This document shows positions 1-64,000 of a DNA stretch of 64,000 bases, piece after piece. The notes below the pieces were generated by a model. That model was not told the DNA's origin. It did no database searches and worked only from the letters and a program-made list of their open reading frames with translations. Source of the DNA: Spirochaetaceae bacterium bin103. Its GTDB lineage: Bacteria; Spirochaetota; Spirochaetia; SZUA-6; Bin103. A program made the position numbers and the translations under genes. Location of the stretch: positions 1-64,000 of the forward strand of contig MPNH01000008.1 in NCBI GenBank assembly GCA_002238925.1, written 5' to 3'. Numbering within the stretch: the first letter of the stretch is position 1; each line of letters begins with the position of its first letter.

Positions 1-2
1 TC

Positions 3-3272
<3,270 letters not shown>

Positions 3273-3316
3273 TCCCTGCGCCCCCGCTCCGCGTCGGGCA
3301 AGAGGTGCGGCGGGCG

Positions 3317-3325
3317 TGGTATGCT
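3317..3325 (+). promoter_or_regulatory. Possible extended -10 promoter of the LON-domain gene
   Basis: A TG-G-TATGCT element (TATGCT at 3320-3325) lies 16 bases before the ATG at 3342, and a GAGG ribosome-binding site is at 3334-3337. No convincing -35 box is seen. This would give the LON-domain gene its own start independent of mfd. Confidence 0.3.
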
Positions 3326-3341
3326 GAACGAGTGAGGCGCG

Positions 3342-3974
3342 ATGCCGGAACCTGACGCGACGCTCCCGCTGTTCCCGCTCAACGTGGTGTTGTATCCGCG
3401 TGCGCCCCTGCCGCTGCACATCTTCGAAGATCGCTACAAGAAAATGGTGGCCGCGGTGCTCGATGGCGAAGGTGTGTTCGGGATGGTGTGCGCCGGCAAG
3501 GACGGAGTGGCGCGCGTCGGCTGCACCGCCAAGATCGTCAAGGTAATCCGGCGCTACGACGACGGCCGCATGGACATCCTGACCGTCGGCATGCGCCGCT
3601 TCCGTATTGCCCGCCTGCTGACCGACGAGGCGTATCTGCAGGCACAGGTGAGCTTTTTTGGCGACGACGCCGCCGGCTCCGGCGGCAAGCTGGTGCAACG
3701 CTGCATGGCGTTGTACCGCGAGATCTACGAAACGACGCCGGGCAACCTGCCGAAAGCCGACCTGGAGGGCTCTTCCGCCACGGTCGCGTCGTTCTACTTC
3801 GCGTACTTCAGCGATCTGTCGCTGGTGCGCAAGCAGCAGTTCCTGGAACTCACCGACCCGAACGCCCGCCTGCGTGAGCTGCGCAAGGCGTTCGAGCGGC
3901 GTCTGCGCGAGCACAAGGAGAGCGGCCGCCGCGCCCGCCTGGTCGAGGGCAACGGCCACATCCCCCCGCAGTGA
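3342..3974 (+). CDS. LON substrate-binding domain protein
   Basis: This 210-residue protein matches the stand-alone N-terminal (LAN) domain of Lon proteases: LPLFPLNVVLYPRAPLPLHIFEDRY at the start, then GVARVGCTAKIVKV and DGRMDILTVGMRRFRI. It has no AAA+ ATPase or Ser-Lys protease domain, so it is not Lon itself. Such short proteins are widespread; a role in substrate recognition or protein quality control is commonly assumed but not proven. The C-terminal third is helical and charged. It follows mfd after 69 bases on the same strand and may be read through from it. Confidence 0.85.
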   Translation: MPEPDATLPLFPLNVVLYPRAPLPLHIFEDRYKKMVAAVLDGEGVFGMVCAGKDGVARVGCTAKIVKVIRRYDDGRMDILTVGMRRFRIARLLTDEAYLQAQVSFFGDDAAGSGGKLVQRCMALYREIYETTPGNLPKADLEGSSATVASFYFAYFSDLSLVRKQQFLELTDPNARLRELRKAFERRLREHKESGRRARLVEGNGHIPPQ

Positions 3975-4082
3975 GGGGCGCCGCACCCGCGGCAGGCTGC
4001 GCGGTGTCCGCGGCAGTCGCGTTGCGGCGGCGGTGCGAGGCGGGATACGCTGTGCGCGGGGAGGGGGGACCTGCTGGAAGAG

Positions 4083-6467
4083 ATGGTGGCCGAGCTGCGC
4101 GGCGACCCTGCGTTCATGAGCGGGGTGTGCCACTGGCAAGTGCTGCCGGCCCGCGAAGCGTGCACGAGGCCGTTTGCAGCGGCCGTCGACGGGCGCCTGC
4201 GCGGCGCCTTGCGGCGGCGCGGCATCGGCACGTGGTATAGCCACCAGGAGCGCTGCTTCGAACTGACCCGGGCGGGCCGCAACGTGGTGCTGGTCACGCC
4301 CACCGCATCGGGCAAGACGCTGGCCTACAACCTGCCGATCCTGCAGCGGTGCATCGACGACCCCGACGCCTCTGCCCTGTACCTGTTTCCGACCAAGGCG
4401 CTGGCACAGGATCAGCGCCACGAGTTGGACGGGCTGGTTCGCGAAGCCGGGCTGGGCCTGTCCGTGGCCACTTACGATGGCGACACGCCCGCCTCCGCCC
4501 GCCGTGCGGTCCGCGCCCGGGCGCGGCTGGTCATCTCCAACCCCGACATGCTGCACGCGGCAGTGCTGCCCCACCATCCGCAGTGGGAGCGGTTCTTCCG
4601 CGGTCTGCGTTACGTGGTAATCGACGAGTTGCATACTTACCGTGGCATCTTCGGTTCCCATTTTACCAACGTGCTGCGCCGCCTGCGCCGGCTGACCTCG
4701 TTCTACGGCGTGCGGCCGCAGTTTCTGTGTTGCTCGGCGACTATCGGCAATCCGCGGCAGCTCGCGGAGCGCATTGTCGGGCAGCCGGTGGAGCTGATCG
4801 CCGCCAGCGGAGCGGCGAGCGGCGAGCGCCACTTCGTGCTGTACAACCCGCCGCTGGTGGACCGCGAGCAGGGGATTCGGCGCAGCGTGGTACTGGAGGC
4901 GCGCACGGTGGCGGCACGGCTGCTGCGCCGCGGCATCCAGACCATCGTGTTTGCGCGCTCGCGGGCGCGCACCGAACTGCTGGCCGCCTACCTGCGGGAC
5001 GCGCTGACCCGCGGCGGCGGGGACGGCGCACGGCTGGCCGCGTACCGGGGCGGCTATCTGGCCAGCGAGCGGCGCGCCATTGAGCACGGGCTGCGCGCCG
5101 GCACGCTCGACGGCGTGGTGGCCACCACCGCCCTGGAGCTGGGCATAGACATCGGCAGCCTAGACGCCTCGGTGCTGGCCGGGTTCCCGGGCACCATCGC
5201 CGCCACCTGGCAGCAGGCCGGCCGCGCCGGGCGCCGCAACACGGCTTCCCTGTCCATCCTGATCGCGTCGGCGTCGCCGATCGACCAGTTCATCATCCGC
5301 CACCCCGAGTATTTCTTTGCCGGCTCCCCAGAAAGCGGCTGGGTGGATCCCGACAACATTTACGTGCTGCTGAACCATGTGCGGTGCTCGGCGTTCGAGA
5401 TGCCGTTTGCCGACGCCGAACTGTGCGCCGGCGGTGCGTCGTTCGGGGCCGCCGCCGGCGACCTGCTGCGCCATCTGCGCGACCGCGGCGAAGTACGGGC
5501 CACCGCCGGGCGCTGGCACTGGACCGACAGTTCCTATCCGGCCGAGCAGGTGTCATTGCGGACCGCGACCGCCGCCGGCGTGGCGATCATCGACCTGAGC
5601 GGAGGCGGGCGGCGGGTGATTGGCGAGATGGACCTGGCATCCGCCAAGACGCTGCTGTTCCCGGGTGCGATCTATCTCCACCACGGCGTGTCGCACATCG
5701 TTACCGGTCTCGACCCGGAGCGCCGCCAATGCACGGTGGAGCAGAGCGATGCCGGCTACTTCACCGAGGCGGTGGTGCAATCGGAGCTGACCATTGAGCG
5801 GCGCGAGCGCGACGAGGTAGGCGCCGAGCTGGGGCTGCTCCTGGCGGACATCCGGGTGCACCGGCGGGCGACCGCCTTTCGGAAGCTGCGTTACGGCACC
5901 CACGAGAAGGTCGGCGCCGGCGACATCGATCTGCCCGCCGACCAGATGCACACCTGCTCGGTCGTGTTGCACTTCCCGCCCCACACCACGGGCGGCGCCT
6001 ACCTGGCACGCTGCGGCGCCGCGCTGCGCTCGTTCGTGGTGGAGGGGATGGCGGCGCTGCTGCACAACGTTGCGCCGCTGTTCCTGCTGTGCGATCCCGG
6101 CGACCTGGCGGCGGCCGCGCGTACCCGGGACGGCGAGCTCGGCTGCCCGGCCGTGTACCTGTACGACGCCTGTCCGGGCGGCGCCGGGCTGGCGGCGGGG
6201 CTGCACGGGCAGCTGGCACGCGTGCTGGACGGCTGCCGCGATCTGCTGGCCGCGTGTCCGTGCGGCGCCGGGTGCCCGTCCTGTATCGGTCCACCGGTTG
6301 TGCTGCCGCCCGAGTCGGGCGTGGACCACGCGCACGATGTGGACGGCACAACGCACAACGGCAAGGAGCGGCTGCTGGAGGCGCTGGCGCACCTGCATCC
6401 GGGCGCGCCGGCAGGTGCGACACCGGCCGCGGAGCCGGTGGCCGCGGCCGCGGGGGAACCGGCGTGA
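4083..6467 (+). CDS. mrfA: DEAD/DEAH helicase with C-terminal DUF1998 (MrfA/YprA family)
   Basis: A 794-residue superfamily 2 helicase. Motif I is TPTASGKTLAY near residue 77, motif II is a DELH variant (VIDELHTY), motif III is CSATIGNP, and motifs V-VI are TTALELGIDIG and QQAGRAGRR. The C-terminus carries the DUF1998 domain with a cysteine cluster (ACPCGAGCPSCIG) expected to bind zinc. In Bacillus subtilis the homologue MrfA acts with the nuclease MrfB in nucleotide-excision-independent repair of mitomycin C damage; that role is inferred here from family and from the adjacent MrfB-like gene, whose GTG overlaps this stop. The start could lie a few codons upstream, since the frame stays open before the ATG. 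Confidence 0.9.
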   Translation: MVAELRGDPAFMSGVCHWQVLPAREACTRPFAAAVDGRLRGALRRRGIGTWYSHQERCFELTRAGRNVVLVTPTASGKTLAYNLPILQRCIDDPDASALYLFPTKALAQDQRHELDGLVREAGLGLSVATYDGDTPASARRAVRARARLVISNPDMLHAAVLPHHPQWERFFRGLRYVVIDELHTYRGIFGSHFTNVLRRLRRLTSFYGVRPQFLCCSATIGNPRQLAERIVGQPVELIAASGAASGERHFVLYNPPLVDREQGIRRSVVLEARTVAARLLRRGIQTIVFARSRARTELLAAYLRDALTRGGGDGARLAAYRGGYLASERRAIEHGLRAGTLDGVVATTALELGIDIGSLDASVLAGFPGTIAATWQQAGRAGRRNTASLSILIASASPIDQFIIRHPEYFFAGSPESGWVDPDNIYVLLNHVRCSAFEMPFADAELCAGGASFGAAAGDLLRHLRDRGEVRATAGRWHWTDSSYPAEQVSLRTATAAGVAIIDLSGGGRRVIGEMDLASAKTLLFPGAIYLHHGVSHIVTGLDPERRQCTVEQSDAGYFTEAVVQSELTIERRERDEVGAELGLLLADIRVHRRATAFRKLRYGTHEKVGAGDIDLPADQMHTCSVVLHFPPHTTGGAYLARCGAALRSFVVEGMAALLHNVAPLFLLCDPGDLAAAARTRDGELGCPAVYLYDACPGGAGLAAGLHGQLARVLDGCRDLLAACPCGAGCPSCIGPPVVLPPESGVDHAHDVDGTTHNGKERLLEALAHLHPGAPAGATPAAEPVAAAAGEPA

Positions 6468-7651
6468 GCGCATCGATTCGCGATCGACTCGGGATGATCA
6501 CGGGGTCCGAGCTGGCGGAGGCGTCCCAACCGGCGGCGGCGGCGCCGCTGGCGGAGGCATCGCGGGTGCCGGAGCAACTGCGCGCTGCCGGCTGGCGGGA
6601 GATTGCGCCGTTCGTCCACGTTCGCGGCGGCGAGGCGGCCCTTCCCGCCCGCGTCACGGGTGCCGATGCCGCGAGCCAACTGCTGCCCGCCGACTGCCGG
6701 GTCGGCGACTGCCTGTTCTGGGACACCGAGACCACCGGCCTGGCGGGCGCCGGCACGGTGATTTTCCTGGTCGGATGCGCCTGGGTGGACGGGCCGCGGG
6801 TGCGGTTCGAGCAGGTGTTTCTGGCCGACTTCCCCGGCGAGCAACGGTTCCTGGAGCACCTGCGCGACCTGTTCTCCCGCTTCCAGGTGTTCGTGTCCTA
6901 CAATGGCAAGGCGTTCGATTCCACCATCCTCAAGACCCGCCTGGTGATGTCCGGGGTGACCATGGCGCTCGGCTATCAGCTCGATCTGCTCTACCTGGCG
7001 CGCCGTTTCTGGCGCCGGCTGCTCGACAACTGCCGGTTGACCACGATCGAGGAGGAGGTGCTCGGCGTGTCGCGCAGCGACGACATCCCCGGTTGGATGG
7101 CGCCCGAGATCTACTTCGACAGTCTGCGCCGCGGCGTCTTGGGCCAGTTGCCGGCGGTGTTCGAGCACAACGAGTCGGACGTTCTGGCGCTGGTGCGCCT
7201 GCTGGCCGTGGTGAACGGGGTGTTGGCCGGCGATGCGGACCGGGAACCGGCGCTGGGGGTCGATCGCGGGGCGGTGGGCTCGTTCCTGCTCCAACAGGGA
7301 GACCGGCGCGGGGCGGGCATGCTGCGCCAGGCGTACGGCACCGGCGACGAGGATGCCGGCCACCTGCTCGGACTGCACCTCAAGCGGGCCGCCGATTGGC
7401 GCGCCGCCGTCGCGTTGTGGCAGGACATGGCGCGCGCGCACGGCAGCCTGCGCGCGGCCGTGGAATTGAGCAAGTACTACGAGCATCGCGCGCGGGACCT
7501 GCAGGCGGCGCTGACCGCGATTGCTCCGTTCGTTGCGGCGCTTGGCGCCGGTACGGCCGGCGCCGGCGAGCAATCCGTGGACCGGGATCTCCTGCTGCAC
7601 CGCGAGGCGCGCATCCGCGCCAAGCTGCGCCGCTCCGCTCAGGAACGGTAG
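6464..7651 (+). CDS. mrfB: RNase H-like 3'-5' exonuclease with C-terminal TPR region (MrfB/YprB family)
   Basis: The GTG start at 6464 overlaps the helicase stop by four bases (GTGA), giving 395 residues, close to the B. subtilis MrfB length. The exonuclease core shows the DEDD pattern: FWDTETTGLAGAG (first Asp and Glu), YNGKAFDSTILKTRL, and HNESDVLALVRLL near the end of the fold. The C-terminal 130 residues (MLRQAYGTGDEDAGHLLGL, WRAAVALWQDMARAHG) read as helical TPR-like repeats. The family supplies the nuclease of a helicase-nuclease DNA repair pair. Translational coupling supports stoichiometric production of the two subunits. It converges with, and overlaps by 13 bases, the acetyltransferase on the other strand. 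Confidence 0.87.
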   Translation: MSASIRDRLGMITGSELAEASQPAAAAPLAEASRVPEQLRAAGWREIAPFVHVRGGEAALPARVTGADAASQLLPADCRVGDCLFWDTETTGLAGAGTVIFLVGCAWVDGPRVRFEQVFLADFPGEQRFLEHLRDLFSRFQVFVSYNGKAFDSTILKTRLVMSGVTMALGYQLDLLYLARRFWRRLLDNCRLTTIEEEVLGVSRSDDIPGWMAPEIYFDSLRRGVLGQLPAVFEHNESDVLALVRLLAVVNGVLAGDADREPALGVDRGAVGSFLLQQGDRRGAGMLRQAYGTGDEDAGHLLGLHLKRAADWRAAVALWQDMARAHGSLRAAVELSKYYEHRARDLQAALTAIAPFVAALGAGTAGAGEQSVDRDLLLHREARIRAKLRRSAQER

Positions 7652-8484
7652 TAGCAGATGCGGTATTCGTCGCGGGTCACAAAGCCGAGGTTCTCGTAGA
7701 GGCGGATGGCGGACCGGTTGTCTGGTTTTACGAACAGGGTTGCCGACTTGCCGGCGGCAAACAGGCTGCGCAGCAGTTCGGTCATGACCGCGGCGCCGTA
7801 GCCGCGGCCGCGCCGCGGCTCCTCGGTGAACACGCCGCCGATCTGGTCGACCGCGACGCCGCGCGCGTTGGTGCCCGCCTTGGTGACCGGGTGGCCGCGC
7901 ACGGTGCCGAAGTAGACCAGCTCGCGTTGCAGGCCGCGGCGCAGCAGGCGCAGGCACTCGTCGGCATTGAACCGGGAGCCGTCGAGCAATACCTCTTCCA
8001 GTTCGTAGGCGCGCTGCAGGTCGAACAGCCGCTTCGCGTCGCGCGCACGGCCGCGCTGCAGGCTCAGCTCCGCCGGTGCGGCGGCGCTGCGGCAGGAGGC
8101 GGCGTCCACGGTCATCAACAGGTAATCCACCACCGCGTAGCCGCGTCCGAGCAGTTCCTGGACGCGCGCTACCTCGGCGCGCAGGCCCATGGCGGAGTGC
8201 AGGCGGCCGCATGCGCGGTACACCAGCGGGCGCAGCGCGCGCGGCAGCGGCAGGTCGCCGCCGAGCGCCGGCAGCACCAGCCCGGAACGCGTCACCAGGA
8301 GCGAAGGGGAGGCGCCCGATGCGTGCTCGTCCACCAGCACGCTCCACGTCGGCCATGGCCGACGGGAGCGCTGCGCGGACTCGGCGAGGCGGGCGCTGAA
8401 CGGCACGTAGGCCCATTCCCACTCGCGCAGGCCGCGGGCCACCGGCTCCAGGTCGGCGGCCGACGCGAAGCGCCAGCCGCTCAT
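7639..8484 (-). CDS. GNAT-family N-acetyltransferase
   Basis: A 281-residue protein whose C-terminal third is a GNAT fold: GGVFTEEPRRGRGYGAAVM contains the acetyl-CoA pyrophosphate-binding loop (RGRGYG), and NRSAIRLYENLGFV is the usual last strand-helix. The N-terminal half has no recognised motif and may be a degenerate GNAT repeat, as in two-domain FR47-like proteins. The ATG at 8484 sits in an ATGA overlap with the stop of the upstream GH3 gene, so the two are translationally coupled. The acceptor substrate cannot be deduced; an amino sugar or peptide released by the GH3 enzyme is a reasonable guess only. Confidence 0.8.
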   Translation of the reverse strand: MSGWRFASAADLEPVARGLREWEWAYVPFSARLAESAQRSRRPWPTWSVLVDEHASGASPSLLVTRSGLVLPALGGDLPLPRALRPLVYRACGRLHSAMGLRAEVARVQELLGRGYAVVDYLLMTVDAASCRSAAAPAELSLQRGRARDAKRLFDLQRAYELEEVLLDGSRFNADECLRLLRRGLQRELVYFGTVRGHPVTKAGTNARGVAVDQIGGVFTEEPRRGRGYGAAVMTELLRSLFAAGKSATLFVKPDNRSAIRLYENLGFVTRDEYRICYYRS

Positions 8485-10229
8485 GGCGCGGCGCCGGCGA
8501 AGTCCAGCGGCCAGCGCCCGGGGGCGGGGTAATCGCCGGCCAGCACGGCAAATCCGGCATCGAACGAAGCGGCGCTGTTGCCGTACACGGCGACCGCCGT
8601 TTGCACCCACGGCACCTCCCGCAGGTACACCGGCGTAAGCGCCGACAGCACGACAATGCGGTCGGCGAGCGGCTCCATGGCGGTGAGGATCTCCAGGCTG
8701 TTGAAGTTGGCCAGCTCGAAGATGATGGTGTCGTAGCGGCGTGCGGTGGCTGGAATCGCGCTGAGGTGCGGTTCGCGGGCGTAGTAGAACGGACTCCAGG
8801 GGAACTTGGCGGTCTCCGCGTCGGGATAGCGCCGGCGGCCGGCGTCCAGGAAGGCGCGGTGCTGGCCGGCGAGCAAGGTGCGTCCGCGTGCCTCGGGCAG
8901 CGGCAGCCTGGCGTCCCGCACCACGGTGACGGCGCGCGCCGCCGACGCGAAAAAGAACTCCGCCGCCCCCGGCGCCGGCACCAGGTCGGCCAGCGACCCG
9001 GCTGACGATGCGCCCGAAGCGAGCGGCAGCGGCGGATCGGCGGTCACGGCGGCGCGTTTCGCCTCCAGCACGCGCAGCGCGGCGGCTGCCACCCGGTCCC
9101 GGAAGCGCACGTCTTCCTGCATGCGCTGCCGCGCAACCTCCCAGGCGCGTTCCTGCCACGCCTGCGTGTGCGATACCAGCGCCAAGTCGTTGCCCGCCGC
9201 GATGGCCGCCACCACCGCCTCTGCCGGCGACCCGGCGTACTGCACCGCGCCGGCCATCTCCAGGTCGTCGGTGACCACGACACCTTTGAAGCCGAGCCGG
9301 TCGCGCAGCAGCTCGTCCATGAACAGCGGCGACAGCGAGGCGGGCACGTCCTCGCCGGCGATCGCCGGGAACGCCAGGTGGCCGCTCATGACCGCCGGCA
9401 GCCCCTCGCGGATCAGGAACCGGTAGGGGACCAGCTCGCGGTCCCACAGTTGTTGCCGGTCGGCGGCGATGCGCGGCAGTACCAGGTGAGAGTCGCGGTC
9501 GGCGGCGCCGTGGCCGGGATAGTGTTTGGCGGTGGCGATGATGCCGGCGCTCTGCAGGCCGCGAAACCAGGCTACCGCCAGCAGGCCGGCCTGCACCGGG
9601 TCGGAACCGAACGCCCGCGGCCCGATTACCGAGGCGTCGGGACTGGAGTACACGTCGACCGTGGGCGCGAAGTTCATGTTGATGCCGAGGGCGGCCAACT
9701 CCAGGCCCAGGTAGCGGCCGGTGCGGTACGCGTCGTCCGCCATGCCGGCGGCGCCGATGGCCAGGTTGCCGGGCGTCTTGGAGAGCTGGTGCTTGACGTG
9801 GTCGATCCAGCCGCCCTCCACGTCGGTGGCGATCAGCAGCGGGATGCGCCGCGGCTGGCGCTGCGCCGCCGCCTGCACCGCGTCCACGTCGCTGGCAAGC
9901 TGCGCGAGGCTGGCCACGTTGCGCGGGAAGATCTTGACGCCGCCCAGACCACGGCTCTCGATCCAGCCGAGCAGAAACGGCGTCGGCTCCGCATCGGGAT
10001 AGCCGAGCATGAACGCCTGCCCGAGCAGTTCGTCGTCGGTCAGCGAAGCGGCGAAGGCGTGCATCGCCTCGGCGCTGTCCAGCGCCTCCCAGAACGTGTC
10101 CGGCACATCGGTGCGTTGTGCAGCGGCGACGTTGTCATCCGCCGCGGTGGCCGCGCCGGCCAGCGCGACCAGTGCAGCCGCGAGCAGGACCGCGGGCGGC
10201 CGGCGCGTGCACGCAATCACGGCCCACAC
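8481..10229 (-). CDS. Exported glycoside hydrolase family 3 (beta-N-acetylhexosaminidase-like)
   Basis: A 582-residue protein with an N-terminal signal sequence (RRPPAVLLAAALVALAGAA, cleavage after the following alanines). The GH3 TIM barrel is clear: LIATDVEGGW, GINMNFAPTVDV, and the NagZ-type loop AKHYPGHGAADRDSH with the Asp-His pair used as general acid-base in bacterial beta-N-acetylglucosaminidases. VVTDDLEM holds the expected nucleophile Asp. A second, less conserved domain occupies the last 200 residues, unlike the single-domain cytoplasmic NagZ. It probably acts outside the cytoplasmic membrane on amino-sugar glycans such as peptidoglycan fragments or chitin. It is coupled to the acetyltransferase gene downstream. 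Confidence 0.9.
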   Translation of the reverse strand: MWAVIACTRRPPAVLLAAALVALAGAATAADDNVAAAQRTDVPDTFWEALDSAEAMHAFAASLTDDELLGQAFMLGYPDAEPTPFLLGWIESRGLGGVKIFPRNVASLAQLASDVDAVQAAAQRQPRRIPLLIATDVEGGWIDHVKHQLSKTPGNLAIGAAGMADDAYRTGRYLGLELAALGINMNFAPTVDVYSSPDASVIGPRAFGSDPVQAGLLAVAWFRGLQSAGIIATAKHYPGHGAADRDSHLVLPRIAADRQQLWDRELVPYRFLIREGLPAVMSGHLAFPAIAGEDVPASLSPLFMDELLRDRLGFKGVVVTDDLEMAGAVQYAGSPAEAVVAAIAAGNDLALVSHTQAWQERAWEVARQRMQEDVRFRDRVAAAALRVLEAKRAAVTADPPLPLASGASSAGSLADLVPAPGAAEFFFASAARAVTVVRDARLPLPEARGRTLLAGQHRAFLDAGRRRYPDAETAKFPWSPFYYAREPHLSAIPATARRYDTIIFELANFNSLEILTAMEPLADRIVVLSALTPVYLREVPWVQTAVAVYGNSAASFDAGFAVLAGDYPAPGRWPLDFAGAAP

Positions 10230-10299
10230 GTCGCGAAGGCGGGCATCCCTGCCGAGACCGCGCCAGCAGCCGCACCGTGCGGTTCTACGGCGAAGCCGC

Positions 10300-11115
10300 T
10301 CACCGGGATCGGGTCCACCGCGGGCAGGTGTAGCGGGCGTGCTCCAACTCTCGCGCCACGCTCTGTTCAGCGTCGGACAACACCGACGGCTCTGATCCGA
10401 GATCGGTGCGGGCCGCCTCGCTCAGCTCCTGCAACGCCTCGTCGTAGCTCCAGGGACGGCCGCTCGCCGCGGCTACCGAGGTGGCGCCGGGAATCGCCGT
10501 CTCGCCAGCGTCGGCGCCGGCGCCGCGCAGATAGCGGCTGATGCGCGCGTAGGACGTGGACAGCGGGATCGAGCCGTGTTGGAGAGCGGCGTCGCGGGTG
10601 GTGATCTGCGCACTGCCGACCAGCTTCCTCGTTCCGGCGGTGATTTCGTACTCGCCGGTGGCACGGAAGCAGTCCGGGTCCGCGTCCGCCGCCGAGGCCG
10701 TGGATGCCGCCGTGTCGCCGGGTTGCACGGCGCCGCGCACGCCGAGCGCGTTCAGCAGGCGCACCAGCAGCGCTGCCGACGCCCGGTACGCGGCGCGCTT
10801 GGTGAACGGCTGCAGATGGTCGCGCCCGAGCACGATCGCGTAGGTCACCTCGTCGTCGTGCAGCACCGCCCGCCCGCCCGTGGGCCGGCGCACCAGGTCG
10901 ACGCCGTCGCGCACCCGCATAGCGTCATCGCCGAGGTCGCCGGACGCCTGGAACCGGCCCAGCGACACGCACGGCGGCGCAAACCCATACAGCCGCAGCA
11001 CCGGCGCGCCGCCCGGTGCCATGCAGTGCAGCAGCGCCTCGTCCACCGCCATGTTGCGCGCCCCGGGCAACCGCGGGTCGATCAACAGCCGGAACGCCTG
11101 AAGCGCCTGAGTCAT
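10300..11115 (-). CDS. Lipoate/octanoate transferase family protein (LipM/LplA-like)
   Basis: A 271-residue member of the BPL_LplA_LipB fold. LVRRPTGGRAVLHDDEVTY is the family's substrate-binding motif, and EITAGTRKLVGSAQ carries the invariant lysine and GSAQ motif. A cysteine in DPDCFRATGEYEI sits where octanoyltransferases of the LipM type carry their acyl-thioester cysteine; true lipoate ligases generally lack it. LipM moves octanoate from acyl carrier protein to lipoyl domains, the first step of de novo lipoate synthesis. I therefore favour LipM-like, with LplA as the alternative. No lipA is seen nearby. Confidence 0.8.
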   Translation of the reverse strand: MTQALQAFRLLIDPRLPGARNMAVDEALLHCMAPGGAPVLRLYGFAPPCVSLGRFQASGDLGDDAMRVRDGVDLVRRPTGGRAVLHDDEVTYAIVLGRDHLQPFTKRAAYRASAALLVRLLNALGVRGAVQPGDTAASTASAADADPDCFRATGEYEITAGTRKLVGSAQITTRDAALQHGSIPLSTSYARISRYLRGAGADAGETAIPGATSVAAASGRPWSYDEALQELSEAARTDLGSEPSVLSDAEQSVARELEHARYTCPRWTRSR

Positions 11116-11280
11116 GGCGGGAAACTATACACCTCACCGACGTGCGTCGCACTCGGTCAAGTAATACGAAGTAGCGTGCAGGTTCAAATCCACGATTGGG
11201 GTTGCCTAGTCAGAACACGCTCGCGGCAACAGCCAACAGAGTCGAGTCGCACCATGGCTGAGCGGGCCATCTGAAGTCGG

Positions 11281-11673
11281 TCAGGCGAGTTCGATGCGGA
11301 TCGCCAGCCCGGGTGTCCGCGAGAGGCGGCCGTCACCGGTTACGAGTATGGTCGACAGTGCTTCGGTCAAGGCTACGTAGGCGGCATCGTAGGCGCTCAC
11401 GTTGTGGCGAAGCTGCCACATGCGATCGAGGAACAGCCCATGCGAATAGCGCTCGACCTCTAATTCGCGCCATTGGGCCAACGCGCGTTCGCAACGCGTA
11501 CTGCTCAGCAGGCCGCGCAAGGTGTAGCGGCGGAGTACGTGCGCGACCTCCACGTCAATGAGGTGCGGCGCGTGGATGGTCTCGGCCGGATCGTCCATCC
11601 GCTCCGCCAACCGTTGGCCGGCGACGGTGTTCAGCAACAACTCGACTGCACCAGAGGCATCCAGAACGAACAC
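11281..11673 (-). CDS. PIN-domain toxin (VapC/FitB type)
   Basis: A 130-residue PIN-domain ribonuclease. The acidic metal-binding residues are visible: Asp in MFVLDASGAVE, Glu in HLIDVEVAHVL, Asp in SAYDAAYVALTE and Asp in LVTGDGRL. Such toxins cleave RNA and are held inactive by a cognate DNA-binding antitoxin. It starts with GTG three bases after the antitoxin stop, so both are read from one promoter at 11956-11984. The C-terminus ends with IRIELA, typical of the family. Function is assigned with good confidence; the exact RNA target is unknown. Confidence 0.88.
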   Translation of the reverse strand: MFVLDASGAVELLLNTVAGQRLAERMDDPAETIHAPHLIDVEVAHVLRRYTLRGLLSSTRCERALAQWRELEVERYSHGLFLDRMWQLRHNVSAYDAAYVALTEALSTILVTGDGRLSRTPGLAIRIELA

Positions 11674-11676
11674 CGG

Positions 11677-11949
11677 CTACTGGTGCCGGCGGCGCCGTTC
11701 AGCCGCGTCCACTTGTTCATCGCGCGCCAGACGCTCCGCGCGCAGCACCTCCGCCGGCGACGTATCCAGTACTACGCTCGGCTGCCGGCGTATCGAGGCA
11801 AGCAGCTCGCGGCGGCTCGGGCGCTCCAGCGCCCGCTCGACTGCCGCCAGTACGTATTGGGACATGGACACCCCTTCCAGCGCGGCGCGCGCCTTCAGGC
11901 GCCGATGCATCGTCGCGGGAACGTTCCGGATCTGGATCATGCTGGACAT
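11677..11949 (-). CDS. Ribbon-helix-helix antitoxin (FitA/VapB type)
   Basis: The core MIQIRNVPATMHRRLKARA followed by EGVSMSQYVLAAVERAL is a FitA-like ribbon-helix-helix DNA-binding domain. The C-terminal half (SPAEVLRAERLARDEQ) would wrap the toxin's active site. I chose the ATG at 11949 (90 residues) because it lies exactly seven bases after a good -10 box, which implies a leaderless transcript; the ATG at 11940 is an alternative. An open frame extends upstream to 11988, but that stretch is the promoter itself. The protein is expected to autorepress by binding the palindrome in its promoter. Confidence 0.85.
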   Translation of the reverse strand: MSSMIQIRNVPATMHRRLKARAALEGVSMSQYVLAAVERALERPSRRELLASIRRQPSVVLDTSPAEVLRAERLARDEQVDAAERRRRHQ

Positions 11950-11955
11950 GAATAG

Positions 11956-11984
11956 AGTATGAAAACATGAAAATATCATGTCAA
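11956..11984 (-). promoter_or_regulatory. Promoter and palindromic operator of the toxin-antitoxin operon
   Basis: Read on the minus strand, a perfect -35 TTGACA (11984-11979) is followed after 17 bases by CATACT (11961-11956). A perfect inverted repeat with 6-base arms (ACATGA/TCATGT, 11965-11981) overlaps the -35 and fills the spacer, an ideal place for repression by the ribbon-helix-helix antitoxin. The region is AT-rich against a GC-rich background. Confidence 0.75.
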
Positions 11985-12191
11985 GCACGAGGAAGCACGA
12001 GCGAAGCGACCCGGACCAACACGGCGTGCATCTTTACTCCGCCGAGTGGTTTCAGTAGCTTGTGGGCATACCAAGCAATAGCCCGGTTATCCCTGTCGCC
12101 TGTGCGCGCACCGACCGCGAGCGTTGGTCTTGGCTGCTTTTCGTTGCGCGACCTCACAGCGGCGGCGTTACCGGCTCGGAGGCACATAAAC

Positions 12192-13220
12192 GTGATAACG
12201 GTTGAAGGCGTTTCCAAGCGCTACGGCCAGCATCTTGCCGTCGACGACATCAGCTTTCGGGTCGACGCCGGCGAGGTGGTCGGGTTTCTCGGCCCGAACG
12301 GGGCCGGCAAGTCGACCACCATGAACATCATTACCGGATACCTGTCGGCCACCGCCGGCAGTGTGTCGGTGGACGGCTTCGACGTGCTCGAGGATCCCGA
12401 CCAGGTGAAGCGGCGTGTCGGCTACCTGCCCGAGTTGCCGCCGCTCTATCTCGACATGACGGTGCGCGAGTACCTGCGCTTCGTGGCGCGCCTCAAGAAG
12501 GCGGACCGCAGCACCGTGGTGCAGCAGCAGGAGCGCATCCTGGAGCTGGCCGGTATAGGGCACGTGCGCAACCGGCTGATCAAGAACCTGTCCAAGGGCT
12601 ACCGCCAGCGCGTCGGCCTGGCGCAGGCACTGGTCGGCAGTCCGCGCGTACTGATTCTGGACGAACCCACCATCGGTCTGGATCCGCACCAGATCATCGA
12701 GATCCGCAACCTGATCCGCGAACTCGGCCACGAGCACACCATTATCCTGTCGTCGCACATCCTGCCCGAGGTGAGCGCGGTGTGCGACCGGGTCATCATC
12801 ATCAACCGCGGCAAGCTGGTGGCCTCCGACACCACCGAGAACCTCGGCAAGCGCCTGCACGACAACAGCGAATTCCGGTTGCGCGTGGCCGGTTCGGAGG
12901 CGGCGGCGCTGGCCGCGCTGACCGGCGTGGCGGGCGTGAACGAGGTCAGCGCGCAGGGCACGGTGGAGCAGGGCACGGTCGACCTGCGCGTGGAGACCGC
13001 CGCCGGGGCCGATCCGCGGCGCGCCATCTTCCACGCGTTGAGCGAGGCGGACCTGCCGATCTACCTGATGACGGCGATGGACTACACGCTCGAGGAGATC
13101 TTCCTGCAGCTCACCACACAGGACGCCGCCGGCGGTGCCGCCCCGGAATCCGGGGACAACGGTTCCGGCGGCGCACCGGACGCACCGGACGCACCCGATG
13201 TCGGTGGGAGTGACGCCTGA
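12192..13220 (+). CDS. ABC transporter ATPase of a Gld-type ABC-2 exporter
   Basis: The GTG at 12192 is preceded by a GGAGG at 12178-12182, which fixes the start (342 residues); the frame stays open upstream without a ribosome site. Walker A is GPNGAGKSTT, the signature is LSKGYRQRVGLAQAL, Walker B is VLILDEPTIGLD, and the H-loop is ILSSHILPE. The C-terminal 90 residues form the usual small domain, ending in a Gly/Asp/Pro-rich tail. It resembles GldA of the gliding-motility GldAFG exporters, which also occur in non-gliding bacteria. The next two genes encode the permease and the GldG-like subunit. The substrate is unknown. Confidence 0.88.
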   Translation: MITVEGVSKRYGQHLAVDDISFRVDAGEVVGFLGPNGAGKSTTMNIITGYLSATAGSVSVDGFDVLEDPDQVKRRVGYLPELPPLYLDMTVREYLRFVARLKKADRSTVVQQQERILELAGIGHVRNRLIKNLSKGYRQRVGLAQALVGSPRVLILDEPTIGLDPHQIIEIRNLIRELGHEHTIILSSHILPEVSAVCDRVIIINRGKLVASDTTENLGKRLHDNSEFRLRVAGSEAAALAALTGVAGVNEVSAQGTVEQGTVDLRVETAAGADPRRAIFHALSEADLPIYLMTAMDYTLEEIFLQLTTQDAAGGAAPESGDNGSGGAPDAPDAPDVGGSDA

Positions 13221-14083
13221 TGATCGCGGTATTCCTGCGCGAACTGCGCTCCTACTACTTTTCGCCGATCGGCTACATCTTCATGGGGTTCTTTCTGCTG
13301 CTGGCCGGCTTCTTCTTCGCCACCGACAACGTGCTGCGTTCCAATCCGCAGTTCCAGGGCGTGTTGAGCTCGATCATCTTCGTGTTCCTGGTCATCGTGC
13401 CGATCCTCACCATGCGCCTGTTCGCCGACGAGAAGCGGCAACGCACCGATCAGCTTCTGCTCACCGTGCCGGTGAGCGTGACCGGCATCGTGCTCGGCAA
13501 GTACTTCGCGGCGGTGGCGGTGTTCCTGTTCACGCTGCTGGTCACCGTGTTGTACCCGGTCACCATGAGCTTCTTCGGGCGTCTGCCGGGTTGGGAGATC
13601 CTGGGCGGATACGTTGGCTTCTTCCTGCTCGGTTGCACGTTCATCGCGGTGGGCATGCTGATGTCGTCGCTCACCGACAACCAGGTAATCTCGGCGGTGT
13701 CCACGTTCGCCGCCCTGCTGCTGATGTGGATCATAGACTTCGTGCAGAACGGCGTGCCCGCCGGCACCGTGCCCGGCATCGTGTTTGCCTCCTGCCTCGG
13801 CGCCCTGGTGGTGCTGTGGGTGTACCTGGCGACCCGCAACCTGATCATCTCCACCGCCATGTTGGTGCTCCTGGCCACCCTGATCGTGGTGGCCGTGTTC
13901 TCGCTGGAGGGTTTCTACGAGACCTTCATCATCGACTTCCTGGCCTGGTTCTCCCTGACCAGCCGCTTCCAGCGCTTCATGGGCGGCGTGCTGGCGCTTT
14001 CTCCCATTGTTTACTACGTCTCCTTCTCGACCGTGCTGGTGTTCCTCACCGTGCGGGTGATCGAACGCAACAGGTGGACCTGA
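13220..14083 (+). CDS. ABC-2 type permease (GldF-like)
   Basis: A 287-residue membrane protein with six predicted transmembrane helices. It opens with FLRELRSYYFSPIGYIFMG, the typical GldF/NosY start, and contains LFADEKRQRTDQLLLTVP, the conserved cytoplasmic loop of ABC-2 permeases. The ATG overlaps the ATPase stop by one base, and the next gene begins two bases after its stop. It should form the membrane channel of the exporter. Family identification is firm; the transported molecule is not known. Confidence 0.88.
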   Translation: MIAVFLRELRSYYFSPIGYIFMGFFLLLAGFFFATDNVLRSNPQFQGVLSSIIFVFLVIVPILTMRLFADEKRQRTDQLLLTVPVSVTGIVLGKYFAAVAVFLFTLLVTVLYPVTMSFFGRLPGWEILGGYVGFFLLGCTFIAVGMLMSSLTDNQVISAVSTFAALLLMWIIDFVQNGVPAGTVPGIVFASCLGALVVLWVYLATRNLIISTAMLVLLATLIVVAVFSLEGFYETFIIDFLAWFSLTSRFQRFMGGVLALSPIVYYVSFSTVLVFLTVRVIERNRWT

Positions 14084-14084
14084 C

Positions 14085-15518
14085 ATGAGCGACTTTTTTT
14101 CCACACAGATGAGCCGCCTGCGCGAGAGCAAGCAGGTGCGCTACGGCGGTTACGCGCTGCTCACCTCCCTCGGCATGGTGGCGGCTCTGGTGCTGGTCAA
14201 CCTGTTGGTGGACCAGTTCGGCGTGGAGGCGGACCTGACGCAGAACCGGCTGTTCACGCTGTCCGACCAGACCTTCCAGTTGCTGGACAACCTGGACGCC
14301 GACGTAACCGTGTACCAGATCGGCACCACCGGGCGCGAGAATCCGCTGATCGACTCGGTGCTCGAGCGCTACGCGCGGCGCAGCAGCCACGTCAAGCTGG
14401 CCAACCTCGATCCGGAGCGCAACCCGGGATTGGCGGCCAAGTACGAGGAAGAGGGCCAGGTGCGGCCCGGCGGGTTGATCGTCGACGGCGGCGACCGGTT
14501 CCGGATGATCAGCCAGTTCGACATCTTCAACGTCAACATGCAGACCCGGCAGGCCACGTCGTTGTCGCTCGAACAGGAGCTGACGGCGGCGCTGCTGTAC
14601 GTGACCACCGGCGACCTGCCTTCCGTGTACCTGCTCGAGGGGCACGGCGAACAGTCGATGTTCCAGCTCGGCATGCCGGGCTTGAACGTGCGCGACCTGT
14701 TGGAGAACGACAACTACGAGGTGGACACGCTCGACCTGGTGTCGCGCGACTCCATCCCCGAGGACGTCGACGTGCTGCTGGTGGTGGCGCCGGAGCAGGA
14801 TATGACTCCGGCGGAGGCGGACCGGCTCGATGGGTGGATGCGCGACGGCGGGCGCGTGGTGTTCGTGCTGCAGGGGGCGCGGCGTACCGAAATGCCCAAC
14901 CTGGAGGAGTTGCTCGCCGGGTTCGGGGTCAGGCTGGTCAACGGCATTATCGTCGAGGAGTCGGGCCGCCACACGCCCGACAGCCAGGTGTTCCTGGTAC
15001 CGGAGATGACCTCGCACGAGATCGTGTCGCCGATGCGCTCCGAGCGGCTGTTCATCGTGATGCCGGCGGCGGGCCCGATTGAGGAGCTGGAGACCAAGCG
15101 GCGCACGCTGACCGTGGAGCCGTTTCTGAATACCTCGGAGGGGTCGTTCCTGCGTACCGATTTCCAGATCCAGTCGGTGGAGCAGCAGGAGGGCGAGCCG
15201 AACGGACCGTTCGCGGTCGGCGTGGCGATTACCGACAACGACCTCGACGGCTACGTGAAGTCGCGCGTGGTGGTGTTTTCGTCCGTCCTGTTCCTGCGTC
15301 AGCCCTACCAGGCCAACTACGACATGCTGCTCAACAGCCTGAGCTGGGCGCGCAGCCGCGAGGAGTCGATCTCGATTCGTGCCAAGTCGCTGCGCACCTT
15401 CCCGCTGCGCATGACGCGGCTGGCGCAGCTGATCATTTCCGGAGTCGCGGTGCTGCTGGTGCCGCTCGGCGTGCTCGGCGCCGGGCTGGCGGTATGGCTG
15501 CGGCGGCGCCACCTGTAG
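14085..15518 (+). CDS. GldG-like ABC transporter auxiliary protein
   Basis: A 477-residue protein with one N-terminal membrane helix (GGYALLTSLGMVAALVLVN), a large extracytoplasmic domain and a second helix at the C-terminus (LIISGVAVLLVPLGVLGAG). EADLTQNRLFTLSDQT is the characteristic opening of the GldG/ABC-type uncharacterised transport family. The soluble part has a glutamine-amidotransferase-like fold in relatives (VYLLEGHGEQ, DVDVLLVVAPEQDMTPAE), without an obvious catalytic Cys. It is expected to act with the permease as a periplasmic-side component. It lies in an operon with the ATPase, permease and DUF4340 genes. Confidence 0.85.
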   Translation: MSDFFSTQMSRLRESKQVRYGGYALLTSLGMVAALVLVNLLVDQFGVEADLTQNRLFTLSDQTFQLLDNLDADVTVYQIGTTGRENPLIDSVLERYARRSSHVKLANLDPERNPGLAAKYEEEGQVRPGGLIVDGGDRFRMISQFDIFNVNMQTRQATSLSLEQELTAALLYVTTGDLPSVYLLEGHGEQSMFQLGMPGLNVRDLLENDNYEVDTLDLVSRDSIPEDVDVLLVVAPEQDMTPAEADRLDGWMRDGGRVVFVLQGARRTEMPNLEELLAGFGVRLVNGIIVEESGRHTPDSQVFLVPEMTSHEIVSPMRSERLFIVMPAAGPIEELETKRRTLTVEPFLNTSEGSFLRTDFQIQSVEQQEGEPNGPFAVGVAITDNDLDGYVKSRVVVFSSVLFLRQPYQANYDMLLNSLSWARSREESISIRAKSLRTFPLRMTRLAQLIISGVAVLLVPLGVLGAGLAVWLRRRHL

Positions 15519-15532
15519 CGGGAGCACAGCGG

Positions 15533-16981
15533 ATGAGCGAGGCAAGGACAGGGAGTCCGCCGGACGCAAAGCGCGGCGGGTTGCGGCGCCTGATCATCCT
15601 GGCGGCCATGCTGGTAGGGGTCGCCGCGTTGGTGGTGATCCTGACCGTGGTGCGCAACCGTCCGCCGCAGATCCCGGAGGTGGAGCCGACGCCGGGCAAG
15701 CCGGAGATTTCGCGCGTCGACATTGAGCGCATCACCGCCGTCTCTCTTGACGGACCGGGCCGCGAGCAGCCATTCAACATGTGGAAGACCGAGGCGGGCT
15801 GGCAGATCGAGGGCGCGGACAGCACGATCCCGATAAAGGAATCGCGGGTCAAGGACCTTCTGTACAGCTTCAGCAGCCTGTACGCCGAGCGGGTAATTGA
15901 GGAGGACGCCGCCGATCTGGGCCAGTACGGGCTCGATCCGCCGGCCGTGGTGGCGGTTGCAACGCTAGACGACGGCAGCACCATCGAAGCGTATCTCGGC
16001 GACCGCACGCCGGCCGGCAACACCTGGTACCTGGGCGTGCCCGACAAGCGCATCGTGTACGCGGTGTGGACCAACCACGGCAACCACTACCACTACACGT
16101 TGGCCGACATGCGCGGCGACGAGCTGCCCACCATCAACACCGAGGCATTCAACTACCTGCTCCTGCAGGGGCCAGGGATCGACACCCTGGAGATCATGGA
16201 GACCAACCCGCTTGACACCCGCTTCGCCCACCTGTTGACCCGCCTGGCAATGGTGCAGCCGTACGCCTTCCCACGCGCCATCGACAGCGAGGAGTTCACC
16301 AAGGTGCAGGCGGCGGTGGCGGAGCCGCGCATCGACCGGATTGTCAGCGACGACCCGGAAGCCGCCGCCGGCTACGGACTGGCGCCACCGCGCTACGAGC
16401 TGCTGGTGCGCGATGCCGCGGGCGCCGAGGTGACGCTGCTGTTCGGGGATGAGCGCGATGGCGAGGTGTTCTTTCAGGTGCCGGGGCGCGCCACCGTGTA
16501 CGCAATGAAGGCGTCGCGCGCCGGCGTACTCGACCTGGATCCGTTCACGCTGGTCGACAAGTTCGTGCTGATTCTCAACATCGAGTCGGTGGATGCCATC
16601 GAGATCTACCACCGCGGCGGCACCAACCTGCTCACCATCGAGCGTACCGGCTCGGGCGACGACGTGGTGGAGAGTTTCGCGGTCGACGGCGCGGCCATCG
16701 AGGACAAGCCGTTCCGCGAACTGTATCAACTCATTATCGGGCTCCTCGGCGATGCGGCGCTGCCGCGGGAAGACCAGGCCGCGGTCGTGGAAGCCGATCC
16801 GGAGGTGCGCATCACCTACCGCATGAACACGCCGGACGAGACCCAGTCGGTGGCGCTGGTGCCGTACGACCGCCAATTCTTTGGCGCCGTACGCGAAGGC
16901 ACCGCCGAGTTCATGGTGTCGCGGGCCCAGGTGGCACGCCTGCTCGACGGCCTCGCCGCCCACACCGGCGGCGCCGAGTAG
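15533..16981 (+). CDS. DUF4340 domain protein, membrane-anchored
   Basis: The ATG at 15533 (482 residues) follows a GGAG site at 15520-15523. One N-terminal helix (LIILAAMLVGVAALVVILTV) anchors a long extracytoplasmic region with repeated beta-rich DUF4340 modules: WKTEAGWQIEGADSTIPI and LGQYGLDPPAVVAVATLDDG are the diagnostic motifs, repeated as AAAGYGLAPPRYELLVRD. DUF4340 proteins recur next to GldFG-type exporters in spirochaetes and other phyla, so it is probably a dedicated periplasmic partner. No enzymatic motif is visible. Confidence 0.85.
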   Translation: MSEARTGSPPDAKRGGLRRLIILAAMLVGVAALVVILTVVRNRPPQIPEVEPTPGKPEISRVDIERITAVSLDGPGREQPFNMWKTEAGWQIEGADSTIPIKESRVKDLLYSFSSLYAERVIEEDAADLGQYGLDPPAVVAVATLDDGSTIEAYLGDRTPAGNTWYLGVPDKRIVYAVWTNHGNHYHYTLADMRGDELPTINTEAFNYLLLQGPGIDTLEIMETNPLDTRFAHLLTRLAMVQPYAFPRAIDSEEFTKVQAAVAEPRIDRIVSDDPEAAAGYGLAPPRYELLVRDAAGAEVTLLFGDERDGEVFFQVPGRATVYAMKASRAGVLDLDPFTLVDKFVLILNIESVDAIEIYHRGGTNLLTIERTGSGDDVVESFAVDGAAIEDKPFRELYQLIIGLLGDAALPREDQAAVVEADPEVRITYRMNTPDETQSVALVPYDRQFFGAVREGTAEFMVSRAQVARLLDGLAAHTGGAE

Positions 16982-16990
16982 CCGGCTCGG

Positions 16991-17030
16991 CGTCCGACCC
17001 ACCGGAACGTCCGACCCACCGGGGCGTCCG
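16991..17030. repeat. Short direct repeats between convergent genes
   Basis: A 15-base unit (CGTCCGACCCACCGG) occurs at 16991-17005 and 17008-17022, and its first six bases recur at 17025-17030. It occupies most of the gap between the converging DUF4340 and tsaB genes. It is not a hairpin with a U-tract, so it is not a classical terminator. Confidence 0.6.
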
Positions 17031-17041
17031 GACCGCTGCCG

Positions 17042-17719
17042 CTATCGTTTCGGGGCGGCGATGCCCAGTTCCGCTTCGCTGCGGCGCAGGTAGAGCGGCT
17101 TCAGATCGGCCACCGCGGCCACCGTGTTGGCGGCCGCCAATTCCAGCATGGCCAGCACCGGGATCTGCGCGCGGCGGCGGTCCACCTGCCAGCCGGCGGG
17201 GACCACCGCCGCGGCCGCCTCGAACGGCGCGGCCGCCGGGCCGGTGAGCAGCACCGGTTCATCGGCCGCCGCGGTGGCGCGTACCGTGTCCGCCAACACT
17301 GCCGGCGCTTGGTCCAGGTAGGGGCCGACGCGGCGCCCGGCACGGTAGCAGGCGGCGTAGAAGCGCCGCTTGCGGGCATCGATGAGCGGCACCACCAAGC
17401 CACCGGCGTGACGTTGTTCCCAGGCCATGGTGTCCAGGCCGCACACGCCGGCCAGGCGCGCACGCCCGGCGGCGGCGATGCCCTTGGCGGTAGCCACGCC
17501 GATACGGACGCCGGTGAAACTTCCCGGGCCGATGCCGGTGGCCACCAGGTCGACGTCGGCCACGCGCAGACCCAGCTCGGCGGTGACCCGTTCGATGAGC
17601 GGTGCGAGCAGGGCCGCATGCTTCAGTCCGCCGTTGCAGGAGTGAGCAACCCAGTCGTCGCCGCGCGCGGCCGCGACGGCGAGCGTTTCGGTTGCGGTGT
17701 CGAAGGCGAGTATGGTCAT
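17042..17719 (-). CDS. tsaB: tRNA threonylcarbamoyladenosine biosynthesis protein TsaB
   Basis: TsaB (225 residues) is the inactive-ASKHA partner that activates TsaD in making the t6A modification at position 37 of ANN-reading tRNAs. Motifs seen are ILAFDTATETLAVA at the N-terminus, KHAALLAPLIERV, and the strongly conserved GIGPGSFTGVRIGVATAKG. The ATG at 17719 lies in an ATGA overlap with the tsaE stop, which decides the start although the frame is open further upstream. tsaD is not in the window. It is the last gene of a long minus-strand series. Confidence 0.93.
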   Translation of the reverse strand: MTILAFDTATETLAVAAARGDDWVAHSCNGGLKHAALLAPLIERVTAELGLRVADVDLVATGIGPGSFTGVRIGVATAKGIAAAGRARLAGVCGLDTMAWEQRHAGGLVVPLIDARKRRFYAACYRAGRRVGPYLDQAPAVLADTVRATAAADEPVLLTGPAAAPFEAAAAVVPAGWQVDRRRAQIPVLAMLELAAANTVAAVADLKPLYLRRSEAELGIAAPKR

Positions 17720-18204
17720 GACGCCGGCTTCCCGGGCTCGGTTATCTCGACGTGCCGGCGCATGTCGTCCGCGATGGCGATGCGCACCTGGATGGTGTCG
17801 TGCGGAAGGGTGTCGCCGGCTCGCTCCGGCCACTCCACCAGCGCCACCCCCTGGCCATGGATGAAGTCGTCGAGCGCGAGCGAGGCGAGCTGCTCCGCCG
17901 AGTCGATGCGGTACAGGTCGATGTGGTACATGGTGAGCGGCCGCGGGCCGCCCTCGCCGGCGCCGGCCGGGGCGTCGTATTCCAGCACCAGTTGGTAGGT
18001 GGGGCTGGTCACCGCTTCCTGGATTCCCAGCCCGCGTGCGACGCCCTTGGCGAAGGTGGTCTTGCCGGCGCCGAGGTCACCGCGCAGGGCGATCACGGCG
18101 CCGCGCCGGGCGGCGAGCCGGTCGCGAATGTGTGCGGCGAGCGCTTCGCCGGCCGCCATGGTGTGCTGCTCGGTGGCGCACACCACGCTGGTGGTGCGAT
18201 CCAT
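17716..18204 (-). CDS. tsaE: tRNA threonylcarbamoyladenosine biosynthesis ATPase TsaE
   Basis: TsaE (162 residues) is the small P-loop ATPase that resets the TsaBD complex during t6A synthesis. Walker A is LRGDLGAGKTTFAKG, and SPTYQLVLEY, MYHIDLYRI and VEWPERAG are all family signatures. It begins four bases after the PilZ-like gene stop and overlaps tsaB by ATGA, so TsaE and TsaB are made together. Confidence 0.95.
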   Translation of the reverse strand: MDRTTSVVCATEQHTMAAGEALAAHIRDRLAARRGAVIALRGDLGAGKTTFAKGVARGLGIQEAVTSPTYQLVLEYDAPAGAGEGGPRPLTMYHIDLYRIDSAEQLASLALDDFIHGQGVALVEWPERAGDTLPHDTIQVRIAIADDMRRHVEITEPGKPAS

Positions 18205-18207
18205 GCT

Positions 18208-19263
18208 TCAGCGGCGCGGTCCGGTGCCCGCGCTGGACCAGCAATCGTCGACAAACCGGTACAGGTCGCTGATGCGGCTGCACGACAGGCCGGTAAGGTG
18301 GACCAGCATCACGCCCGCGGCACCGCGGTGCGGCGACTGCACCACCTTGCCGTACAGCGGCAGCGGTACCGCACGGCCAATCTCGAGCACCAGCCTCACC
18401 AGGCGGCCGGCGGCAACCGGCGCCACCGAGCGCACGCCGGCCCACTGCGCGTCGAGCGACACCAGGGTACCGGCGACCGGTGCCTCGCCCTGTCCGGCAC
18501 GCGGCGCGGCCGGCGGCGCCGGGGGGGCGACCGCCAGGGGCGTGATTTCGCAGCGCCGTCGCCGGCCGCGCGGGCGAACGGTCCCGGACAGCGTGGCGCG
18601 GCGGGTCAGCAGCAGGGCGGGCTGGCCGGCAACCCAGGCGCGGCCGAGCACGGTGGCGACGATGCCGCCTTCGCCTTGGGCGGCCGCAGCCGGCCGGACC
18701 GTGACCTGCATGCCGGCACGCAGCGGCGGCGGCGCCGCCTGGTCCTCCGGCAGGGCACAGGCCAGTTCATCGCCGACACCGGCGAGCAGGCTGGTCTCGA
18801 TGGCGGGCATGGTGGCGCGCGCAAGGGTGATCGGCTCGCCCTCCCGGAACGGGGACAGCGAGCCGACCGAGGCCGGGCCGCCGGCAGCCACGCGTGCCTT
18901 GATCGACAGGAGTACCGCCAGCCGGTGGCGGTAGCGGGCGCGATCCTGGGCAGCGCCGCCGCGCAGGGCGGCGCTGCCGCGCCGCAGGACGCCTTCGAGC
19001 AGCGCTCGGTTGCGGAACAGCTCGGCCTCCTGGCGGAGGTGGCCGGCGCGTGCGAGGTGATCCAACACCCGCGCTTCCCGCCGGGTCAGGCCCGCCCTGC
19101 GGCCCACCCGCCGCGCCCGGCGGTGGCGGTCGCCGCTGACCTTGGTGCCGCCGGCCACCAGAACCACGATGCCGCAGACGAGTGCCGCGCCGCCGCCCCA
19201 CATCACCTCGAAGTGGCCGGCCGCGAGGGCGGCGTCCAGAATCTGTCGGCCCATGTCCAGCAC
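18208..19263 (-). CDS. Membrane-anchored PilZ-like protein
   Basis: A 351-residue protein with one N-terminal helix (GGGAALVCGIVVLVAGG) followed by an Arg-rich stretch (RRARRVGRRAGLTRREARVL). The C-terminal 110 residues resemble a PilZ domain: an Arg-rich segment (VRPRGRRRRCEITPL) is followed by a beta-barrel ending ISDLYRFVDDC. PilZ domains bind cyclic-di-GMP through such arginines, but the second motif (D/NxSxxG) is poorly preserved here (VSLDAQWAG), so ligand binding is uncertain. The annotated start is GTG at 19263; the ATG at 19254 is an alternative. It lies between a TPR gene and tsaE in a likely operon. Confidence 0.55.
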   Translation of the reverse strand: MLDMGRQILDAALAAGHFEVMWGGGAALVCGIVVLVAGGTKVSGDRHRRARRVGRRAGLTRREARVLDHLARAGHLRQEAELFRNRALLEGVLRRGSAALRGGAAQDRARYRHRLAVLLSIKARVAAGGPASVGSLSPFREGEPITLARATMPAIETSLLAGVGDELACALPEDQAAPPPLRAGMQVTVRPAAAAQGEGGIVATVLGRAWVAGQPALLLTRRATLSGTVRPRGRRRRCEITPLAVAPPAPPAAPRAGQGEAPVAGTLVSLDAQWAGVRSVAPVAAGRLVRLVLEIGRAVPLPLYGKVVQSPHRGAAGVMLVHLTGLSCSRISDLYRFVDDCWSSAGTGPRR

Positions 19264-19275
19264 GCCGACCGCCTC

Positions 19276-20424
19276 CTACGCTTCGAGCTGGTGCAGATAC
19301 CTGGGCGCCAGCGGGTCGTTGGGGTCCAACTCGCGGATGGTGGTGAAGTAACGGCGCGCGTCGTCCAGGCGGCCCTGTTTCATTGCCAGGATCCCCATGT
19401 TGGAGATGATTTTGGTGTTCTCGGGGTCAAGTTGCAATGCGGCGCGCAGGTTGCGTTCCGCATCGTCGTAGCAGCGCAACTCGAGGTTGCAGATTGCCAG
19501 CTCATTGTGGGTGTCCGCCAGCCCCGCGGCATCCGCCTCCCGGCCGTGTGTCAGGACCGACTCGAACGCCAGCTTGGCTTCGGCGAAGGCGCCGCTGCGC
19601 CGCAATCCCCAGCCGCGCAGGAAGTGAGCCTGCCAGACATTCGGGTGCAGGTCGAGGAAATGTTCGATCTTGCGCAGGCCCTCGGCCTCGGAACCGCCGC
19701 GTATGAGGTCGTACGCCGCTCGAAAGCTCTGTTCCGCCAGTCCGTCGCTGGCCATCTGGCGCAGGATTCGTTGCGCGTCGGCGCGCCGCTCGGCGTCTTC
19801 GCCGTGCCGGACATACACTTCGAGGTGCGGGCGGGCGTCGGCATAGCGGCGCTGGCCGAGATAGAAGTGGGCCAGGTTGATGTGGGTCTCGGCGTGCAGC
19901 GGATCCAGATCCAGCACCCGGAAGTAGGCGCGCTCCGCGTTCTTGCGCAGTTCGTCTGCCGTCCCTGCTGTCTCTGCCGCCTCCTCGGTGTTGGTTCGCT
20001 CGGCGGCATCCGCGTGCTGCTCGTATGCGAACGCGAGATTGAGCCCGGCGCTGGTGTCGTCGGGATTCAGCCCGGTCAGCGCCAGGAACAGTTCCTCGGA
20101 AAGGGCGAAGTCGCCGTTGTGCGCCTTGATGATGCCGGCCTCGGTGAGCTCCGCGGCGACGGTCGGCTTGGCGGCCCGGATGAAGCGGCGGAAGTACGCG
20201 GCGTCACCATGGTGCGGATGATAGGCAAGGACCTTGAGCATGGCCGCAATGGTAGCATCCCAGGTGAGCTCCTCCGGGCTCACCCCCGTAACGTCGGGCT
20301 CCAGCTCTACCGGCAGCGCAATCGACGGGTCTACCTTGAAATCCGCGAACTCGTATTCGAAGTCCTCCGGGAGCGAGATGTATGCGATGTGCGCGAGCGG
20401 ATTCGACGCGTCATTCCCCGCCAT
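19276..20424 (-). CDS. Tetratricopeptide repeat protein
   Basis: A 382-residue soluble protein with at least six TPR-like helix pairs. Clear units include AYFRVLDLDPLHAETHINLAHFYL, HFLDLHPNVWQAHFLRGWGL and RNLRAALQLDPENTKIISNM, each with the Gly/Ala/Pro spacing of TPRs. There is no signal peptide or catalytic motif. TPR proteins are scaffolds; the partner cannot be read from the sequence. It starts 43 bases after zapA and ends 12 bases before the PilZ-like gene, suggesting co-transcription. Confidence 0.85.
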   Translation of the reverse strand: MAGNDASNPLAHIAYISLPEDFEYEFADFKVDPSIALPVELEPDVTGVSPEELTWDATIAAMLKVLAYHPHHGDAAYFRRFIRAAKPTVAAELTEAGIIKAHNGDFALSEELFLALTGLNPDDTSAGLNLAFAYEQHADAAERTNTEEAAETAGTADELRKNAERAYFRVLDLDPLHAETHINLAHFYLGQRRYADARPHLEVYVRHGEDAERRADAQRILRQMASDGLAEQSFRAAYDLIRGGSEAEGLRKIEHFLDLHPNVWQAHFLRGWGLRRSGAFAEAKLAFESVLTHGREADAAGLADTHNELAICNLELRCYDDAERNLRAALQLDPENTKIISNMGILAMKQGRLDDARRYFTTIRELDPNDPLAPRYLHQLEA

Positions 20425-20467
20425 GAAAGCAAAGATACTACTCGTCGGCCGCGTTCGCCACCGTCGC

Positions 20468-20857
20468 CTATACGTTGCGGGTGTCGGAGGGAGGCGGGGA
20501 ATCGGGCGCCGGACCGGCGTCCGTAGCGCCGGGCGGAGAAATGCCCGGCGCTGCGTCCTTCGGCAGGGTGAGCGCCCGGTCGATCTGCCCGATGAGGCGT
20601 GAGGCTATTTCTCCGGTCTTGCGCGCGTCTTCGGTCGCCGACCCGTTGATCATGCGCTCCTTGAACAGTTCGTCGACCACGTTGAGTGCGGCAACGATCG
20701 ACACCTTGAGCGGATCGCTCCAGGAAACCAGGGCCGCGGTGGCCTCAAGCCGCTCGCGATAGTAGGTCATTACTTCGTTGAGATAGGCAGGATCCTCCTC
20801 GCTCCGGATCGTGAACGAGGTTCCTAACAACTCCACGTGGGTCAGATGCTCCTCCAT
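20468..20857 (-). CDS. zapA: Cell division protein ZapA
   Basis: ZapA binds and bundles FtsZ filaments at mid-cell. The protein begins THVELLGTSFTIRSEEDPAYLNEVMTYYRERL, the ZapA beta-hairpin and first helix, followed by DPLKVSIVAALNVVDELFKER. It is 129 residues against a usual 90-110, because the last 35 residues are a Pro/Ala/Gly-rich tail. The upstream gene encodes a coiled-coil protein of ZapB-like character 19 bases away, consistent with a division-related pair. Confidence 0.88.
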   Translation of the reverse strand: MEEHLTHVELLGTSFTIRSEEDPAYLNEVMTYYRERLEATAALVSWSDPLKVSIVAALNVVDELFKERMINGSATEDARKTGEIASRLIGQIDRALTLPKDAAPGISPPGATDAGPAPDSPPPSDTRNV

Positions 20858-20876
20858 CGCCTAAGCTCCCGGCTAT

Positions 20877-21392
20877 TCAGAAGATGTCGAGATCGTCGCC
20901 CTCTCTGTGGTCGGTGTCAGCCGCGGTATCGGCGTCAGACTCCGGCTCATCGTCAGCCGGCGGCTGTTCGTCGAGCAGCACAGCCGATTTGTCCGCCGGA
21001 GCGTCGTCACTAGCGTCGCCGTCCTCGTCCGGGTCCTCGGCCGGCGCCGGTTCGGGGTCGACCGGCGCCGCGTCGGCCACGCCATCCGTGTCGCCCGGTG
21101 CGCCGATTTCCAGCTTGCCGAGCTGATCGAGGGTACGGGTGATGGTCGCCTCGATCTCTTCCTGTTCGGCGTGCAGGTTGGTCAGCCGCTGCTGCAGATC
21201 GGCGCCCCTCTGTTCAGCCTCCTGCCGGGCGCTCTCCGAGGTGGCTAACTGGCGTTCCAGTTCGCTTGCGCGCTCCTCCGTGGAGGCCAACTCGCCGCGC
21301 AGCGACGCGTTGTCGGAGCGGAACTCCCGGAGCGTGGTGAGTAGCCGGTCGACCCGGGTCACCAGGTGATGGATCTGTTCGACGGTGCTCAT
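20877..21392 (-). CDS. Coiled-coil protein with acidic tail (ZapB-like position)
   Basis: A 171-residue protein starting at an ATG in an ATGA overlap with the rplT stop. Residues 5-90 form a continuous coiled coil ([39 protein letters not shown]). The last 70 residues are almost wholly Asp, Glu, Ala and Pro, ending [10 protein letters not shown]; this short acidic terminal motif resembles FtsZ- or partner-binding peptides only in general character. Placement directly before zapA suggests a ZapB-type cell-division role, but sequence similarity to ZapB is too weak to assert. Confidence 0.6.
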
Positions 21393-21769
21393 GCCGCGCC
21401 CGCCGCCTCGGTCCGTTGCTGAACCGCCTCGCGGGCTACCCGCACCAGTTCCGCGAATGCGTCCGGATCCTGTATTGCCAGGTTGGACAGCGCCTTGCGG
21501 TCCAGGTTTACCTGCGCCAGCGTCAGGCCGTGCATGAATTCGGAGTAGCGCGTGCCCTGGGCCCGGCAGGCGGCCGAGATGCGCGCGATCCACAGGGTAC
21601 GGAATTCCCGTTTGCGCCGCCGGCGGTCGCGGTACGAGTAGGTGAGCGCTTTCGCCACCGCGTCCTTGGCGGGGCGAAACAATTTGCTTCGGCGCCCCCA
21701 GTAGCCCTTGGCTGACTTGAGGATCTTGCGCCGGCGGGCGTGACGACGCCCGCTCCCGGCTCTCGGCAT
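21389..21769 (-). CDS. rplT: 50S ribosomal protein L20 (bL20)
   Basis: bL20 (126 residues) is an early assembly protein that folds 23S rRNA. The N-terminal basic extension ([20 protein letters not shown]) and [18 protein letters not shown] are diagnostic; [18 protein letters not shown] is the globular domain. It follows rpmI after 83 bases in the standard infC-rpmI-rplT order. In many bacteria L20 represses its own operon through a leader RNA; I did not identify such a structure here. Confidence 0.98.
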
Positions 21770-21852
21770 GGACTACCTCTCTCTCTTATGTGGTGTGCTC
21801 GGGACTGCGTGAAGCCGCAACCCGCGATCGACGACGGCCGCCAACCGTACGG

Positions 21853-22053
21853 TCATTTACCGTACGGCACCAGTTGCCGCGCCCGCTTGGCTTCCGCGGG
21901 GCTGAGAGTTGCGGCCTGGCGCAGCTTTCGCTTTCGCTTGGCGCTCTTCTTGGTAAGGATATGCCGCAGTCCCTGCTTCTTGTACTTGACCTTGCCGCTG
22001 CCGGTGATCGAATACCGTTTGGCGGCGCTCTTACGTGTTTTGATTTTTGGCAC
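21853..22053 (-). CDS. rpmI: 50S ribosomal protein L35 (bL35)
   Basis: bL35 (66 residues): [20 protein letters not shown] and [17 protein letters not shown] are diagnostic. Its start codon lies inside infC, so the two genes overlap by 23 bases, an unusually long overlap for this pair and a sign of translational coupling. Confidence 0.97.
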
Positions 22054-22633
22054 GGTTCGTCTCTCTCGTTGGCTGAGGCGCGGGAGTCGCGTTAGCGGCT
22101 GCCCGGGCTACGGCTTTGGCCGCTGCTCCGGGGCTGAGAAACATCGACATGAACCGGCCTTCCATTTGTGGCCGGCGCTCAAGTGTGGCGAAGTCGTCAA
22201 GAATCTCCAGGATCCGGCCAAGTACGCCACGCCCGATTTCGGTATGCGCCAATTCGCGCCCGCGAAAACGAATCGTGACCTTGACCTTGTTGCCGCCTTC
22301 AAGGAACTGCCGTACCTGCCGCGCCTTGAACTGCAGGTCGTGCCTCTCGATCTTGGGCTGCATGCGAACCTCCTTGAGCTTGCCAAGCTTCTGCTTGCGC
22401 TTCGACTCCTTGATCCGCTTCTCCTGCTCGAACTTGTACTTGCCGTAATCGAGAATCTTGCATACCGGCGGTCGCGCCATCGGAGAAACCTCTACCAGGT
22501 CCAAGCCCGCGGTACGCGCCTGTTCCAGGGCCTGCTCAGTGGCGATCACGCCCGCCTGGCTGCCATCCTCACCGATGAGCCGCACTTCCGGCACGCGAAT
22601 CATGTCGTTAATTCTCAGTCTGCGTTCGGCCAA
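22031..22633 (-). CDS. infC: Translation initiation factor IF-3
   Basis: IF-3 (200 residues) prevents premature subunit joining and checks the start codon. [21 protein letters not shown] opens the N-terminal domain; the linker is basic ([17 protein letters not shown]); the C-domain has [17 protein letters not shown] and [11 protein letters not shown]. It starts with TTG, with a strong AGGAGGT site (GGAGG at 22638-22642) close by. Rare infC start codons are the basis of autoregulation in some bacteria, although TTG is only mildly non-standard. A 25-residue Ala/Asn/Thr-rich tail extends beyond the usual end. Confidence 0.97.
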
Positions 22634-22739
22634 TCGACCTCCTCAGGACGCGCCGGTTACCCTGCCCGGGCTGGTGCGCGCCGGATTGTTCATCTTATCG
22701 TCGCCGGACACCGGCTGTACGGCGTTCCGACCCGGGCTC

Positions 22740-22769
22740 AGTATAGCAAGATGCGAGCCACGGGGTCAA
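22740..22769 (-). promoter_or_regulatory. Promoter of the infC-rpmI-rplT operon
   Basis: On the minus strand, TTGACC (22769-22764) and TATACT (22745-22740) are separated by 18 bases; each matches the sigma-70 consensus at five of six positions. The -35 overlaps the last codons of metW. The predicted transcript has a leader of about 100 bases before infC, containing a small perfect GCCGG-TGT-CCGGC hairpin. Confidence 0.7.
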
Positions 22770-23440
22770 AGTGTGTACGGCGCCTGGTTCCGTGCCCTGC
22801 TGCCGGACAGCACGAACAGCATCTCGGTGGCCCGCCAGTTGGCAAACAGCGGGCTGATGGTGCCGCGCTTGGAGATGGCGATCTCGTTGAGGATGGTTAC
22901 GCCCTTGTCGGTGCAGTAGTCGATGAAGTCCTTGCGCGTACACAGGTGGATGTTGGGAGTATTGTACCACATGTACGGCAGGTCGCGCGTGACCGGCATC
23001 CGGCCGCTGAGCAGGAACTGCAGGCGGACGCGAAAGTACCCGAAGTTCGGGAACGACACGATGGCATGCTTGCCGACGCGCAGCATCTCCTCCAGGACCA
23101 GCAGCGGCCGGTGCGTGGCCTGCAGGGTCTGGTTCAGTATTACGTATTCGTAGCTGCCGGTTGCGTAGTCGCGCAGCCCCTCGTCCAGGTCGCCCTGGAA
23201 TACGGAGATCCCCCGCGAGATGCTCTCGATGATCATCGACTCTTCAATGTCCACGCCGCGCCCGCGCACCTGTTTGGCCGCGATCAGCCGGTGCAGCAGC
23301 TCGCCGTCGCCACAGCCCAGATCCAGGACACTGCTGCCGGGAGGCACCAGCTTGACGATCTCGTCGTAGTCAATGTGCGGGCGTGAGGACTGTTGCTGGT
23401 GGGAGGACTGTTGCTGGTGGGAGGACTGGTCGGCGCTCAT
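22766..23440 (-). CDS. metW: Methyltransferase-like protein MetW
   Basis: A 224-residue class I methyltransferase fold: SSVLDLGCGDGELLHRL is the SAM-binding motif, followed by GRGVDIEES, VFQGDLDEGL and YVILNQTLQATHRP. FPNFGYFRVRLQFLLSGRMP and YMWYNTPNIHLCT are MetW signatures. MetW works with MetX in acyl-transfer to homoserine in many proteobacteria, and the ATG here lies in an ATGA overlap with the metX stop. The first 20 residues are a SSHQQQ-type repeat encoded by an 18-bp tandem repeat and are absent from typical MetW; the true start could be further in. Confidence 0.92.
   Translation of the reverse strand: MSADQSSHQQQSSHQQQSSRPHIDYDEIVKLVPPGSSVLDLGCGDGELLHRLIAAKQVRGRGVDIEESMIIESISRGISVFQGDLDEGLRDYATGSYEYVILNQTLQATHRPLLVLEEMLRVGKHAIVSFPNFGYFRVRLQFLLSGRMPVTRDLPYMWYNTPNIHLCTRKDFIDYCTDKGVTILNEIAISKRGTISPLFANWRATEMLFVLSGSRARNQAPYTL
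23385..23428. repeat. 18-bp tandem repeat in the 5' end of metW
   Basis: The 18-base unit occurs at 23385-23402 and 23403-23420, with a partial third copy of eight bases. It encodes an in-frame SSHQQQ repeat at the MetW N-terminus. Copies are identical, so the array is recent or unstable. Confidence 0.85.
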
Positions 23441-24624
23441 TGCCGGCGCTGCCGCACACTGGCCAGGAAGGAGCTGATAACGCGGGTCTGGCGTTCGGTT
23501 TCGATCAGGAACGAGTCGTGGCCGTGCGGGCTGTCGATCTCGACGTAGGAGACATCGTTGCCGGCCTGCATGAGGGCACTGACAATCGCTTTCGACTGGC
23601 GCGACGGGTACAGCCAGTCGGAGGTGAACGAGGCCAGCAGAAACTTCGCGTGGCTCGGACCAAAGGCGGCGGCCAGCCCGCCGGAGCGCCCGTTCAGGTC
23701 GTAGTAGTCCATCGCCTTGGTGATGTACAGGTAGGAGTTGGCGTCGAATTGCTCCGCGAACTGGCGCCCCTTGTAGTCGAGATAGCTCTCCACTTCGAAT
23801 TCGTGCGAGAAGTCGTACTCGAACCGGTCCCGTTCCTGCAGTTTGCGGCCGAAGCGTTGCCCGAGCGACTCGTCCGAGAGGTAGGTGAGGTGGCCGACCA
23901 TGCGTGCCGTGGCCAGCCCGCGGCGCGGATGGTCGCGCCCATAGTAATTACCCTCGTGCCAACCCGGGTCGGTGGTGATGGCGTTGCGTCCGATGGCGTG
24001 AAAGGCAATGCCCTGGGCGGAGATGGTGGCGGTGGAAGCCAGGATGATCGCCGACTGTACCATCTCCGGGAAGCGCACCGTCCACTCCAGCGCCTGCATG
24101 CCGCCCATCGAGCCGCCGGCGACGCAGTAAATCTTGTCCAGGCCGAGGTGGCGCACCAGTTCGCGCTGTGCCGTGACCATGTCGCCAATGGTGATGACCG
24201 GAAAGTGCACCCCGTACGGCTTGCCGGTAGCGGGATCGACCGACGCCGGCCCGGTGCTGCCGTGACAGCCGCCGATGAAGTTGGAGCACACGACGTGGTA
24301 CCGGTTGGTGTCGAACGCCTTGCCGGGGCCGATCATGGCATCCCACCAACCGGGGCGGCGGTCGCCGGGCGTGTGGTAACCGGCCGCGTGATGGCTGCCC
24401 GACGTGGCGTGGAACACCAGCACCGCGTTGTCGCGCGCGGCGTTCAACTCGCCGTAGGTCTCGTAGCGCAGGTCGACCGGGCCGAGGGTGCGGCCGCTCT
24501 CCAGCACCATTTGGTCGGGTGGTTCGGCGAACCTGAAGTCGTGCGGTTCCACCAGTCCGACCGAATTCGGACGCTGCCACGGCTGCGGCGAAACCGGCGA
24601 AGTGGATCTCGGAGTGCTGTTCAT
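23437..24624 (-). CDS. metX: Homoserine O-acetyltransferase/succinyltransferase MetX
   Basis: MetX (395 residues from the ATG at 24624) acylates homoserine as the first committed step of methionine synthesis. It is an alpha/beta hydrolase: the oxyanion stretch NAVLVFHATSGSHHAAG, SNFIGGCHGSTGPAS, the nucleophile elbow GGSMGGMQALEW with the catalytic Ser, and the Asp/His of the triad in SDWLYP and DSPHGHDSFL. The frame is open to a TTG at 24687, but neither start has a good ribosome site. A promoter lies at 24706-24735. metW follows with a 4-bp overlap, as in proteobacterial metXW. Confidence 0.95.
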   Translation of the reverse strand: MNSTPRSTSPVSPQPWQRPNSVGLVEPHDFRFAEPPDQMVLESGRTLGPVDLRYETYGELNAARDNAVLVFHATSGSHHAAGYHTPGDRRPGWWDAMIGPGKAFDTNRYHVVCSNFIGGCHGSTGPASVDPATGKPYGVHFPVITIGDMVTAQRELVRHLGLDKIYCVAGGSMGGMQALEWTVRFPEMVQSAIILASTATISAQGIAFHAIGRNAITTDPGWHEGNYYGRDHPRRGLATARMVGHLTYLSDESLGQRFGRKLQERDRFEYDFSHEFEVESYLDYKGRQFAEQFDANSYLYITKAMDYYDLNGRSGGLAAAFGPSHAKFLLASFTSDWLYPSRQSKAIVSALMQAGNDVSYVEIDSPHGHDSFLIETERQTRVISSFLASVRQRRQ

Positions 24625-24705
24625 GGTGGAGAATGACCGGTTCGGCAAACCGCGGCGTCCGCTTCCAACGCGCGGCAAGCTTTCCAACCCGCGACAAGTA
24701 GCGGT

Positions 24706-24735
24706 ATTTTACGGCCATCATTCGCAATCAGTCAA
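24706..24735 (-). promoter_or_regulatory. Promoter of metXW
   Basis: On the minus strand TTGACT (24735-24730) and TAAAAT (24711-24706) are 18 bases apart, each five of six to consensus. A perfect inverted repeat GAAAC-ACT-GTTTC lies just upstream at 24739-24751 in an AT-rich island and may bind a regulator. No SAM riboswitch structure was recognised in the 75-base leader. Confidence 0.65.
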
Positions 24736-24905
24736 ACCGAAACACTGTTTCACGTTCCAGGATAGACGGTCCGCCGGCGGGGTGCGCGGCCCGCTGCCGC
24801 CGTATCCGCCCGGTACGGCGTGGCCGGAAGTTCTTCGCCGCCGCGCTCACCCTGCTGGCGGTCGGCTGCGCCTCCGGTCCGGCGGCGCGCCCGGCGCATG
24901 AACAG

Positions 24906-25778
24906 GTGGGCCCGGCCCCGGGCGACGCGCAACTTGTCGTCACGGTGCGCCAGCCGCTGCTCGATGACCTGTTTACCCACTTCGACGTGAACGCCCTGCT
25001 GCCGCCGGGCCTGCAGACGGACGTCGACACGCTGTCAGCCTCGACTAGCCGCATGGTGCTGAGCCTGCGGCCCGGGGATCGTGGCGCGACCCTGGCGCTG
25101 GTGCCCGCGGGCCGCTACCCGGCGCAACTGATGGGCTGGCAATTGCACCTGAGCGACCTTGCCTTTCAGACCGTGGACGACAGCGGCGTGCGCCACTTCT
25201 GGAGCAACCCGGCCACCGGCTTCGGCATCCTGGTGTTCCCGAATCTGATTTTCCTGTTCTGGCTCGATCCGTACGTGGCTGACGCGTCGGACCCCTCGGA
25301 CCCGGAGGTGAAGGAGATGATTCGCATCGCGCTCGAGGGTGCGCCGCTGCCGGTTCACCCGGCGGCGGCGAATCGCACCGGGGCGCACCTGTTCGCCTAC
25401 CTGACCGACACCGTGGCGCTGGCCGAGCAGTACGACCCCACCATCGGCCCGGCGGCCGCGCGGGTTCCGACGCAGGCGGCCTGGGTGTCCGGACGGGTGC
25501 CTGACGGTGCCGGCGAGCAGGTGGCCATGGTGGGCGGGCTGGCCGTGGAGGCCGACGATCCGGAGCCGTTCGTGGCCCTTACCCGGCTGCTGGTGGTGAC
25601 CCTCCTGCAACAGTTCGACCTGCTCACCGCGGCGCGGCTGCGCGGGGTGGAGGTGTCGGCCACCGACGAGGGCACGATCGACTTCCGCGGGCTGCGGATT
25701 CCGCGGGCGGTGATGGTGGAGCTGCTGGGCGCCATGCTCGGCGAAGAACAGCCGGGAGGCGGCGATGAGCAGCAGTGA
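24906..25778 (+). CDS. Probable lipoprotein of unknown function (true start upstream, unclear)
   Basis: The first usual start codon is the GTG at 24906 (290 residues), but the same frame upstream (24819-24875) encodes RRGRKFFAAALTLLAVGCAS, a textbook lipoprotein signal with the lipobox cysteine at 24867. The frame is open back to 24702, yet it contains no ATG, GTG or TTG there. Either a non-standard codon (ATC 24804, ATA 24762 or ATT 24720) is used or a base is wrong. The body of the protein (LPPGLQTDVDTLSAS, AGRYPAQLMGWQLHLSDLAF) matches no family I recognise. It overlaps hisH by 14 bases. Confidence 0.6.
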   Translation: MGPAPGDAQLVVTVRQPLLDDLFTHFDVNALLPPGLQTDVDTLSASTSRMVLSLRPGDRGATLALVPAGRYPAQLMGWQLHLSDLAFQTVDDSGVRHFWSNPATGFGILVFPNLIFLFWLDPYVADASDPSDPEVKEMIRIALEGAPLPVHPAAANRTGAHLFAYLTDTVALAEQYDPTIGPAAARVPTQAAWVSGRVPDGAGEQVAMVGGLAVEADDPEPFVALTRLLVVTLLQQFDLLTAARLRGVEVSATDEGTIDFRGLRIPRAVMVELLGAMLGEEQPGGGDEQQ

Positions 25779-26388
25779 CGACCTGGTAATCGTCGATTAC
25801 GAGGCGGGCAACCTGCGCAGCGTGGAACTCGCCGTAGCCCACCTCGGCGCGGCCTCGGTCACCAGCGGCGACCCGGAGCGGGTGCGCCGCGCGCGGCGGG
25901 TCATATTCCCGGGCGTCGGCGGCGCCGATGCCGCGATGGCGGTGCTGCGCAACCGCGGGCTGGACGAAGCGCTGCGCGAGGTGCACCGGGCGGGCCGGCC
26001 GATGCTCGGCATCTGCGTGGGCTGCCAGGTCGTGTTCGACTCCTCGGAGGAGGGGCCGACCGACTGTCTCGGCTTGATACCGGGCCGGGTGACGCGGCTG
26101 CTGCCGGCGCCTGGCCGCAAGGTGCCGCACATGGGCTGGAACGTGGTCCGGCAGCGCCGCGCCCACCCGCTGGTGGCCGGCATCGACGACGGCGCCCGCT
26201 TCTACTTCGTGCATTCCTTCAGCGTCGCGCCCGCGGCCGCGCAAGCCACGGTGGGGGCAACCTGGTACGGGCGCGAGTTCGCCGCCATCGTCGCGGCCGG
26301 GAACATCGTGGCTACCCAGTTCCATGCCGAGAAGTCGGGACACTGGGGCCTGCGCCTGCTGGGCAATTTCCTGTCCTGGAGTCCCTGA
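25765..26388 (+). CDS. hisH: Imidazole glycerol phosphate synthase, glutamine amidotransferase subunit HisH
   Basis: HisH (207 residues) releases ammonia from glutamine and channels it to HisF for histidine synthesis. The N-terminus VIVDYEAGNLRSVELAV, FPGVGGADAAM, the nucleophile region LGICVGCQVVFDSSEEG (Cys near 84), HMGWN, and the His-Glu pair of TQFHAEKSG (near 187-189) are all intact. It overlaps the upstream lipoprotein gene and is followed one base later by hisF. Confidence 0.96.
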   Translation: MSSSDDLVIVDYEAGNLRSVELAVAHLGAASVTSGDPERVRRARRVIFPGVGGADAAMAVLRNRGLDEALREVHRAGRPMLGICVGCQVVFDSSEEGPTDCLGLIPGRVTRLLPAPGRKVPHMGWNVVRQRRAHPLVAGIDDGARFYFVHSFSVAPAAAQATVGATWYGREFAAIVAAGNIVATQFHAEKSGHWGLRLLGNFLSWSP

Positions 26389-26389
26389 A

Positions 26390-27193
26390 ATGACACAATC
26401 GACAAGTGTGGCGAACGCGGGCGGCGGGCTGGCAAAGCGGGTCATCGTGTGCCTGGACGTACGCGACGGCAAGACCACCAAGGGGGTGCGCTTCCTCGAC
26501 AACAAGGTGGTGGGCGACCCGGTGGCGATGGCGCAGCAGTACTACCGGGACGGTGTCGACGAGCTGGTGTTCTACGACATCACCGCGTCTGCCGAGCGGC
26601 GCGGCATCATGCTCGACGTGGTGCGCCGGGTGGCGGAACAGATTTTCATTCCGTTCGCAGTGGGCGGCGGCATCGGGTCGGTGGCCGACATGCGGGCGGT
26701 GCTGCTCGCCGGCGCCGAAAAGGTGTCGGTCAACTCGCAGGCGGTGCGCAATCCGCGCATCATCACCGAGGGCGCGGCCGCATTCGGCACCCAGTGCATC
26801 GTGCTTGGGCTCGACGCCAAGAAGGACGCCGCCATGCCGAGCGGCTACCGGGTGATGATTGACGGCATGCGCCGCGCCACCGAACTCGACGCAATGGAGT
26901 GGGCGCAGCGCGCGCAGGAGCTGGGCGCCGGCGAGGTGGTGCTCAACGCGATCGACACCGACGGCGTGCAGGCGGGTTACGAGATGGAAGTGACGCGCCT
27001 GCTCGCCGATTCGCTGACCATCCCGGTAGTCGCCTCCGGCGGCGCCGGCAACCCCGACCACCTGTACGAGGTGTTGGAGCAGGCGCACGCCGACGCCGCG
27101 CTGGTGGCTTCGATGGTGCACTTCGGCACCTACACGGTCAGGGAGATCAAGCACGCGCTCGCCGCCCGCGGGGTTTGCGTGCGCGATCCCTGA
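26390..27193 (+). CDS. hisF: Imidazole glycerol phosphate synthase, cyclase subunit HisF
   Basis: HisF (267 residues) is the TIM-barrel cyclase that makes imidazole glycerol phosphate and AICAR. The catalytic aspartates lie in [14 protein letters not shown] and [13 protein letters not shown]; the phosphate sites are [10 protein letters not shown] and [13 protein letters not shown]. The ATG at 26390 gives about ten residues more than typical homologues. The start is two bases after the hisH stop. No other histidine genes are nearby, so this is an isolated hisHF pair. Confidence 0.96.
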
Positions 27194-27228
27194 GCGAGAT
27201 CGGGGCCGCGCGAGCCGCGCTCTGCGCG

Positions 27229-27258
27229 TTGCTTTTCGCGGCCTCGCGGCGGTATAGT
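27229..27258 (+). promoter_or_regulatory. Probable promoter of the FmdB-like gene
   Basis: TTGCTT (27229-27234) and TATAGT (27253-27258) are 18 bases apart; the -10 matches consensus at five positions. A TGGAGA ribosome site (27268-27273) lies eight bases before the ATG at 27281. Confidence 0.5.
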
Positions 27259-27280
27259 AGAGCCACCTGGAGACCCTGCA

Positions 27281-27652
27281 ATGCCCACCTACGACTATGA
27301 GTGCTCAAGCGGACACCGGTTCGAACACCTGCAGTCGATAACTGCCGAACCACTGACCGAATGCATTACCTGCGGCGAGCCCGTGCGCCGGCTGATCGGC
27401 GGCGGCACCGGCATCATCTTCAAGGGTTCCGGCTTCTACGTGACCGACTCCAAGAACGGCAGCCGCGGAAAAAAGGCCGTTGCCAAGGACGGGGCCGCCA
27501 AGGACGGGGCCGCCAAGGACGGGGACGGCAAGGGCACGGACAAGGCAAAGGAAAAGACGTCCAAGGCCGACGCCAAGAGCGGCTCCGACTCTTCTTCCTC
27601 TTCGGGTTCCGCCTCGGGCGACAAGCCGGCCAAGACCGCCGCGGCCACCTGA
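27281..27652 (+). CDS. FmdB-type zinc ribbon protein with low-complexity tail
   Basis: The first 55 residues are the FmdB/CxxC_CXXC_SSSS regulatory domain: MPTYDYECSSGHRFEHLQSI, TECITCGEPVRRLIGGG and IIFKGSGFYVTDS. The usual first metal knuckle, CxxCG, is altered to CSSGH, so one cysteine is missing and His may substitute or zinc binding may be weakened. The second knuckle (CITC) is intact. The remaining 65 residues are Lys/Asp/Gly/Ser-rich, including a KDGAA repeat encoded by a 15-bp tandem repeat. The role is unknown; FmdB was first named as a putative regulator. Confidence 0.85.
   Translation: MPTYDYECSSGHRFEHLQSITAEPLTECITCGEPVRRLIGGGTGIIFKGSGFYVTDSKNGSRGKKAVAKDGAAKDGAAKDGDGKGTDKAKEKTSKADAKSGSDSSSSSGSASGDKPAKTAAAT
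27482..27526. repeat. 15-bp tandem repeat encoding KDGAA units
   Basis: Three consecutive 15-base units (27482-27496, 27497-27511, 27512-27526) are identical except for the last two bases of the third. They encode the AKDGA/KDGD run in the FmdB-like tail. Confidence 0.85.
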
Positions 27653-27677
27653 GCCGGCCGCCGCGCCCGCGGAGCGG

Positions 27678-28844
27678 TTACCCCACGGTCGGCGCCGGTG
27701 TTGCCGTCCCGGCCACGCTCTCGTCCAGGAGATCTTCCAGGTCCAGCCGTTCGAACGAGTGGCGCAGTTCCGCCACCACCGGGTTGATCATCGGATGGCG
27801 GGGCGCGAACAGCGTGCAGCAGTCGGGATAGGGCAGGGTCGAAATCTCGAACGTGCCGATGCGCCGCGCAATGTCGATGATCGACTCCTTGGCGTGCCCG
27901 ATCAGCGGCCGCAACACCGGCACGGTGGCGTAGCCGCCAGTGAGGTGCAGGCTCGGCACCGTCTGGCTGGCTACCTGGGCGAGACTCTCGCCGGTTACCA
28001 GGCATTCGTGGCGGTGCCGGGCGGCGAGCTTGCTGGCGATGCTCATCATCGCGCAGCGCGACAGCAGGGTGATTTCCGCGGCGCGCGCCAACTCCTTGAT
28101 GCGCACCTGCACGGCGGTGAACGGCACCACGTACAGGGTCAGGGCGGGCAGGAAGCGGCGCAAGGCGGCGGCCAGCTGCTGCACCTTCTGTTCCGCCTCG
28201 GCGGAGGTGAACGGGTAGGCGTGGAAGTACACCGCGTCGACCGCCAGGCCGCGTCCGCCCATCAGGTAGCCGGCAACCGGGGAGTCGATGCCGCCGGAGA
28301 GCAGCAACAGGCCGCGCCCCGAGCAGCCCACCGGCAGCCCGCCGGGACCGCGGTGCTGGCCGGCGTACACGTAGATGTGGTCGCGCACCTCGACGCGGAC
28401 GGTGGCATCGGGCCGCCGCACGTCGACCGTGATGCCGGGCAGCCGGGCGCGCAGCAGGTCGCCGAGCAGGCAGGCGATGCCGTAGGAGTCCAGGGAAAAC
28501 TGCTTGTCTTCGCGGCTTGCCTCGATCTTGAAGCTGCTCTGCCCTCGGCCGGCGGCGAGCTCTCCGGCCAGGAAGTCGGCGGCCTGCGGGAACGCGGCCT
28601 CGGTCTTCGCGAAGCGCGCCACCCGCGCGTACGACACCACGCCGAAGCTGGCCGCCAGGATGCGCGCCGCCTCGTCGGCGTGGGCGTCCTCCACGGCCAG
28701 GAATACCCGGCCCCAGGTGCGCCGCACGCGTGCGGCCCCGCGCGGCAGCCGGCGCGCGATGTTGCGCATCAGGCGCTTCTCGAACGCCATGCGATTGGCG
28801 CCCTTCAGGGAGATCTCGCCGTACTTGACGAGGAATTCGGTCAT
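27678..28844 (-). CDS. thiI: tRNA 4-thiouridine synthetase / thiamine sulfurtransferase ThiI
   Basis: ThiI (388 residues) adenylates tRNA U8 and transfers sulfur to give 4-thiouridine; it can also feed thiazole synthesis. The N-terminus FLVKYGEISLKGANRMAFEKRL leads into a THUMP domain; the PP-loop is LLLLSGGIDSPVAGYLM; GESLAQVASQTVPSL and the terminal PYPDCCTLFAPRHP are diagnostic. There is no C-terminal rhodanese domain, as in the short Bacillus-type ThiI. The ATG at 28844 lies 13 bases after the cysteine desulfurase stop, the usual partner arrangement for sulfur delivery. Confidence 0.95.
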   Translation of the reverse strand: MTEFLVKYGEISLKGANRMAFEKRLMRNIARRLPRGAARVRRTWGRVFLAVEDAHADEAARILAASFGVVSYARVARFAKTEAAFPQAADFLAGELAAGRGQSSFKIEASREDKQFSLDSYGIACLLGDLLRARLPGITVDVRRPDATVRVEVRDHIYVYAGQHRGPGGLPVGCSGRGLLLLSGGIDSPVAGYLMGGRGLAVDAVYFHAYPFTSAEAEQKVQQLAAALRRFLPALTLYVVPFTAVQVRIKELARAAEITLLSRCAMMSIASKLAARHRHECLVTGESLAQVASQTVPSLHLTGGYATVPVLRPLIGHAKESIIDIARRIGTFEISTLPYPDCCTLFAPRHPMINPVVAELRHSFERLDLEDLLDESVAGTATPAPTVG

Positions 28845-28857
28845 GAGCGCGGCGGCC

Positions 28858-30015
28858 CTAAGCGACTGCACGCAGCCGCGGCAGCGTGCGCTCCAGGCAG
28901 TCGAGCAGGCGGTCGACGTCGGCTTCGGTGGTACTCCACCCGGTCGACACCCGGAACGCGCCTCCGGCAACCGGTGCCGGGACGCCCATCGCCTGCAGCA
29001 CGGGCGAGGTTTTCTGGCCGCCCGAAGCGCACGCCGAACCGCGCGACACGTACACTTCCTGGTCGCTGAGGACACGCACCAGCACCTCGGCCGGTATGCC
29101 GCGCGCCGCCAGGCAGACGATGTACGGCGAGTAGCAGTCAGGGCGCTCGACCCGGTGCCGCGGCACCACTTCGAGGCGCAGCCGCCGGGCGCCGTCGATC
29201 AACCGTTCGCACAGCCGCGCGGCGCGCCGCAGGTGGCCGGCCGCGGCCGTGGCCAAGGTGGCCGCCTGGCGGGCGAAGGCGCGCATGCCGGCCACGTTCT
29301 CGGTGCCGGGCCGGCGTCCGTCCTGCTGGCCGCCGCCGCGCGGCAGCACCTCCAGCGTGGCATTGCCGCGCAGCCAGAGTGCCCCGACGCCTACCGGGCC
29401 GCCCAACTTGTGCGCGCTCGCGGCGGCGCTGTCGGCGGCCGTAACCGGCACCTCCAGCCCGCGGCACAGCGCCTGCACCGCATCGGTGTGCAAGTGAATG
29501 CGGCGGCCGATGCGGCGGGCGTGGCCGCGCACGATCTCCGCCGCCTGCGCGAGCGGCTGGATGGCGCCGGTCTCGTTGTTCACGGCGACGATCGCCACCA
29601 GGCGGGTGGCGTCGTCAAGGCACGGTGCGAACCGCTCCAGGTCGAGCAGGCCGTCGGCGCCGACCGGCGCCATTTGCACCGGGAAGCCCATCCGCGCCAG
29701 TTGCCGGGCTGGCTCGGTTACGGCGGCGTGCTCGACCGCCGAGTGGACAATGCCGCGGCGGAACGCCGCCCGGCTGTCGCGCAGGTGGGCCAACGGCGAG
29801 TACAGCACCAGGTGGTCTGCCTCGGTGGCACCGCCGGTGGCGACAATCTCCGCGGCCGGCCAGCCGCAGGCGGCGCCGATATCCGCGACGGCGGCGTCCA
29901 GCGCGCGGCGCTGGCGCTGCCCGCAGGCGTGCGCGGAGGAGGGGTTGCCGAGCTGGAAGTCGTCCGCGAGCGGCGCTTGCGGCGGCGCGGTGGCGGCCCA
30001 GTCCAGGTAGGTCAC
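28858..30015 (-). CDS. Cysteine desulfurase (NifS/IscS family)
   Basis: A 385-residue PLP enzyme that mobilises sulfur from cysteine. YLDWAATAPPQAP opens the fold; NNETGAIQPL binds the cofactor region; HTDAVQAL and SAHKLGGPVGVGAL carry the PLP-binding Asp/His and Lys; GSACASGGQKTSPVLQAMG holds the catalytic Cys on a short loop typical of NifS/NifZ-type group I enzymes. The GTG start overlaps the stop of the upstream SLBB gene (GTGA), and thiI follows, so it is probably the dedicated sulfur donor for ThiI. Confidence 0.93.
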   Translation of the reverse strand: MTYLDWAATAPPQAPLADDFQLGNPSSAHACGQRQRRALDAAVADIGAACGWPAAEIVATGGATEADHLVLYSPLAHLRDSRAAFRRGIVHSAVEHAAVTEPARQLARMGFPVQMAPVGADGLLDLERFAPCLDDATRLVAIVAVNNETGAIQPLAQAAEIVRGHARRIGRRIHLHTDAVQALCRGLEVPVTAADSAAASAHKLGGPVGVGALWLRGNATLEVLPRGGGQQDGRRPGTENVAGMRAFARQAATLATAAAGHLRRAARLCERLIDGARRLRLEVVPRHRVERPDCYSPYIVCLAARGIPAEVLVRVLSDQEVYVSRGSACASGGQKTSPVLQAMGVPAPVAGGAFRVSTGWSTTEADVDRLLDCLERTLPRLRAVA

Positions 30016-31646
30016 TCGGTAACCCGGTCGTAGACCTTGAACACCAGGTCCCACACCACCACGGTGAAGCCGGCGACAATGGCCAGCTCGCTGAGCACGT
30101 TCCTGGTTCCCGCCCAGGCGTTCCGGTCGGCGATTATCGTGGAGCCGGGGGCCGGCCGGGTGAACAAGGTGCCGCGGCTGCGCGCGTGGTCGGCATCGAT
30201 TACCGTGAAGCTGGCGCCGCCATCCTCGGTCAGGCCGCCGGCCGCGCGCAGGTAGTCGCCTATGGTCAGCGACGGCTGATAGGGAACCGCGGCCGGGACG
30301 TTCACCTCGCCGGCCACGTAGACGTTCAGATCCTGCATCGGCACGTGCAGCTGGTCGCCCGGTTCCAGCAACAGGTCGAGGGCCGGGTCGCGGAGCTCCC
30401 ACAGCGCCGCCGCGTCCACGGCGATGCGCGCCCCGGTGGCGGCGCGCAGCACGCTGCTGCGCTCGGCCCGGGCCAGCGGGGTAGGGCCGCCCATCCGTTC
30501 CAGGACCTGCAGTACGGTCAGGCCGCCCGCGTAGGGCAGCAGCACCACTACCGGTTGCTCCGGGATCGGTCGCGGCGCGGCGCCGCCGGGCTCACCGAAC
30601 AGCGCTCCCTGCACCAGTACCATGCGCTCAGTGCGCGCTACCGGCGCCGCTTCGACCCGGTCGCCATCGCGGAGCGCGAACGTACGCCACTGCGCCGGAC
30701 CGAGTTCCACCACCTGCGGTACCGGGCGCCCGCGCAGCACCGACAGCCGGTTGTCGCTGTCCACGCCGGTCAGGCCGCCGGCGAAACGGATCAGGTCGTC
30801 GATTCCCTCGCCGGCGAGCAGGTCGTACACGCCCGGGAACGCCACCGAGCCGGCCACCGACACCAGGCGCTCGGCGCGCGGGACGCGCACCCGGTCGGCC
30901 GGCGTCAGCGTCGGGTTGGCGTCCAACTCGCCGTGGGTGGAGAAGCGGGTCAGGTCGATGGTGCGGGTCAGGTCGTCGCGGGTCAGTTCCACCCGCCGCA
31001 GGCTGCTGCCGGCCTGCGGTCCTCCGGCGACGGTGATCAGGTCCGACACCCGCGACAACGGCGTAACCGTGTAGATGCCAGGATTGGCAACCCCGCCGTA
31101 GATGAATACGTCGAACAGGGCCGGCTGCTTGAGCACGAAGCTGACGAAGCGCGCCGGAACCTGCTCCTTGATGCGGCGCACGATCTCGCGGCGCCCATCG
31201 CTGAACAGGCGGTCGCGAACCTCGACGGTGCCGATGTACGGAATCTCCAGTTGATAGTCGTCCTGCAGCACCAGCGGGAACGTATTGACCCGGTCGGAGC
31301 CGAGCTGAATCTGCAGTTCGTAGGTATCGCCGGCGGTCATTCGGTAGCTGGTGGCGCTCAGGATGCGCTGGCGCAGGGTTCGGGCATCGCCGGTAACCGC
31401 GCCGAGCGGCAGTTGCTGGCGAAACTCCACCGTGCCGGAGCCGGCACCCGCGGCGGCGGTCTGGGCGGGGAGGCTGCCGGCGCCCGCGCACATCACGAGC
31501 ACCGCCAGGGGCGCCCGCCAACACCGGCCGCGGAACGACGCAAAGATCGCACACACCAGGGCACATGTGACCGACAAGCAGCGCAGCCAGCCGGGACGGA
31601 TCGCCGCTCGAATGCCGCTGGAGTTTTTCCACGGGCCGCTATTCAT
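30012..31646 (-). CDS. SLBB-domain polysaccharide export protein
   Basis: A 544-residue protein with hydrophobic N-terminal segments (LSVTCALVCAIFA; RAPLAVLVMCAGAGSLPAQ, a likely signal peptide). YRMTAGDTYELQI and DYQLEIPYIGTVEV form a polysaccharide-export (Wza-type) beginning; repeated SLBB units follow (FIYGGVANPGIYTVTPLSRVSDL, VSVAGSVAFPGVYDLLAGE, VYVAGEVNVPAAVPYQPSL). The C-terminus has one membrane helix (ELAIVAGFTVVVWDLVF). It probably forms part of an outer-membrane export channel. No Wzc-type kinase or glycosyltransferase lies nearby, and its only operon partners are sulfur-transfer genes. Confidence 0.83.
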   Translation of the reverse strand: MNSGPWKNSSGIRAAIRPGWLRCLSVTCALVCAIFASFRGRCWRAPLAVLVMCAGAGSLPAQTAAAGAGSGTVEFRQQLPLGAVTGDARTLRQRILSATSYRMTAGDTYELQIQLGSDRVNTFPLVLQDDYQLEIPYIGTVEVRDRLFSDGRREIVRRIKEQVPARFVSFVLKQPALFDVFIYGGVANPGIYTVTPLSRVSDLITVAGGPQAGSSLRRVELTRDDLTRTIDLTRFSTHGELDANPTLTPADRVRVPRAERLVSVAGSVAFPGVYDLLAGEGIDDLIRFAGGLTGVDSDNRLSVLRGRPVPQVVELGPAQWRTFALRDGDRVEAAPVARTERMVLVQGALFGEPGGAAPRPIPEQPVVVLLPYAGGLTVLQVLERMGGPTPLARAERSSVLRAATGARIAVDAAALWELRDPALDLLLEPGDQLHVPMQDLNVYVAGEVNVPAAVPYQPSLTIGDYLRAAGGLTEDGGASFTVIDADHARSRGTLFTRPAPGSTIIADRNAWAGTRNVLSELAIVAGFTVVVWDLVFKVYDRVTE

Positions 31647-31834
31647 GTGCAGCGATCCTACCTGCGACCGGCCACCCGCGGCAACGCTTCCGGTCGCCCG
31701 CAACCCCCGCCGAATCTGATGACAGGCCCCCAGTTGCCGTATGCGCGATGTGCTATCCTTCGCTGCGGAGACTGGCGATCGCGCGGAGGAACCATGAGAG
31801 ATCTCGACAGATACCCGCAGAAGCTGGGTGCGTG

Positions 31835-32608
31835 ATGAGGTTCGACGGCAAGGCGGCGCTGATTACCGGCGGTGGCTCCGGTATTGGCCGCGCGACCGCG
31901 GCGGCGTTTGCGCAGGAGGGGGCGCGGGTGGCGGTGGCCGACGCGAACCGCCAGGGCGCGGAGGAAACGGCGCATGCCATCGAGGCCGCCGGTGGCCAGG
32001 CGCTCGCCCTGGAGGCCGACGTTACCGTCCCGGACGCGGTCGAGGCGATGACGCAGGCGGTGGTCGACGCCTACGGCCAGCTCGATTGCGCTCTCAACGC
32101 TGCCGGTGTCGGCGGTGAAGGTACACCGCTGCTCGAGCTCTCCTGGGAGAGATGGCAGCACACCATCAGGGTCAACCTCAGCGGCGTGTTCCTGTGCGTG
32201 CAGCAGCAGTTACGCCACATGGTCCCGGCCGGAAGCGGCGCGATCTGCAACGTTGCCTCGATCTGGGGGCTTGCCGGCACCGGCGCCGACGGCATGATCG
32301 GCGAGCGGCAGCCGGCCTACAATGCCAGCAAGCACGGCGTGGTCGGGCTGACCAAGTGCGCGGCGCTCGACTACGCTTCGGCCGGCGTTCGGGTAAACGC
32401 GGTATGTCCGGGCCATATCGAGACCCCGATGACTGGCTTCTACCGCGAACACCCGGAGCGCAAGGCGCACCTGCTGCGGGCGTATCCTGGCGGCCGCATG
32501 GGGCAACCGGATGAGATTGCCCAGACGGTGCTTTGGCTGTGCTCGGACGCGGCGTCGTTCGTCACCGGCGTCGCGTTCCCGGTAGATGGGGGCTATCTGG
32601 CGCAGTGA
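31835..32608 (+). CDS. Short-chain dehydrogenase/reductase
   Basis: A 257-residue classical SDR. The NAD(P)-binding motif is ALITGGGSGIGRATA (TGxxxGxG), ALNAAGVGG replaces NNAG, the catalytic triad is Ser in NVASIWG and Tyr/Lys in YNASKHGVVGLTK, and the end is VTGVAFPVDGGYLAQ. Asp after the second strand (VAVADANRQG) suggests NAD preference. The substrate cannot be deduced. The in-frame GTG immediately before the ATG at 31835 is an alternative start. Confidence 0.9.
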   Translation: MRFDGKAALITGGGSGIGRATAAAFAQEGARVAVADANRQGAEETAHAIEAAGGQALALEADVTVPDAVEAMTQAVVDAYGQLDCALNAAGVGGEGTPLLELSWERWQHTIRVNLSGVFLCVQQQLRHMVPAGSGAICNVASIWGLAGTGADGMIGERQPAYNASKHGVVGLTKCAALDYASAGVRVNAVCPGHIETPMTGFYREHPERKAHLLRAYPGGRMGQPDEIAQTVLWLCSDAASFVTGVAFPVDGGYLAQ

Positions 32609-32637
32609 TTGCTTGCCCGGCGGGGGCGCGCTACAAT
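32609..32637 (+). promoter_or_regulatory. Promoter of the small membrane protein gene
   Basis: TTGCTT (32609-32614) and TACAAT (32632-32637) are spaced by 17 bases. The ATG at 32644 begins seven bases after the -10 box, which predicts transcription starting at the A of the start codon. Confidence 0.55.
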
Positions 32638-32643
32638 CTGGGC

Positions 32644-33063
32644 ATGTGGCTGTTTCCGGGGTTCGGATTGTTCGTCGGCATTCTGCCGTTCCTGTTCATC
32701 TTCCTGGTTCTGAACCTGGCACGCACCGCGCTGCGCGAGTCGCGCGGCGGCCGCTCGCCGGTGCGTGGCCGACACGGATGGCCGGGACGGGCGGCGGCGG
32801 CGCCAAGCAGGGATGGGCGCCCGGATGGACGCCGCGTGAACCGCGTGTTCCGGCTGGCGTACCGGCTGGGCGGGCGGCTGACGGTCTCCGATCTGGTGGT
32901 CGATCTCGACTTCAGCATCGATGAGGCGGAACAGTTTCTGGGCCAACTGGTCGACAGCACGCGGGTGACCATGGAGGTGCAGGCCGACGGCATGATCTAC
33001 TACGAGTTTCCCGAGATTATCGCCCGGCGGCGCCGCGACGACGATCACCCGGTGCGTGGCTGA
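32644..33063 (+). CDS. Small membrane-anchored protein with winged-helix-like domain
   Basis: A 139-residue protein of no named family. One N-terminal helix (GLFVGILPFLFIFLVLNLA) is followed by an Arg/Gly-rich linker and then NRVFRLAYRLGGRLTVSDL and FSIDEAEQFLGQLVDSTRVT, which read like a small winged-helix fold of the kind seen in membrane-tethered proteins. It ends MIYYEFPEIIARRR. There is no ribosome-binding site, consistent with leaderless translation from the promoter just upstream. It overlaps the next gene by eight bases. Confidence 0.65.
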   Translation: MWLFPGFGLFVGILPFLFIFLVLNLARTALRESRGGRSPVRGRHGWPGRAAAAPSRDGRPDGRRVNRVFRLAYRLGGRLTVSDLVVDLDFSIDEAEQFLGQLVDSTRVTMEVQADGMIYYEFPEIIARRRRDDDHPVRG

Positions 33064-34156
33064 CGTGGCGGAAACGGGGACCGACCTGCACCCTGAAGCG
33101 GCCAGCCAGATGGCCGCTGCGTGCGGCGACCTGCTGGACAGCCTGGATGCCGTCCAGCGCGCCCGCGCCACCTTTCCCTACCTCGACGGCGAGCGCCTGT
33201 TTTGGTACTACCCGCCGCTGAACCGGCACGGCCTGCCGCTGCTGGCGATGACCGACGAGCAGCAGGGGCTGGCGAGGCGCGTGCTGGAGGCGGCGCTGTC
33301 GGAGAAGGGCTACGAGGCGGCGTGCGCGATTATCGACCACGAACTGATCCTCCGCGAGCAGGAGCGGGCGGACGGTCAGGTGAGTTGGGCGCGCGACCCG
33401 GGGCGCTACTACTTTACGCTGTTCGGGGATCCGCACGGCACCGATCCCTGGGGCTGGCGTGCCGAGGGGCATCACCTGTCGCTGCATTTCAGCATCTGGG
33501 GCGAGCGCGTCATTTCGACCACGCCGTTTTTCTTCGGTTCGAACCCGGCCGAGGTGCTGCACGGCCCCAAGCGCGGCCTGCGCATCCTGGCGCGCCGTGA
33601 GGACCTGGCGTTTCAGCTCATGGACAGCCTCGATCAGAGCCAGCGCTCGCGCGCCGTGATCTACGACAAGGCGCCCTGGGACATCCTGACCTACAACAGC
33701 ACGCGCGCCGTGCTGCCGCGCGAAGAGGGGCTGGCGGGAGACCGCCTCGACGCCGCGCAACAGGAGATGCTCACCGCGCTGGTGGAAACCTACGTGAACC
33801 AGGTGCGCAGCGACGTCGCCCGCCACAAGCTCCAGCACCTGCGCCGCGCCGCCCCACAACGGGAGATCCCCCCCGGTGTGGGAAAACCCTGCGGGAACGG
33901 GGCGCGCAGCGCCGCCCCCCGCCACAAGCTCGAGCACCTGCGCCGCGACGGCCTCGGCCATCTGCGCGTGGCGTGGGCCGGTCCGGTTGCGCGCCGCGAG
34001 GGGCACTACTACCGGATCCACGGCGGCAACTTCCTGGTCGAGTTCGACAACTGCCAGAACGACGCCAATCACGTCCATTCGGTGTGGCGCGACGTGGACA
34101 ACGACTTCGCCCAGGACGTGCTGCGCGATCACCTGCTGCTCTACCACACCCACTGA
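33056..34156 (+). CDS. DUF3500 family protein (contains a 99-bp in-frame repeat artefact)
   Basis: A DUF3500 protein, 366 residues as written. Family motifs include RATFPYLDGERLFWYYPP, GRYYFTLFGDPHGTDPWGWR, EGHHLSLHFSI, TPFFFGSNPAEVLHGP and FDNCQNDANHVHSVWRD. The function of the family is not established; the conserved His/Asp residues suggest metal binding. Residues near 255-290 contain a repeated RHKL(Q/E)HLRR motif around a Pro/Gly-rich stretch absent from relatives. At the DNA level this is a 99-bp imperfect direct repeat (33761-33845 against 33860-33944) with a degraded 5' end; without it the protein is 333 residues, a normal family length. GTG starts occur at 33056 and 33065. Confidence 0.85.
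   Translation: MADVAETGTDLHPEAASQMAAACGDLLDSLDAVQRARATFPYLDGERLFWYYPPLNRHGLPLLAMTDEQQGLARRVLEAALSEKGYEAACAIIDHELILREQERADGQVSWARDPGRYYFTLFGDPHGTDPWGWRAEGHHLSLHFSIWGERVISTTPFFFGSNPAEVLHGPKRGLRILARREDLAFQLMDSLDQSQRSRAVIYDKAPWDILTYNSTRAVLPREEGLAGDRLDAAQQEMLTALVETYVNQVRSDVARHKLQHLRRAAPQREIPPGVGKPCGNGARSAAPRHKLEHLRRDGLGHLRVAWAGPVARREGHYYRIHGGNFLVEFDNCQNDANHVHSVWRDVDNDFAQDVLRDHLLLYHTH
33761..33944. repeat. 99-bp imperfect direct repeat inside the DUF3500 gene
   Basis: Bases 33803-33845 recur almost exactly 99 bases later. Going upstream, the second copy loses identity progressively while staying colinear with 33761-33802, with many changes to C or G. This is what a noisy read end inserted by an assembler would look like. 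The length is a multiple of three, so the frame survives. Confidence 0.8.
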
Positions 34157-34186
34157 CGGCCGGCGTCCCGGCCGCGGCGTGCGCAA

Positions 34187-35125
34187 TCAGTGTGAGCCGG
34201 TGCGCAGTGCGTAGCGCCGTTCGGCGTAGGCGGCATCCTCCACCCAGAGCCGCCGCGCCGACGCCTGCATCCGGCGCCGCAGCAGGCCGGCGGCGCGCAT
34301 CGCGAATCGGAATCCGAGCCGCTCCGAGGTAGCCACGGTCGCCTCCACGATGGCGCTGATGCCGGGCCGTACCGGGGTAGCGTGGGTTTCCACTACCGAT
34401 CCGGCGCCCTCGCCGTCGACGATGGTCATTACGATGGTGCGCGGGTCGGGGCAGTGAAACCGGGCATCCACCTCCACACCCATGCGCCGGGTGGCGCGAT
34501 ACACCACGCGCACGGTAATGGCGTCGTCGCTTTGCTCCAGCACCGCCAGAGCGCCGAATGAGTGCGGATGGAAGTGCACGCCGTGCCAGGGGTCGAACCG
34601 GTTGGCAAGGATGTCCTGCGGTTCGCAGCGCGCCTCCATGCGGATGACGGCGTCGATACCGGCGCGCGGGCGTTGGCACAGGTGGGGGCGTTCCGAGAGC
34701 GGCTCGGCGCCGGCGATGCGCACCCACAGCAGCACGCCGTCGTCGTGGCTCGGCAGCGGCTGCCAGCCGCCGTGCCCGTCGGGTCCCAGCGCCAGGCCGT
34801 GCCAGGGGCACACCAGGCAGCCGTCGCGCAGGTGGCCGCCGGCCAGCGATGCGCCCAGGTGGGGACACGCGTTGGGCGCCACCAGCAGTCCGGAAGGACC
34901 GCGCCACACCACCAGTTCGCGGTCCGCCACCCAGTAGCAGCGCGGCCGGTCGCCGATGGCGCGGACGGCGTCGACCACATGCCAGCCGCCGGAGGGCAGC
35001 CGCCCGGCGCGCGCCACCGCCCGCCGGATCCAGCCGGCGTCGGACTGCTGCCAATCGGGGCCGGCGCGGCGGGCGGCGGCGGGTAGCGGGGAACGCGGCG
35101 GGCGGCCGAGCAGGCGCCGCTTCAT
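34187..35125 (-). CDS. Rieske-type iron-sulfur oxygenase of the carotenoid operon
   Basis: A 312-residue protein with an N-terminal Rieske [2Fe-2S] domain: CPHLGASLAGGHLRDG followed by CLVCPWHGLALGPDG, the complete CxH...CxxH ligand set. The following catalytic-like domain has DPWHGVHFHPHSFGAL, a His-rich Asp-x-x-His-x-x-x-x-x-His arrangement compatible with a mononuclear iron site. It should hydroxylate or desaturate a hydrophobic substrate using an electron donor. Its ATG lies in an ATGA overlap with the stop of the fused methyltransferase-desaturase gene, so it very probably acts on the carotenoid product. The exact step is unknown. Confidence 0.82.
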   Translation of the reverse strand: MKRRLLGRPPRSPLPAAARRAGPDWQQSDAGWIRRAVARAGRLPSGGWHVVDAVRAIGDRPRCYWVADRELVVWRGPSGLLVAPNACPHLGASLAGGHLRDGCLVCPWHGLALGPDGHGGWQPLPSHDDGVLLWVRIAGAEPLSERPHLCQRPRAGIDAVIRMEARCEPQDILANRFDPWHGVHFHPHSFGALAVLEQSDDAITVRVVYRATRRMGVEVDARFHCPDPRTIVMTIVDGEGAGSVVETHATPVRPGISAIVEATVATSERLGFRFAMRAAGLLRRRMQASARRLWVEDAAYAERRYALRTGSH

Positions 35126-37284
35126 GCCGCGATCCTCGGCAGGATGCCGGTCCGGCGCACCGTGGCGACCGGTTCCGGAGGCAGGTGCCAGTGCCGCAGG
35201 ATGGCGTTGGCGGCGGTGATGCCGGTGGTGGCGGCGCGTTCCATCAGCGCCGACGGCGCTTCGATGCGCACGAAGTCTCCGGCCAGGTACAGCCCCGGGT
35301 GAGGGGTGACCACGCCCGGACGCTGCGCGTGCGAACCGGGAGCGAACGCCGGACAGTCGCGGCGCAGCAGGAAGGCATTGTCGAGCATCCGGGCGGTGCG
35401 CGTTTCCGGGTACAGCCGGTGCAGTCCGCCGAGCAGGGCCTTCTTGAGACCGGCTTCGGTGGCGGTCTCCGGCACCGCGTAGGCGTGCAGTTCCACCACC
35501 GAGCCGCGGTGGGCGTCCGCCCAGGCGCGGCTTTCGTCCTCGAACAGGTGGAACAGCGAGATGTTGTCGAGCAGCGGGAAGCCGGCGGTGCCCGCGAACG
35601 GCGCCCGGCCCGGCGCCGTGGGCGTGTCCAGCCACAGCCGCCACACCGCGAACGGCAGCGTCGTGGCCAAGTTCGCCAGCGCGTCCGCCCACGCACCGTC
35701 GCGGAACGGCGTATTCGGCAGCAGCCGCTGCAGGCCCGGGACGTCGAGCGCCAGCACCACGGCGTCAGCGGCGCAGGCGGTGCGCTCCGCCCCCCCGGTT
35801 TCGACCAGCCAGCGGCCCTGCTCGCGACGAATGCAACGTGCCGCCGTGCCGGTCGCGACGCGCACGCCGAGCCTGCTCAGGTAGCGGTGCAACGGCTGCC
35901 AGATGGCGGTCGAGAACGGCGCGCGCGCGACGTCGAAGATCAGTCCCTCCCGGCTGCCGGTAAAGTAGAAGTGAAACATCATCAGCAGTTCGGCCGCCGA
36001 CATGCCATGCTCGGGGTTGAAGAACGAATGGGCGAACACGTCGAACAGCATGCGCCGGGCGGGCGGCGGAAAGCGCAGTGCGTCCAGGTAGTCGGCGGCC
36101 GAGCGGCGGTCGTGGCGCCGGTAGGTGTGTTCGCTGTCGAATGCCAGCATCGACAGCGCCTCGCGCAGCCCGACGCGCGCCAATGCCGGCAGGGTGAGCT
36201 CGGGGGTGCGCCGGCTGAGCGCGGCGATATTCCACGGCGGCCTGCGCGGAATGTCCGCGAGCGACTGCCGGCGCCCGTCGGGGCCGAGAATCGGGTAGTC
36301 GTCGAGCGGCACCAGGATGTCGAGATCGGGCGAGATGCGGCGCAACAGGTTGCGCAGGTTGTAGTACTGCCGGAAAAAGGCGTGAAAGCCGCGCTCCATC
36401 TGCACCGTCTCGCCGGTCGCAAGCCGCAGCGGCGCCGCCCCGGCGCGCCCGCCGAGCGCCGGCTCCCGCTCCAGGACGGTGGTGGCAATGCCACGCTCGG
36501 CGAGCACCGTGGCCGCCGCCACCCCGGCGATGCCGCCGCCGACCACCACCGCGGTGTGCCGGCCGCGCGTGCTCGCGGGTGCGGGCGCCGGGCGCCGGGC
36601 CAGGAACGAGTGCACGATGCCACGCTGCCAACCGCCCATGGGCAGAGTGCGCACCGCGGTGAAGCCGGCCCGGTACAGGCGCCGCTCGAAGCCGGCGCGG
36701 CTGTCGAATGCCAGCACGCTGTCGCGCAGGTAGGTAAAAAGGCCGGCGTCGCCGGCCACGATGCGCGCGGTCGGGCGTACGATGGTGTTTGTCACCAGCC
36801 GCCACACCGTGCGGCTTACGGCCGAACCGGCAACGGAATACTCGTGAAAGCAGACCGCGGCCCGCGGCGCAAGCAGGTCGCGAACCGCCGCCAGGCAGGC
36901 GTCGGCGTCGGCCACGTTGCGAATGCCGTATGCCATCAGGATGCCGTCGAACGCACCCTCCACGCCGGCCGCGCGCGGGTCCATGGCATCGCCATGTATG
37001 AACTGCACGCCGGCCAGCTCCGGGCGGGCGCGGGCCACCTGCAACATCTCCTCGGCGGCATCCAGGGCGACCAGCGCGGCGTCGGGAAACACGCGGTGCA
37101 GCGCCAGGGTGGATTGGCCGGTGCCGCAGCACAGGTCGAGGATGCGGGCGCCGGGCGCAAGCTGCAGGCGGCGGGCGCTGAGCCGCAGGTGGCGGCGGTA
37201 GCCGGGGTTGAGCGACACCAGCAGGTCGTAGGCGTGCGCGACCCGGTTGAAGCCGGCGGTCAAGTCGGGGCCGGTCAGCTTCAT
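35122..37284 (-). CDS. Fusion of CrtT-like methyltransferase and CrtU-like carotene desaturase/methyltransferase
   Basis: A 720-residue two-domain protein. Residues 1-230 are a UbiE-type SAM methyltransferase (FNRVAHAYDLLVSLNPGYRR, ILDLCCGTGQSTLALH, GDAMD, ILMAYGIRNVADADAC). Residues 243-700 are an FAD-dependent amine-oxidase fold: VVVGGGIAGVAAATVLAERG, LEREPALGGRAGA, then ERGFHAFFRQYYNLRNLLRR, LDDYPILGPDG and HSFFNPEHGMSAAELLMMF, which are hallmarks of CrtU, the enzyme that aromatises the ionone ring by desaturation and methyl shift. In Streptomyces CrtT and CrtU are separate neighbouring genes; here they are one continuous frame. It overlaps crtB and the Rieske gene by four bases each. Confidence 0.87.
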   Translation of the reverse strand: MKLTGPDLTAGFNRVAHAYDLLVSLNPGYRRHLRLSARRLQLAPGARILDLCCGTGQSTLALHRVFPDAALVALDAAEEMLQVARARPELAGVQFIHGDAMDPRAAGVEGAFDGILMAYGIRNVADADACLAAVRDLLAPRAAVCFHEYSVAGSAVSRTVWRLVTNTIVRPTARIVAGDAGLFTYLRDSVLAFDSRAGFERRLYRAGFTAVRTLPMGGWQRGIVHSFLARRPAPAPASTRGRHTAVVVGGGIAGVAAATVLAERGIATTVLEREPALGGRAGAAPLRLATGETVQMERGFHAFFRQYYNLRNLLRRISPDLDILVPLDDYPILGPDGRRQSLADIPRRPPWNIAALSRRTPELTLPALARVGLREALSMLAFDSEHTYRRHDRRSAADYLDALRFPPPARRMLFDVFAHSFFNPEHGMSAAELLMMFHFYFTGSREGLIFDVARAPFSTAIWQPLHRYLSRLGVRVATGTAARCIRREQGRWLVETGGAERTACAADAVVLALDVPGLQRLLPNTPFRDGAWADALANLATTLPFAVWRLWLDTPTAPGRAPFAGTAGFPLLDNISLFHLFEDESRAWADAHRGSVVELHAYAVPETATEAGLKKALLGGLHRLYPETRTARMLDNAFLLRRDCPAFAPGSHAQRPGVVTPHPGLYLAGDFVRIEAPSALMERAATTGITAANAILRHWHLPPEPVATVRRTGILPRIAA

Positions 37285-38237
37285 GCCAACTCCAGGTCGG
37301 CGAACTCGAACACCCGCTCGGGCGCCCGGTACGCCGCGGCCGGACTGCCTGCGCCCCGCAGCCGCGCCGGCAACTCGGCCGCGGCGGCGCCGGCAGCGCC
37401 GGCCAGCGCGCTCAGCTTGCCGGCCAGCGGGACCACCGCGCGGCCGGCGGTAACGTCGCAGCCCGCGCTCGCGATGCGGTCGCCGATGGCGGCATAGATG
37501 GCGCGCGCGGCGCGAATCGACAGGGCCGCGCGCCAGGGCAGGGCAATGAAACCCGCGTCCGCGGCGCCGTAGAAGCGCCCGGCGAGTGCGAGCATCTCGG
37601 TGACCACGGCCCGCAGCGGGTCACGCGCGGAGTCCGGAAACGGTGCGCCGAGTGCGGCGCGGAGGTCGCCGAGCCCGACCCGCTCCAGCCACGTGGCCGG
37701 CAGGTAGAGCCGTCCGAGGCGCCAGTCCTCCACCACGTCGCGGCAGATGTTGGTGAGTTGCATCGCCACGCCCAGCCGTGCCGCCGCCTGCAGCGCGGCG
37801 TCGTCGCGCAGCGTCAGGACGTGCGACATCATCAGGCCGACCGTGCCCGCGACGCGGTAGCAGTAATGCAGCAGAGCGGGGAGATCGTCGTACGTCGCCT
37901 GCCCCAGGTCCATGCGCATCCCGGCCAGCAACTCGCGCGGATAGTGCGGCGGCATCCCGGTGGCGTTCATCACGGTGCCGAATGCGTCGAGGACCGGGTC
38001 GCCGGTGGCCACGCCGCCGGTTATCCGCTTCAGCTCGCCGTACAGGCCGGCAAGCGCCGCCGGCCGAGGCCCCCCCGGCCCGCGCCCGGGGGGGCCCGGG
38101 CGGAGGGCGTCTCCGCCCCGCCGGCACCAGGCGTATACCACCAGTGCCGCGTGCCGGCTGTGGCGCGGCAGCAGGCGGGCGGCGAGCGCAAAGCTCTTCG
38201 AGCCGGCGGCGATGCGGCGCCGGCACTCGGCCGCCAC
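37281..38237 (-). CDS. crtB: Phytoene synthase CrtB (5' end disrupted in the sequence)
   Basis: CrtB condenses two geranylgeranyl diphosphates to phytoene. The intact frame runs from a GTG at 38237 (318 residues): SKSFALAARLLP, LVVYAWCRR, DLGQATYDDLPALLHYCYRVAG, and the second Asp-rich motif NICRDVVEDWRLGRLYLP. The native start is most likely the ATG at 38382, in an ATGA overlap with the crtI stop, encoding MRRPEQPPIAAAVAAE; a 109-bp insert breaks that frame, and 38382 to 37281 minus 109 is exactly 331 codons. The first Asp-rich motif expected after YAWCRR is replaced by GGDALRPG in a pure G/C tract, another suspect stretch. Confidence 0.85.
   Translation of the reverse strand: MAAECRRRIAAGSKSFALAARLLPRHSRHAALVVYAWCRRGGDALRPGPPGRGPGGPRPAALAGLYGELKRITGGVATGDPVLDAFGTVMNATGMPPHYPRELLAGMRMDLGQATYDDLPALLHYCYRVAGTVGLMMSHVLTLRDDAALQAAARLGVAMQLTNICRDVVEDWRLGRLYLPATWLERVGLGDLRAALGAPFPDSARDPLRAVVTEMLALAGRFYGAADAGFIALPWRAALSIRAARAIYAAIGDRIASAGCDVTAGRAVVPLAGKLSALAGAAGAAAAELPARLRGAGSPAAAYRAPERVFEFADLELA
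38068..38096. repeat. Perfect G/C palindrome within crtB
   Basis: Eleven-base arms (GGCCCCCCCGG and its complement) enclose a seven-base loop. The palindrome covers the codons where CrtB proteins carry the first DxxxD metal-binding motif. It may be a real hairpin or a sequence-quality artefact. Confidence 0.75.
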
Positions 38238-38382
38238 CGCCGCGGCGATCGGCGGCTGGTCGGGGGGGCTCCTTGCGCCCAGTCCCCCCGGACCCGGGGC
38301 GCGGGGGGGGGCGGCGGGCGATGGGGGCCCGGCCCTCGGCCGCCACCGCCGCGGCGATCGGCGGCTGTTCGGGGCGTCTCAT
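38227..38382. repeat. 109-bp imperfect direct repeat at the crtB start
   Basis: A segment of about 30 identical bases at 38227-38258 recurs from 38336 to 38367. Bases 38259-38330 remain colinear with 38368-38439 (the crtB start and crtI end) but with many substitutions to G or C. Removal of 109 bases fuses MRRPEQPPIAAAVAAE to CRRRIAAGSKSF in one frame. Confidence 0.85.
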
Positions 38383-39899
38383 GGCGCCAAGTCCTCCAGT
38401 ACGAGGTGCGCGGTGGCGCGCGCCGAGTTGATCACGCCCGGTATGCCGGCGCCCGGATGGGTGCCGGCGCCGACCAGGTAGAGCCGGTCGATGCGGGAGT
38501 CGCGGTTGTGGGTGCGGAACCAGGCGCTCTGGGTAAGGGTGGGCGCCAGCGAAAACGCGCTGCCCTGGTAGGCGTTGAGCTCGGAGCGGAAGTCGAGCGG
38601 CGTCATCCAGCGGCGCACCACGATGTGGCGGCGCACGTCGGGCAGCACGCGCTCCACGTCGGCGAGGATGCGGTCGGCATAGTGCGGCGCGACATGGTCC
38701 CACTCCAGGGCGGCGTTGCCGAGGTGCGGCACCGGAGCAAGGACGTAGAATGCGCCGTGACCCGGCGGCGCCAGGGACGGATCGGTGATGTGCGGCGCAT
38801 GCAGGTAGAGCGAGAAGTCTTCCGGCAGCCGGGCGCCGTGAAAGATGTCGGCGAGCAGCTCCCGGTAGCGTGGCCCGAACAGTACCGAGTGATGCACCAC
38901 CTGGCCGCGGTAGTCGCGGTCGGTGCCGAAGTAGAGCACGAACAGCGACATCGACCACGCTGCCCGCTGCAGCCGGGTTTGGCGCCGCGCCGCGGCCGGG
39001 GTGCCTCGGTAGAGCACGGCGTAGGTATGGTGCACGTCGGCGTTGGACACCACGGCGTCGAACGGTTCGCGGTGCCCGGACCCGGCGCGCGAATAGGCCA
39101 GGTGGTGGACCGTCCGCCCCGCGGCGCCTGCGAGCGTCGCGTGCTGCACGGGACTGGCCAGCAGGAGACGGCCGCCGAGGTCGACGAACAGGCGCACCAG
39201 GGCGCGCACCAGGACGTTGACGCCGCCGCGCGGATAGAACACGCCCCAGCGCCGTTCGAGATAGTGGATGAGGGTATAGATGGCGCTGGTCTCGAACGGA
39301 TTTCCCCCTACCAGGAGCGTGTGGAAGCTGAGCGCCTCGCGAATCCGTTCGTCGCCGATGTAGCGCGCCACCGTTCGGTACACCGAGCGGTCGGCGCGCA
39401 GGCCGGCGAGCTGCGGCGCCACCCGCACCATGTCCCAGAAGCGCAGGAACGGGGTGGCGGCCAGCTCCTCGTAGCCGGTGGCGAACACGCGCCGCGAGTA
39501 GTCCAGGAAGCGGCGGTAGCCGTCGCGGTCGTCCGGATTGCGGCGCCCGATCTGTGCTGCCAGCGCTGCGCCATCGGCGCAATAGTCGAAGCGGTCGCCG
39601 TCCGGCCACAACAGCCGGTAGAACGGGTCGACCGGCAGCAGCTCGACCCGGTCGCGGAGGTTTGCTCCGGCCACGGCGAACAGGTCCTCCAGCAGGGTCG
39701 GATCGGTTATCACCGTCGGGCCCATGTCGAACGTGAAACCCCGGTGCCGCCAGACGTACGCCCGGCCGCCCGGCTGCTCGCGCGCCTCGAACAGCGTGGT
39801 TGCCAGGCCCGCCGCCTGCAGCCGGATGGCGGCCGCAAGCCCGCCGAAACCGCTGCCGATCACCGCGACGCGCGCGCTGTGTTCCGCGGCGGCGGTCAC
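38379..39899 (-). CDS. crtI: Phytoene desaturase CrtI
   Basis: CrtI (506 residues) introduces double bonds into phytoene to give lycopene. The N-terminal FAD motif is VAVIGSGFGGLAAAIRLQAAG, then EAREQPGGRAYVWRHRGFTFDMGPTVITDP, which is the standard CrtI opening. FLVGGNPFETSAIYTLIHYLE and the C-terminal LYLVGAGTHPGAGIPGVINSA complete the flavin site. The GTG start at 39899 overlaps the crtY stop (GTGA), and the stop overlaps the crtB ATG. It is long enough to be fully functional. Confidence 0.95.
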   Translation of the reverse strand: MTAAAEHSARVAVIGSGFGGLAAAIRLQAAGLATTLFEAREQPGGRAYVWRHRGFTFDMGPTVITDPTLLEDLFAVAGANLRDRVELLPVDPFYRLLWPDGDRFDYCADGAALAAQIGRRNPDDRDGYRRFLDYSRRVFATGYEELAATPFLRFWDMVRVAPQLAGLRADRSVYRTVARYIGDERIREALSFHTLLVGGNPFETSAIYTLIHYLERRWGVFYPRGGVNVLVRALVRLFVDLGGRLLLASPVQHATLAGAAGRTVHHLAYSRAGSGHREPFDAVVSNADVHHTYAVLYRGTPAAARRQTRLQRAAWSMSLFVLYFGTDRDYRGQVVHHSVLFGPRYRELLADIFHGARLPEDFSLYLHAPHITDPSLAPPGHGAFYVLAPVPHLGNAALEWDHVAPHYADRILADVERVLPDVRRHIVVRRWMTPLDFRSELNAYQGSAFSLAPTLTQSAWFRTHNRDSRIDRLYLVGAGTHPGAGIPGVINSARATAHLVLEDLAP

Positions 39900-41261
39900 G
39901 GCGCCGCGCCCGGGCCGGTGCCGGCGCCCGCGGTGGGCCAGCGGCGCAGCGACAGCCCGCGCGGCGGCCGCCCGCCGAGCAGGCGCGCCTTGTCCGCGCC
40001 ACTCAGGCGCATGCTGAAGAAGCGGCGAATGGTGGGCTCCGGCAGGCGGAAGAAGCGTTCGAAAATGTTGCGGCGCGCGGCCGGCGGGTAGGCTCGGAAC
40101 AGCAGCCGATTGAGCAGGCAGCAGAACCGGGCGCGCCGCCGCAGGGCGCGGGGCGGGGCGGCCCGCCCGGGCGCCGGGGCCGCGGGGGGGGGGGGGGGGG
40201 AACAGCAGCGGATGGAGCAGGCAGCAGACCCGGGCGCGCCGCTGCAGGTCGCGGCGCGCGGCGGCCGCCGCGGCGCCGAGGCCGGCGAGGGGCGTGGTGG
40301 CGACCAGGGCGGCGAGCTCGGCCGCCTGGGGCAGCGAGTAGCCGGTACCGGGATGAAACCAACCGCCGCCGTAGCCGCCGCGCACCACTCCGGCGTCCAA
40401 CTGCGCCCCCGGCGCCGGCATCCGCCACGGCATCGGCAGGACGCCGCGTTCGCTGCGGACCACCGCCCGCGGGCGCCAGCCGTGGCGCTGCATCCACGCC
40501 GCTATGCCGGCGCGCCGCTGCGCCACGTCGAGGTCCGGCCCATCCGAGAAGCTGGTGTCCTCGACCAGGGCGCGGTGCGGTGAGAGCGGCAGCACGTACA
40601 TGAAGCGGAACCCGTCCTGCTGAGGGACGGTGGCGTCCATCACCAGCGGCCGGCGCAGGCCGTGCGGAGCGGCCAGGGTGACCTCCTCGCCGTAGAACTT
40701 CTGGTAGCCGCACTCGGCGCCGGGCGGGTCCGCGCCGCGCGCGTCGATCACCGCGTGCCCGTCCACCCGGCGCCCGTCATCGAGAAGCGCCCGCCCGGAC
40801 TCGAGCCGGGCCACGGTTGCCTGTTCCCACACCAGCGCGTCCGCGCGTCCGGACAGCAGGCCGCGCACCACCCGGCGCAACCGCGCGCTGGTAATCATGA
40901 GGTAGGGGGTCGCCAAGCGCCGGCGATAGCCGGGAAAGCGGACTTCGTAGCTGTCCCAGCGCCGGCTCACCAGCGGTGCCAGCTGCCGGCTCATGGCGGG
41001 CGACAGATCGCTCTCATAGCAGCACCAGGTGTGATTGCCGCCGATCGCGGCGCGTTCCAGCAGCGCCGTGCGCGGCGTCGGTTGCCCGTCCGGCAAGCCG
41101 GGTGGCGCGAACAGCGCCGCGACGATCAGGGCATTCTGCAGCCCGCCTCCACACAGAACGAGGTCCACGGTGTGCGGCTCGGGGTGGGGTTCGGGAGCGT
41201 GCCGGCCGCCCGCGTGCGGCCGGTTGCGCGGTGCCCGGGGCACGGAACCGCGTGCCGCCAC
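39896..41261 (-). CDS. crtY: Lycopene beta-cyclase CrtY (frame broken by a 103-bp repeat)
   Basis: CrtY cyclises lycopene ends to beta-ionone rings. From the GTG at 41261: VDLVLCGGGLQNALIVAAL (dinucleotide fold), GGNHTWCCYESDL, AVIDARGADP, FMYVLPLSPHRALVEDTSF and GYGGGWFHPGTGYSLPQA are all lycopene cyclase motifs. After CCLLHPLLF the frame runs into a C-rich tract. The true C-terminus (CLLNRLLFRAYPPAARRNI, IRRFFSMRLSGADKARLLGG) lies in a shifted frame and ends at 39896, overlapping the crtI GTG. The span of 1,366 bases minus the 103-bp repeat is exactly 421 codons, a normal CrtY length. I therefore regard the gene as intact in the organism. Confidence 0.85.
40097..40263. repeat. 103-bp imperfect direct repeat with a run of 17 G in crtY
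   Basis: About 50 bases at 40097-40150 recur at 40200-40253 with a few substitutions. Bases 40150-40200 stay colinear with 40253-40303 but drift into G, ending in 17 consecutive G (40184-40200). Fading into poly-G at the 3' side is typical of low-signal read tails in two-colour sequencing. Confidence 0.85.
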
Positions 41262-41266
41262 CGCGG

Positions 41267-42355
41267 TCAGGGGCGCCGCGCCAGCACGGCGCCGATCATC
41301 CGCTGCAGCGCCTCGCGGTCTTGCGGCGCCACCGCCAATTTTTCCACGCGGCGCCGTATGCCGGCCGCGGTTCGCTGCAGATGGCTGCCTACCATGCGCC
41401 TGATGCCGGCCGCGTCGATTGCTCTGCGCACCTGCAGCAGGTCGTCGGGACGCAGGTTGCGGTCGCCGAACAAGGAACCAATTCTGGCCCACTCCTGCGC
41501 CGGCAGGTGGCGGCTCAGCAACGCGTAGTACAGGGTGTGGCGGCCCTCGCGCACGTCGGTGCCGACCGGCTTCCCCATCTCCTGCGGGTCGCCGAACAGA
41601 TCGAGCTCATCGTCGATGATCTGAAAGATCTGGCCGAGCTCGCGCCCGACCGCCGCGAGTTCCGCCACCGTTGCTGCCGCAAGTCCGCCCAGCAGTCCGC
41701 CGGCGGTCAGCGGCAGCGCGCACGAGTATCCGGCCGTCTTCTTGGCGTACACGTCGAGAATGGCGTCGTCGTCACAGCGATGGTGTAGGGCGAGCTGCAT
41801 CTCGTTCAGTTCTCCCTCGCCGGCGGTGCCGGCCGTGCGGGATACGAGGGTGAGCAGTTCGCACTTGGTCGCCGGGTCTGCGCCAATTTGGGCCAACAAC
41901 TCGAACGCCAGGAAAAAGCCCACGTCGCCGGCGCACAGGGCCATGCTGCGCCCGACGTGGGCGGCATCCGCGGCGTCCCACAGGGCGGCGCACCGAGCGT
42001 AACTCACGTGCCACGCCGGCAGGCCGCGCCGCGTGTCGCTGCGGTCGATGATGTCGTCGTGGATCAGCATTGCGGAGTGCAGCAGTTCCAGCGCCGCGGC
42101 GCAGCGCAGCACGTCCCTGGACAGGGGCCCGGGCCGGCCCATCCGGTATGCGAGCACCACCAGCAGCGCGCGCATCATCTTGCCGCGGCAGGCGTACTGC
42201 GCGAAGCGTTCGGCCACCTCGCCGGCTCCGTCGGTGTGCTTGCCGGCCAGGAACTCGTGCAGAAACTGCTCCACCGCCTGCCGGTCGCGTGCCGCGAACG
42301 GAACCGGCGCGGCACGCGCCTCCCTCCTCGGCCGGGTGCGGAGTGGAGCCGGCAC
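41267..42355 (-). CDS. crtE: Geranylgeranyl diphosphate synthase CrtE
   Basis: A 362-residue trans-isoprenyl diphosphate synthase. The first Asp-rich motif is LIHDDIIDRSDTRRG, the second is QIIDDELDLFGD, and KPVGTDVREGRHTLYY and GKMMRALLVVLAYRMG are further signatures. Position in a crt operon points to the C20 product geranylgeranyl diphosphate, the substrate of CrtB. The start is a GTG two bases after the mvaS-like gene stop; crtY begins six bases after its own stop, so all are co-transcribed. Confidence 0.92.
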   Translation of the reverse strand: MPAPLRTRPRREARAAPVPFAARDRQAVEQFLHEFLAGKHTDGAGEVAERFAQYACRGKMMRALLVVLAYRMGRPGPLSRDVLRCAAALELLHSAMLIHDDIIDRSDTRRGLPAWHVSYARCAALWDAADAAHVGRSMALCAGDVGFFLAFELLAQIGADPATKCELLTLVSRTAGTAGEGELNEMQLALHHRCDDDAILDVYAKKTAGYSCALPLTAGGLLGGLAAATVAELAAVGRELGQIFQIIDDELDLFGDPQEMGKPVGTDVREGRHTLYYALLSRHLPAQEWARIGSLFGDRNLRPDDLLQVRRAIDAAGIRRMVGSHLQRTAAGIRRRVEKLAVAPQDREALQRMIGAVLARRP

Positions 42356-42357
42356 GG

Positions 42358-43632
42358 TTAGCGGCGCAGCGCGTATACGCGGTAGCCGTCGTCGCGAATT
42401 CGCTCCAGGTAGAAGGAGTCGCGCGGAATTCCGCTGGCCGCGGCGGGGCCCGGCGTATGGTAGCCGGCGTGCTCGCTGTCTCCGGCAACCCAGCGGTCGT
42501 AGTCGTCCGACGGAGCTTCCTGCACGTGATTGAGTGCGGATTCCATGTCCCAGCGGCGGATCACCTCCGGGGCACCCTCCGCCACCCGTCCGCTCAGCGC
42601 CACGGCGGTATTGCCGGAACCGTAGGACAGCATCAGCAGGCGCTCGCCGACCATCGCGTCGCCGCGCCGCTGGCAGCGCCGGTTCAGCAGGGAAGCGAGG
42701 CTCAGAAACACCGACCCCGAGTACAGGTTGCCGACAATGGCCGCCGGCTTTATCGATGCGTCGAAGTCGCGTTCGGCGAGGTAGCGGTTGATCTCCGGGC
42801 CGGACAGCCCCAGATAGCGGGCAACCAGCGAGCCCATCAATTCCAGGGGCAGGTGATGATAGGGGGCGTGGAAGGCGAACAGGTCGGTGTCGCGCAGCAC
42901 CTCGGCGGGAGTTTGGCCGGTGCGCTGGCAGTGGTCCAGGAACGCGTCTTCGATGGTTTCCTTGTAGCAGTGGATCGAGAACGACCCGCGCACGCGGGGG
43001 GTAATGGCGCCCACCGGACGAAAGAAGTCATCGACGTCGCGGGATGCGTAACCGGTGCTGGCCACGTCCAGCTCCAGGAGGTCACAGCCGCATTCGGCGA
43101 TCATGGCGACGGCACCGGCGCCGGCGGTGATCTCGGCGCTGGTGCCGGGGGCGTAGCGCGCCACGTCGGTGCAGATTACCAGGCCGCGCTCGGTGCGGAT
43201 CGGACTCAGCGCCAGCAGCGCGTTCACTCCGAGCAGCGAGTAGGTGCCGCCGGCACAGGCGTGCTGGGTCTGAAACGTGGCGATCGAGTTCGGGATCGGA
43301 AAACCGGCCGCGCGCAGCATGCCGCCGACGTGGGCGGCGATCGGCTTCGCGAGGTCGGTGGCGGACTCGGTCCCGACCGCGATGTAGCGCAGACTGGCGA
43401 TTGCGCTGTCGCTCATGCGCGACAGCACCTGCATCGCGGCCTGCGCCGCCATGGTCACGGCATCCTCCCACAGGTGGGGGAATCGCACCGAGATCTGGCC
43501 GGTCTTGTGGATGGCTCGATCCAGGATGCGCTGGATGGTTGGGTTGGACAACGCGTAGCGCTCCAACAGACGGCTCAATCGCATCATCAGCCTGGGGATG
43601 TATACGGCCATATCGCCAATACCGGTTGTCAT
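42358..43632 (-). CDS. HMG-CoA synthase family thiolase-fold protein (MvaS-like)
   Basis: The ATG at 43632 has a GGAGG eight bases upstream, which fixes the start (424 residues). The fold is thiolase-like: ATFQTQHACAGGTYSLLG carries the acyl-accepting Cys, AFHAPYHHLPLELM a His in the HMG-CoA-synthase position, and IVGNLYSGSVFLSLASLL the conserved Gly-Asn-x-Tyr motif. These match hydroxymethylglutaryl-CoA synthase better than FabH. As first gene of the carotenoid operon it could supply mevalonate-pathway precursor, which some spirochaetes use. The other mevalonate genes are not in the window, so a diverged function on a polyketide-like substrate remains possible. Confidence 0.75.
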   Translation of the reverse strand: MTTGIGDMAVYIPRLMMRLSRLLERYALSNPTIQRILDRAIHKTGQISVRFPHLWEDAVTMAAQAAMQVLSRMSDSAIASLRYIAVGTESATDLAKPIAAHVGGMLRAAGFPIPNSIATFQTQHACAGGTYSLLGVNALLALSPIRTERGLVICTDVARYAPGTSAEITAGAGAVAMIAECGCDLLELDVASTGYASRDVDDFFRPVGAITPRVRGSFSIHCYKETIEDAFLDHCQRTGQTPAEVLRDTDLFAFHAPYHHLPLELMGSLVARYLGLSGPEINRYLAERDFDASIKPAAIVGNLYSGSVFLSLASLLNRRCQRRGDAMVGERLLMLSYGSGNTAVALSGRVAEGAPEVIRRWDMESALNHVQEAPSDDYDRWVAGDSEHAGYHTPGPAAASGIPRDSFYLERIRDDGYRVYALRR

Positions 43633-43758
43633 GTGCGCTTCCTCCAAGGTTTTAGTGCCGGTAGCTCAAGTATTCGACGGAACACTGTACACGCAATGTA
43701 GCGCGAATCCCCTCCAACCCGGCAACTATCGCTTCGAGCGACTCAAGTAACCCGTACG

Positions 43759-44550
43759 CTACAGCGAACTCAGCCAGCCGCCGTCCACGTACAGAACCTG
43801 GCCGGTGATGTAGTTGGCTCCCGCCGAGGCCAGGAACACCGCCGCCGCACCGATGTCGGCGGGTGTGCCCCAGGTGCCGAGCGGCGCGCGATCGCGCACC
43901 CATGCGTCGAACGAGTCGTCTTCCCACAGCGGGCGGGTCATGTCGGTCTTGATGTAGCCGGGACCGATGGCATTGACGTTGATGCCGTACGGCGCCCACT
44001 CCACCGCGAGCGCCTTGGTGAGCTGCCGGATGGCGCCCTTGGTCGCCGCGTAGGGCGCGTTCTGCGGGCGCGCCTGCTCGCTGAGCAGGGAGGCGATGTT
44101 GATTACCCTCGCCGTCCCGGCCGGCGCCGGCGCGCCGCCCACATGTGCGATCCGGTCCCGGCCGAATGCCTGCGTCAGGCGGAACACGGCGGTGAGGTTG
44201 AGGTCGAGCACGAATTGCCAGTCCGACGCGCTCAGTTCCTCGGCACGGGCGCGGCGCGTGCCGCCGGCGTTGTTCACCAGGATGTCGACCGGGCCGTCCG
44301 CGCGCACCCGCCGGAACAGGTCGTCGATGCCGTCGCCGTCGGTCAGGTCGCACGGGTACACCGTCGCTTCGCCGCCGCGCCCGGCGATGCGGTCGCGCGC
44401 CGCCGCCAGGGCCGCCGGGTCGCGGCTCACCAGCGCCAGCGATGCTCCCGCGTCGGCCATTGCCAGGGCCACGCCGAGTCCGATGCCGCGGCTGCCGCCG
44501 GAGACCAGGGCACGTCGTCCGGCGAGGGAGAAGGGGTTCGGTTGCGCCAT
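43759..44550 (-). CDS. Short-chain dehydrogenase (gluconate 5-dehydrogenase-like)
   Basis: A 263-residue SDR beginning FSLAGRRALVSGGSRGIGLGVA, the usual opening of gluconate 5-dehydrogenase-type enzymes. DILVNNAGG, the Ser of VINIASLLSEQA, YAATKGAIRQLTKAL (Tyr/Lys) and ITGQVLYVDGGWLSSL are intact. The ATG at 44550 places the glycine motif at the normal distance; an open frame reaches 44586. The substrate is unproven. It is separated from the carotenoid operon by about 125 bases and sits downstream of the molybdoenzyme gene. Confidence 0.88.
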   Translation of the reverse strand: MAQPNPFSLAGRRALVSGGSRGIGLGVALAMADAGASLALVSRDPAALAAARDRIAGRGGEATVYPCDLTDGDGIDDLFRRVRADGPVDILVNNAGGTRRARAEELSASDWQFVLDLNLTAVFRLTQAFGRDRIAHVGGAPAPAGTARVINIASLLSEQARPQNAPYAATKGAIRQLTKALAVEWAPYGINVNAIGPGYIKTDMTRPLWEDDSFDAWVRDRAPLGTWGTPADIGAAAVFLASAGANYITGQVLYVDGGWLSSL

Positions 44551-44596
44551 GCGCCGACTATTGACCGCCCGCCGGCCCTCGCGCAAGGCGACCGTC

Positions 44597-45874
44597 TTAC
44601 GGCGCCACCCGCACCGGCACCCGGTGCACGACGTTGCCGAGATAGCCTCTCGGATTCCATGGTTGCCGGAATGGCTGCGCGTTGCCGGTGTTGTCGAACG
44701 CCCGCGCCCAGACCTCGTAGTAGCCGCGCGTCGCGAACGCCACCTCGGTCTGCCAGTGGTACCAGGCGTACCGGTTGGCCGGTGCCGTCACGCGGGCGTC
44801 CTGCCAGGTAATTCCGAAGTCGGTGGAGACCGCCACCCGCCGTACCTCGTGCTCGCCCGCCCAGGCATGGCCGCCGACCGGCACGCTCACGTTGCGCGCT
44901 ACCTCGAGCCCGGATCGCGGCCGGGTGATAAGCGACTTGACCAGCCACGCGGTGGCGACCCGCATGTCCGCGGCCGGCGGCGTGGCGCCCGGCGCCACGG
45001 GATAAGCCGGCACGCGGTAGGAGTATCGGCTCATCTTGGCGGAGTCGTGCACGCGGTCGCGCACCCAGAGGCGGGCCAGCCACTTCTGCATGGCGCTGCC
45101 GATCCAGCCCGGGACCAGCAGGCGCGCCGGAAAACCGTGCGCGGCCGGCAGCGGCTCGCCGTTCATCGCCACGGCGATCAGCGTGTGTTCGTCCATGGCT
45201 TTCCCGATCGGGATGCCGCGCGAGAACGGCTCGCCGCCGTCGAGCGGCGCGTCCTCGCCGAATGCGGCCACGTAGACGGCGCCGTCCCGCACCCCGGCCA
45301 GCTCCAGCACGTCGCGCAGGCGCACGCCGGTCCACTCGCTGCACGCCACCGCGCCGCGGATCCACGGGGTGCCGCCCACCGGCGGGTGGAACAGGCTTCT
45401 GCCATTGCCGGCGCACTCCAGCACCGCCTGCATCGTGACCTGCGGCAGACACAGCAGGTCGTCCAGCGTCAGCGCCAGGGAGTGGCGCACTTCGCCGTCG
45501 ACACGCAGCACCCATCCGCCCAGATCCTTGCTGCGTGCGCGCCGCGGGATGCCGCCGTTGTTGCGCACGAAGTGGCGCGCGGTGGGCGTGACCGGGTCGT
45601 CGAGCAGGTGCGGCGGAAACTCGCCGTTGAACGGCTGCTCGCCGTGCACGATCATGCCGGGCTTCGGCAGCGGAAAATCGGCCGTATTGGACAAATCGGC
45701 CGTGTTGGAGTCGTGCTCCCATGCGCTCGGCAGCAGGCCGCGTCCGAACAGCCCGCGTGCTACGGCCTGCGGCCCGGCGCCGAACATGGCCAGCGTCAAC
45801 ACCGCGCCCTTGCCGGCGGCGGCCAGAAACCGGCGGCGCGTGGTGCCGGCATCGCCATCACTCACTGCACGCAT
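44597..45874 (-). CDS. Tat-exported sulfite oxidase-like molybdopterin enzyme
   Basis: A 425-residue protein with a twin-arginine signal (TRRRFLAAAGKGAVLTLAM). GEQPFNGEFPPHLLDD, HFVRNNGGIPR and MQAVLECAGNGRSLF (the molybdenum-ligating Cys) define the oxidoreductase molybdopterin-binding domain; GGHAWAGEHEVRRVAVSTDFG and WYHWQTEVAF are the Mo-co dimerisation domain. Such periplasmic enzymes oxidise sulfite to sulfate or similar substrates, passing electrons to a cytochrome. No cytochrome subunit gene is adjacent. A short SNTADL/SNTADF duplication lies after the signal region. Confidence 0.9.
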   Translation of the reverse strand: MRAVSDGDAGTTRRRFLAAAGKGAVLTLAMFGAGPQAVARGLFGRGLLPSAWEHDSNTADLSNTADFPLPKPGMIVHGEQPFNGEFPPHLLDDPVTPTARHFVRNNGGIPRRARSKDLGGWVLRVDGEVRHSLALTLDDLLCLPQVTMQAVLECAGNGRSLFHPPVGGTPWIRGAVACSEWTGVRLRDVLELAGVRDGAVYVAAFGEDAPLDGGEPFSRGIPIGKAMDEHTLIAVAMNGEPLPAAHGFPARLLVPGWIGSAMQKWLARLWVRDRVHDSAKMSRYSYRVPAYPVAPGATPPAADMRVATAWLVKSLITRPRSGLEVARNVSVPVGGHAWAGEHEVRRVAVSTDFGITWQDARVTAPANRYAWYHWQTEVAFATRGYYEVWARAFDNTGNAQPFRQPWNPRGYLGNVVHRVPVRVAP

Positions 45875-45929
45875 GGTGGGACTCCCGCCGCTGGCGCGGT
45901 CCGGCTCGGACTGACGGCGGACGCGCCGT

Positions 45930-48900
45930 TCAGGCCGCCGCGTCGGGACGGGCCTGCAGGATCTCGGCGATCGCCAGCGGGTTGCCGGCCAACTCGCGAT
46001 TGGCCTGCTCCAGCATGGCGCGGCTCGACACCACGCACACCGGTGCGTGCGCCAGGCCGCCGCCCAACAGCCGGTCGAGAGCCGCCTTGACCGCGCCGGC
46101 GGTGACGCTCTTCAACTGCTCGTGGCGCGCCTCGCGCATCTCGGGCGTGATGCCCGCCAGGTAGCGCTGCAGGGCGAGCCCGTTGGCGGGCCGCGGCCGC
46201 AGCGGCGTGAAGCCGCGCTTGGCGACTGCGATGATCGCGCGTCCGATCTCCTCGTCGCTCCATGCCGCGGCGTGCACGTAGTCGCGAGCGCGGGCGAACA
46301 CATCGAGCGTACGGACTATGTGCGGATCGCGGTAGGAGCCGAACGCCGCCGATCCGCCGACCGCGTCGTAGCGGAACCAGGCGCCGTACGCGTTGCCCTT
46401 GAAGCGGATCTCGGGAAGGATCCAGTCGAGGTTCACGATGTGCGCCCCCACCTCCAGCGGCACCGCGTCCGGCTGCGAAATGTGCGGCGCGCCAAACACC
46501 TGCGCGCAGTAGGCTACGTCCATCTGTGCCGCCAGGCCCTCGCGCTGCGCGGCGGCAAACGGCGTGAAGCCGAGGTCGGCGTCGGTTACCGGCTCGTTGC
46601 GCAGCCGGCCGCTCCAGTCGGCCAGCGCCGCCGCCACCGCGCCGGCGCCGCGTTCGGTGCCGGTATGACTTACCGTGAGCCGGTCGCGTACCAGCAGAAA
46701 GTCACGGATCTGCTCGATGCGCGCCATCAGGCCGTCATGGCGTGCGTCGAATTGCTCCGCCAGTTGCTCGCACAGGGCAAGCTGCGGCAGGCCGTTCGCG
46801 ATTTCCGCCAGGTGCCCGGCCAGATCGAGGCCGCGTCCGGCGTGCAGTCCCGCGGTGCGGGCGCCGCCGCGCACCAGCCCGGTGCGGTAGCGCATGCGCT
46901 CCTGGATCACCACCTCGCGCAGCCGGTCGCGGTCGCGCGGATCGACGCCGAACAGCAGGCTGCCGAGCAGCGACAACGCCTCTTCCACCTGGTCGTCGAG
47001 CGCCTTCAGGCTGAACCGCACCCCGCGCAGCGTGCGCTCCGCGTGCACGCCGTGGTGGCCGAGTGACAGCGACGCGCGCACGCCGCCGGTAGCGGCCGCC
47101 TTGCGGCGCGCGATTTCCTCGTAGTTGGCCCCGGCGACGCCCAGTTTTTCGGTCGCTTCGAGGTAGCGCGGCAGGTAGGGCCACAACTCGGCCGGCAGGC
47201 CGGCCAGGTCGAAGTCGACCGCCAGGTAGTTCACGCCGTTGGAGAACACGTCATTGCGCAACAGCGTGATGCCGGCATTGCCGCTTACCTCGGTGTCGAT
47301 GTGCTGCAGCGCCGCCGGCAGGTCCGATACGCGGAGTTGCGGCAGGCTGGCCAGTTGCTCGGCGGTGTTGGGCGTGCTGTTGAGTTGTTCCAGCTCCGCG
47401 GCGGCCGCGGCGGCGGCGGCGACCTGTTCCTCGGTCATGCCGCTCTCGATCCGTTCGACGCGGCTGTGCAGGCGATGGTCCAGTTCAGCCTGCATGGCGC
47501 GGTCGGGGCTCATCACCACGTTCAACCGGTGCGGATTGTCGATAAGCCGTTCGCGCAGCAGCCTCGCGAACAGGCCGGGCTCTTGCCGCCAGCGTGCGCG
47601 GCATTCGGCCAGATGGGTTCCGAGGCGCAGAAAGCGCAACGGGTCGGCGCCGTAGATCCAGCTTCCCACCACCCGGAACAAGGTGTGCAGGGGGAACATC
47701 GGCTGTACTTCCAGGTACTCGAAGGCCGCCTGCCGGAACCCGGTCTCCACCATCTCGGCGCTGATGCCGCCGGCGGCGATGTCGCGCAGGGTGGTGTCGA
47801 TCAGGCCGGCAAACCGGTCGGCCCGGTCCGCCTCGCTGCCGCGAATGCCGATCACGAAAGTGGCTTCGTGCCCGACCGACGAACTCCCGGAGTAGGTCAG
47901 GTCGGCGCCCAGGCGTGAGGCGACCACCGCCCTGCGCAGCGGCGCCGCTTCATTGCCGGCGAGAATCAGCGACAGGACGTGCATCAGCGCGCCATCCACC
48001 GGATCGAGCGCATCGCCGGTAAGCCAGGCGTTGATCAGGTAGGTGCGCTCCTCGCCGGGTTCGTTGGCGCCGATCGGGTAACGCTCGCGCAGGGAGCGGG
48101 CCGCCGGCCAGGGGCGCTGGCGGGCCGGGGCGAAGCGGTCGCCGGCAACGCCGTCGGGCCAGGTCACCGTGCGGCGGGAGAAGCCGGCGAGCCGCTGGTC
48201 GAGGAAGCGGCAGTAGTTGGCGGTGGCGATGTCGCCGTACGCGAAGAAGTAGGCGTTGCTCGGGTGGTAGTAGTTGGCGTGGAAGCGGCGGAACGAGTCG
48301 TAGGTGAGGTCCGGGATCGCGTCCGGCGTGCCGCCGCTCTCGTGCGCGTAGATGGTGTCCGGCAGCAGGCCGTGATTGAGCTGCCGTGCCAGGCTGGCGT
48401 CGGGGTCGGAGAAGGCGCCCTTCATCTCGTTGTACACGATGCCGCTGATCGCCAGCCGGTTGCCGCCGTCGGCGCCGCCGTTGCCGCCGTTGCCGTGGTC
48501 GCCGGACGCCGCCGGCGCCAGGTGGTGGCCCTCGCGGCGGAATGTCTGCTCGGTCAGCAGCGGGTGGAAGACGGCGTCGAAGTACACCTCGGCCAGGTTG
48601 AACAGGTCCTTGGGCACGTTGCTGGCCACCGGGTAGTAGGTAGCGTCCTCGCCGGTCATCGCGTTGATGAAGGTGGCCATGCTCATCTTGATCATTTCGA
48701 AAAACGGTTCGCGCACCGGAAAGCGGCGTGAGCCGGCCAGCACGCAATGCTCGAGGATGTGCGGCACGCCGGTGTCGTCGGAGGACGGCGTCGGAAAGGT
48801 AACCGAGAACAGGTTTTCGGGGTCGGCGGTGTGCAGGTGCAGCAGGCGGGCGCCGCTGGCCGGGTGTTCGAGGAGATAGGCGACGGAGCGTACCTCCGGC

Positions 48901-48977
48901 ACCTCGGTGGCGCTGTGCAGCCGGAAACCGTGCAACTCGGCGCCGGGCGTGAGTTCGATTGCGGGTGTTGGTGACAT
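45930..48977 (-). CDS. M16C family zinc metallopeptidase (presequence protease PreP-like)
   Basis: A 1,015-residue two-halved M16C peptidase. The inverted zinc motif HILEHCVLAGS (HxxEH) is near residue 77, with the downstream Glu ligand region NEMKGAFSDPDASL. FFEMIKMSMATFINAMTGED and the linker-hinge coiled coil (VERIESGMTEEQVAAAAA) match PreP and Falcilysin-type enzymes, which degrade peptides of up to about 65 residues in a closed chamber. A Gly/Asn-rich insertion (SGDHGNGGNGGADGGNR) is low-complexity. The ATG at 48977 is chosen because the Met begins the homologous region; no signal peptide is visible, so the enzyme is probably cytoplasmic. Confidence 0.92.
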   Translation of the reverse strand: MSPTPAIELTPGAELHGFRLHSATEVPEVRSVAYLLEHPASGARLLHLHTADPENLFSVTFPTPSSDDTGVPHILEHCVLAGSRRFPVREPFFEMIKMSMATFINAMTGEDATYYPVASNVPKDLFNLAEVYFDAVFHPLLTEQTFRREGHHLAPAASGDHGNGGNGGADGGNRLAISGIVYNEMKGAFSDPDASLARQLNHGLLPDTIYAHESGGTPDAIPDLTYDSFRRFHANYYHPSNAYFFAYGDIATANYCRFLDQRLAGFSRRTVTWPDGVAGDRFAPARQRPWPAARSLRERYPIGANEPGEERTYLINAWLTGDALDPVDGALMHVLSLILAGNEAAPLRRAVVASRLGADLTYSGSSSVGHEATFVIGIRGSEADRADRFAGLIDTTLRDIAAGGISAEMVETGFRQAAFEYLEVQPMFPLHTLFRVVGSWIYGADPLRFLRLGTHLAECRARWRQEPGLFARLLRERLIDNPHRLNVVMSPDRAMQAELDHRLHSRVERIESGMTEEQVAAAAAAAAELEQLNSTPNTAEQLASLPQLRVSDLPAALQHIDTEVSGNAGITLLRNDVFSNGVNYLAVDFDLAGLPAELWPYLPRYLEATEKLGVAGANYEEIARRKAAATGGVRASLSLGHHGVHAERTLRGVRFSLKALDDQVEEALSLLGSLLFGVDPRDRDRLREVVIQERMRYRTGLVRGGARTAGLHAGRGLDLAGHLAEIANGLPQLALCEQLAEQFDARHDGLMARIEQIRDFLLVRDRLTVSHTGTERGAGAVAAALADWSGRLRNEPVTDADLGFTPFAAAQREGLAAQMDVAYCAQVFGAPHISQPDAVPLEVGAHIVNLDWILPEIRFKGNAYGAWFRYDAVGGSAAFGSYRDPHIVRTLDVFARARDYVHAAAWSDEEIGRAIIAVAKRGFTPLRPRPANGLALQRYLAGITPEMREARHEQLKSVTAGAVKAALDRLLGGGLAHAPVCVVSSRAMLEQANRELAGNPLAIAEILQARPDAAA

Positions 48978-49072
48978 CTTCGCCCTAACGGTAGTGGCTT
49001 GCCGCGCGTCAGGCAACGGCAAGCGGTCCGCGGGCGACCCGGCCGCACCGCGCGCGCGGTGCGCGGATACGG

Positions 49073-49717
49073 TCAGGCTTCCGGGTCCACGGCGACGATG
49101 CCGGGCAGCTGGCGCAGGGCACCGGCGGCGTCGAGGCCGTAGCCGGCTACCCACACGTCCGGGATCCGGAAGCCGATCAGGTCGGGAGCGGCCTTGGCGC
49201 GCTGCGCGAGCGTTTCCGGCGAGGGGTCGGAGAGCTGCTTGTCGAGCAGGACGCACACCTGCACGTGGCGCACGCCCCAACCGGCCATCCGGTCGCGTAG
49301 CGCGCACAGCGTAAAACCATGGTCCAGGATGTCGTCCACGAGCAGCATGGAGCGGCCCACCACGTCGGCGGGTTGCAGGTCGATCTGCACGCGCCGCTGG
49401 TCGCCGCCGGCGCCGAGGGCTTCGCCGTAGGTGCTGGTCTTGGCAAACTCGAAGCGGACGTCGAGCGTGCTCACGGCGCCAAGCGCGCGGGCGAGATCGG
49501 CGGCGAACATGAACGCGCCGTTGAGTACCGGGGTAATTACCAGCTCGCCGTCCGGAGGATGCCGGCGAGCCAGCTCGCGCGCCATGTCGGCGATGCGGCG
49601 CTGCAACACCCGCTCCGGAATCAGCACCCGCGACACGCGCCCGCGGAACCGTGGCGGCACGCGGGTGGGCGCGGCGGGCGGGTGGTCGGGATTGGCCTCG
49701 CCCCCGGTCTCCGCCAC
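49073..49717 (-). CDS. hpt: Hypoxanthine phosphoribosyltransferase (5' end disrupted in the sequence)
   Basis: Salvage enzyme converting hypoxanthine or guanine to the nucleotide. RVLIPERVLQRRIADMARELA, VITPVLNGAFMFAADL, the PRPP loop MLLVDDILDHGFTL and WVAGYGLDAAGALRQLPGI are diagnostic. The frame as written starts at a GTG (49717) inside a repeat. The likely native start is the ATG at 49878, in an ATGA overlap with the leuB stop, encoding MTELGEHTAATGMSG; a 92-bp repeat separates it from the body. The distance 49878-49073 minus 92 is exactly 238 codons. A Pro/Ala-rich N-terminal extension of about 45 residues would then precede the usual start. Confidence 0.88.
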   Translation of the reverse strand: MAETGGEANPDHPPAAPTRVPPRFRGRVSRVLIPERVLQRRIADMARELARRHPPDGELVITPVLNGAFMFAADLARALGAVSTLDVRFEFAKTSTYGEALGAGGDQRRVQIDLQPADVVGRSMLLVDDILDHGFTLCALRDRMAGWGVRHVQVCVLLDKQLSDPSPETLAQRAKAAPDLIGFRIPDVWVAGYGLDAAGALRQLPGIVAVDPEA

Positions 49718-49807
49718 GCCCGCGCCCGCGCCCGGCGCAACGCGGGGGGCACGGGGGGGGGCGCGGCGGCCGGGTGTCCGGGCTCGGCACGGCCGCCGGT
49801 CTCGGCA
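49650..49807. repeat. 92-bp imperfect direct repeat at the hpt start
   Basis: Bases 49650-49715 recur at 49742-49807 without gaps; both copies encode AETGGxAxPxHPxAAPxxVPP-like peptides in different frames relative to hpt. The stretch between drifts to G and C, with a run of nine G at 49753-49761. Same pattern as in crtB, crtY and the DUF3500 gene. Confidence 0.8.
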
Positions 49808-49874
49808 AGGCCGTGCTCCGGAACGACGACCGGACCGCTCATGCCGGTCGCCGCCGTGTGCTCACCGAGTTCGG

Positions 49875-50993
49875 TCATCGGCCGCGCTCCGCGCCGCCGG
49901 CGTTCCCGTTGGCGAGTACGCCTTGCGCCACCGCGTCGCCGAATTGGGCGGTGGAGAGCGGTTCCGGTCCGCCCGCGGCAGCCAGGTCGACCGTTACCCG
50001 GCCCGCGTCCAGGGCGCTCCATAGTGCGTCCCAGACGGCGCCCGCTTCGGCGCCGAGGCCGAAACTCTTCTCCAGCAGGAGCGCGGCGCTGCCGATCAGA
50101 GAGAACGGATTCGCCACGCCCCTTCCGGCAATGTCGGGCGCCGACCCGTGTACCGCTTCGTAGTAACTCTTCTCCGGGCCGACGCTGGCGCTGCACATCA
50201 GTCCGAGGGAGCCGACGATACCTCCCGCCTGGTCGCTGAGAATGTCGCCCTGCATGTTGTCGAGCAGCATCACGCCGTTGAACTGCGCCGGGTCCACCGC
50301 CAATTGGAAGGCCGCGTTGTCCACCAGGATCGACGAGTAGTCGACCGCCGGAAAACGCGGTGCCAGCTCTTCGACCACCTCCTCCCAGAGCCGCGAGGTA
50401 GCCAGGATGTTGGACTTGTGCACCACGGTCAGGTGGCAACCGCGCGCCTTCGCCTCGGCGAACGCTACTTCGGTGACCTGTTCGATCTGCGCGCGCGAGT
50501 AGTGGCAGTCGTCGCTGGCGTAACGCCCCTGGGTGTGCTCGCCCTCAACCTTCTCGCCGAAATAGATGCCGCCCACCAGCTCGCGGATCATCAGGATGTC
50601 GACGCCGTCACCGATTATCTCCGGGCGCAGCGGCGACAGCCCGGCGAGGCGGCGCGGCAGCACCACCGGGCGGAAGTTGGCGAACGTATTGTAGCGCTGG
50701 CGCAACTCCAGAATCGCGAGCTCGGGGCGCTGATCCACCGGTATGGCGCGCATGTCGTCGAGCGCCACTCCGGCCGGGCCTTTCAGGATGGCGTCGGCGT
50801 CGTCGCACACCGCCTTCGATTCGGCCGGAAAGGCGGCGCCGCCGGCAAACCAGGCACCGGCGCCGAATGGCGTGCGCCGATAGTCGAACCGGTGGCCGAA
50901 TCGTGCAGCGACCGCATCGAGTACCTTCAAGGCCTCGCCGACGATCTCGGGGCCGATGCCGTCGCCTTCGAGGACGGCGATAGAAGCGTTCAT
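49875..50993 (-). CDS. leuB: 3-isopropylmalate dehydrogenase LeuB
   Basis: LeuB (372 residues) oxidatively decarboxylates 3-isopropylmalate in leucine synthesis. IAVLEGDGIGPEIVGEALKV, ELAILELRQRYNTFANFRPV (substrate Arg residues), ELVGGIYFGE, VVHKSNILATSRLW, the Asp cluster VDNAAFQL...MLLDNMQGDILSD and EAVHGSAPDIAGRGVANPF are all conserved. The ATG at 50993 is the proper start. The stop overlaps the hpt ATG. Other leucine genes are not nearby. Confidence 0.96.
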   Translation of the reverse strand: MNASIAVLEGDGIGPEIVGEALKVLDAVAARFGHRFDYRRTPFGAGAWFAGGAAFPAESKAVCDDADAILKGPAGVALDDMRAIPVDQRPELAILELRQRYNTFANFRPVVLPRRLAGLSPLRPEIIGDGVDILMIRELVGGIYFGEKVEGEHTQGRYASDDCHYSRAQIEQVTEVAFAEAKARGCHLTVVHKSNILATSRLWEEVVEELAPRFPAVDYSSILVDNAAFQLAVDPAQFNGVMLLDNMQGDILSDQAGGIVGSLGLMCSASVGPEKSYYEAVHGSAPDIAGRGVANPFSLIGSAALLLEKSFGLGAEAGAVWDALWSALDAGRVTVDLAAAGGPEPLSTAQFGDAVAQGVLANGNAGGAERGR

Positions 50994-51063
50994 GGTGGGT
51001 GGCACCCTATCAACACTGGGCGCCGAATACCATCCCTGCCGCGGCGCGGGTACCATTGGGCCG

Positions 51064-51834
51064 ATGGCGGCGCACAACGAACAGCGCTGGCAGCCGGAGC
51101 AGTACCGGCGCTGCGCTCCCTACGTCCCGGAACTGGGCCGAGGCGTGATCGACCTGCTCGACCCGCGCCCGGGCGACCGCATCCTGGATTTGGGCTGCGG
51201 CGACGGCGAACTCAGCATGGCGTTGGCCGCGCACGGCTGCACGGTGGTGGGCGTGGACCGCAGCGAGGCGTTCGTGGCGGCAGCGAGGCAACGCGGGGTG
51301 AACGCGCGGGTGGCCGACGCGCGCCGCCTTGCCGACGCCGGCTTCGCCGCGGGCAGCTTCGATGGGGTGTTCTCCAATGCGGTCCTGCACTGGATCCGCG
51401 AACCGGCGCCGGTTATCGCGGGAGTGCGGCGGCTGTTGCGCACCGGCGGCTGCTTCGCGGCCGAATTCGGCGGGGCCGGCAACATCGCCACGGTCCGCGG
51501 CGCGCTGCATGCCGCGTTCGAACGCCGCGGGCTCGACCCGGCGGTCCGCGATCCCTGGTACTTTCCGACGCCGCAGGCATACCGGGCATTGCTCGAAAGC
51601 GGTGGCTTCACGGTGACCGGGATGACCCTGTTCGACCGCCCGACGCCGATTCCGGGTACGCTCGCCGAGTGGCTGCAACTGTTCGGCGCCGCGTGGCTTG
51701 CCGATCTGGACCGCGCCACGCGCACCGCGATCGTGGCCGAGGTCTCGGCTGCGGCGGCGCCCCGGCTGCGTGCTGCCGGCGGTGCCTGGACGGTGGACTA
51801 CGTGCGCCTGCGCGTTCGCGCGGTGGCGGGGTAG
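51064..51834 (+). CDS. Class I SAM-dependent methyltransferase
   Basis: A 256-residue protein with methyltransferase motifs I-III: DRILDLGCGDGELSMALAAHG, VVGVDRSEAFV, ARVADARRL and SFDGVFSNAVLHWI. The order and the WI motif resemble trans-aconitate-methyltransferase-like and other small-molecule methyltransferases. The substrate is not evident. The gene is transcribed divergently from leuB with 70 bases between; a weak TACCAT -10-like element lies eight bases before the ATG. Confidence 0.85.
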   Translation: MAAHNEQRWQPEQYRRCAPYVPELGRGVIDLLDPRPGDRILDLGCGDGELSMALAAHGCTVVGVDRSEAFVAAARQRGVNARVADARRLADAGFAAGSFDGVFSNAVLHWIREPAPVIAGVRRLLRTGGCFAAEFGGAGNIATVRGALHAAFERRGLDPAVRDPWYFPTPQAYRALLESGGFTVTGMTLFDRPTPIPGTLAEWLQLFGAAWLADLDRATRTAIVAEVSAAAAPRLRAAGGAWTVDYVRLRVRAVAG

Positions 51835-51862
51835 GGGATACTACCGGGCCGCCCGGGCAGGC

Positions 51863-52375
51863 TCAGGGCGCGTTCTGCCGGGGTCTGGTCAGGGCAGCCC
51901 ACCGCGGGCTCCGCATGCGCGCGAGTTCGACGATCTGGCCGCTGTGGTAGGCGGCGTGGGCCATCGCGCGCAGCAACGCCTGCAGCACGGTGTGCGGCTC
52001 GCCGCGGATGGTTACCTCACGGTTCAGGTCGGCGGGGCGGAGCGTGGCGAGCGTGGCATCCACGCACTCCCAGCCGGCGGTCCACTGGGCGTGCACCGCG
52101 TCATGGTCCACCACATCGTTGCGGAACTCGGCGTCGCGGTCGCGGGTCGGCTTCTCGCCGTCGGTGGTGAGGAAATCGGTGAACCGGGAGCGGAGGTTGC
52201 CGCCGACGTGTTTCATCAGCATGGCAACACTGTTGGAGTGCTCGTCCGGCAACCAGCCCAGCTCCGCGGGCGGCATCTGGGCCACGGCACGCTCGGCGAG
52301 GCGCCGGTTGAGAGTGAATTCGTCGGCTATGAAGCGCAGCGCATCGGCGGCGCTGCGCGCGAGGTCGTCGCTCAT
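51863..52375 (-). CDS. DinB/DUF1572-like four-helix protein
   Basis: A 170-residue helical protein. The metal-site histidines of the DinB/YfiT superfamily are visible in VAMLMKHVGGN and in AMAHAAYHSGQIVELARM near the C-terminus, the typical DUF1572 ending. Members include thiol-dependent transferases and stress-induced proteins of unknown function. The ATG at 52375 starts the conserved part; the frame is open upstream. No functional partner is evident; it converges with the methyltransferase gene. Confidence 0.82.
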   Translation of the reverse strand: MSDDLARSAADALRFIADEFTLNRRLAERAVAQMPPAELGWLPDEHSNSVAMLMKHVGGNLRSRFTDFLTTDGEKPTRDRDAEFRNDVVDHDAVHAQWTAGWECVDATLATLRPADLNREVTIRGEPHTVLQALLRAMAHAAYHSGQIVELARMRSPRWAALTRPRQNAP

Positions 52376-52485
52376 GACGGGGATGCTACCGCGCGGCGCC
52401 GATCGCGCCAACCGGGGCGCCGCGGTCGGGCGCTCGGGGGCGCTCGGGATGACCCGATGACACGGACCGGCGCGGCCGGGTATCA

Positions 52486-53646
52486 ATGGGAGTCATGCGG
52501 AGTGTGCAGAGTGGTGCAAGTCGGGCCGTTGCCGTGCTGATTGCCGGCGTGTCGTTCCTGCTCGGCGGCCTGATCCAGGCGCCGGCGCAGGAGCAGATCT
52601 ATCGGTCGAGCGAACACGACTATGCCGTCGAACCGGTTGTGACCGGACTCGAGCACCCGTGGGCGGTGGCGTTTTTGCCCGATGGCGGGCTACTGATCAC
52701 CGAGCGCCCCGGCCGCCTGCTGCGCATCGACGCCACCGGCGCGCGCACCGCGGTGGCCGGGCTTCCGGAAATCGCCGCGGCGGGTCAGGGCGGCCTGCTC
52801 GACGTAATTGTCGATCCCGGTTTCGCCGCCAACCGGTTGATCTTCTTCTCCTACGTGGAGCGCGCCGACGGCGGCCTGCGCACTGCCGTGGCACGCGCCG
52901 AGCTGGACCGCGGCCGGCTGCTGGAGGTGAGGCGCATCTTCGCCATGAACCGGGCGTCGCGCGGCGGCCGCCACTTCGGCTCGCGGCTGGCGGTCCTGGC
53001 CGACGGCGACCTGGTAATCGGGCTCGGCGAACGCGGCCAGCGCCAGCGCGCCCAGGATCCCGCCGACCATGCCGGATCGGTGCTGCGCATCAGGACCGAC
53101 GGCAGCCCGTCGCCGCGCACCGCCGCACTGGCGATTCCCGGCGCCGCCGCGGAAGTGTTCACCTGGGGCCATCGCAACGTGCAGGGGCTGGCCATTCACC
53201 CCGAGACCGGCGCCGTCTGGGTGCACGAACACGGTCCGCGCGGCGGCGACGAGATCAACATCCTGCGCGGCGGCGCCAATTACGGCTGGCCGGTGGTGAC
53301 ATTCGGCCGCGAGTACTCGGGCCCGCGCATCGGGATCGGCACCGAGGCGCCGGGCATGCAGTCGCCGCTGCTGCATTGGACGCCGTCGATCGCGCCTTCC
53401 GGGATGGCGTTCTACACCGGAGCCGAGTTTCCGCGCTGGCGCGGCGACCTGTTCGCGGGCGCCCTGGTGGGCCGCCACCTGCGCCGTGTCGTGCTGCGCG
53501 GGGAGGAGGCGGTCGAGCAGGAGGTGCTGCTGGACCGGCTGGCGGAGCGGGTGCGCGACGTACGCCAGGGGCCGGACGGCGCCCTCTGGGTACTGACCGA
53601 CGAGTCCGACGGCACGCTCTACCGGATCACCAACCCGGACCGGTAA
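52486..53646 (+). CDS. Exported PQQ-dependent sugar dehydrogenase-like beta-propeller
   Basis: A 386-residue protein with a signal peptide (AVAVLIAGVSFLLGGLIQAPAQ). It is a soluble-glucose-dehydrogenase (YliI/Asd) type propeller: GLEHPWAVAFLPDGGLLITERPGRL, GQGGLLDVIVDPGF, GGRHFGSRLAVLADG, FTWGHRNVQGLAIHP, HEHGPRGGDEINILRGGANYGWP and PSGMAFYTGAEFP. The catalytic-site His (GGRHFG) is present. Members oxidise aldoses using PQQ in the periplasm. PQQ biosynthesis genes are not visible here. Confidence 0.92.
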   Translation: MGVMRSVQSGASRAVAVLIAGVSFLLGGLIQAPAQEQIYRSSEHDYAVEPVVTGLEHPWAVAFLPDGGLLITERPGRLLRIDATGARTAVAGLPEIAAAGQGGLLDVIVDPGFAANRLIFFSYVERADGGLRTAVARAELDRGRLLEVRRIFAMNRASRGGRHFGSRLAVLADGDLVIGLGERGQRQRAQDPADHAGSVLRIRTDGSPSPRTAALAIPGAAAEVFTWGHRNVQGLAIHPETGAVWVHEHGPRGGDEINILRGGANYGWPVVTFGREYSGPRIGIGTEAPGMQSPLLHWTPSIAPSGMAFYTGAEFPRWRGDLFAGALVGRHLRRVVLRGEEAVEQEVLLDRLAERVRDVRQGPDGALWVLTDESDGTLYRITNPDR

Positions 53647-53691
53647 CGGAACCGGGGCCTGGCGAGCAGTTTCACGGCCCGAGCAGCGCGA

Positions 53692-53910
53692 TTACAGCCG
53701 CACCACCACCGCGGTGATGGCAATCACCGCCGCCAGTTCGGCGAGCAGCACCACGCCGAGCAGCACACCGCGGCCGACGGCCAGCGCGCCGCCGGAGCGG
53801 GTCAGCTTGAGCAGTGGCTGGCCGAGCACCGCTATCATGTAAGCCAGCAGCGCCGCCACAACGACCAGGATCGCAATGGCGATCAGGTTGATCGGCATAT
53901 CAGCAAGCAT
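53692..53910 (-). CDS. Small two-helix membrane protein
   Basis: A 72-residue candidate protein with two hydrophobic segments (NLIAIAILVVVAALLAYMIAV; GVLLGVVLLAELAAVIAITAV) joined by a short basic loop. No family is recognised and the ribosome site is weak. It is kept because codon use looks like that of the neighbours and the two-helix layout is coherent. The second Met (53898) is an alternative start. It lies between the sugar dehydrogenase and proS. Confidence 0.5.
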   Translation of the reverse strand: MLADMPINLIAIAILVVVAALLAYMIAVLGQPLLKLTRSGGALAVGRGVLLGVVLLAELAAVIAITAVVVRL

Positions 53911-53982
53911 ACCCGCGCGGCGGCGCGACGTGAATAGGCCGCCTGCGCCGGGATGCGCCGGGATGCGCCGGGACCGGGCGCC

Positions 53983-55530
53983 TCAATAGGCGCGCGCGAT
54001 CACCGCCGCCGGTGCGCCGGCCTCGCCGCCAAATATGCAGGTGCCGGTGTCGGCGGCGTCCGGGATGCAGCGCAGGCTCAGCTTGAGCCTGCCGAGCAGC
54101 TCGCGGTAGGCCGGATCCTGTTCGGCGGCGGCCGATACCGGTGCCGTCGCGAAGCCGGCCGACGCGTCGTCGCGGAAGTACTCCTCAAGTGCCGCAAGGC
54201 TGGAAACCCGGGTGCTGTGGTCGGCCAGGAAGCGCCGCGCGCGCTGCAGCATACCGTCCTGCATCGCCGCAAGCAGCGCCGGCGCATCCGCAACCAGCTG
54301 CTCGTGCGCCACGGCGGCGCGCTGCCGCGGCGGCTGGTCGCGGCGGGCAACGGACACGGTGCCGGCGGCGAGGTCGCGCGGCCCCACCTCGATGCGCAGC
54401 GGTACCCCGCGCTTGACGTGGTACCAGTTCTTCTCGCCGCCGCGCAGGTCGCGGTCGTCGATGGCGACCCGCAGCGGTTCGTCCGCGTAGCGCGCGTCGC
54501 GCAGCCGCCGTTCCAGGCCGCGGCAGAAGTCGAGCACCGCGTTGCGCTGCGTCTCGTCCTTGTAGATGGGCAGGATCACCGCCTGCTGTGGGGCCAGGCG
54601 CGGCGGCAGCACCACGCCGTCGTCGTCGCCGTGGGTCATGATCAGCCCGCCCACCAGGCGCGTGGACACGCCCCAGGAGGTGGTCCAGGCATGGGCGAGT
54701 GCGCCGTCCCGGTCGCTGAAGGTGATGTTGCAGGCACGCGCGAAGTTCTGGCCCAGAAAGTGCGAGGTGCCCGCCTGCAGCGCCTTGCGATCCTGCATCA
54801 TCGCCTCGATGGTGTAGGTGTTCTCGGCGCCGGGAAAGCGTTCGCCGGCGCTCTTCTCGCCGCGCACCACCGGCATGGCCATGTGGTTCTCGGCGAAGTC
54901 GGCGTACACGCCGAGCATGCGCAGCGTCTCCTCGTGCGCCTCGCCGGCGGTGGCGTGCACGGTGTGGCCCTCCTGCCAGAGAAACTCGGCGGTGCGCAGG
55001 AACAGGCGCGGGCGCAACTCCCAGCGCACCACGTTGGCCCACTGGTTGATCAGAATCGGCAGATCGCGATACGACTGCACCCACTTGGAGTACATCTCGC
55101 CGATGATGGTCTCGCTGGTCGGGCGCACCACGTACGGCTCATCGAGCTTGCCGGCCGGCACCACCCCGCCCGCCCCCCGGACCTCCCCGGCCGCCCCCCG
55201 CCCGCCGCCCGCGCCGGGCTCCAGCCGATGGTGGGTGACCACCGCGCACTCCTTGGCGAACCCCTCCACGTGCTCCGCCTCGCGCTCCAGGTAGCGGAGC
55301 GGAATGAACAGCGGAAAGTAGGCGTTGCTGTGCCCGGTGGCCTTGAACATGCCGTCGAGTGCACGCTGCATGTTCTCCCACAGCGCATAGCCCCACGGTT
55401 TGATTACCATGCAGCCGCGCACCGGGGACAGTTCGGCCAGGTCGGCGGCCCGCACCACCTGTTGGTACCACTCGGGGTAGTTCTCGTCGCGGGTAGGGGA
55501 GATGGCGGTCCGGGTTGCTCGCTTGCTCAT
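53983..55530 (-). CDS. proS: Prolyl-tRNA synthetase, archaeal/eukaryotic-type (ProS type 3)
   Basis: ProRS (515 residues). ENYPEWYQQVVRAADLAE, GCMVIKPWGYALWE, YFPLFIPL, the class II motif 2 region RPTSETIIGEMYSKW, RLFLRTAEFLWQEGHTVHAT, SHFLGQNFARACNI and WGVSTRLVGGLIMTHGDD are typical of the short type without the bacterial editing insertion. The usual C-terminal zinc/Tyr end appears as IARAY. A Gly/Arg-rich insertion (LEPGAGGGRGAAGEVRGAGG) precedes VVPAGKLDEPY. It is about 13-15 residues longer than relatives and encoded by pure G/C, so it may be unreliable. Confidence 0.93.
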   Translation of the reverse strand: MSKRATRTAISPTRDENYPEWYQQVVRAADLAELSPVRGCMVIKPWGYALWENMQRALDGMFKATGHSNAYFPLFIPLRYLEREAEHVEGFAKECAVVTHHRLEPGAGGGRGAAGEVRGAGGVVPAGKLDEPYVVRPTSETIIGEMYSKWVQSYRDLPILINQWANVVRWELRPRLFLRTAEFLWQEGHTVHATAGEAHEETLRMLGVYADFAENHMAMPVVRGEKSAGERFPGAENTYTIEAMMQDRKALQAGTSHFLGQNFARACNITFSDRDGALAHAWTTSWGVSTRLVGGLIMTHGDDDGVVLPPRLAPQQAVILPIYKDETQRNAVLDFCRGLERRLRDARYADEPLRVAIDDRDLRGGEKNWYHVKRGVPLRIEVGPRDLAAGTVSVARRDQPPRQRAAVAHEQLVADAPALLAAMQDGMLQRARRFLADHSTRVSSLAALEEYFRDDASAGFATAPVSAAAEQDPAYRELLGRLKLSLRCIPDAADTGTCIFGGEAGAPAAVIARAY

Positions 55531-55603
55531 CGCGGCGCAAAGTTAGCCGCTGGCCGCCGGAAGCTCAAGATACACCGGCAGGCGCGGCAGGCGCGGCCGG
55601 TGG

Positions 55604-57508
55604 TCAGCGCAACCAGACGTGCAAGGTGGACCCGGCAGTGAGCGCCGATCCGGGCGCGGGATCCTGGCTGGTCACGTAGCCGGAGCCGTGCAGCGACACG
55701 CTTACGTCCGCCAGCTCGAGCAGCGGCAGCAGGCGGCGCAGCGGCAGCCCGGCGAGGTCCGGGATCGCTTCTCCGACGGTAAGGTGCGGGGTGGCGGAGA
55801 CCACGATGTGCGCCGGGTGCGTGAGCGGGTCGGCGTCGTTCGGCGGCATGCGGTAGTAGGTGGTGAGGAAGCGGGACACCTCTTTCAACAGTGGCGCCGC
55901 GATCAGGCCGCCGTAGCGCTGCGCTCCCTTCGGATGCTGGATGATGACGTAGGAGATGAAGCGCGGATCGTCGGCGGGGAGGATGCCGAGGATCGACGCG
56001 ATGAGGTGGTCGTCGGAGTAGCCTCCGGTTTCCGGATCGTACACCTGCGCGGTGCCGGTCTTGGTGGCGATGCGGTAGCCGTTGAGCTGGGCCAGGCGGC
56101 CGGTACCCTTGGTGGCTACCGTCTCCATCATGGCAAGCACGCGGGAGGCGACCTCCGGGGCGACCACCCGGCGCACCGGCTCGGCGGCGAACGGCTTTAC
56201 CACGGTGCCGTCGGCGGCAACCACCTCGCGCACCAGCCGCGGTCGCAGCAGCATGCCGCCGTTGGCGAATGCGGACGCAGCCTGGATCACCTGCAGGGCG
56301 GTTACCGAGATCTCTTGTCCGATCGCGATGGTCGGCTTGGTGCGCCCTGACCATTCGTCGGTGTTGCGCAGCGTGCCGCCGGCCTCGCCCGGGAATGGCG
56401 ACCCGGTGGCCTCGCCGAAGCCGAACGCGCGCAGCATGTGGTGGAAGGTGTCGGCGTCGATCCGGTCCGACGCGTGCGCGGTGCCGGCGTTGCTGGAGTA
56501 GCGCAGGATGTTCTCGGCATCGAGGTCGCCGTACACGCCGAGGTCGCCGATGCGTATCGTGCCGCCGCCCGGCAGCTTGCGCCGGTAGTAGCCGGGACTC
56601 GGAAACGTCATGGACGGGGTGATGGCGCCGCTCTGCAGCAGACTGGCCATGGTGAAGATCTTGAATACCGATCCCGGCTCGTACGGCATGGTGGCGATCG
56701 CATTGCGCCAGCGTTCCTTGGGTACCGTCGCGTAGGCGTTGGGATCGAACGACGGCTGGGCGGCGTAGGCGAGGATTTCGCCAGTCTCGGCCGAGGCTAC
56801 CACAATGTACACGGCATCGGCGTCGTGCTCGGCGCGGGCGTCGGCGGCAAGCTGTTCCATGCCGTGCTGGACGTTGACGTCGAGGGTAAGGAACACTTGG
56901 TGGCCGAGCACCTCGCCGCCCTCCGGCGCGATGGTATCGGGCGCGAGCACGTAGTTGAACGAGTTCTCGATGCCCTCCAGGCCCACGTTGTCCACGCCCA
57001 CGAAGCCCAACACGTGCGCCGCAAGTTCGCCTTCCGGGTAGGAGCGCGCCTGCTCCGCCTGCAGGTCGATGCCGCGCAGTTCGCCCAGGTCGCGCGCCGC
57101 CAGGATGGCAGCCGACTGGTCCGGCGTAATGTGGCGCTGGACGTACACGAAGCCGTCGCCGTCGAACAGGCGCCGCACGTCGCCGGCGCGCAGGTCCAGG
57201 ATATCGGCAAGCAGCGCGGCCGACGCGTCCGGCTCGGTGACCGACGGCGCCCAGGCGGTGACCGAGTCGCGCTCGATGGTAACCGCCAGCACGCGCCCGT
57301 TGCGGTCCAGGATCGGCCCCCGCTCCACTTCCGGCAGGCGCACCACCGGATCGCCGGCCGGGTGGCCGTCGACGATCATGAACGTGGTGTAGCGGACGAT
57401 CAGCGCCGCCATGCACAGGACCAGGAACGACACGAACAGTACCAGGCGCCGCGCCGTCGGGTCGCGGCCGCCCGTATCTGGTGCCGGCATGTCAGTCGCT
57501 GTGCTCAC
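55604..57508 (-). CDS. Class B penicillin-binding protein with PASTA domain (FtsI-like)
   Basis: A 634-residue transpeptidase with one N-terminal membrane helix (LVLFVSFLVLCMAALIV), a dimerisation domain (EVERGPILDRNGRVLA), and the catalytic motifs MPYEPGSVFKIF (SxxK), ILRYSSNAGTA (SxN) and RIATKTGTAQVYD (KTG). The last 65 residues form one PASTA domain (DLAGLPLRRLLPLLE, VTSQDPAPGSALTAGS). It crosslinks septal or lateral peptidoglycan; the FtsI/PBP3 type is likely, though no ftsW or mraY neighbours confirm it. Start GTG at 57508; ATG at 57490 is an alternative. Confidence 0.92.
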   Translation of the reverse strand: MSTATDMPAPDTGGRDPTARRLVLFVSFLVLCMAALIVRYTTFMIVDGHPAGDPVVRLPEVERGPILDRNGRVLAVTIERDSVTAWAPSVTEPDASAALLADILDLRAGDVRRLFDGDGFVYVQRHITPDQSAAILAARDLGELRGIDLQAEQARSYPEGELAAHVLGFVGVDNVGLEGIENSFNYVLAPDTIAPEGGEVLGHQVFLTLDVNVQHGMEQLAADARAEHDADAVYIVVASAETGEILAYAAQPSFDPNAYATVPKERWRNAIATMPYEPGSVFKIFTMASLLQSGAITPSMTFPSPGYYRRKLPGGGTIRIGDLGVYGDLDAENILRYSSNAGTAHASDRIDADTFHHMLRAFGFGEATGSPFPGEAGGTLRNTDEWSGRTKPTIAIGQEISVTALQVIQAASAFANGGMLLRPRLVREVVAADGTVVKPFAAEPVRRVVAPEVASRVLAMMETVATKGTGRLAQLNGYRIATKTGTAQVYDPETGGYSDDHLIASILGILPADDPRFISYVIIQHPKGAQRYGGLIAAPLLKEVSRFLTTYYRMPPNDADPLTHPAHIVVSATPHLTVGEAIPDLAGLPLRRLLPLLELADVSVSLHGSGYVTSQDPAPGSALTAGSTLHVWLR

Positions 57509-57588
57509 CTATCGTTTATCGGCTGGTCGAAGGAGGTTGCCGAGCGTCCCTTGACAGCGGCGGCGAGTCATGGAACAACCGGACTTGA

Positions 57589-58704
57589 ATGAGCACTCGG
57601 CGGCGCCCGCTGGCACAGGTGCGGTCGGACCTGCGCGTGGCCTGGTATCGATCGCCGGTCGAACCGGGGATATTGCGCGAACTCATGCGGCGCAGCGATC
57701 GGCGTGGCTGGCTGCAGGCCGGAGGACATCTTGCCCTGTTCGCCGTGACCGGCTCGCTGGCATACCTGTGCTGGGTTCACCAGTGGTGGGTGGTATTTGC
57801 CGCGGCAATGTTCGCGCACGGCACGATCGGTTCCTTTTTCAGAGGGCTTGCGACGCACGAGCTCAACCACGGAACGGTGTTCAGCACCCGTTGGCTCAAC
57901 AAGCTGTTCCTGTACGTATACGCGCTGTTGAGTTGGGACAACCCGTTCCATCATTCCGCGAGCCACCGGTTCCACCACCGTTACACGCTTCATCCGGCGG
58001 GCGACCGCGAGACGGTGCTGCCGGTCAGGCCGTCGCTGAGGCTTGCCCTCATGGTGCAGATGTTCACGGTGAACCTGTGGGGAGGGCGCCGTTCGCTGGG
58101 GCTTGGCGGGCTGTTGCCGATCATCCTGGACACCGTGCTGGCGGCGGCCGGCGTGATCGACGGGGAGTGGGCTGCCGCGGTCGTGGCCGATCGAGCGGCC
58201 GCCAAGCGCAAGTCGGTGTGGTGGTCGCGGCTGGTGCTGCTGTTTCACGGGCTGGTGGCCGCGTATGCCGCCTGGTCCGGAAACTGGGGGCTGCCGCTGG
58301 TGATTTCGTGCTTTCCCTTTGTCGCCAACTGGTGGGCGTACTTCGTGGGGTTGCCGATGCACGCCGGCCTGCGCAACAACGTGCCCGACTTTCGCAAGTG
58401 CACCCGGACGATCACGCTCGATCCATTCTCGGAATTCATCTACTGGCACATGAATTGGCACACGGAGCATCACATGTACTCCGGTGTCCCCTGCTACAAT
58501 CTGGCCAAGCTGTCCCGGGAGATAGCCGACGACATGCCGGCGCCGCGGACGCTGGTGCAGGCCTGGCGCGAGATGCGGCGGACCTGGAGGCGGCAGCGGT
58601 ACGACCCGAGCTACCAGTTCGACACGCCGCTGCCGGTCACCGCGCGCCCGACTCCGCCGCGGCACGACGGTCTCACCGAGGCCATCGAGGGGCCCGTCAC
58701 GTGA
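57589..58704 (+). CDS. Membrane fatty acid desaturase
   Basis: A 371-residue integral-membrane di-iron desaturase. The three His boxes are THELNHGTVF (HxxxH), HHSASHRFHH and HMNWHTEHHMY, all complete. Four or so hydrophobic segments separate them (LFAVTGSLAYLCWV, VVFAAAMFAHGTIG, LVLLFHGLVAAYAAW). It should introduce a double bond into acyl chains and so tune membrane fluidity; a sterol- or carotenoid-like substrate is possible but not indicated. It stands directly upstream of the osmolyte importer operon on the same strand, suggesting a joint response to cold or salt. That link is inference. Confidence 0.88.
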   Translation: MSTRRRPLAQVRSDLRVAWYRSPVEPGILRELMRRSDRRGWLQAGGHLALFAVTGSLAYLCWVHQWWVVFAAAMFAHGTIGSFFRGLATHELNHGTVFSTRWLNKLFLYVYALLSWDNPFHHSASHRFHHRYTLHPAGDRETVLPVRPSLRLALMVQMFTVNLWGGRRSLGLGGLLPIILDTVLAAAGVIDGEWAAAVVADRAAAKRKSVWWSRLVLLFHGLVAAYAAWSGNWGLPLVISCFPFVANWWAYFVGLPMHAGLRNNVPDFRKCTRTITLDPFSEFIYWHMNWHTEHHMYSGVPCYNLAKLSREIADDMPAPRTLVQAWREMRRTWRRQRYDPSYQFDTPLPVTARPTPPRHDGLTEAIEGPVT

Positions 58705-58763
58705 GCTGCGCGGATGCCTCCGGGCCACCGGCAGGCACCGCAAGTCCCGCAAGTCAGAGCCCG

Positions 58764-58792
58764 TTGACAGGTGCTGGAAGACGAACTATAGT
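58764..58792 (+). promoter_or_regulatory. Strong sigma-70-like promoter of the proXWV operon
   Basis: A perfect TTGACA (58764-58769) and TATAGT (58787-58792) are separated by the optimal 17 bases. This is the best promoter match in the window. The proX ATG at 58803 is only 10 bases after the -10 box, giving a leader of about four bases. Confidence 0.8.
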
Positions 58793-58802
58793 CAATTACC
58801 GT

Positions 58803-59882
58803 ATGTATTCTCATGATGAGTCGATAGACGGCTCCGGTTCTTCGGCTGCGAAGAAATCGATCAGGTTCCTGGCCGGCGTGCTGGTCCTGGCGCTGGCGGC
58901 CCCGTTCGCGGTTGCCGAGGCAGCCCAGGAGCAGGGCGACAGCGACGCCTGCAATGGCATCGCCCGCGAGCTCGTGTTCGCGGGTCTCGACTGGAATAGC
59001 GCCCAGTTGCACAACCAAATTGCCGGACAAATCCTGCAGGCGGGATTCGGCTGCTCCTTCACCGACATTCCGGGATCCACCATTCCCATGGTCCAGGGGC
59101 TGGTGCGCGGCGACATAGACATCGCCATGGAGATATGGTTCAACACGGCTCCGGAGATGTACCACGAGGCCGCGGCGGCAGGCGACGTGCTTGATCTCGG
59201 TCTGAACATGAATGCCGGTGAGTACGCATTCCTGGTCCCGCGCTTCGTGATCGAAGGCGATGCGGATCGCGGTATTGCGCCGATGGCTCCCGATCTGAAG
59301 TCGGTGGACGACCTGCCGATGTACGCTTCGGTGTTCGAAGACCCGGAAGAGCCGGGCAAGGGCCGCTTCTACAACTGCATCATCGGCTGGCAGTGCGAGT
59401 TGGTGAACAATGACAAGATGGCCACCTACGGGCTTGACGAACACTTCACCAATTTCCGGCCCGGCACCGGCGCCGCGTTGGCAAGTTCCCTGGCCGGCGC
59501 GTACGAGAAGGGCGATGCGTGGCTCGGCTACTACTGGGGGCCGACCTGGGTGCTCGGCACCTATGACATGGTGGTGCTGGAGGAGCCGGCGTACTCGGAG
59601 GACTGCTGGGTCGAGGGCGATCGCGGTTGTACGTGGCCGCCATCGATCGTCAACGTGGCGGTGACCAAGGAGTTTGCCGATGCCGCCTCCGACGAAATGA
59701 TCGAGTTCCTGCGCGCATACGAATTGGATCAGCTTGTGGTCAGCCAGTTTCTCGCGTACATGCGCGAGAACGATGCGGGCGCGGACGACGCGGCGCGTCA
59801 CTTCCTGGAAACTCAGGCCGATCTCTGGACTGCCTGGGTATCCGCTGATGTCGCCGCACGGGTCCAGGCCTCGCTGAATTAG
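58803..59882 (+). CDS. proX: Glycine betaine/proline-type ABC transporter substrate-binding protein ProX
   Basis: A 359-residue OpuAC-family binding protein with a signal peptide (KKSIRFLAGVLVLALAAPFAVAEAA). ELVFAGLDWNSAQLHNQIAGQI starts the mature domain; GDIDIAMEIWFN, YAFLVPRF and WLGYYWGPTWVLG contribute the aromatic residues that cage quaternary amines. Four cysteines (DACNG, GFGCSF, NCIIGWQCE, EDCWV...GCTW) suggest disulfides. No ribosome-binding site precedes the ATG, fitting a nearly leaderless mRNA. A stem-loop separates it from proW. Confidence 0.9.
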   Translation: MYSHDESIDGSGSSAAKKSIRFLAGVLVLALAAPFAVAEAAQEQGDSDACNGIARELVFAGLDWNSAQLHNQIAGQILQAGFGCSFTDIPGSTIPMVQGLVRGDIDIAMEIWFNTAPEMYHEAAAAGDVLDLGLNMNAGEYAFLVPRFVIEGDADRGIAPMAPDLKSVDDLPMYASVFEDPEEPGKGRFYNCIIGWQCELVNNDKMATYGLDEHFTNFRPGTGAALASSLAGAYEKGDAWLGYYWGPTWVLGTYDMVVLEEPAYSEDCWVEGDRGCTWPPSIVNVAVTKEFADAASDEMIEFLRAYELDQLVVSQFLAYMRENDAGADDAARHFLETQADLWTAWVSADVAARVQASLN

Positions 59883-59923
59883 GGGCCGAAACGAGGAACA
59901 CGCTGACTTGACGGCGTAGTTTG

Positions 59924-59962
59924 ACCATGCCGCGGCCCCGTGATGCGGTGCCGCGGCATGGT
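59924..59962 (+). promoter_or_regulatory. Perfect 12-bp stem-loop between proX and proW
   Basis: Arms 59924-59935 and 59951-59962 are exact reverse complements (ACCATGCCGCGG) around a 15-base loop. There is no U-tract. It could stabilise the proX message against 3' exonucleases or attenuate downstream transcription, giving more binding protein than membrane subunits. Confidence 0.75.
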
Positions 59963-59973
59963 TGATCACCGGT

Positions 59974-60885
59974 ATGGAAAACTGGCTTGCAGAATGTACC
60001 GGTAGTTTCGGTCGGATCCTCACGACCTTTCCCGAGGGGTGTCAGATCCCGCTTCGGGAGTGGACCAACGACCTCCTGAGATTCCTGGTCGGTCAATTCG
60101 GGTGGATGCTCGATGCCGTGAGCGACCGTTTGCTGTTCCTGTTGCGCTACGTCGAGCTGTCTCTTTTGCGGCTGCCGTGGTGGCTGGTGATCGCGGCCGT
60201 GGCACTGGTGACGTGGCATTCGTCGCGCCGCCGCTGGTTGACGGTGGGGCTGGTTGTTTCGCTGGTGATCGTCGGGTTCTTCGGTCTGTGGGACGACACC
60301 ATGCGCACCCTGGCAATCATGCTGGTGGCGACCACGCTCACCGTGGCGGTGGGGATTCCGGTCGGAATCGTCATGGCCACCTCGCCGCCGCTGCGCAGCA
60401 TCATCAACCCGATCCTCGACCTGATGCAGACCATGCCGCCGTTCGTATACCTGATCCCGGTGGTGTTCTTCTTTGGGCTCGGCAACGTGGCGGCGATTCT
60501 GGCGGTGTTCATTTACGCCGTGCCGCCGATTATCCGGCTTACCAATCTCGGCATCCGGCTGGTGGATCCGAACACCGTGGAAGCGGCGGATGCGTTCGGA
60601 GCGACCGGCCGGCAAATTCTGTGGGGGGTGCGCATACCGCTGGCGATGCCCACCATCATGGCTGGCGTGAACCAGACCATCATGATGGCGCTGGCGATGG
60701 CGGTGATTGCGTCGATGATCGGCGCGCGCGGGCTGGGCGCCCAGGTACTGCGGGGCGTCAACAACGGCGACGTGGGCATGGGACTGGAGGCAGGCATCTC
60801 GATCGTGGTGCTGGCGGTGATACTGGATCGGGTAACGGCGGCCTACGGTGCGCGCCTCGATCCGACCCAGGCTGCACGCGCATGA
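59974..60885 (+). CDS. proW: Glycine betaine/proline ABC transporter permease ProW
   Basis: A 303-residue binding-protein-dependent permease. After a hydrophilic N-terminus, at least six membrane helices follow; the EAA-type cytoplasmic loop VEAADAFGATGRQILWGVRIPLAMP is the ATPase contact. LDLMQTMPPFVYLIPVVFFFG and IGARGLGAQVLRGVNNGDVGMGLEAG are ProW/OpuAB signatures. The ATG at 59974 is preferred over the TTG at 59962, which lies in the stem-loop. It overlaps proV by ATGA. Confidence 0.93.
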   Translation: MENWLAECTGSFGRILTTFPEGCQIPLREWTNDLLRFLVGQFGWMLDAVSDRLLFLLRYVELSLLRLPWWLVIAAVALVTWHSSRRRWLTVGLVVSLVIVGFFGLWDDTMRTLAIMLVATTLTVAVGIPVGIVMATSPPLRSIINPILDLMQTMPPFVYLIPVVFFFGLGNVAAILAVFIYAVPPIIRLTNLGIRLVDPNTVEAADAFGATGRQILWGVRIPLAMPTIMAGVNQTIMMALAMAVIASMIGARGLGAQVLRGVNNGDVGMGLEAGISIVVLAVILDRVTAAYGARLDPTQAARA

Positions 60886-62240
60886 GCAGGCACGGCGCCA
60901 AGCGGGCCGCGGCGGCCGGCGGCGGCACTTCCCGCGACGGCGGGTCTTCCGGTGTGCGCGGCGCGGGCCGCCGGGCCGAGAGCGACATCGAAGTTACCGG
61001 CCTGTACAAGATCTTCGGCGCGCGCGCAAAAGAAGTGCTGGCGCGTGCTCAGTCCGGAGTCGGCAAGGACGAAATTCTTGCCGAGACGGGCCAAACCGTT
61101 GGTCTGCACGACGTGAACCTGCACATCAAGGGTGCCGAGACCTTCGTCGTGATGGGCTTGTCCGGCAGTGGGAAGTCCACCTTCGTGCGTTGCGTCAACC
61201 GGCTCATCGAGCCCACCGCGGGCCAGGTAATGATCGGCGGTGTCGACGTGGTCGGGTTGTCCGCGGACGAGATCAAGGCGCTGCGCCGCACCCGGATGAG
61301 CATGGTGTTCCAGCGCTTCGGCCTGCTGCCGCACCGCAACGTACTCAGAAACGTGGCCTACGGGTTGAGCGTGCAGGGCGTGTCCAAGGAGGAGCGCTGG
61401 GAACGCGCCCGGCAGTGGATCGACGTGGTAGGCCTGAAGGGTTACGAGCAGATGCGCCCGAGCCAGTTGTCGGGCGGCATGCAGCAGCGCGTGGGCTTGG
61501 CCCGGGCGCTGTGCACCGATCCCGAGATCCTGCTGATGGACGAACCGTTCAGCGCGCTCGATCCTTTGATTCGGCGCGACATGCAGGACGAGTTGGTGCG
61601 CCTGCAGCGCGAGCTGAACAAGACCATCGTGTTCATCACCCACGACCTGGACGAGGCGCTGCGGCTTGGCGACCGTATCGCGATCCTGAAGGATGGCAGA
61701 GTGGTGCAGGTGGGCACGCCGGAAGACATCATCACCGCACCAGCCGACGAGTACATTGAGGACTTCGTCCGCGACGTCAACCGCTCGCGGGTGTTGAGCG
61801 CGGGTCTGGCGATGGATCCGGTGACCGCCTTGCCGCTCGACACCCACCCGCGCACCGCGCAGGAGACGTTGCAGCAGGAGCGGCGCCGGTTCGGGTTCGT
61901 GACCGACGAGGACGACCAGTGCCGGGGGCTGGTCCTTCTCGACGATATTTCCGCAGCGGTGCGCCGCGGCGACCGCGATTTGGCCGCGGTGGTGCGTCCC
62001 GATGTTCCCACGGTGCGCGCCGGCCAGCATCTCGACGAGTTGCTATCCATCGCCGCCGACAGCCGCCTGCCGATCGCGGTGCTCGGCGAGCGCAAGCGAT
62101 TGCTCGGCGCGCTAACGCGCCGCAACACCCTGGCGGCGCTGGCCGGCAACTGGTCCGAGGGCGGCGCCATGGAAAGTACCGACAACGACCCCGGCAACGG
62201 ACGGCAGGCGTCCCAAAAACCCGAAAAGCGCGACGCATGA
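60882..62240 (+). CDS. proV: Glycine betaine/proline ABC transporter ATPase ProV
   Basis: A 452-residue ATPase with the ProV-specific N-terminal region (LYKIFGARAKEVLARAQSG, DEILAETGQTVGLHDVNL). Walker A is GLSGSGKST near residue 92, the Q-loop MVFQRFGLLPHRNV, signature LSGGMQQRVGLARAL, Walker B ILLMDEPFSALDPLIR and switch His FITHDLDEALRLGD. The C-terminal 150 residues form CBS domains that sense ionic strength in OpuA-type importers (GFVTDEDDQCRGLVLL, LPIAVLGERKRLLGALTRR). It is coupled by four-base overlaps to proW before it and to the TolC-like gene after it. Confidence 0.94.
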   Translation: MSRHGAKRAAAAGGGTSRDGGSSGVRGAGRRAESDIEVTGLYKIFGARAKEVLARAQSGVGKDEILAETGQTVGLHDVNLHIKGAETFVVMGLSGSGKSTFVRCVNRLIEPTAGQVMIGGVDVVGLSADEIKALRRTRMSMVFQRFGLLPHRNVLRNVAYGLSVQGVSKEERWERARQWIDVVGLKGYEQMRPSQLSGGMQQRVGLARALCTDPEILLMDEPFSALDPLIRRDMQDELVRLQRELNKTIVFITHDLDEALRLGDRIAILKDGRVVQVGTPEDIITAPADEYIEDFVRDVNRSRVLSAGLAMDPVTALPLDTHPRTAQETLQQERRRFGFVTDEDDQCRGLVLLDDISAAVRRGDRDLAAVVRPDVPTVRAGQHLDELLSIAADSRLPIAVLGERKRLLGALTRRNTLAALAGNWSEGGAMESTDNDPGNGRQASQKPEKRDA

Positions 62241-63694
62241 CTCTTCCCAGGCGTGCGCCGGGGGATTACTCTGGGGCGGTGCGAAGCAAAGGAGTGCGGC
62301 GCCGGGCTGGTGCGGCCGTTGCCATGGTGTTGGCGCTGGTGGCCGTTCGCGGCTGGGCGCAAGCAGGCGACGGTGCGCCGGGTCTGGAGCAGTTGGTGCG
62401 CGAAGCGATGGCAAGGGACACGGTCCTGCAGCAGCGCCAACTGGAGGTGAGCAATCGCCAGCGTGGCGTGGCCATGGAGGTGGCCGGCAAGGGATTCGCG
62501 CTTGCCTTGCGTCTGTCCGACCCCGAGGAGGAAGCCGGGCTGGTTGGCGTGACCGTCGATGAAGAGGGGGCGGAATTCGGTTTCGGGGTCGCCGCGGGCG
62601 TGACCGCGAATCTGCCGCATCCGTTCGGAAGCGTTTCGACGACCGCGACGGTCACCGGCCCGGCGGACGAAGACCCCGACGGCGAGACGCCGGCCTGGGA
62701 GCTCGGTCCGGTGGCGGTGAAGCTGTCGAGCGGCGTGGAACAGCCGCTCGGTTCGCTGCTCGGGCTCGATGCGACCGACGCCGACGACCTGGAAGCGTCG
62801 CACGGCGTGGTGCAGGCGCGGCGGGCGGTGCGGGCGCGGGCGCGGGCCCTGGCCAACGCGGTCCTGGACCGGGTGGCGGCTATCATTGATGGCGAGAAGG
62901 CGGAGCGCCGCGCGCTGTTCGACCTGGAGGAACTGGAAGCCGAGGTGGTGCGCCGCCGCGAGGTGTTCGAGGAGAACGAGGACAGCCACAGCTTTCAGTC
63001 CCTGTTGTTCGAGGTGGAACAGGAGCGCCGCGGATTGGAGACGACCCGGCTGCACCTGCGCGAGGAGCGCGCCGCGCTGGAACGCGACACCGGGTTCAGC
63101 CGCTTCGGTGAGCTGGCTGAGGGTCCGGTATCGATGCCGCTGGCGAGCGACGTCGAGTTCTCGCCGGACGTGATCGACGCGACCGTGGGCCTGCGCGTAA
63201 GCGATCTGCGCATACGTGAGGATGACAATAGCCAGTGGCCGGAGGTGACCTTCGGCGCCGACTACGACTGGAACGAGGTGACGTTCTCGGCCGGTGTCGG
63301 CTTCAACCTCATCGTGCCGATTGTCGATGGCGGCCTGCGCGCCTTGCAGCGGGAGCGGCTGGCGAGTGGGCGCACCGGCGCAGAGCTCGCCGCAACCGTG
63401 GCGCGGCGCGAATTTGCCGACGCGCTGATTCAGGCGGAGCGCGACATCCGGGATCTCGAATACGCCACTTGGGAACTGCGTGAGCGAACCCGTCTGGCCA
63501 CCCTCAGGGTGGACGAGGTGCGCGAGTCGCTGGCCGCCGGGGTAGTAACCGATGCGGACGTGACGCGGGCGGAGGTGGCGCTCGAACTCCTGGACTTCGA
63601 TGCCCAGCTGCTGCGCGCGCGGCGCTGGCGGCTGGCGCTGGCGCTTGGCGCGCTGATTGATGCCGATCCGCTGGCCGCGCTGACGCTGCCGTAA
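62237..63694 (+). CDS. TolC-like outer membrane efflux family protein
   Basis: A 485-residue exported protein (signal AGAAVAMVLALVAVRGWAQA). The body is long amphipathic helices (RARALANAVLDRVAAIIDG, EELEAEVVRRREVFEENE, QERRGLETTRLHLREERAAL, LEYATWELRERTRLATLRVDE) alternating with beta-rich segments (VGFNLIVPIVDGGL), the plan of TolC/OEP proteins. The GVVTDADVTRAEVALELLDFD end is also OEP-like. Its ATG overlaps the proV stop (ATGA). Linkage of an outer-membrane efflux-type protein to an osmolyte importer is unusual; no periplasmic adaptor or efflux pump gene is present. Confidence 0.72.
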   Translation: MTLPRRAPGDYSGAVRSKGVRRRAGAAVAMVLALVAVRGWAQAGDGAPGLEQLVREAMARDTVLQQRQLEVSNRQRGVAMEVAGKGFALALRLSDPEEEAGLVGVTVDEEGAEFGFGVAAGVTANLPHPFGSVSTTATVTGPADEDPDGETPAWELGPVAVKLSSGVEQPLGSLLGLDATDADDLEASHGVVQARRAVRARARALANAVLDRVAAIIDGEKAERRALFDLEELEAEVVRRREVFEENEDSHSFQSLLFEVEQERRGLETTRLHLREERAALERDTGFSRFGELAEGPVSMPLASDVEFSPDVIDATVGLRVSDLRIREDDNSQWPEVTFGADYDWNEVTFSAGVGFNLIVPIVDGGLRALQRERLASGRTGAELAATVARREFADALIQAERDIRDLEYATWELRERTRLATLRVDEVRESLAAGVVTDADVTRAEVALELLDFDAQLLRARRWRLALALGALIDADPLAALTLP

Positions 63695-63763
63695 CGGCGG
63701 TGCCGAGCGGTGCGGTAATGGCGGTGGCCGCGGCGTCCGCAAAGCGGTAGACTGACTAGCGAG

Positions 63764-63997
63764 ATGACGGTTCTACTTGCGGTTGGCCTGATGGTGTTGT
63801 GCGCCGCGTTTCTCGGCTTGCGCGTACTGTTCGGAAAGGATGAAGAGGTGCGCAAGCCGGGCTGTTCCAATGCCAACGCGTTCATGGACGAACAGGAGGC
63901 ATGCCCCATCTGCGGCGTCTCCGCCGGGGACGCGTGCGCCAGCGACGACGCCGCAACGGAACGTCCGTCCGACGCTCGCTCGCGCGCCCCGCGGTAG
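63764..63997 (+). CDS. Small membrane-anchored protein with Cys motif
   Basis: A 77-residue protein with one N-terminal helix (VLLAVGLMVLCAAFLGLRVLF) and a short tail containing CSNANAFMDEQEACPICG, that is one Cys followed 13 residues later by a CxxC pair, with a further Cys at SAGDACAS. This spacing could bind a metal or form a disulfide. No family is recognised. It follows the TolC-like gene by 69 bases and ends three bases before the window edge. Confidence 0.6.
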   Translation: MTVLLAVGLMVLCAAFLGLRVLFGKDEEVRKPGCSNANAFMDEQEACPICGVSAGDACASDDAATERPSDARSRAPR

Positions 63998-64000
63998 CGG

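Follow-up and report, generated by a model that had tools for sequence, protein, structure and literature searches.

The closest described system is the homotype false duplication recognized by the Vertebrate Genomes Project, in which sequence left under-collapsed as a result of sequencing errors is written twice; such duplications often fall at contig boundaries and are about a read in length (PMC8081667, PMC9516828). They are known from vertebrate, largely long-read assemblies with read depth as the defining test, whereas the case described here, at the start of an hpt-like gene, is known from sequence alone; the pairs that we describe also differ in being short (about 50–120 nt), in lying head to tail inside bacterial draft contigs, and in displaying a mirror-image gradient of errors. 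Kelley and Salzberg (2010; PMC2864568) reported false segmental duplications in which duplicate overlapping contigs are set side by side and left unmerged. The hpt case is similar in its unmerged overlapping duplicates, but the cause in that study is haplotype divergence in diploids, whereas the copies here differ by apparent base-calling noise. Illumina errors increase toward read ends and in GC-rich sequence (PMC3622629), and those trends with position and base resemble the ones seen at hpt, although that work concerns single-base miscalls and the present case concerns false joins. A literature search on false tandem joins in metagenome assemblies returned nothing specific to bacteria, and one on gap closing returned only general assembly papers and the Vertebrate Genomes Project paper.

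The locus lies in a 64,000-nt stretch (positions 1 to 64,000 of contig MPNH01000008.1; hereafter ‘the window’) of the genome of Spirochaetaceae bacterium bin103 (G000), which we compared with a same-genus genome (G002, the sister) and a same-family relative in five contigs (G003). Two gapless, head-to-tail copies of a 92-nt unit occupy the beginning of the hpt-like gene (Table 1). They match at 66 of 92 positions (72%), with 26 mismatches and no indels; this is the best ungapped 92-nt match in the region, and 1000 dinucleotide-shuffled versions of the region gave a mean of 44.2 and a maximum of 55. The two copies are therefore related far beyond what chance would give for this region. Across the initial 66 nt of the copies in coding orientation, 51 positions match, and the peptides encoded there (LAETGGRAEPGHPAAAPPPVPP and VAETGGEANPDHPPAAPTRVPP) are identical at 15 of 22 residues and are read in different frames, because 92 leaves a remainder of 2 when divided by three. 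A run of nine C residues (G9 on the plus strand; 49753–49761) is found within the noisy part of the first copy. In the sister, the gene (C116:240–875) holds the unit in a single copy; no such repeat was found at the hpt locus of G003, and the hpt stretch gave no match when searched against plasmids. An earlier note on this DNA had described a decayed 92-bp repeat whose gapless 66-base copies encode near-identical peptides in different frames. The repeat, its gapless alignment and the difference in frame are all borne out; ‘near-identical’ overstates a match of 15 in 22, and the notion of decay is at odds with the mirror-image, G/C-ward errors and the recurrence along the contig described below.

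Table 1. Coordinates of features at the hpt-like locus and of related pairs in the window.
Feature	Position	Strand	Remarks
First copy in coding direction	49719..49810	-	Start of unit looks genuine (CCTTGCC, as in sister); later part noisy
Second copy in coding direction	49627..49718	-	Initial ~20 nt noisy; last part exactly as in sister (CGGTTCCGCGGGCGCGTGTCGCGGG)
Approximate false junction of two read tails	49718..49719	.	Inferred position; exact point blurred by noisy sequence
hpt-like phosphoribosyltransferase core, 214 aa, intact	49073..49717	-	Pfam PF00156, 4.1e-17, above cut-off
leuB-like isopropylmalate dehydrogenase, 372 aa plus stop, intact	49875..50993	-	Pfam PF00180, 4.1e-98
Likely native hpt start ATG	49876..49878	-	ATGA with leuB stop; GGAG 8 nt upstream; arrangement also in G002
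Alternative in-frame ATG (MSGPVVVPEHGLA; MSGPV...)	49840..49842	-	Left edge of stretch conserved with G002
GTG chosen as hpt start by ORF calling in current assembly	49715..49717	-	Noisy start of second copy
Second noisy pair, period 109	38204..38413	.	crtI/crtB boundary; single copy in G002
Third noisy pair, period 103	40096..40292	.	Far part of crtY; G17 run at junction (40184-40200); single copy in G002

The position of the differences within the copies was determined for ten adjacent pairs on the contig with sister alignments (those at 38204, 40096 and 49627, and seven at 68–106 kb), all of which had been picked as adjacent repeats independently of their error pattern. Differences between the left copy on the plus strand (copy A) and the right copy (copy B) were arbitrated by the sister. 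Copy A carries 58 deviations, at a median position of 0.79 and with none (0/58) in the initial 40% of the unit, whereas copy B carries 50, at a median position of 0.21 and with 39 of them in that same part (Mann-Whitney p = 6e-14, with mismatches treated as independent). The direction is the same in all eight pairs that show both kinds of deviation, and G or C accounts for 101 of the 108 deviant bases. Each assembled copy is thus genuine on its outer side and noisier toward the junction: in the left arm, mismatch to the sister is 0.5 next to the hpt junction and declines to 0.05–0.18 farther away, with comparable drops at other events. For the hpt event taken by itself, 7 of the 26 differences are undecided owing to divergence of the sister, and the right-arm pattern is blurred.

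These observations bear directly on whether the copies stem from a genuine tandem duplication, by replication slippage for instance, and have since decayed, with hpt now translated from a new start in the second copy. Small tandem duplications occur in bacteria, the two copies here are adjacent and clearly related, and the assembly leaves the hpt core intact. Decay, however, gives no reason for mirror-image errors that leave each copy wrong mainly on the side facing the junction, nor for deviations that run almost entirely to G or C, or for an hpt pair without indels; differences between true duplicates would be spread regardless of the junction, and here they are not. We consider such a history very improbable, and grant equally little credence to its corollary that a genuine lineage-specific 92-bp duplication shifted the hpt start codon and uncoupled hpt from leuB. 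The polarity and the G/C bias, which are indirect signs taken from the sequence and not from base qualities, instead suggest that the copies differ by sequencing errors and not by true variants, as in homotype false duplications. Because complementary halves of the copies are wrong, because the errors run toward G and C, and because the defect recurs along the contig, we interpret the differences as sequencing noise and not as mutational decay. The 92-base repeat almost certainly represents a false tandem duplication, produced when a GC-rich genome was sequenced with short reads and assembled, and absent from the organism itself. The other hallmark of homotype duplications, one true copy against two in the assembly, may be reflected in the single copy carried by the same-genus sister.

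The hpt pair has counterparts elsewhere in the window. The pair at 38204 disturbs the start of crtB, and the assembly reads crtY and crtI as a single frame of 1037 aa. At least six further pairs (periods 68–122), each present only once in the sister, lie on the same contig (C41) at about 68.5–106 kb. When the contig is aligned to G002, the alignment is interrupted at eight of nine other pairs tested, the two sides of the break drawing on the same sister bases; the pairs at 71142 and 73710 align poorly to the sister on their right side. Pairs at 78529 and, in the window, at 33743 lack a sister anchor and were left out of the confirmed set. The latter, an in-frame adjacent repeat with 77% identity and a period of 99, a multiple of three, is probably a true coding repeat. 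About nine such pairs on a single 115-kb contig, all of them single in the sister, also speak against a real duplication at hpt. C41 appears to be enriched in such pairs relative to the other contigs sampled. Near 65.5 kb the sister is ~104 nt longer at an alignment break, for which either a natural deletion or a sequence-losing join is possible.

The recurrence of the pairs bears equally on whether the repeat might be a functional GC-rich element, phase-variable or regulatory, whose copy number switches the N-terminus of the hpt product. A period of 92, not being a multiple of three, would indeed allow one or two copies to toggle the frame from ATG 49878. At 72% identity, however, the copies differ too much to slip readily, no repeat is present in the sister, and unrelated genes (crtY and the crtI/crtB boundary) are hit in the same manner; we regard this proposal as scarcely credible.

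Runs of G or C are a further common element. The window contains three runs of at least 8 nt (38303–38311, 40184–40200 and 49753–49761), and all three are inside the three pairs. The sampled stretches of G000, 1.54 Mb out of 4.78 Mb, contain 65 such runs; 25 of them (38%) coincide with an adjacent near-repeat, compared with 4% of random sites. G003 has a single run of this length in 400 kb; the near absence from that relative of the G/C runs carried by the pairs is another point against a real duplication. Adjacent pairs in the control genomes are mostly in-frame coding repeats, and the features that discriminate are the period modulo three, the base content and the polarity. The density of tandem pairs was a weak discriminator when used by itself (25, 22 and 13 per Mb by TRF across the genomes) because coding repeats are common, and GC-rich 50-mer patches failed to separate G000 from G002.

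We believe that these features may be explained by a failed overlap. Since the copies are right on the outside and wrong in the middle, two reads running toward each other, both of failing quality at the 3′ end, appear to have been joined end to end. Reads entering a GC-rich spot from both sides would lose base quality toward their 3′ ends, and the overlap between the resulting error-laden tails could then go unrecognised; a short spurious match in the assembler, or in a read-merging, gap-closing or contig-tip-overlap step, would join the tails, so that the ~92 bases covered from both sides would be written twice. Gapless copies with errors that rise toward read ends and in GC-rich sequence are consistent with Illumina-type error (PMC3622629). 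The repeat is almost certainly not a biological feature, and the underlying biology is ordinary: the real hpt would contain one copy, most likely starting at ATG 49878.

Several observations bear on that start codon. On the minus strand the leuB-like gene (ending at 49875) is followed by the hpt-like gene. The leuB-like product scores 329.1 bits against TIGR00169 (2.8e-98; cut-off 353.2). The best NCBIfam match of the hpt product is TIGR01203 (1.1e-29, 103.4 bits, below the cut-off of 150); by this measure it appears HPRT-like, and any particular substrate is putative. Positions 49073 to 49878 span 806 nt, and removal of 92 nt leaves 714 nt, or 237 codons and a stop, a reading that is open, with no internal stops, at all six crossover points tried. 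As assembled, the frame from ATG 49878 departs from hpt and stops at 49621, because 92 is not divisible by three. That ATG (49878–49876) overlaps the leuB stop TGA (49877–49875) as ATGA. In the sister, the end of leuB and the start of hpt overlap in the same way, with GGAG eight bases upstream, both as in the window, and its hpt reads open through 243 aa (MTDPAP...MSGPVIVPEHGLA...PPAAPSRLPPRFRGRVSRVLIP). This protein matches the one-copy reading of the window, the two aligning through MSGPV(V/I)VPEHGLA and PPRFRGRVSRVLIP.

The comparison with the sister supports the view that the extra 92 nt are foreign to the hpt gene, and hpt is probably translationally coupled to leuB via the ATGA overlap. 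Where ORF calling places the GTG, the sister and the first copy both have CTT; GTG 49717 is an artificial start. ATG 49878 is most likely the true start and is the best candidate, being well supported; ATG 49842 is a less likely candidate, given the poor conservation of the dozen residues that follow ATG 49878. The subtraction of 92 from 806, the native start overlapping leuB and an artificial GTG start had all been proposed in the earlier note; the first is correct, and the other two are supported here. A second hpt-like gene in G000 (C22:37469–38044), 42% identical to the first, also has a counterpart in G002.

False joins of this kind are detectable without reads, and in GC-rich drafts they lead to shifted frames, false starts (as at hpt) and false gene fusions (as for crtY and crtI). 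As a quality check, a run of at least eight G or C residues beside an adjacent 50–120-nt near-repeat with mirror-image errors flags a false join, and the annotation of crtY, crtI, crtB and hpt should carry flags at the joins. The sister is itself a fragmented draft with a similar density of G/C runs (53 per Mb), and is probably affected by such joins elsewhere; its hpt contig, which is collinear with the window, has no G/C run of at least 8 nt. An adjacent, out-of-frame pair with a period of 83 at positions 12836–12998 of locus L074 in G002 may be one such artefact.
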